NCBI GenBank assembly: GCA_963965975.1
Contig: OZ014413.1
Span: 7,838,101-7,902,100, forward strand
Direction of reading: 5' to 3'
DNA: 64,000 nt
Source of the DNA: Xestospongia bergquistia
Taxonomy: Eukaryota > Porifera > Demospongiae > Haplosclerida > Petrosiidae
A model generated the notes under the pieces. That model did no database searches. It was given only the letters and a program-made list of their open reading frames with translations, and was not told the origin of the DNA. The position numbers and the translations under genes were made by a program. Numbering within the stretch: position 1 is the first letter of the stretch; every line of letters starts with the position of its first letter. This document shows positions 1 to 64,000 of this stretch, one piece after another.

Positions 1-825
1 ATTTAAATACTTTGACAGTAGAAGTATTTAAAATACCATCTCTAACATATCTACACCTGATTGTACTTACATCATGATAATAATATTGTCATCTAGTTTA
101 CATCTTCTACCTATGATATACTCCTATGTCTTATACCAATCTTATATATTTAATTCAGAACAGTAATGGTGAGCTTCAAACATTGATAGGATATTGTATA
201 ATTCTTAAGTTTATAGTTCATGTATAACACATTTTTAAGTGTGATATGTACTTAGTTAAATTGATGGCAACTGAAGTGACTATCAGTTGAGTAGAAAGTC
301 CATACTTTGTTGTGAGTAGTTAATATTGAGGGTTAGGTGATCAGTATGATAATATAATTAAAGTGTATGGACTTACTTGACAAATATCAGATGTCTACTT
401 TAAATATTTGATGTATTTTCAATTAGGCTATTGGACAAGATTATGATATCTATCTATCCTGGTGATGAAGTGTTTCCATAAACTAATGACAATCCAGTTA
501 CCGAAAGCATAATTATTACAAATTTAACGCTAATGGCATCTCTTTAATATAACTTAATGATACATTAAAATCATATTTGTAGGTTGTAGCTAATGATCAT
601 TACTCATGTATATGAGAACAAATTTGGTCTGATGTATTCTGATTGGTCAGTATGTCAGTTCCCATTAACAACTCGAGGAATAGGTAATATTTTACATATT
701 TAGAAGAATTACTTAATTGTTAATTAGATCAATTAAAAATCAATTAATGTTTGTCACGCGTGGTTGAAGGTGTGAAAATATTTCCCGCCAAATTTGTCAT
801 GAGTCTGTGCCTTGTGTTTGTCAAA

Positions 826-3080
826 ATGAAGTATGACAGAGATGTCTTTGAAGGTATATAGTGACTCCATTTTGCAAGCTTATATTAGTACACAGACCCC
901 CGTGGGTCTTCGTCGCTACGACTCGTCTCTTCGTTGGATCGCCCCTCTTCACGACTCGTCTCCTCGTTCGTCACTTCTCGCCCCTCTTCGCTGGATCATT
1001 TTTTTCATTCAGTTATGTTCACTTTTTTTATTTTCTTTTTTTATTTATTTATTATTTTTTGTAATTTTTGTTTGAATCAGTCAGTTCGCTAATTAATTAT
1101 TTCTCTTCGTTTCTACAGGACTCTATATTTCGAAGCTCTTACTATGAGTTCTCTGATGTCTTGACTGTTCTCTGTTGTTCTTGACTGTTCTCTGATGGCT
1201 TGATTGTTTTCTCTGACGTTCTTTGATGTCTTGACTGTTCTCTGACGTTTTCGATGTCTTGACTGTTTTCTGACGTTCTCAGATGTCTTGGCTGTTCTCT
1301 GACGTTCTCTGATGTCTTGACTGTTCTCTGATGTTCTCTAGATGTAAAAGATGAGTCTCTCTCCTGCATGGTCTCTTCTGTCTTCTTCCTTCAAGCCTTC
1401 TTTCCTCTTCTTTTATTTTTTATTTTTATTTTATTTTGGGCTATTCAGCCCATACACCATACACACACTCATACAAATCCTATTAATTATCTTCCCCCTG
1501 CCGCCTGGCGGCCTAAAAAAATTTTTAAAAATATCCAAGGCCGCCAGGTGGCGGGGGGAAGCTCTGATCTTCTAGGGTGCGTGTGTGTGTGTGCTGTGTG
1601 TGTGTGTGTTGACTGGTCCCTTTTCACTTCCTCTGTCTCTCTTCACTTTCTATTCATTCATTGTCACTATCAGTTCTTAACTACTCTCTTTCTTTCCCTG
1701 CAGGAGCAGCACTGGTGATAAAGGTGAGCTATCTCTCCATCCATCCATCCACTTCTCATCCATTCTTTAGTAGTCCAGTTGTTATTCTTCTCTTTCTCCC
1801 TTTATGTTCTCAACTTGTGGACTGACTGGACTCTTGGGAACTCTTTTAACTTCTCTTTCCTACAATTACTGGATTGGAGACCTGAAGTTCACTGGACTTC
1901 TTTGGGACTCATCAACTACAGAGACTGTCTTTTTTTCTTTTCAGTTTTCATTTTTTTCTTACAATTTTTTGTTTTGTATTTTTTTTTATTCTTGATATTA
2001 ATTGTCTTTAAAACATTTTCACTGAAATTTCTTAAAAGTTATTTTAATTTCATAAATATTTTGTTTAACTTTTTAACTTTGAAAAAAAAATTAGTTTATA
2101 GCTTGACTTCTTTTGAAATTGTACATGTAATACTTCTTCTTTTTAACAAGCAACTACAATCAGTTTATTATATTCTAATCATACTGAATTCTTATAAATT
2201 TTTAAGATATAGTATCTACATCAATTATTTTCTATTATTGACAATATTCTTTTAGCTTTGTATCGTAATATATTAACATTCATTTACAAAAATTAATTTT
2301 AAAATGTGTGAAATTGTTTTGCTTGTTAGGAGTGTGGTATGATTGATATTTTAAATTAACTTATTTTATTTTATGCTATGTTATTGTTGTTATTGCAATA
2401 TAACACTGCCTTTACTTTTAAAAATCGTTCTTGTGACTTGAAAACTGTCTTATTTTTAATTTTAAAAGTTTATCATCGTTTTTATTACTAATTTTTTAAA
2501 ATCAAATTCAACCTACCTGTTGTTGGAAAGTATACGGAGCTACATACTTTCTTAGCATTTCATTTCTATACAAAATTTTAGAATGTTTTTGTATACTTCC
2601 GTATACTCTAATGATTATCAGATGAAGAAAAAGCACTCAAGGCTCAGCAACTGGCTTACAAAGACCAGGTAAGTATATTATGTGATTATCTATTAACTTA
2701 CAAGTTACCATATCAATATGATGATGTCTATACTCCTTGTTTATAAGAGAGTATTAACTTACTATTCTCTATTATTTGACTGTACTTAAAAACTGGTCTT
2801 TTTACTTTTACTCACAACAAACTATATTGATACATGACATAGTTGTCAGATTATGTTCCAAAAGTTTTGTTTTAGAGTCAATTTAGAAGAAGCAATATCA
2901 GAAATATTTAAAGTAGACAAAAATATTACTATTATGTATAATGTTGCTATATGTGTTACTATAAAGTAGATGTACTTGTTATTTGTAATAGTAAGAATTT
3001 CTTCTTATTGCTAGACAGCCAATACTGAGAGTAAAAATATTAAAAAATATATCGCTGTAGTAGAAGAAAACAGTCTTTAA
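826..3080 (+). CDS. Possible small multi-exon gene, unrecognised
   Basis: Weak candidate. Three segments have good splice borders and compatible phases: 1704-1723 (after a pyrimidine-rich ctgcag), 2622-2668 (followed by gtaagt) and 3015-3080 (ending in TAA). Joined, they read a charged stretch including DEEKALKAQQLAYKDQ. An ATG exon at 826-853 with donor gtatat lies upstream, but its phase does not match that reading without another exon. It lies 34 bp downstream of an E2F-like TTTCCCGCC at 781. I do not recognise the product. It could equally be chance ORF pieces or a relic. The long T-rich open frame at 1779-2255 is not credible as protein. Confidence 0.2.
918..997. repeat. GC-richer imperfect direct repeat
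   Basis: Two adjacent imperfect copies (918-950 and 951-997) each start ACGACTCGTCTC and each contain CGCCCCTCTTC. The stretch is clearly richer in G+C and CpG than its surroundings. Origin unknown. Confidence 0.5.
1141..1345. repeat. Degenerate tandem repeat, TGATGTCTTGACTGTTCTC type
   Basis: About eight irregular copies of a 20-30 bp unit built from CTGATGTCTTGACTGTTCTC run through this stretch, with variants such as CTGACGTTCTC. The open frame on the minus strand here is only the repeat read through, not a gene. Confidence 0.75.
1491..1561. repeat. GC-rich inverted repeat, 23-bp arms
   Basis: Arms at 1491-1513 and 1539-1561 are reverse complements except at two positions, and both mismatches become G-U wobbles in RNA. 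The 25-nt loop is A/T-rich. The G+C content stands out from the AT-rich flanks. It could be a small foldback element or a transcribed hairpin. Confidence 0.7.
1579..1609. repeat. (GT)n microsatellite
   Basis: Interrupted GT/TG run lying just 3' of the GC-rich hairpin. Confidence 0.8.
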
Positions 3081-3869
3081 GGAGAAAATGCCAAGCTCCA
3101 TTAAAAGAAGTATTACTCACTGAAACTATTATTAACAAATTTGATCTGTTATAAGTATGACTAATAATAATTATTAATATAACTTGTATTGTATACAAAT
3201 TTTATTTATTATGACATAATTTAGTTTTGGTCTTGTTTATTCTTGAGGTACTCTTGTATACCACAATGCTGTTATTTTAAACCATAAAGAAGGTGGAGAT
3301 GATATTTATTGTAATGTAAGTATCAATTAATGCATGCACAAATCAGTAGCAGTACATGTACATATACTATTATACCTGTAGCCTGAATATATGGAAGTTA
3401 TTCAGGAGACTTGTCAATTACGTATGGGAAAGTCATATTGGTATAGTAAATGACAAAAGAGTTAATATTAAGATATCTGTGGTATTAATAAGGGAAAAGC
3501 TGGTGATACAGAGATAACTATGGTTAAGAGTTGCTATAGTCCATGTATAACATTCTAATTGTTGCCCATTCCAGGTATGATGAATATTATTGACACATCT
3601 ATGTTTTATGTCTATGAAACCTTCTCAGTACTTCATGGATGGATGTTTTTGTTTTCTGATGATACTTGTCATATTAATTAATTATTTTGATGACTACTAA
3701 ATATTTAATAATACAAAGGTGTACAACTATATCTGACCTTTAGATATATGACAAAACCAGACTACTTAATGATTTTTGCTAAACAGATTTGTCATAGTTA
3801 TAAAAATAATGATTCTGTCAATGATGCGTTATGGCATCACAGTGATAATGGTTGTTCCGATATTGACTG
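1730..3869. other. AT-rich stretch without a supported gene
   Basis: Apart from the two short exon-like pieces at 2622-2668 and 3015-3080, I see only T-rich and A-rich DNA with no domain. Short coding-like islands around 3285-3560 might be further decayed exons of the pseudogene that follows, but I cannot assign them. Confidence 0.5.
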
Positions 3870-3881
3870 TGTATTATCCTG

Positions 3882-4482
3882 ATGGTACTCAAGTACCCTT
3901 GTTTTCTCAAAACTTTAGTCAAAATAATGTTGTGTCACATCCAATATTATAGTAAAAGGTTTTCAGTTCAGATTGCATTAGTTAGAAATAGTGAACTATC
4001 ACGTTATGAAGGTCTGTGTATCTGTGTGATCCTTGATGAAAACAGAGTGAACCAAGTTCTAGTGGTAGGATCATACAGAAGTGATACTTACAATAGTGAT
4101 GGTCAGTAACTAGAAACTTACGTAGTAATAAAGTGATGTTATATCTCACACTAATGTAGATGGTCTTAATGCAGATTACTCCATGCATCTCTCTCTTATC
4201 TCCACAAGATATACTAATCCTCAAGATTTCACTTTCGCCTTCAATGTCTCCAATGGACCTCCCACTATTGTCAATTGTACTGATGACCCAATTACCCTTG
4301 CTAGTGTTGACCTGTCCCATTTGGCAGTGAATGGACCAAAATCTGTTACACAGGTGGCAATGGCAGTGAGGATGAGAGAGGCTGGCACCATTCAGTGTAC
4401 TGTTCCAATGCCAGAGTAGAAGGTGGAAATATTAGTGATATCATTGCTACAAATAATAACAGTACATCACAACCGTTGACAG
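3882..4482 (+). pseudogene. Relic of Ig-like exons of a mucin-like protein
   Basis: An exon-like block begins after atgcag at 4174 and reads NPQDFTFAFNVSNGPPTIVN, then a segment shaped like an Ig-fold end (REAGTIQCTV). One base is missing just after that Cys-containing strand, and the frame continues as SNARVEGGNISDIIATNNNS up to a donor at 4482. The frameshift, plus an in-frame TGA in the next block (around 4760, expected Trp), marks this as decayed. Residues upstream (3882-4103) look coding-like but were not assigned. It belongs with the AMOP, VWD and EGF relics downstream. Confidence 0.5.
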
Positions 4483-4884
4483 GTTAACATATCATTGAGT
4501 TGGATAATGTACATATTCTCTCTCTACACAGTTGTTGGTACTCTACTGGTTTAGCTGTTACAAGACAGGCACTGCTATGCTTTTGGGTGGCATTAAGTTC
4601 AGATATAGTATGATATAACTATATTGGTAGCTAGCTAGTTTGCTTTCTTTTATTACTTAGTATCACCATTGGAAGTTGAATCTACAACATTGGACTCGAG
4701 ATGTTCAAATTGAGGGTGGTGAAATCAGTCTTGGAGTTGGAGAAAGACTTAATATTACTTGAAATGCTAACACACTAACAGGACAGCTTTACGATAAAAT
4801 ATCAACAACAGTGAATATCACAATTGTAAGTTATTTACTCACTTTATATAAGTACATATATTTACATGTTGGGTTTGTTGACAG

Positions 4885-5739
4885 ATACTATACAACACTA
4901 ACACTGATCAATGGGAGTCACCACTATCTTTAGCTACAGATATTCCCATCACTGATGAAAGAGCTGAAGTGACAATTCCTGATTTTGAAGAACTTGACCA
5001 AACATCATTAAGACTAGCTCAGATCAAAGTGTCTCTTAGTACAGCCACTCTTGACCATAACATTGGCAAGAGAGCTGTGCCTTTAATTGCAGGGATTGTA
5101 ATACATGCCATTGGTATAGCTGTGTTGAGATTAGTGATTATAAAACGTAAAGAAAAGATTAAAGAAGAGATAAAAGAAATTGCAAGATCAGCAGCCCTTC
5201 GTTTGCTGATCTTTGTCAAGCTTGGTATAAACTTGACAGAGGTGTTAATAACAGACGACTACCTCCTTGTCCTTGTAAAAAGTCACAGGCTGATGGAGAT
5301 GACAGATATACATGTGAGAATATCATACAAGATATATGGAGGAGAAAGTCTTCAAGAGGACAAAGGCTACAAGTTGTTATAGACAGTCCAATGTTGGGTA
5401 AGGCAATGAAAGGTTTATAGTTTACTATATCAATTACACGATTACAGATCTTATAGTCCCAGTCAACAGTGTTGTGTTGGTAGTAATAGTAATCTATTAA
5501 CAGGAACTGATGGTGGTAGTGCTTATAGTGTTTATCCTAACAATTAGAAATCAATCATATATTAGTATTAATATATGTATAATCTTTATTTAATTTTAAC
5601 TTTAAAAGTTATTTGTTAAATAACATTGCTCCACATTACTTATGTTGTGATGGGAAATATTTCTCTGGTTGTAGTAATCATTATTATGATCATAGACCTA
5701 ATGATAATTGTGAAGATTACACACCATGGCCACCCCCAG
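4885..5739 (+). pseudogene. AMOP-domain relic
   Basis: AMOP is an extracellular Cys-rich domain found in MUC4- and SUSD2-like adhesion proteins. In the frame from about 5190 the text reads CQAWYKLDRG then LPPCPCKKSQADGD and YTCE, the family signature. After a short intron (5398-5447) it continues SPSQQCCVGSNS. A third block (about 5615-5739) reads PHYLCCDGKYFSGCS and then DHRPNDNCEDY, the usual domain end. The first half of the exon (4885-5190, with EELDQTSLRLAQIKVSLSTA) is open in a different frame, and a TAG closes the second block near 5546. Frame changes and stops indicate a pseudogene. Confidence 0.65.
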
Positions 5740-6057
5740 GTACATAAATAATCATTGTCCCTTTTATGTCTCAATGTAAACAGTAGTCATGAATATCATA
5801 TTTTGCAAATGTCTGTATACTAGTAGGCATAAGTGTAAATAATATTACTCAGACCACATATACTACTCCTATATTGAGGAGTTTCACCAAATGTCTAAGT
5901 ACAATTAAGCCCTTTATTTGGATGTTACTATAACTAAATTTTTCTAACAATCCCAAACAGTGTTTTGGTGCGTGATCCTTATCAATACTCTATAGAAAGT
6001 CAACATATTGTATTTTATATCTAGTGATATAAAAGATTATAATATTATCCCTTTTAG

Positions 6058-6462
6058 CTCGAATGTTTGGTGATCCTCATTTGGTAACATTGGATGGACA
6101 TAATTACACATTCAACGGACATGGAGAATTTACTTTAATTCAGTCATTGGACAAGTCACATACTATACAAGTACAAATGACTGAACTACATACTAACAAT
6201 GCTAGCACCCAAACATTAGCTGGTAGTGGTACTGTCATATCTGCAATATTGGCTGCAAGAGTGACCATTACAGTTCAAGAAAAGAACAGCATCTTGTCAG
6301 ATCTTGCTGTTACATTGTCTGATGATTACTATCAAAATATTCTAGGTCTTCTGGGTAATTACAATGGAGACAAGAAAGATGATTTCTAGGCAAAGAATGG
6401 TAGTGCTAGTCTGCCATGGAATGCTACTATTGAACAAATACATTATCAGTTTGGACTAACAT
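6058..6462 (+). pseudogene. Truncated VWD-domain relic
   Basis: The exon follows ttttag and begins FGDPHLVTLDGHNYTFNGHG, the typical start of a von Willebrand factor type D domain. It ends with ILGLLGNYNGDKKDDF, the typical late motif. The middle is too short: about 50 residues normally found after the SAI motif are missing. A TAG stop at 6387-6389 directly follows DDF, and the same frame then continues AKNGSASLPWNATIEQIHYQ to a gtaagg donor. Internal deletion plus stop show it is not functional as it stands. Confidence 0.75.
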
Positions 6463-6479
6463 GTAAGGACATACAACTT

Positions 6480-6989
6480 CAGGGTTTCATTAAAGGGGGG
6501 AGGCATTTGCCCCCCCCCCCCCCCCTTGCCAGAGGCTTCCCCCCCTTGGAAATTAGGTTAGCCTTTTTTTTCAAGGGGTAATAGGATGTAATGAATACAG
6601 AACTGAAACTCAACACAAGGAATATACAGCAAAAGGTAACCTTAGGCTAAACACAAGGAGAATGTACAGTTTTAACCAATAGTGTATGGGTATTAAATTA
6701 CTCCTAAGTGCCTTATCAGCACCAGTATAACTTGGTCTATGGGTGTTAAGTGTCTTATCAGCACCTAAAATATGGTCATCTCGTCATGTCATTTGAAAAC
6801 CACAAATGGTCTGAAAATGTGCCAGAAGTGATCTCAGAGGGTCTAAAATTCAGAAATTTTCTGGGGGCATGCCTTCAGACCCCCTAGAGGACATGCTCTC
6901 ACGCACAGTCCCTTCGTCCCCCTAAATTTTCTCAAAGTATTATTTAGCTCCCCCCCCTCCCCTTGTCCAGTTTTCTAAATGAAACCCTG
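6480..6989. mobile_element. MITE-like DNA transposon, 510 bp
   Basis: The element starts CAGGGTTTCATT and ends AATGAAACCCTG, so the termini are inverted repeats. It is flanked on both sides by AACTT (6475-6479 and 6990-6994), a clean 5-bp target-site duplication. It contains poly-C and poly-G tracts and no ORF, so it is non-autonomous. It sits in an intron of the decayed AMOP/VWD gene. The CAGGG start recalls hAT-like ends, but hAT duplications are normally 8 bp, so the superfamily stays open. Confidence 0.8.
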
Positions 6990-7037
6990 AACTTATACAG
7001 AACTTAACATATTTACACTATTTGTTACGTAATACAG

Positions 7038-7490
7038 GGATTATTGATGATCTTAGTCTAAGTCTCTTTACTTACAATTTGAAAAGAAAGTTGGGGCACA
7101 TTCTACAAACCAGAATACAAGCCATTATTTAAACCTGAATTTAGTGATCCAGAACTTGAAGAGAAAGGACATGAGGTTTAACTATATTTGCTATTTTTAT
7201 TATATATTCATTTACAGGCTTGTGGTAATGACATATTATGCTTATTTGATGTGGCTGCTACTGGTGATTTGACTATTGGAAATGTTACCAAAGAAGCTGT
7301 TAAAGAACTAGAGACAATAACTCAATTACTCAAGCCAAGTATGATAATATTGCTATATACCATGCAGTATCTATATTAATATGTTACTTAGCTATCTGCA
7401 ATCCTGCTTGTCTTTATGGAGCCTGTGTCAGTAACAATACTTGTTCTTGTTCTACTGGTTATACAGGAGATATATGTGATATATGTACGG
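7038..7490 (+). pseudogene. C-terminal relic: post-VWD segment and EGF-like exon
   Basis: Three exon-like blocks. 7038-7175 ends WGTFYKPEYKPLFKPEFSDP but needs a frame change just before that Trp. 7218-7338 reads ACGNDILCLFDVAATGDLTI, the segment that follows VWD in MUC4/SUSD2-like proteins. 7392-7490 reads CNPACLYGACVSNNTCSCST and on to GYTGDICD, an EGF-like domain with six cysteines. No membrane segment follows before the next gene, so the 3' end is missing or lost. Confidence 0.6.
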
Positions 7491-7499
7491 GTGTACTGT

Positions 7500-8874
7500 C
7501 CTATGTATATAGTATATGTATACTAATAATAACATAAACAAATGTTGAACATCTGTCTGACTCACCGACAATGTTTGTGTATCATAAAGTTAACATAGTC
7601 ACAGTTGTTGTTGTCTGATGGACTACAATGTAACTTTGTAATAATTCTATTTACATGTGATACATGTGATAGTAAACAACAATAAAAAATTACTAAATAC
7701 ATACATAATTGCATATGTTTGTAACATATATATTTTACAAAATATAGTTCTAAACATCTCTTTGGTTTGCTACTGAACGTGTTTTTTTAAACTTTCCATT
7801 AAAATAGACCAATTAATAAATCCATATATAGCCATAGGAGGGCTTTCCAAAGATTTTAAACTTCTACAATCATAAATACGGTCATGTAACTACAGATTTA
7901 CAGTGATATTGTTTTTAAAAGTGTTGATTATTATAGCAAGTGGATGTAGTCAGTTACATAGTACGAAATGATTTATTTTCACTCTACAGAGATATAATAG
8001 CATTGCAACTTGAACTGGTAATCATATTACCTCTGTAAAAATATGACCATTAATTAGTAGCAATACGTTATACGAAAGGCTGACAGATGTTAACATCTGT
8101 TAACCTTTCCTACATATTGTTTGTGTAAACAAGCTAGTCAGCAGGACTAGTTTGTTTATGTTATATTTATTGTGATATGAATATAATCTGCAATTCAATC
8201 TTGAAATATTATCATTTTATTGACGCATAAACACTACAGATCAGTCTAACAGATGTTTAACATGCGTGAAAACATCATTGTCATTTTAATTGACTATATA
8301 AACTGTTGGGAAATATTAAATTTAGTAATAATAATAAACAAATAGCAAAGAAAAACAATAACAGCTACCCTCTTGTGTATCACTTACTGACAAACACATT
8401 TATTACTAATTATACTGAAACATTAGACTTTGTTTTTATAATACATCATTCATTTATCTATCCTCGTAGCATTTGTTGACTGAAATGAAATGACATAATG
8501 TAATTGACAAAAATAATATATTTGCATAATAGTTTATAGTTGGTGGTGAAATGCATGTGACATAAATGATCATTAATAAAGTTCTTATTTAAAGGACTAA
8601 TAATAAATCTCATATTGTTTTGATTACTTATATTCTATGTACTTCACAGTATATGTAGTTGTAATTGTTTAATACTTATATATGTGAACAGTTAATTCCA
8701 AATGATTTAGTATTTTAATAATTAAAACAGTGCATTGGTATCAGTGCTTTTTGCTAGAATACAACCTGATAACTGTAATTAGTTAACCAATTTTTGTAAG
8801 GAGTTAGCAATATTATGTATAATATTATATATGTATATATATATATATATATTATGTATGTATGTATGCATGTA

Positions 8875-8920
<46 letters not shown>

Positions 8921-8984
8921 GTACATATATATATAAATATAATGTCATGTGGAGCAATGCTAACTTATATCTGTACTAACAATG
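7500..8984. other. Intergenic, AT-rich
   Basis: No coding signal. The only landmark is an inverted stretch near 8080-8105 (acagatgttaaca and ctgttaac motifs) and the TA-rich microsatellite further on. Confidence 0.6.
8826..8937. repeat. (TA)n microsatellite with TATG interruptions
   Basis: Long TA dinucleotide runs separated by TATG/TGTA repeats, about 150 bp upstream of the gene A start codon. Open frames on both strands here are low-complexity artefacts. Confidence 0.85.
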
Positions 8985-8993
8985 GCCCATCCT
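8985..8993 (+). promoter_or_regulatory. Shared upstream motif GCCCATCCT, gene A copy
   Basis: GCCCATCCT lies 93 bp before the gene A ATG. The same core occurs at 33321 before gene C and at 51512 before gene D, in each case 75-105 bp before the ATG. It may be a core-promoter element or lie in the 5' leader. Function inferred only from conservation and position. Confidence 0.4.
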
Positions 8994-9085
8994 CCAATGA
9001 CCTAATAGCATAAAATATTGATTTCCTGCATGCTCTTATTATATAAGTAATAAAACTATTGCATTGTCTACTGTTTCATAGCAAA

Positions 9086-23777
<14,692 letters not shown>

Positions 23778-24700
23778 TAGAGTGAGTCCATCGCTCAGAC
23801 CTCATCAACAACCTTTTTGTAGCATTAATTTAAGTTTGTTTTAGTGATGTAGTTTGACTTTGTTGTGAAAGTTTTATAAAGTTTAGTATAAAATCACACT
23901 AACTTGTAGTTGGAGTTTGAATTTGTAGTTGTACATTTATGACTTTTAGTGTAATGTCACACTAGAAGTGTTAAAATGGTAAGCTTGAGATCAGCCTCTT
24001 GCAGACTACTAAAATTCTTCATTGTGATTGGCAAAAATCTCTGTGACAATGTTCATTTTTATAGATTTTCGGAATGAGGTCCATGTAGCTGCTTTAACTA
24101 GCTTTGTTAATATAGATTACTCCTTTCATTGTCTAAAATATTTTTGAACTTAGTCCTATACAGGCATGTATGTGATATATTGTAATGGTATATGCATACA
24201 TATCTACACATTATATATATACTTTTTGTCCCACTAAATGGTTAAAATATACAATACTACAACTATAAATAAAAATAATGTTGCTTTTGCATCTATAACA
24301 AACACATGATAATCATATGACAATCATGTGAATATAGTACTGGAAGTTTGAACTTTGGTACAACTGGGTAACCCTCAAATGGCTTATTTGGGGACATCTT
24401 TATCCAAAGGGAAAATGATGAAAGTGACTAAACATCTGGAAGATTTTAGCATTGTTTCCAACAAAGATGGAATGGTTATGACAATCCCAAAATATGTAGA
24501 AATAGGCACAATGACTATGCATTCAGTTGAATTTTTATTAATGAAACTTTCTGATAATTAATGTATGTAAATTAAAGACATAATGGTCATTAATGAAAAT
24601 ATAAGGTAGATTTTGACAATGTTTTTATAGAAAATTAAAAATGTAATGCTACAAAGCAATTTTATAACAATAATTGGCCTAACAGTCACTGGATCCTAAA

Positions 24701-24834
24701 GTTATTGCTATAGTAAATGTTGCTATGGTGATATGAACATTGTTGGTATAGTAATGTTAACGGTGATTGTTGCCAAGTAATAGTTGTTATGATAACACAT
24801 ATGTAGTTACTAAAGTAATTGTTGCTATGGTAAC
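24701..24834. other. Cluster of X-box-like inverted motifs
   Basis: GTTGCTATGGTAAC at 24821-24834 fits the RFX X-box pattern. Related imperfect copies are GTTGTTATGATAAC (24783-24796) and GTTGCTATGGTGAT (24719-24732). They may instead be units of a degenerate repeat. Confidence 0.35.
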
Positions 24835-25953
24835 ATACATGTTACTTTCTTGTATGGATTACATGGTTCATTAAATTTGGGGACTCCATGTGTGCAGTTT
24901 CAACATTTGCCGACATTGTATGGAAATGAAACAGTGTTCACTGATTAAATATAAGGTAGATTTTGGCAATATATTTGCAACAAGAATCGAAAACATATAT
25001 ATACAAGCTAAAAAGCAATAATTATGAGTTTAGCATAATTGGCTTAATCACAATTCTTAACTTACCAAATATTACAACTATTCATACTTTAAACTTCAGA
25101 TGAAATCCTAAAAATGATAATTATATTTGTATCAAATTGAAGTCATCTGTCTAGCCATCCGTCTGACTGTCTGTTCTTTCTTTGTTTTTGTTCATTTATC
25201 TATCCATCCATCTACTATCCACTTATTTATCCATTCAAATGTTTATCTATGTAATCCATAATTCATATATAGCAGAGAGTAGTTGTTATTCTATTTATTG
25301 CTATTATATCAAACTTATACATAATGTTTATTTAAATAATTATATTTTTTCATTGCAGTTAATTACTAATGTCTGTAGCTAAAATAATGTTTGTGTTGAT
25401 ACAAAATATTTATTTCAGATGACAACAATAACATAATTAATTAATTTACTAATTGACAACACCTGTGCTTGTTTCAGAAACATCTCCTTCTCTATTGTTG
25501 ATTATCATACTAAAATAATGTAAGCTATAATGAGAGAATAGGAAGGTGTTATATTTAGATATGTGATAGTAAATACTGGAGCAAGATTTTGTATCAATTT
25601 ATAAACATAAATTCATGCTTTATTCAACCAAGAAAATAGTGCAATCCTACTCTCTGATTAATGAATAAGATTTAATTAAGTCTTGCTAGTAAAAGAGAGT
25701 ATTGAAATTGTTTATGTAGTCAGTCATCAAGGCTTTAAGAACATTCTGAATTTCTGTAAAGGTTAGTATCAGCTCATTTTAGTGCAAAAGTGTAATGATG
25801 AATATAGAATAAAAGTGGACAATGCTATAGCAAGTAGATTTAGTTAGTTATATAATATAAATTGAAATTTGTATCTATGTCAAATTCACTGTAGTGCCAC
25901 AAAACAGCCTGTCAGACTAACCTACACTGTTTATATCAATTAATAATCATATC

Positions 25954-25991
25954 ATTATCAGTTTCAACTTGTACAAGTTGAAACTGATAAT
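25954..25991. repeat. Perfect 38-bp palindrome
   Basis: A self-complementary sequence centred on TTGTACAA, with no spacer (core ATCAGTTTCAACTTGTACAA and its mirror). Could form a cruciform or be the joined ends of a deleted element. Confidence 0.9.
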
Positions 25992-27337
25992 CAGGAAGCC
26001 AAGGTTCACTAATATTATCTTTTGTCATTATTGTGTTTGTCTGGTACTATTCACCTAGCAAGCACTGTGTGCCAAACTGTTCTAGTATTACTTTGCAGCA
26101 CACATGCATGTAATGGGGTCTGCCATTACATATTCTACAAGTAATAATTTTGATGTAGGGAAGAAAACATGGAAAAGGAAAGAAACAAGATAGAGATAAA
26201 CACAAAATCCATATTAAAATCATAAATACAATAATACAAATAATAGTAATCAATATTAACAGACATTCAGACTAAGTACAACATGATTATATTACAGTGT
26301 TCTGTATATAGGAATGAAAGTGTAAGAGTTTTCTTGGCTACTAATGTAGGAGTTTTGTATTCATTGCTACCTTATTTATTTTTGGCAGTGCATCCCTATG
26401 TCATCTTTCAGTTTTTTGAAATGCTTTTTTATTACTTGTTCACATTTTTGAACAATAGTTTTTGGATGATTAATTATGATGATATTATAACATGTAATAT
26501 ATAGTGTGGCATTTTTTTCATAATTATAACTGTAATGGCATAGTATGTATGTAATTTATTATATCATAAAAATGTTGAAACTCACCAGTCTTGGCAAAAC
26601 ATTCTTTTATAAAAGCAACAGAACAGTCCCATCAAATTAATCTTAACATGATCTTTTGAAATTATAATTTTGTTATTACAAACAGCCATAAAGTTTTCCT
26701 AAGTCTTTCTTTAGCAAATTATTTATCCAGATTATCCATATGGCCGTGTTGGTACATTGGGATTCTCACAAGGTACTGGACCCATTCTACTTAGATATTC
26801 ATTTGTATTGTAGTGGAAATGAAGCTAACTTGGTAAAGTGTTACAAGAATTATAACAACACTCATGTTTACTCTGGATGTCAACATCATTATTATGATGG
26901 AGCTGTTATAATATGTGAATGTAAGTATCATAAACTTAAGTAAAAATTTGCATGCTAGCTAAAGATAAGTGTAGATAGTGTTGTCAAAATGCGTTAAGAT
27001 CATATGCTACTTGGATTTAAATGCTGCATTTTGGTTGTAAAATCATGACAATATCTTAAAGTATTAATAAGCTACAGTCAGACTATTTACCCATCTTACC
27101 CTTAATGATGTATACCAAATAACACTTTCATAATGATGGCTTTTAAAGGACTTGAATATGAAAGTGTTTATAAAACTATAAAAATATTGAAATAGCTGAT
27201 GTTCGCTATGAAAGTAAGATAACTTGTATAAATTTATTATAGTTTTTTGAAACTGCACTATAATATTATATTATATAATTAACTATTAAACAAATTTGAA
27301 CAATGCATTATTTTATATTGCATTGCTCACAAATTAG

Positions 27338-27371
27338 CTTAATAGTTGTAGTTCAAACTACAACTATTAAG
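27338..27371. repeat. Inverted repeat, 16-bp arms, 2-nt spacer
   Basis: CTTAATAGTTGTAGTT, then CA, then its exact reverse complement. A smaller hairpin (CAATGCA / TGCATTG) lies just upstream at 27301-27325. Confidence 0.85.
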
Positions 27372-29520
27372 ATGACAGCCTTTGTTTGCTATAACAAAAG
27401 TTATAAAGTGTTTAGAAATATAAAATAAAGATAAATATAGAGATATCAATGCCAAAAACTACAAGAGCAAAGTAAGAATGGATTCACTAGTTCATACAAA
27501 CATCCCTATGCAAGTAGTCAATGTTATATCATTCTATTTCTCAGCATAACATTTACTGACATCTTCCTTAACTATAGATTTAAAGATGGTGCTATTAAAG
27601 TATGGGTTTTTGTCAAAACTCATTATTGTAAATTAAACTACTAGCCGAAATTCCTTACTCTTATCATGAAAGCAGTTTATTACTGAATAATTGTATAAAC
27701 CCTTATCAAATACATGAATTACAGCAAAGTTGTTGTCACATAATAAACTTTAAAGTTTATAAGAAAGTAATTAGCATAATAACGACATTTCATTACATTA
27801 TATTAACATATTAAACACATGCATATGTGTAGATTGTACTCATCAATACAAACAGCCAAAGGTTATGTTTTTTTAGATATTGCAGTCTTGTTGAACAACA
27901 ATGGTCAGTATATATGGAAACCAAAGGGACATAGTGTATCACTGAACTGTACTGCAGATGGTGTTCCTCAGCCTGTTATTGTGTGGAGAAAAAATGGACA
28001 ACTTTTATTGAACACAAATAGAAGAACAATTAGTTCAACAGAACAGTCCAACGGTTTTCACTCTAACTATTTCCTACCACAAGTGTACTAACAATTACAG
28101 GTTTAAGAGGAAGTGATAATGGTAGCTATTCCTGTTGAATTAAAAATGCAGTTAACAGTGTAGCTGTATTATCTACACCACATGTACTACATGTAATTGA
28201 ACATAAGTGATTCAATGAAGGTATATCATATGTTATTGTTTTTATACATATTATGTTACACTATCAATTGATTATAGTGGTGACAGTTTATATTTTACCA
28301 AAAATTACACAACAACCTACAAACACTTCAAGAAGTCTCTACTCCACTGTTAATCTTACTTGTAGAGCTACTGTTCCTACTATTATGTGGTATAAAGATA
28401 ATGTGTTAATTCCAAATGACAACAATAATCCTTCAGTATTGTTCTTTGAACTGAATTTAAAAAACAGAGGATTTTATCATTGTGAAGCTAGAAGTTTAAT
28501 TAAAGGAAATATTATCTCTGTAAACTCTTCACAAGTTATACTAAACATAACAGGTATTAATAGAGATAGATGTTTTATTGTATTTTATATTCCATATAGA
28601 TGTTGTTCAATATAAAGTTATGATGCGTATACCTAAAGAGATAACTAATAAGACTTTATCTGATGTGATTCAGTGTCTTATTAATCAGGTACAGTCCATA
28701 ATCAGTAAGACAAACATAACATGTTCTTATTTGGTAGGCTGACAGTTTACATTCTGGTAGTAGTAGTTTATCTTCAAGCACTTTTTTATTTATACAATTT
28801 CCAAATAGCATCATGTGAGCACATTGATGAACAATAATATATAGTGACTATATATCTTTCAATATATTTAGATATACTGAACAAATTAATACTATTCCTA
28901 TTGTTGTTACTTTGATAACAAAGAATAGAGCTACTGAACAACTCAGAGTTAAAGTACAACAACAATTGGATACACTAAGTAAACAAATTGATATCTCATT
29001 AGTTGAAGTGAATTGATTTGGTATGTCACTATGTTTAATTTAGTGATGTAATAATTGTTTAATGTAGTGATTCATTTATCATCAAGATGGTTATCCTGCT
29101 ACCAATACTATTAGACCATCACATTCTGGCAGACAGGATCTTAATATTACTATATTGTGGCCTGAAACTAACATAGGAGTGCAAGTCATCAGGAGCTGTC
29201 CTTGTGGTAGTAAGAGATTAGAAGATGAAGGTATACTTGCTACTTGGTATACTTTTTTTCTTGTCATATTTATGATCATGGCTGCTGAGGCTATCAACTT
29301 GTATATGAATTTAATGATTGTTCTTGGGAAAAAATTCATTATTTTCTTTTAAAAGCAACTGTATCATCATGGAGTGAGTAGTTAATATCATAGACATGAT
29401 GTATTAGATGGTCATTTCTTACTTGTAGTTATTATTGTCTTCTTTTTTGCTCCTGATCATAAAAACTACTTGAGTGATCATTTGTAAGTATATTAATTAT
29501 GTTTATTAATTATTAATTAT

Positions 29521-29668
29521 GTTCGGATATAAAATGTCCATATTTTATTAATAGTTGTCGTGCCTTTAATGAACCATATTATATTGGTATGGTAGTTCGG
29601 ATATAAAATGTCCATATTTTATTAATAGTTGTCGTGCCTTTAATGAACCATATTATATTGGTATGGTA
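29521..29668. repeat. Perfect 74-bp tandem duplication in pseudogene B
   Basis: 29521-29594 and 29595-29668 are identical. The unit covers the intron end and the start of the TM5 exon (CRAFNEPYYIGMV), so the duplication itself disrupts the reading frame. Confidence 0.95.
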
Positions 29669-30240
29669 GTTCCATTTCTGATCATATAGGTGTTCATCAT
29701 CATCATTGTGTCTTTTCTACGAAGAAAATGTCAGTCTGATTTCAAATCAAAGAACAATATTAATATAAAATTTGTTCATGAGCAACTGACCATAGCTATA
29801 GCATTGTATGTCATGTTTGGTCTGGGATGAGGTATTGGATTGTTAGCAACTCAAGATATCCATACCAATAAAACAGTACGAGATCTCTTTGCTGCATTAT
29901 TTATGATCATTACTGCCTTTCATGGTCTGTTCATCTTTATAATGCATTGTCTTCGTTCTAAGGAAGCAAGAAATGTTTGGAAACGATGGTTCTTTAATGT
30001 TTCAGGCAAAGACTTTAATGAACTTACAGCATCTGTATTTGCCATTAAACACAATTAACCTGTTGTTAGAGTAACTGACACTTAAAATATAGCTATGGCT
30101 TCTACTAAACTAGAAAGAAAGACCATTTCTGAGTCAACTTTAAAGAGTATCAAGACAGAGTCTAAGAAACAATATGTTATGTCTGCTGAGACAACATTCA
30201 TTGAAAATAAAAGAAAATTCTTGGAATGAAAGAAAAACCT

Positions 30241-32952
30241 CTCAGCCATAGAGTGAGTCTATATATGTTAGTATTTCTATTACTAGCAATCCAAGCATTA
30301 TTCCATATTTATCATGAACAAACCTTTCATATTTTTTTACTGTAATTTGTTTGTAGTTTGAAGTTGTAGTTTACTGAATTTTTATTTTCATGAAGTTTAG
30401 TTCATATGTCATATATGAAGTTAAAATTAATAAACTTAATTTTTTAGTAGCTTGAGCTTTTTGTACAACATTTAAATTCTGTGATTAGTGACAATCATGA
30501 ACATGATAATAATTAATGAAAATCATTTGTGAACATGTGCATTATCTGTTCATAAATAAAAATAGTGCAAATAGTGTAAGTTAAACCACACAATGTACAT
30601 TTAGTTTATTAATAATTATCATTATTTTACACTTTCTGAAGTGAGGTCTAATATGTGATTGCCTTTATTGTATAATTTGTTGACAAACTTTAGAGTAAAA
30701 TTTTTCTGCATGTATTAACAATATTTAGACGTATTCATCTAAAACATTTTGACGCTATAGGATTCTATAAAGGATTTTAAATTTGATGTTCATTGTACAA
30801 TTAACAAAATTTATATGACATACCATATATTGTAAAGTATAACAAGACAAGCAAAACACTACAGCTGTTTTTCTTGTGGTTCTATGGAATCTTTTGCTTA
30901 AGTACGTATTTATACATCATTGGAGTCACTCTAGTCAATCTTTAAAGGCAGATTGGAGAGGAGGATTGTGTTTGTTATTTGCGAAAAGGGAACACTTCCA
31001 TTAAGACATCTCACGATCATGCATTTGTTGTGTACCCAACCATACATTTTTTAATGGATGTTTACTAAATGTTATCACAGTTTTAAAGTAATACATAACT
31101 TGAATGTAAAATTTAGTAAATATTCTATTTTAAAATTGCTTACATGCAAGCAAGTGTTTTTAAGTAGTTTTGATAGAAGTGGTCCATTATTACAAATCAG
31201 GCTACGTATATATACTTCAATCAAAGCATAGTGTGGAGTTGCAGTCCCATGATAAATACTGGATTTATCTGCTTAATTTATTAGCTCTATGCTTGTTAAT
31301 AAATTGAAAGCACCATATCAAATATTACTGCATGTGCTAGAAATCAAACAGGTACCCCAGACAATACTAACAGACAAGACTAACATTTATGATTAGCATT
31401 TACTTAATACAAGTAATGTGTCATTACCCCAATTTAGGGATAATATGCTGATATAGTTAACAAATAGGTCTCTATTTTGTTTCTTGCAATTTTAAACAAT
31501 GTCATTGTTTAAATGTTGTTATTATTGTAATTGTTTTGTTAAATGTGATGATTTGCTTGCTCATTTTGTATTTTTGAAGTAAACGGCTCTATTCCATGTT
31601 ATTTATGTCGTCATAGTAGATGTTTACTCTGTATGGTATAAATATTGTTGATAGCATGAGCAAACAAAATGTGAAAACATATATATGTAAACAGTATCAT
31701 GAAAATTTCCAAACATTAGAATATTTTGTGGAATAACTTCAATTACAAGCTGGATTGTTTTTAACAACCCACAAGTTTGTTTTGGAATTATTTGTTACTG
31801 ACTTATACATAACACAATATTTGTCTCAATAACAAAGTAATGTTTTAATGTTATGAAAACAAATTGCCTTCTTTCTAGTTAGCTATCAATTTTAGTTTCT
31901 GAAACTGAGTCAACCTATAAACAGTGAGAGTTGTTACTCATTCCTTTCCTTTTACTGAGTACAATGCCTGTATGTCATATTTGAATGATACAATGACAAA
32001 AATATGACACTACATTATCCAGGTTTTTTCAACTTTCATATGTTTGACAAAATCTTTAAAATTTAATTTAATTGCCTAAAATGTAACTAAATTATTATTT
32101 ATCCCACTACAGCTAACAATTATTATTAAACTTAAAAATGAAATATTTAGCACATAATGAGATTTTTCATAATTGTATTGACTGTACATGATGAAAAGAG
32201 GGAACATCAATGTTAGGGACAATAAACATAGTCTTAAAGGGCTCACTATGTTTGCTTGTTTTGTTTATATAAGTTCTATTCAAAAGATTTATATATTTTT
32301 GTTATGTTATTTTAAAAACATTTTCTGTTTCACTTCAAATTTGTACTCCAACAACAATCATTTAGTATTACGTAGTATTGAAGGATTATTCAAAATTTAC
32401 CAATTATTATTAAAAAAGAATGCCCTGTGATTATATATCTTCATATTGAGAATGTAAACAACTTATTATGACAACTCTACACTCATTCACCATGTGATTT
32501 ATTGCATAGTAGATAGCACAATATTTAAGTAGTTTCCTCGTCAAAGTATATCACATTATAGGAGAGGCTACATGTGCTTAAATCTAACATGACATAACAC
32601 ACAATGTGCACTACTACTTTTAGTTTACATAAATAATAAACAAAAACTTGGACCAGAAAGCAAAAGTATTTTTTTAAATTTAACTTGAAATCATAAAGTC
32701 ACATAACCTATTTTTTTCATTTAAAAGACTATGTTCTAACTGATATCTCTTTTGGTTAATTGTCAAACTAAAAGTTTCATCAATATATAATGAATCTTCG
32801 CCAACATTTTCCAGATAAGGAATAAAAATAATATTAAGTGAAACAAATAAGGCCAGACGGTGAAATTATTCAATTATCTTCCATATCCTACTTTCACTTA
32901 AACTAGCAAAAGCATTTCCTTTTTAAATTGGCTGTAATTATAATGTACACAC

Positions 32953-32985
<33 letters not shown>

Positions 32986-33318
32986 CACACATCTGCAAGT
33001 CATTTTAACATCCCAAACTGGATAATTATATAGAGAAACCTACATTCTTTTATCCTTACCTATTATAATTTACCCTACTAGTATTGTCAATTACAATGGG
33101 AAAGTATAATCGAAGCAATGATATATACTACTGTAATAATCCTATTAAAACTAATGGTATAATACAGTAGTGTTTGTTAAATAAAAACTTACTATTATAT
33201 TTATGACAAAAAAGTTGTGTTTGAAAATTGATAATTCTTAATACAGTCTAAAGTATGAATATTACTATCCTAAAGAAAATAACATAGCAAAGATAATTTC
33301 TATAAACTTCATTTACAA
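30241..33318. other. Intergenic between pseudogene B and gene C
   Basis: AT-rich with no supported gene. A likely poly(A) signal AATAAA (30555-30560) occupies the same relative position as the one after gene C. About 30840-31005 is homologous to the 3' flank of gene C near 46290-46465. A (CA)n run lies at 32946-32990. Confidence 0.65.
32946..32990. repeat. (CA)n microsatellite
   Basis: Interrupted CA run of about 45 bp, upstream of gene C. Confidence 0.85.
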
Positions 33319-33333
33319 TAGCCCATCCTACAT
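33319..33333 (+). promoter_or_regulatory. Shared upstream motif TAGCCCATCCTACAT, gene C copy
   Basis: Identical over 15 bp to the copy before gene D (51510-51524) and sharing its 9-bp core with gene A. It lies 98 bp before the ATG. Possible core promoter or 5' leader element. Confidence 0.45.
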
Positions 33334-33430
33334 TGATACAATAGTGAACTAAAGTATTGACTTCCTGCCAGTGTCACTCATCAGTTATAAATAATATCAT
33401 CACTGCACTAACTCCTGTTAAAACAACAAG

Positions 33431-45933
<12,503 letters not shown>

Positions 45934-46236
45934 ACTGAGTTTATCACTCAAGATCCATAAAGAAAACGTTTTTTTAGATATTTAATGTTACTTTTTGGGT
46001 AGTTGCAATGTTTTAGTGCTATAGTTTTGTATTGAAGTTGTAGTTTAATGAAATTTTATTTAATGAAATTTTATTTTCATGAAGTTTAGTATTATGTCAT
46101 ACGTAAAGTGAATATTAGTAAAATTTAACTTGATTTTTCAGTAGCTTTCAGTTTTTTTCAAAGCATTGAAATTGTCTATTGTGATTAGTGGTAGTTTCCA
46201 TGAGCATGTGCATTATCTGTTTATGTTATTTAAAAT

Positions 46237-46242
46237 AATAAA
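46237..46242 (+). terminator. Probable poly(A) signal of gene C
   Basis: AATAAA about 300 bp after the stop codon. The aligned position in pseudogene B also has AATAAA (30555-30560), within matching flanks (GTGCATTATCTGTT). Confidence 0.5.
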
Positions 46243-47869
46243 GGTTTTATCTTACACTACACATTGTCCATACCATATGTTGTAATGTGTACCAAGACAA
46301 GCAAAAACAGACTTCAACAGCAATACTTCTTTCCTGAGTTATTCTATTGATTCTTTTGATTTGGTACTTGTTTATGTATTATTGGAGTTACTCTATTCAA
46401 CTTTCAAAGAGAGATTGGAGGAAGGTTTCTTGTTTGCTATTATGTTAAGGGAGTGAGCTCTTAGAGACCAACTGTCTTTGAGCTACTAACCTCAATTCTT
46501 CTACGATGGTTTTCAATAAATAGTTAGTTAGAATATGCTAATTTATTGATGAATATAGGACTCTAATATCAAATATTTTCTGGTACCACTTAATTTATTG
46601 TATATTGTTTAGCTGTAAATCCAAATTTGATTACTAATTACATATTGTTTTTTTATTAAACAAAACGTTTACATTATACAATGAACAATACAGTCTTCTT
46701 GTAGACATTTACTTAATTATTATATTATGTTGTTTGTTTGTATAATCTGTATCAGTATTGATATTAATAAACAAATTTCTTACCATCACAATCTTAGGTA
46801 GCACTTAAAACTGTACGACCGTGCTGAGTAAAATAATTTTCTTGCTTCATATTTACTTTATCAAGACAACAACACACAATGTCTCAATTCATATATTTTT
46901 ATTATTTGGTAAATCTACCTATCTGACTGGCAGTCCATAGGCTTTGTGGTGTATTATGATACTCTAGAAATTACTCCCTTAACGTTAAGGATTAATCATT
47001 AATGTACTAATTCATCATGATGATTCATTGGTATACTGATGACAAAACATTAGTTGCAAGTGAAATCGAATTATTTGGTGAACTCATGCAATCTAATAGA
47101 AGACAGGAAATATACCGTTGCAAAATAAAAGACTGCTCAGGTGTTTATCAATGACATATCAATTCTTGAATGGTGGTATTATTGCAAACTATTGGCTTAT
47201 ACAAATTGATTACATATCAGGGTGTGGCATAAACCTACTTTAACCCTTAAGTAGAAACCTGACGTATATATATGCAAAGCAAGTAAAGATCAGGACTTGA
47301 TTACCAGCCACTATATTTGTCGAAGTTAATATATAGGAGAATTAGTTTAATATGTGAAGTTTTTAATTGGGTCAATAATCATAATGTTAATAATCAATAA
47401 TGCAGTAGTGGCTTCAGCTTGAATTTATTGTCTTGTCATTGCGAGGTGCACCCAGAAGTGAAAGTCACAAATTTTCATTATACATTGTTGTTGTTTAGGG
47501 TTTTGGTGTTGTGACTAGTTTATGCACAGCAAATGATATAATTACCAATTTAGTGCTTTATACATAGCACAGACTACACATAGACTGAAATATATATTGA
47601 GTATTGGAGCCAAGAGTGGATGAAGCATGAAAGTAAAATTTCCTCACTAATTATTAGTAATTAGGGCATAGCTAATTATTAAGCCATGCTGCTCTATTAT
47701 GAATACTGTTAATTCTTGTACAGTTTACACTTTGTTAAGCAGTTGTAGATCACTTGAATCATTGACCAAATTTTGTTAACTGTTGTTAACTGTAGCAGTA
47801 GTTTGAGTTGAAGTAAAAAACAAAAGTTGGTCAGAGCCATCAATAGATAATGTTTTAACCAATAATCAC

Positions 47870-49100
47870 TATTTTACTCCATATATTGTTTATGTGTGAG
47901 GTTTGGTATGTGATTTAGTTTATAAACATAGTCTCTACAGTTAAAGTATTTTAATATTAATTGGATTTGATTACCTACATAGCTGTCACCTTTTCATGTT
48001 TCATTTATTATTGCATACAACATCATAGTATTATAGTATTTTCATCATCTTTTGACATTTGAATATGTAAATCTGTAAGTCTATAGAATGTCATTTGTTT
48101 AGTAATGACTATAGTTCTATTTAAGCTTAATAACTTTTATGTATCCACAATAGGAAATTATTTGGATTGATGTATTGATGTTAGCATAATAATTATTCAA
48201 TGGTGAGTATAATTATTACATTATAAACAATCTTTAAACTAAACTTTATTAAACTTAGTACACAAGGTCATGCATAATACCTGTAATACCACAACTATAA
48301 GGTAAGTTATTAATGCCAACTCACATGTTTGTTTAAGAATTTTATTTGTAGTTATTTGAAAAAACAATATTTGCTTCAACAACATAATTGTGCTATAAGC
48401 ACACTTTTGTTCACATAGGGCTAGCAAAGGTCTTGGGAGAGGGCTAAGGACTTCAGTCCCTTCCCTTACTTTCATGAATGGGGATTAAACCCCACCAGCT
48501 TTTGTCAAGTATGCATGCAGTTATGACATATTAAAATCATAAAAGGAATAACGAATCTCTATGTAGTCTGATCATGGCTGTAAAGGACTGATATTATGAG
48601 CCATTAATAGTATACTAGTTTAACCAAAAATTGCTATTTTGCTTTGGGATGTGGATTAGAATATAAAGATGGACTGCAGAATTTAAGTATTTTAATATCA
48701 ATAAGAATTGATTACTATATAGATCTGTCACCTTCTCATGTTTGATTTTTTAATTCCATATTGCATCATAGTATTTTCATCATTTTTTTTGACATTTCGA
48801 ATATGTAAATCTATAAAATGTCATTCGTTTTGTAATCATTATAGTTTATAGTTCTATCTAAGCTCAACAACTACAACATATTTTATATATTCACAATAAG
48901 GAATTATCTGGAATGATATATTGATGTTAGCATAAGTGGAACGATTACTCAATCATAAGTATACTTATGACATTCTACATAATCTTTTACTAATCTGGGT
49001 TTATTAACTTAGTACATAAGGTCATGCACATGTACCTATAGCACCACAGTTATTAAGCTATGTTATTATTGTCAACCTACATGTTTGATAATCCAGGTGT
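47870..49100. repeat. Diverged tandem duplication, about 745-bp offset
   Basis: The stretch 47940-48300 recurs at about 48690-49090: shared blocks include CTGTCACCTT, CATAGTATTTTCATCAT, AATATGTAAATCT and CTTAGTACA(C/T)AAGGTCATGCA. Similarity is obvious by eye but with many changes. Confidence 0.7.
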
Positions 49101-49129
49101 ACATGTTTACATAGTATAGTAAGAGTAGA

Positions 49130-51290
49130 CTTAAATATCAGCTTAGGCATCAGATTTGTAGTAAATAAAACATCCCAGTGGATTATGGTAGTATTGATAA
49201 GATCTTTACAGTTACAGTATAATAGAAATAAATATTATTACAAACTTACTAATCATATTTCAAAGGGATCATGACAGTACAATTCATATTTACTTCATGA
49301 TTACCTTATATGTACGAAAGAAGTATATTATTGTTCATAATTACTAGTAAAATTTGAATAATTCAACATCATTTGTAATATACTTCAATGACACATGTAG
49401 AATGATATTAATAAAGCAATTAGTGACTCATCTACTTTGTATTTTGTTATTTTTAATAAGTTCTTGCTTTATATACATACATTAAACAAAACAGTAACAA
49501 GGCTTTTAGTTAATTTTGAGGTTTAAGACATATTAACTATTTCTTTTTGTTTCTTATTTCTATAGGTTGTAATCTGACTGCTCTTTATTATCAATCAGAT
49601 TGAATTGCCAATACATACTGAAATAACATAATATGATTACTGTTAATATTTGCAGTATACATAGGAACCCTGAAATATGGGAAACTCATAGGAACCCTGA
49701 AATATGGGAAACTCCATTTGTATATTGTCGACCGACATGTTTGTTTTAGAATCATTTTGTATTCATTTATGAAGTAGTGTTTCTTCAATAACTTAAACTG
49801 CTATAGTTATACTGTTGTACATTGTACTCATTGAAATAGGAAAGGAGTTCTAGGGGCTTGAGCCCCATCATTAATTTACATGAATATGGGTTAATCCCTT
49901 TTAACTTTAGTATAGTATATATATGGTACTGACATAACAATTATAAAAGGAATAACAAATCTATAAGTAATTTAATCATGACATAAAATACTCATAAATA
50001 CTCAATCATGACTCATATAAACAGATGGCCTTGTGCAATGAGCATATAGTTATGGATATGTTTCTAGCTAAGCTCAATTTTATTCTTGTTATTTTATAAA
50101 CAGGGTCACTCTCGTTGTTATAACTGGATGGTTGTTTTAATCAATTACTTGTTCCACAGTTACTGCCTTTTCCAAATAGAATGTTACCTATCAACAATTA
50201 TGCTGTTTTATTCCTCAAAGCTATGTTGACATTTTAATATAATGTTTACATTATTTTAATTGTGTATGGTATTTTTGTTTATATAATTATACAAAAATGC
50301 ACAAATATTATACATTACGCTATATATATGAGGCCAATTTAATTTAAATTAGCTAATTTAAGTTTTTCCGTAATCCAGGAGTACATAGCAAAGGAGAAGG
50401 AACATGCAAGTGGAATATCTGGAAGTGTATTATTGTGTAAAAATTCAGTACATATGGTTTAATTAAGTGGATATGAAATACGAGGCAATAGTTTAGTATA
50501 CCCAATATATTATGCATGGTATAGAATTAGACATTTATGAAGAAACTATGATCAGGGATGTTGAGGGGAAAGATAAGGTCCATGACTAGACATGTGAATA
50601 TAACTATTCGTATTTAGCACAGCACTACTCATTTTCCTTATGAGGTCAAAGTTAAGGTGTTTTCTTTGAATGCAGTATCATGCAGTTGCATAATCCATAA
50701 CGACATAAGTAATTTGATTTCTTTTGTAATTAGACGAATTTTTCAATGACGGAACAATATAACTTAGTTCTGGTTGTGCTTTAAGATTACATTGTATATG
50801 TAGTGGGAAAAATTAGTTTAGGCATCATAGTAGCTATTTTAGTGATACACATAAAACATTCCAATTGAATTATGATAAGATTGATAAGATCACCACAGTA
50901 TGGCAGCATTAATGTATTATTATAAACTCACTAGTCATATTTTAAAAGTGATTTCTTTATTTGTAAGTAAAATGACAGTATAATGACAAAATAATTCTTT
51001 CTATTCCATAATTGCTTTGTGTCTATAGAGGGAGTATTCTATTATTATTAATATTGAATTGGCTACTTTTATCTACTGTTGTCATATACTTTAATGATAC
51101 ATATTTAATATGAATATATAGAAGGAATTAGTAACTGAACACATGATGTTTCTAATATTTACACTGAATATTTCCTCTCGTATTAAGTAAGCAAATTTTA
51201 GCAATAAAAAAGAGTCAAGTCAAATTTGAATTCTGCAAGCCACATGAACTATTTCTTTATTTTATAGATTGCAGTCTGACTGGTCTTTAT
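49130..51290. repeat. Second diverged duplication, about 1.7-kb offset
   Basis: Blocks near 49165-49260 (AAAACATCCCA, TTGATAAGATC, ACTAATCATATTT) recur near 50865-50945. The block at 49557-49620 (TAATCTGACTGCTCTTTATT) recurs at 51264-51330. Confidence 0.6.
49660..49713. repeat. Perfect 27-bp tandem duplication
   Basis: CATAGGAACCCTGAAATATG plus GGAAACT occurs twice head to tail (49660-49686 and 49687-49713). Confidence 0.95.
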
Positions 51291-51509
51291 TTTAAATTAG
51301 AATAAGTTGAACATACATATTGCAATCAACTCAAGTTAAGGGTTTTAGATTAGGAACAAAAACTTGCCATTTATATTAATAATAATATATATGATTATAA
51401 CAATTTTAGAGAATTGAAGTAAAATCATGTGATGTGCAAACTTAAACCATTAATGTAATGATTATTACTCTACTAGAAGAAATTATATGACAAATGCATT
51501 ATCTAACAG

Positions 51510-51524
51510 TAGCCCATCCTACAT
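51510..51524 (+). promoter_or_regulatory. Shared upstream motif TAGCCCATCCTACAT, gene D copy
   Basis: Identical to the gene C copy and 71 bp before the gene D ATG. Surrounding bases (AACAGTAGCCCATCC) also resemble those of genes A and C. Confidence 0.45.
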
Positions 51525-51594
51525 GGATTCTTAAAATAACATCACAATAGTATTAATAGTTTTACTGTTGCACTGATTATCATTTAACAGCAAA

Positions 51595-51678
51595 ATGCTA
51601 TTTTCTCTGCTGTTGCTCTACGTATCTTTGAGAGATACAGTATTTGCTCAAACATGTACACATGGCTCAGTTCGTTTG
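51595..51678 (+). other. Gene D exon 1: signal peptide
   Basis: Twenty-eight codons: LFSLLLLYVSLRDTVFAQ, likely cleavage after Ala, then TCTHGSVRL. Donor gtaagt, phase 0. Confidence 0.85.
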
Positions 51679-54600
51679 GTAAGTTATATAAACCTGCAAT
51701 GTTTAGTGCTTTTTTAGTCCTCATCTTATTATGGAGCTGTTGATGTCTGCTTCAATAATTCTTGGGGTAGTCTTTGTACTGACTTCTGGGATAACAATGA
51801 TGCAAGTGTGGTCTGTAAACAACTAGGTTATTCTCCATATGGTATGTTATTGATTTATGTGTATATGGGCATTAGAGTCAAAACTGCCTATCTGTAGGTG
51901 CAGTAGGGTCTTCTATTGTCTACTATTCTTCATCAGCTACCAAACACAACATCATTGATTTAAACTGTACTGGTAATGAGAACACTATACTGGACTGTCC
52001 TTATAATGGTCTCTCCAACTACTATTGTTCTCTGAGTAAAGATGCTAATATATTTTGTGAATGTGAGTTATAAAATTATCTAATCATTTTTTCAAAACTT
52101 TTGTAGCTTTGAGTATTACCAACTACAGCAATTGTACTGATGGAGATGTTCGTTTAGTAGGAGGAGTATCAAAATATCAAGGAAGAGTTGAAGTGTGTCT
52201 CAATAGAGCATGGGGCACAGTCTGTGCATACAGTAGTTGGGGTAGTCAGGAAGCAAGACTTGTCTGTAATCAGATTGGTGCATTGACAATAGGTAAATGT
52301 TTTCATTATCTTGCATAGTCCATGCTGTAAATTGAAGAATATCTTCATCTTTTAATTTACTTTAAATTTCAAATATTTATTAATATCTTTCATCATGTTC
52401 TGTTATTGCAAGCAGCCACAAATTTGTAATAATTAGCAAACTGTTTATATAGGTTACTCATATGGCTATGTTGGTAGTTTGGGATTCTCACAAGGCACTG
52501 GACCTATTCTACTTGGATATTTGTATTGTAGTGGAACAGAAGCTAACTTGGTGAAGTGTAATCAGAATTATCAGTACACTCATACTTACTATAAATGCCA
52601 AAATCACTACTATGACGGAGCTGTTAAGTGTGAATGTAAGTTGTAAACTTTACTAATAGAAATTTTTATTAGCGTAATTAGATTTATGTCTAGAAAAGAC
52701 ACATGCACATCCTCTTGAGAAGTCAATGTTTATTGAGCTAATAATTTCATAAATCAAAATTTATTCATGTTCATGTATAAGGTTGCCTAGAAACAGAAAG
52801 AGTAACAGAGTATGACAACAATCTAACATTAGATGACATTATGGAAAGTAGAATTGGAATTGAATGCCTGTCCTTCGGCTTCAGCGGTTATAAAATAGAG
52901 TTAATTTATCCTTAATCACAGTAAAGAGAAACTAGTAGCCTGTAAATATCACCTACATAAATAGAAAATATCTACTTAACTATTTTCAAAAGGCCTTTTT
53001 CATGCAAAAAAACAAGGGTACTATTAGTGGCCATTTTGCAAACATTTCTGATTTTAAACGATTGGATTTCAGCTATATCGCATTGTTCTTAAGAAGAGGA
53101 GGAACCACTTGATGAGCTGTCATAAGAAGCGAACATCACTAATTTAATCTCCTTCAAGGAGGGCTTGAGATTCCTTATCATCTGATCTTCATTTCTACAG
53201 CAATCAAAGGAAATTTAGAAACTTAAAAATATATTCAAATTTCATACATAACTGTTTATAAATGAATTACATGAGTATACACATATTATGTCTATAATTG
53301 TGATGACACAATAATAAAAAATATTAATCTATGCCATCACAATAACTTCAGGTTGATCACCATATTTATTACTCTCAGTTTCAATGTCTACCTCAGAATC
53401 CTTCAGAGTCTGTTTGTTCCTCATCTATTTTCATCTTCATCCACCTCTTCTTCTTCAACATTATCTAAAGCTCTTGAAATTCCAGCTCGTATAAACCACA
53501 TTTCTGATAAAATATGACTTTTTACTAATATACTCTTCTGTCTCCAGCTATTCATCTTGCTCTTTCATGAGTAGTAAGCTTGGTTAAATCTCAACATTAA
53601 ATATATTTTGTTGCCCTTCTGCTTTTTTTTACAATTTTTCAGAGTACCTCTGCTCAAGTTTTCTTTGTAGACATTCTTTTGCAGATTTACTTGCAGCAAT
53701 GTTTTGAGGCAGTAGTAAGTCTGTTGTGTTTAGTATAATTGGTAGCAAGCATACATGAATTATTTTCTTCCAAAAGGGTGTTGACTGCTGGCCTAAACCT
53801 GGCCTTTAAAATTATCCATATAATTAAAGCAAGAATTTTCTTATCTTTTAAGATGTCTTTAACTTGTGTTACATACAGTAAATCCAAGTAGATAAAGGAC
53901 AATGGTTATACCTGTCTGGTCCCAGTTCAATATGAGTTGAGCAGGAATGTTTTCCATAGTTACCGTATAGTTTCAAAGTCATGCAAAAAGAACTTCTTTA
54001 TTCAACAAAATTAATATTTGTATGCTTGCTGTTGGAGGAAGTAGCTTTTTGTTTCACAAAGTTTATTTGGCTAAAATGAGAATAAGCCCAGTGCTCTTAA
54101 GATGAATGTGTCCACTAACTTTTACCAGTTAGCTTGATCACTGTCACAAAGAAACAAAATCACCACTCATGCCTGTTCAATTGTGCTTGACCCATTAATA
54201 ACAAGTTACTCAGTGATGACCTCACTGTTATCCATTTTAAAATTGGAATTAGGTTGATCACTAGCTCATTACAAGCATTTGCCTTTTAATTTTAAGGGTG
54301 CATATTGGACTATAGAAATATTTTATTAAGATTACAATAAGCATGGTCGCACACAGTCCACATATAACCGCATAATGTCTTGGCAGCTGCCATGACAATC
54401 CTGGTAGACACATCTATTTTCCCACTCTGAGTTTGTGATGAACCTTCTTATCAAAGGTCTTTACCAAGTAGTACCTGTTTTCACTCCTTTAATGGTAGTG
54501 TATGAATCTTTGTGATTTCTTGACCTTGAGTTTTCACTTATGTTTAATCTCTTCTCTGTAATCATCCCTATTGATCACACTGTTGTCACTGCTGACTGTA

Positions 54601-57600
54601 CACTGAGCTTTCTCAAGACACATTTAGTTGGAAGTACCTTAAGAGAGAAAGTGTTCTTAAAGCAAAACTATAAAAGAACCATTGATTAAGCAGCAAACAA
54701 GAACAGAGCAGCTATACACTGAAACACACATGTTCGTTACCATATAAATAGTGAAAAAAAAACTTTTTAACTGTTTGTAGTAGGAAGATTTCAGTGTTAC
54801 TTCTTATGACTGTTCCAATCATTACAATGACTTAGAATTAAAATGTGAATGTAAAACTTTCAATATTATACTGGTTGTTTTAATGTATATACTCACTAGT
54901 TAGCTATCGTTATAATTACCCATTATCCTGTATACTTTAAAGTAGTACAAGTCACTTCTCTTTTTAATATACACTTTCTTGTAAATAGCTTTTTGTAAGA
55001 ACGGTACAATACGACTTAGAGGAGGAGGATCATATTATGGCAGAGTAGAAGTATGTATAAACAATATTTGGGGTACAATATGTAGTGACTTTTGGGGCTA
55101 TGAAGATGCCAGTGTTGTTTGTGGTCAACTTGGATACTCCAAATATGGTAAATACAACTGTAGTACTCTCTCTCATATTCATTAAATATTAATTGTAGGT
55201 GCCATACCTGCTTCAGGTTATTACACTGACTACCAGTGGTCTTTTGGTATCATTGATTTGAACTGTACTGGAAATGAGAGCAGTATATGGAACTGTCCAT
55301 ACAATGGAATGTTTAATTTTTACTCTTGTCCTTCAAGTCATGATGCTTCTGTGATATGTCAAGGTAATAATCATTAAGTACTAGTCAGATTAATTTACTA
55401 TTGTATATAGCAAACAATACTGAACCTGATAATTGTAAGACAGGAGAAATTCGTTTAGTTGGTGGAACAGAAGAGTATGAAGGAAGACTTGAAGTGTGCA
55501 TCAATCAAGTCTGGGGAACAGTGTGTAGTAGATATTGGTATAACACTGACACAAAAGTAGCTTGTAGACAACTTGGACATCAAATACTAGGTTTGTTGTT
55601 AGTAAGGCATAACTAAGTAGTGACATAAAGTAATTAATATAGGTGGAGTCAAATATGGCAGTAGTACCTATGGACAAGGAAGTGGTCCAATATTGTTTGG
55701 TTACATGTACTGTAATGGAAATGAAGGCTCTTTATTTCATTGTAGTAGGAGTGTGTTCAGTGTTACTTCTTATGACTGTTCCAATCATTACTATGACTTA
55801 GGATTGAAATGTGAACGTAAGACTTTCGATATGATACTGGTTGTTTTAATATATATACTCACTAGTTAGTTATCGTTATAATTACCCATTATCCTGTATA
55901 CTTTAAAGTAGTACAAGTCACTTCTCTTTTTATTATACACTTTCTTGTAAATAGCTTTTTGTAAGAACGGTACAATACGACTTAGAGGAGGAGGATCATA
56001 TTATGGCAGAGTAGAAGTATGTATAAACAATATTTGGGGCACAATATGTAGTGACTTTTGGGACTATGAAGATGCCAGTGTTGTTTGTGGTCAACTTGGA
56101 TACTCCAAATATGGTAAATACAACTGTAGTACTCTCTCTCTCATATTCATTAAATATTAATTGTAGGTGCTATACCTGCTTCAGGTTATTACACTGACTA
56201 CCAGTGGTCTTTTGGTATCATTGATTTGAACTGTACTGGAAATGAGAGCAGTATATGGAACTGTCCATACAATGGAATGTTTAATTTTTACTCTTGTCCT
56301 TCAAGTCATGATGCTTCTGTGATATGTCAAGGTAATAATCATTAAGTACTAGTCAGATTAATTTACTATTGTATATAGCAAACAATACTGAACCTGATAA
56401 TTGTAAGACAGGAGAAATTCGTTTAGTTGGTGGAACAGAAGAGTATGAAGGAAGACTTGAAGTGTGCATCAATCAAGTCTGGGGAACAGTGTGTAGTAGA
56501 TATTGGTATAACACTGACACAAAAGTAGCTTGTAGACAACTTGGACATCAAATACTAGGTTTGTTGTTAGTAAGGCATAACTAAGTAGTGACATAAAGTA
56601 ATTAATATAGGTGGAGTCAAATATGGCAGTAGTACCTATGGACAAGGAAGTGGTCCAATATTGTTTGGTTACATGTACTGTAATGGAAATGAAAACTCTT
56701 TATTTCATTGTAGTAGGAGTGTGTTCAGTGTTACTTCTTATGACTGTTCCAATCATTACTATGACTTAGGATTGAAATGTGAACGTAAGACTTTCAATAT
56801 TATACTGGTTTTTTTAATGTATATACTCACTAGTTAGTTATCGTTATAATTACCCATTATCCTGTATACTTTAAAGTAGTACAAGTCACTTCTCTTTTTA
56901 TTATACACTTTCTTGTAAATAGCTTTTTGTAAGAACGGTACAATACGACTTAGAGGAGGAGGATCATATTATGGCAGAGTAGAAGTATGTATAAACAATA
57001 TTTGGGGCACAATATGTAGTGACTTTTGGGACTATGAAGATGCCAGTGTTGTTTGTGGTCAACTTGGATACTCCAAATATGGTAAATACAACTGTAGTAC
57101 TCTCTCTCATATTCATTAAATATTAATTGTAGGTGCCATACCTGCTTCAGGTTATTACACTGACTACCAGTGGTCTTTTGGCATCATTGATTTGAACTGT
57201 ACTGGAAATGAGAGCAGTATATGGAACTGTCCATACAATGGAATGTTTAATTTTTACTCTTGTCCTTCAAGTCATGATGCTTCTGTAATATGTCAAGGTA
57301 ATTATCATTAAGTACTAGTCAGATTAATTTACTATTGTATATAGCAAACAATACTGAACCTGATAATTGTAAGACAGAAGAAATTCGTTTAGTTGGTGGA
57401 ACAGAAGAGTATGAAGGAAGACTTGAAGTGTGCATCAATCAAGTCTGGGGAACAGTGTGTAGTAGATATTGGTATAACACTGACACAAAAGTAGCTTGTA
57501 GACAACTTGGACATCAAGTACTAGGTTTGTTGTTAGTAAGGGATAACTAAGTAGTGACATAAAGTTATTAATATAGGCGGAGTCAAATATGGCAGTAGTA

Positions 57601-60600
57601 CCTATGGACAAGGAAGTGGTCCAATATTGTTTGGTTACATGTACTGTAATGGAAATGAAAACTCTTTATTTCATTGTAGTAGGAGTGTGTTCAGTGTTAC
57701 TTCTTATGACTGTTCCAATCATTACTATGACTTAGGATTGAAATGTGAACGTAAGACTTTCAATATTATACTGGTTGTTTTAATGTATATACTCACTAGT
57801 TAGTTATCGTTATAATTACCCGTTGTCCTGTATATTTTAAAGTAGTACAAGCCATTTCTTTTTTTTTCAATTAATCTTTTTTTATTATACACTTTCTTGT
57901 AAATAGCTTTTTGTAAGAACGGTACAATACGACTTAGAGGAGGAGGATCATATTATGGCAGAGTAGAAGTATGTATAAACAATATTTGGGGTACAATATG
58001 TAGTGACTTTTGGGGCTATGAAGATGCCAGTGTTGTCTGTGGTCAACTTGGATACTCCAAATATGGTAAATACAACTGTAATATTTTCTCTCGTATTTAT
58101 TAAATATTAATTGTAGGTGCCATACCTGCTTCAGGTTATTACACTGACTACCAGTGGTCTTTTGGCATCATTGATTTGAACTGTACTGGAAATGAGAGCA
58201 GTATATGGAACTGTCCATACAATGGAATGTTTAATTTTTACTCTTGTCCTTCAAGTCACGATGCTTCTGTAATATGTCAAGGTAATTATCATTAAGTACT
58301 AGTCAGATTAATTTACTATTGTATATAGCAAACAATACTGAACCTGATAATTGTAAGACAGGAGAAATTCGTTTAGTTGGTGGAACAGAAGAGTATGAAG
58401 GAAGACTTGAAGTGTGCATCAATCAAGTCTGGGGAACAGTGTGTAGTAGATATTGGTATAACACTGACACAAAAGTAGCTTGTAGACAACTTGGACATCA
58501 AGTACTAGGTTTGTTGTTAGTAAGAGATAACTAAGTAGTGACATAAAATTATCGATATAGGTGGAGTCAAATATGGCAGTAGTACCTATGGACAAGGAAG
58601 TGGTCCAATATTGTTTGGTTACATGTACTGTAATGGAAATGAAAACTCTTTATTTCATTGTAGTAGGAGTGTGTTCAGTGTTACTTCTTATGACTGTTCC
58701 AATCATTACTATGACTTAGGATTGAAATGTGAACGTAAGACTTTCGATAAACTTGTTGTTTTAATACGTGTATCCACTATACTCTGTCCGAGTTGAGAAA
58801 AGCCACTCAGACGTGTGAATAACTTTGCTGTTTTACGTGCTATCCACATGGGACTTGCACCAATAGATTCAGCTTGCAAACGCGCATTTTATATATAAAA
58901 TTTGGCTCTCTAGCGCTACGAGAAAGTACCAAACTATAAAACTCAATACATTTTGAATGGCATACCTTTCGCATACTTTAAATTGCACACCTTCGATCCA
59001 ATCATTACTATGACTTAGGATTGAAATGTGAACGTAAGACTTTTGATATTATACTGGTTGTTTTAATGTATATACTCACTGGTTATTATCGTTATAATTA
59101 CCCATTATCCTGTATACTTTAAAGTAGTACAAGTCACTTCTCTTTTTATTATACACTTTCTTGTAAATAGCTTTTTGTAAGAACGGTACAATACGACTTA
59201 GAGGAGGAGGATCATATTATGGCAGAGTAGAAGTATGTATAAACAATATTTGGGGCACAATATGTAGTGACTTTTGGGGCTATGAAGATGCCAGTGTTGT
59301 CTGTGGTCAACTTGGATACTCCAAATATGGTAAATACAACTGTAATATTTTCTCTCGTATTGATTAAATATTAATTGTAGGTGCCATACCTGCTTCAGGT
59401 TATTACACTGACTACCAGTGGTCTTTTGGCATCATTGATTTGAACTGTACTGGAAATGAGAGCAGTATATGGAACTGTCCATACAATGGAATGTTTAATT
59501 TTTACTCTTGTCCTTCAAGTCACGATGCTTCTGTAATATGTCAAGGTAATTATCATTAAGTACTATTCAGATTAATTTACTATTGTATATAGCAAACAAT
59601 ACTGAACCTGATAATTGTAAGACAGGAGAAATTCGTTTAGTTGGTGGAACAGAAGAGTATGAAGGAAGACTTGAAGTGTGCATCAATCAAGTCTGGGGAA
59701 CAGTGTGTAGTAGATATTGGTATAACACTGACACAAAAGTAGCTTGTAGACAACTTGGACATCAAGTACTAGGTTTGTTGTTAGTAAGAGATAACTAAGT
59801 AGTGACATAAAATTATCGATATAGGTGGAGTCAAATATGGCAGTAGTACCTATGGACAAGGAAGTGGTCCAATATTGTTTGGTTACATGTACTGTAATGG
59901 AAATGAAAACTCTTTATTTCATTGTAGTAGGAGTGTGTTCAGTGTTACTTCTTATGACTGTTCCAATCATTACTATGACTTAGGATTGAAATGTGAACGT
60001 AAGACTTTCGATATGATACTGGTTGTTTTAATATATATACTCACTAGTTAGTTATCGTTATAATTACCCATTATCCTGTATACTTTAAAGTAGTACAAGT
60101 CACTTCTCTTTTTATTATACACTTTCTTGTAAATAGCTTTTTGTAAGAACGGTACAATACGACTTAGAGGAGGAGGATCATATTATGGCAGAGTAGAAGT
60201 ATGTATAAACAATATTTGGGGTACAATATGTAGTGACTTTTGGGGCTATGAAGATGCCAGTGTTGTCTGTGGTCAACTTGGATACTCCAAATATGGTAAA
60301 TACAACTGTAATATTTTCTCTCGTATTGATTAAATATTAATTGTAGGTGCCATACCTGCTTCAGGTTATTACACTGACTACCAGTGGTCTTTTGGTATCA
60401 TTGATTTGAACTGTACTGGAAATGAGAGCAGTATATGGAACTGTCCATACAATGGAATGTTTAATTTTTACTCTTGTCCTTCAAGTCACGATGCTTCTGT
60501 AATATGTCAAGGTAATTATCATTAAGTACTAGTCAGATTAATTTACTATTGTATATAGCAAACAATACTGAACCTGATAATTGTAAGACAGAAGAAATTC

Positions 60601-63600
60601 GTTTAGTTGGTGGAACAGAAGAGTATGAAGGAAGACTTGAAGTGTGCATCAATCAAGTCTGGGGAACAGTGTGTAGTAGATATTGGTATAACACTGACAC
60701 AAAAGTAGCTTGTAGACAACTTGGACATCAAGTACTAGGTTTGTTATTAGTAAGAGATAACTAAGTAGTGACATAAAGTTATTAATATAGGTGGAGTCAA
60801 ATATGGCAGTAGTACCTATGGACAAGGAAGTGGTCCAATATTGTTTGGTTACATGTACTGTAATGGAAATGAAAACTCTTTATTTCATTGTAGTAGGAGT
60901 GTGTTCAGTGTTACTTCTTATGACTGTTCCAATCATTACTATGACTTAGGATTGAAATGTGAACGTAAGACTTTCAATAAACTTGTTGTTTTAATATGTA
61001 TATCCATTAGTTAGTTATCATTATAAATACCCATATATTGTATACTTTAAAGTAGTACATGTCATTAGTACTTTTGTCAATGATGTTTTTTTTATTATTC
61101 ATATCTTTTTGCAAATAGCTTTTTGTAAGAATGGTACAATACGACTTAGAGGAGGAGGATCATATTATGGCAGAGTAGAAGTATGTATAAACAATATTTG
61201 GGGTACAATATGTAGCGACTTTTGGGACTATGAAGATGCCAGTGTTGTTTGTGGTCAACTTGGATACTCCAAATATGGTAAATATAGCTGTAGTACTTTC
61301 TCTCGTATTTATTAAATATAAATTGTAGGTGCCATACCTGCTTCAGGTTATTACACTGACTACCAGTGGTCTTTTGGTATCATTGATTTGAATTGTACTG
61401 GAAATGAGAGCAGTATATGGAACTGTCCATACAATGGAATGTTTAATTTTTACTCTTGTCCTTCAAGTCATGATGCTTCTGTAATATGTCAAGGTAATTA
61501 TCATTAAGTACTAGTCAGATTAATTTACTATTGTCTATAGCAAACAATACTGAACCTGATAATTGTAAGACAGGAGAAATTCGTTTAGTTGGTGGAACAG
61601 ATGAGTATGAAGGAAGACTTGAAGTGTGCATCAATCAAGTCTGGGGAACAGTGTGTAGTAGATATTGGTATAACACTGACACAAAAGTAGCTTGTAGACA
61701 ACTTGGACATCAAATACTAGGTTTGTTGTTAATAAGGGATAACTCAGTAGTGACATAAAGTTATTAATATAGGTGGAGTCAAATATGGCAGTAGTACCTA
61801 TGGACAAGGAAGTGGTCCAATATTGTTTGGTTACATGTACTGTAATGGAAATGAAAACTCTTTATTTCATTGTAGTAGGAGTGTGTTCAGTGTTACTTCT
61901 TATGACTGTTCCAATCATTACTATGACTTAGGATTGAAATGTGCACGTAAGACTTTCAATATAATACTGGTTGCTTTAATGTGTATACCCACTAGTTAGT
62001 TATCATTATAATTACCCATATACTGTACACTTTAAATTAAATTAGTACAAGTCTTTTTTTAAATTGATCTCTTTTTATTATACACTTTCTTGTAAATAGC
62101 TTTTTGTAAGAACGGTACTGTACGACTTAGAGGAGGAGGATCATATTATGGCAGAGTAGAAGTATGTATAAACAATATTTGGGGTACAATATGTAGTGAC
62201 TTTTGGGACTATGAAGATGCCAGTGTTGTCTGTGGTCAACTTGGATACTCCATATATGGTAAATATAGCTGTAATACTTTCTCTCGTATTTATTAAATAT
62301 TAATTGTAGGTGCCATACCTGCTTCAGGTTATTACACTGACTACAAGTGGTCCTTTGGTATCATTGATTTGAACTGTACTGGAAATGAGAGCAGTATATG
62401 GAACTGTCCATACAATGGAATGTTTAATTTTTACTCTTGTCCTTCAAGTCACGATGCTTCTGTAATATGTCAAGGTAATTATCATTAAGTACTAGTCAAA
62501 TGAATTTACTATTGTATATAGTAAACAATACTGAACCTGATAATTGTAAGACAGGAGAAATTCGTTTAGTTGATGGAACAGAAGAGTATGAAGGAAGACT
62601 TGAAGTGTGCATCAATCAAGTCTGGGGAACAGTGTGTAGTAGATATTGGTATAACACTGACACAAAAGTAGCTTGTAGACAACTTGGACATCAAGTACTA
62701 GGTTTGTTGTTAGTAAAGGATAACTCAGTAGTGACATAAAGTTATTAATATAGGTGGAGTCAAATATGGCAGTAGTACCTATGGACAAGGAAGTGGTCCA
62801 ATATTGTTTGGTTACATGTACTGTAATGGAAATGAAAACTCTTTATTTCATTGTAGTAGGAGTGTGTTCAGTGTTACTTCTTATGACTGTTCCAATCATT
62901 ACTATGACTTAGGATTAAAATGTGAACGTAAGACTTTCGATATTATACTGGTTGTTTTAATGTGTATACCCACTAGTTAGTTATCATTATAATTACCTAT
63001 ATACTGTACACTTTAAATTAGTACAAGTCAATTCATTTTTTTAATTGATCTCTTTTTATTATACACTTTCTTGTAAATAGCTTTTTGTAAGAATGGTACA
63101 GTACGACTTAGAGGAGGAGGATCATATTATGGCAGAGTAGAAGTATGTATAAACAATATTTGGGGTACAATATGTAGTGACTTTTGGGACTATGAAGATG
63201 CCAGTGTTGTTTGTGGTCAACTTGGATACTCCAAATATGGTAAATATAGCTGTAGTACTTTCTCTCGTATTTATATTAAATATTAATTGTAGGTGCCATA
63301 CCTGCTTCAGGTTATTACACTGACTATCAGTGGTCTTTTGGTATCATTGATTTGAACTGTACTGGAAATGAGAGCAATATATGGAACTGTCCATACAATG
63401 GAATGTTTAATTTTTACTCTTGTCCTTCAAGTCACGATGCTTCTGTAATATGTCAAGGTAATTATCATTAAGTACTAGTCAGACTAATTAACTATTATAT
63501 GTAGGAAACAATACTGAACCTGATAATTGTAAGACAGGAGAAATTCATTTGGTTGGTGGAACAGAAGAGTATGAAGGAAGACTTGAAGTGTGCATCAATC

Positions 63601-63910
63601 AAGTCTGGGGAACAGTGTGTAGTAGATATTGGTATAACACTGACACAAAAGTAGCTTGTAGACAACTTGGACATCAAGTACTAGGTTTGTTGTTATTAAG
63701 GGATAGCTAAGTAGTGAAATAAAGTTATTAATATAGGTGGAGTCACATATGGCAGTAGTACCTATGGACAAGGAAGTGGTCCAATATTGTTTGGTTACAT
63801 GTACTGTAATGGAAATGAAAACTCTTTATTTCATTGTAGTAGGAGTGTGTTCAGTGTTACTTCTTATGACTGTTCCAATCATTACTATGACTTAGGATTA
63901 AAATGTGAAC
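51595..63910 (+). CDS. Gene D: SRCR receptor gene, 5' part, with nine-module array
   Basis: The gene runs off the right edge. Visible: signal peptide, SRCR1 (A), SRCR2 (B), then nine A+B modules, i.e. 20 SRCR in all and 41 exons, in frame throughout. SRCR2 ends phase 1 (T) and splices to CT of module 1 over a 2,353-bp intron. The first exons match genes A and C closely, so Ig/EGF/GAIN/7TM exons probably follow beyond the window, but this is not seen. No stop or frameshift occurs in any of the 36 array exons, although the module sequences differ by only a few bases. Confidence 0.85.
51718..52062 (+). other. Gene D SRCR1 (subtype A)
   Basis: Exons 51718-51841 and 51898-52062. Reads GAVDVCFNNSWGSLCTDFWD and DLNCTGNENTILDCPYNGLS. 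One codon shorter than in A and C. Confidence 0.9.
52107..52635 (+). other. Gene D SRCR2 (subtype B)
   Basis: Exons 52107-52292 and 52453-52635. Reads NCTDGDVRLVGGVSKYQGRV and ends YDGAVKCE. The first exon is full length (186 nt), the reference for the one-base loss in gene C. Confidence 0.9.
52636..54988. other. Long gene D intron with possible decayed minus-strand ORF
   Basis: No SRCR exon between 52636 and the relic at 54774. On the minus strand, about 53800-53640 reads PFWKKIIHVCLLPIILNTTD and then ASKSAKECLQRKLEQRYSEK before a stop. About 53510-53420 reads AGISRALDNVEEEEVDEDEN in another frame. These look like fragments of a decayed transposase-type ORF, but I could not assign a family. 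The rest is AT-rich. Confidence 0.35.
54774..54852 (+). pseudogene. Truncated B-half exon at the array edge (module 0 relic)
   Basis: TTTCAGTGTTACTTCTTATG and the following bases match the last 70 bp of the second B exon of the modules, with small changes (AAATGTGAATGTAAAAC). The exon start and its acceptor are gone. It marks an older, cut-off module at the left end of the array, joined to foreign DNA. Confidence 0.8.
54989..55954 (+). repeat. Gene D array module 1 (A+B SRCR pair)
   Basis: Exons 54989-55147, 55199-55363, 55411-55590, 55643-55816. A: FCKNGTIRLRGGGSYYGRVE; FWGYEDASVVCGQLGYSKYG. B: CKTGEIRLVGGTEEYEGRLE; CRQLGHQILG. B second half has NGNEGSLFHC where the others have NENSLFHC. 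Module coding length 678 nt (226 aa). Confidence 0.95.
55955..56922 (+). repeat. Gene D array module 2
   Basis: Exons 55955-56113, 56167-56331, 56379-56558, 56611-56784. FWDYED form in A, GEIRL and QILG in B. Confidence 0.95.
56923..57906 (+). repeat. Gene D array module 3
   Basis: Exons 56923-57081, 57133-57297, 57345-57524, 57577-57750. FWDYED; B has EEIRL (Gly to Glu) and QVLG. The tail intron is longer by a T-rich insert near 57862-57885. Confidence 0.95.
57907..59170 (+). repeat. Gene D array module 4, with insertion
   Basis: Exons 57907-58065, 58117-58281, 58329-58508, 58561-58734. FWGYED, GEIRL, QVLG. Its spacer holds a 221-bp unique insert followed by a second copy of the B exon end, making the period 1,264 bp. 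Confidence 0.95.
58776..58996. mobile_element. Unique insert between modules 4 and 5
   Basis: About 221 bp richer in CpG (AAACGCGCATTTT, CTAGCGCTACGAG) and unlike any other spacer. It is followed at 58997 by a repeat of the last 38 bp of the B exon plus its donor. That extra piece has no acceptor, so no extra exon results. It could be a small element or filler captured during unequal exchange. Confidence 0.6.
59171..60136 (+). repeat. Gene D array module 5
   Basis: Exons 59171-59329, 59381-59545, 59593-59772, 59825-59998. FWGYED, GEIRL, QVLG. Its spacer start is identical to that of module 1 (CTTTCGATATGATACTGG), unlike its neighbours. Confidence 0.95.
60137..61118 (+). repeat. Gene D array module 6
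   Basis: Exons 60137-60295, 60347-60511, 60559-60738, 60791-60964. FWGYED; EEIRL shared with module 3; spacer starts CTTTCAATAAACTTG like that of module 4. Confidence 0.95.
61119..62099 (+). repeat. Gene D array module 7
   Basis: Exons 61119-61277, 61329-61493, 61541-61720, 61773-61946. FWDYED; GGTDEYEG and QILG in B; ends KCA instead of KCE (GTGCAC). Confidence 0.95.
62100..63080 (+). repeat. Gene D array module 8
   Basis: Exons 62100-62258, 62310-62474, 62522-62701, 62754-62927. YSIYG in place of YSKYG, YKWSFG in place of YQWSFG, LVDGTEEYEG in B. Confidence 0.95.
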
Positions 63911-64000
63911 GTAAGACTTTCAATATTACACTGTTTTTTTAATGTGTATACCCACTAGTTTTTTCTCGTTATAATTACTCATATACTGTATATTTTTAAG
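63081..64000 (+). repeat. Gene D array module 9 (spacer cut by window end)
   Basis: Exons 63081-63239, 63293-63457, 63505-63684, 63737-63910. FWDYED; EIHLVGG in B; GVTYGSS in place of GVKYGSS. The usual module spacer follows, so a tenth module may lie just outside. Confidence 0.95.

Follow-up and report, generated by a model that had tools for sequence, protein, structure and literature searches.

Nine near-identical two-SRCR modules in tandem within a probable adhesion GPCR gene of the demosponge Xestospongia bergquistia

The host gene and its neighbours

The window analysed here is a stretch of 64,000 nucleotides of the Xestospongia bergquistia genome (OZ014413.1, referred to as C3, positions 7838101-7902100) with an A+T content of 68.5% and no N; coordinates are counted from its first base unless a contig is named. 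Genome-wide searches covered the 146.5 Mb and 21 contigs of a single assembly. An SRCR profile scan over 124 kb returned 193 segments, all on the plus strand, and the start halves of the domain number 19, 16, 44 and 18 in genes 1 to 4 of the locus, respectively, the array described below accounting for 18 of the 44 in gene 3. Signal-peptide-like starts, judged by eye, were read in genes 1, 3, 4 and 5; none was found in the short stretch of gene 2 that was inspected. In gene 3, the presumed first coding exon is an open frame with such a start (51595-51714, plus strand; donor not fixed), followed by SRCR1 and SRCR2 of the host gene in four exon segments (51721-52635, plus strand). A presumed intron of 2.35 kb, delimited from the splice sites read, then leads from SRCR2 to the first module of the array (52636-54988, plus strand); parts of this intron recur in sibling loci. 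The automatic splice picks are approximate and at times chose a neighbouring site (exon 2 of the modules is one example), which makes the model of the whole gene approximate as well.

Further downstream in gene 3, after its SRCR exons and beyond the window (79020-82894 in window numbering), pieces matching EGF, Ig, GPS and 7tm_2 were found, together with a weak HRM-like piece that scored under its cut-off. The GPS motif matches PF01825 with 51.2 bits, and PF00002 (7tm_2) matches two exon pieces with 26.1 and 32.0 bits against a cut-off of 20.6; the 200-residue piece scanned before the GPS gave no Pfam match to a GAIN domain. The GPS reads HLT in all four tails inspected, and the 4-kb receptor tail has 86-88% identity in genes 1, 2 and 4. 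Twelve GPS matches lie at C3:7.86-8.42 Mb (genome-wide, scoring 150 of the 166 candidates gave 145 matches). In genes 1, 3, 4 and 5, the cluster shows a signal-peptide-like exon and a GPS in alternation. The distance from the signal ATG to the GPS is 13.3, 16.2 and 15.2 kb in genes 1, 4 and 5 but 29.9 kb in gene 3, which makes gene 3 about twice as long. Among named proteins, those closest to the module (58% identity) and to the receptor tail (51%) are from Amphimedon queenslandica.

From the signal-peptide-like exon, the 44 SRCR starts, the Ig and EGF pieces, the GPS with HLT and the 7tm_2 exons, the host gene most likely encodes a demosponge adhesion GPCR with an SRCR-rich ectodomain. The repeated gene order accordingly suggests that the locus is a cluster of adhesion GPCR genes arranged in tandem, whose extracellular parts are rich in SRCR, and that the SRCR exons are joined to the GPS/7tm_2 tail in one transcript. 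That the array belongs to an ectodomain, as the initial annotation had assumed from the window alone, is supported by a single run of predicted genes that contains exons of all three kinds, signal-peptide-like, GPS and 7tm_2.

Anatomy of the array and the state of the cassette elsewhere

Nine two-SRCR modules lie head-to-tail on the plus strand at 54989-63910, introns included. Module 1 occupies 54989-55816 (exons 54989-55147, 55199-55363, 55411-55590 and 55643-55816) and is followed on the same strand by modules 2 (55955-56784), 3 (56923-57750), 4 (57907-58734), 5 (59171-59998), 6 (60137-60964), 7 (61119-61946), 8 (62100-62927) and 9 (63081-63910). Exon lengths are 159, 165, 180 and 174 nt in all nine modules, as annotated initially, and the introns, of 51-53, 47 and 52 nt, all begin with GT and end with AG. 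The 36 exons of the array contain neither in-frame stops nor frameshifts. One module comprises 678 nt, or 226 codons, between phase 1 boundaries, which agrees with the proposed step of 226 residues per module. The module proteins vary at 14 of 225 residues and form eight distinct sequences among the nine modules. The residues singled out at the outset were found where they had been placed, namely the E of EEIRL in modules 3 and 6 and the I of QILG in modules 1, 2 and 7, and the spacer start is identical in modules 1 and 5. At residue 36, which corresponds to SALSA D1023 by our own residue mapping, modules 1, 4, 5 and 6 have Gly and the remaining modules Asp.

The initial description of introns and spacers as almost the same proved overstated, since the mean pairwise p-distance among modules is 0.069 for introns and 0.139 for spacers, compared with 0.014 for exons. 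Nor are the spacers uniform: in order, they measure 138, 138, 156, 436, 138, 154, 153, 153 and 158 nt, so that all fall between 138 and 158 nt except spacer 4. The latter contains a dispersed repeat of about 220 bp (58776-58996, no strand assigned), which recurs in the genome at no fewer than 39 other places at 96-98% identity among the best 40 of 324 candidates. After the repeat, the final 37 bp of exon 4 occur a second time (58997-59033, plus strand; 100% over 37 bp). Both edges of the array are ragged. Upstream, within the presumed 2.35-kb intron, lies the decayed exon-4 remnant of a former module, one base short (54775-54850, plus strand), which together with its spacer has 93% identity to module 1. 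The array also extends past the 3' end of the window, where a tenth copy starts at 64069 and consists of exons 1 and 2, after which similarity falls off.

A genome search with one module returned nine tandem matches of 97-100% over 828-830 bp, and full-length matches elsewhere reach at most 85% among the best 40 of 143 candidates. This pattern is not due to chance, given the contrast between a nine-fold tandem match at 97-100% and no more than 85% elsewhere among the matches listed. Tandem Repeats Finder returned no rows for the array because the module period exceeds 500, the longest period of the search.

Among the same best 40 of 143 candidates, there are at least 15 full-length modules outside the array, mostly at 8.06-8.35 Mb and 75-85% identical. 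Eleven of these 15 have no second full-length copy within 1.5 kb on either side, and four are paired. Position within the gene was checked for the pair at C3:8.134 Mb only, 240 kb away, where the domain order is SRCR2, A+B, A+B and the next SRCR. In genes 1, 2 and 4, as well as at locus L050, SRCR3 follows directly after SRCR2 and the module is absent from that slot; at L046 and L048, no SRCR was seen in the 2.4-2.6 kb examined after SRCR2. The number of cassettes varies among related genes between none, one, two and nine; within the SRCR-adhesion GPCR cluster, the array of gene 3 represents the extreme.

Other SRCR arrays are present in this genome. At C1:18.907-18.917 Mb there are ten SRCR units of about 870-917 bp, eight of them full and as little as 1.3% apart, although two of the eight full units are 16-33% diverged from the rest. 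At C4:6.8295-6.8365 Mb, ten SRCR units, nine of them full, are mostly spaced 454-478 bp apart and differ by as little as 0.4%. In both arrays, groups of neighbouring copies are most alike, and no GPS lies near either among the GPS matches listed. Together with gene 3, these arrays indicate that internal SRCR arrays occur in at least three genes of the genome.

Divergence, exchange and selection among the modules

In a tree of the nine modules and 15 outside modules, from which L039 and weaker places were left out, the array modules form one clade with a support of 1.00; the two modules at 8.135-8.136 Mb are likewise mutually nearest, with a support of 1.00. Modules 1-3 and 4-6 make up two close groups, and modules 7, 8 and 9 are further diverged. 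Within the array dS is 0.036, whereas comparisons with 14 outside modules (L040 excluded) give 0.25-0.44; synonymous divergence is thus 7-12 times lower inside the array. The initial annotation had proposed a conversion test on the nine aligned modules, and its outcome is a mosaic: neighbouring sites are more compatible than in any of 5000 permutations (0/5000), shared runs are longer than in any of 2000 shuffled data sets (0/2000), and the 45 informative sites yield an Rm of 17. These mosaic sites imply that segments were exchanged after the copies had diverged. The single clade, the low internal dS, the mosaic sites and the decayed edges support the initial suggestion of recent unequal crossing-over or continuing conversion.

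The ratio pN/pS within the array is 0.22, with a wide bootstrap interval of 0.14-0.78 in which 30 of 5000 replicates reach 1 or more. Purifying selection is not evident in the independent pair at 8.135 Mb (dN 0.033, dS 0.032). Synonymous exon divergence in the array (0.037) is lower than intron divergence (0.069), a difference that exon-biased exchange or constraint could produce. Overall, there is good support for unequal crossing-over or conversion, with purifying selection acting on the copies.

Domain residues, competing explanations and meaning

The module matches PF00530 in two stretches with 148.3 bits against a cut-off of 26.1, both domains, A and B, contain eight cysteines each (six or eight are expected of an SRCR domain), and the solved structural relatives include CD163, CD5-like and DMBT1. 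In SALSA/DMBT1, D1019, D1020 and E1086 hold one cation, and either D1019A or D1020A abolishes binding; the dual cation-binding site is reported to be conserved across the SRCR superfamily (PMC7043408). We mapped these residues from the published numbering and from the alignment to solved relatives. The D1019 position is Ser in all 18 array domains, hence acidic in none, compared with 28 of the 55 domains parsed outside the array (from 79 start halves, the others not fitting the pattern). The D1020 position is Asp in the nine A domains and Arg in the nine B domains, and in the alignment the E1086 position is His in A and Tyr in B. Since the non-acidic pair of B is common to all five outside modules that translate in frame, it is a property of the cassette and did not arise from amplification. 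The largely absent cation site weakens a Ca2+-binding reading but not membership of the SRCR fold. Because both array domains lack most of the known SRCR cation-site residues, we favour the A+B cassette as a putative spacer or repeated contact surface that operates without cation use. N-glycosylation motifs are no denser in the array (1.87 per 100 residues) than elsewhere (1.46-1.89).

We consider it likely that a two-SRCR cassette was recently amplified in a demosponge SRCR-adhesion GPCR by unequal homologous exchange, with exchange or conversion continuing under purifying selection, and that the cassette serves as an extracellular spacer or contact unit, its place in the transcript and its function being deduced from gene order and residues. 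Anatomy, homology and the traces of exchange and selection, by contrast, are direct results of the analysis. The cassette consists of SRCR A+B in four exons with phase 1 boundaries and occupies the slot after SRCR2; in gene 3, unequal homologous exchange would have raised its number to nine complete copies plus half of another, among which exchange or conversion is probably ongoing. Because phase 1 introns flank the cassette and its length amounts to whole codons, exchange within the spacers could add or remove copies without disturbing the reading frame. Purifying selection would keep the copies alike, so that their number changes rather than their repertoire. With each copy, the ectodomain of the GPS-cleavable seven-helix receptor would become 226 residues longer; in its putative role as an adhesive or microbe-facing sensor, the receptor might thereby change in reach and valency.

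Several other explanations bear on the same observations. The array might be falsely long, haplotypes or misplaced reads having been merged during assembly. Assemblers tend to fail at near-identical tandem copies, and modules 4 and 5 are one exon base apart in a matrix that omits one base of exon 3. However, the longest exact repeat within the array is 522 bp, the introns differ by about 7% on average, eight distinct proteins occur among nine modules, the dispersed repeat sits in a single spacer and the window contains no N; with exact repeats of at most 522 bp and module-specific variants, we regard such an artefact as very unlikely. The SRCR array could instead belong to a secreted or single-pass protein, with the GPS/7tm_2 exons in another gene. 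This would avoid the very long protein that 44 SRCR domains entail, and the other SRCR arrays of the genome have no GPS nearby among the matches listed, but we find it improbable in view of the alternation of signal-peptide-like exon and GPS in genes 1, 3, 4 and 5 and of the SRCR-bearing adhesion GPCRs reported from Amphimedon (PMC4302439).

As regards function, the array might form a multivalent Ca2+-dependent scavenger that multiplies DMBT1-like sites for anionic microbial ligands. The SRCR fold, the relatives CD163 and DMBT1 and the response of sponge SRCR genes to microbes (PMC6208332) are in keeping with this, but it is rather unlikely given the Ser that replaces D1019 throughout, the Arg at D1020 in half of the domains and the His or Tyr at E1086 (numbering of PMC7043408). 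Our initial expectation had indeed been an array that multiplies Ca2+-dependent sites, and the alignment speaks against it. It is also doubtful that the array merely drifts, copies being gained and lost by exchange with no effect on fitness: the edge remnant, the inserted repeat and the near equality of dN and dS in the two-copy pair at 8.135 Mb fit this account, whereas the 36 exons free of stops and frameshifts and the pN/pS of 0.22, despite its wide interval of 0.14-0.78, do not. The probability that the gene is a pseudogene is low.

The preferred reading of an amplified cassette in a receptor gene can be set against known systems. Adhesion GPCRs with multiple SRCR repeats, Aq712029 and Aq715659, have been described from Amphimedon queenslandica and called unique, and some members of that family carry HRM, Ig or EGF, comparable with the tail of gene 3; they differ from it in that no recent homogenised cassette array or tandem cluster forms part of their description (PMC4302439). 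Amongst Amphimedon SRCR genes, 158 of 296 lie in tandem arrays and duplication in one- and two-SRCR units has been proposed, the latter resembling our cassette, but the genes of the SRCR cluster have 2 to 6 SRCR each, with three exons per domain (PMC10855680). SRCR and GPS genes of Aplysina aerophoba shift expression with microbial molecules (PMC6208332), SRCR counts in sponges have been given (PMC12465263) and homogenisation has been discussed for CD163/WC1 (PMC2906472). Human DMBT1/SALSA, like gene 3, has SRCR units in tandem inside one gene; they are copy-variable, one unit ranging from 0 to 11 copies per diploid genome and another site mutating at 0.7-2.7% per generation (PMC4851238). Unlike gene 3, DMBT1 encodes a secreted glycoprotein with units of one or four SRCR, its polymorphism is demonstrated whereas our array is known from one assembly (PMC4851238), and its cation site is mostly absent from the array. 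LPA KIV-2, which ranges from a single copy to more than 40 per allele, is likewise an intron-including, frame-preserving domain repeat within one gene, but of a kringle domain with two exons per 5.6-kb unit in a plasma protein (PMC6314250).

In gene 3, as in LPA and DMBT1, nearly identical units that include their introns and preserve the frame stand in tandem within a single gene, and this mode of amplification thus has precedents. What appears new is the setting in a receptor gene and the comparison with paralogues, for which we found no counterpart in the open-access literature searched: no title or abstract there reports an adhesion GPCR with a homogenised SRCR array, and neither the portion consulted of a 2026 adhesion-GPCR review (SRCR or sponges; PMC13197933) nor that of PMC12716839 (SRCR) mentions the subject.

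With nine near-identical copies in gene 3 and none in neighbouring related genes, recombination seems to have recently lengthened the outer part of this receptor. That copy number might vary between individuals, as the initial annotation had proposed, is plausible. More tentatively, and with less than even likelihood in our estimation, a fast-changing cassette count might set ectodomain length so that individuals differ in the mechanics of their GPS-cleavable receptors, possibly in microbe sensing or self/non-self recognition. The locus would place an intron-including domain array of the DMBT1/LPA type in the ectodomain of a signalling receptor, and in an early-branching animal. With none, one, two or nine cassettes in related genes, the effect of ectodomain length on adhesion-GPCR signalling becomes testable, as does whether recombination, rather than point change, is the means by which sponges vary their receptors.

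Sibling genes and an SRCR fragment between them

Gene 3, the host of the nine-copy array of two-SRCR cassettes, shares its cluster with two further SRCR-adhesion-GPCR-like genes, gene 1 (window 9086-23797) and gene 2 (window 33470-46058), each of which comprises SRCR exons and a 4-kb tail with 86-87% identity to the tail of gene 3. One SRCR segment of gene 2 (window 37298-37501) contains a run of about 16 tyrosines, and a solitary SRCR end-half fragment lies in the interval separating genes 1 and 2 (window 26782-26910).

Repeated sequences within and beyond the array

The cassette has also been duplicated to two copies at L024 and L027 (C3:8135267-8137001, on the same contig), recently and independently of the gene 3 array (dN 0.033, dS 0.032 for the pair). 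Other internal SRCR arrays were observed at L057 (C1:18907001-18917000), with a two-SRCR unit of ~870 bp, and at L058 (C4:6829501-6836500), with a single-SRCR unit of about 463-476 bp. The dispersed repeat of ~220 bp at window 58776-58996, in the spacer between array modules 4 and 5, is apparently a young mobile element; it occurs in at least 39 other places at 96-98% identity (40 of 324 candidates scored).

GPS matches across the genome

Matches to GPS, the adhesion-GPCR motif, number at least 145 in the genome (150 of 166 candidates scored), many of them tightly clustered, on contigs that include C2, C4, C5, C7, C10 and C15, among others. As judged from sequence, they represent a large adhesion-GPCR-like expansion that reaches past the cluster holding gene 3.
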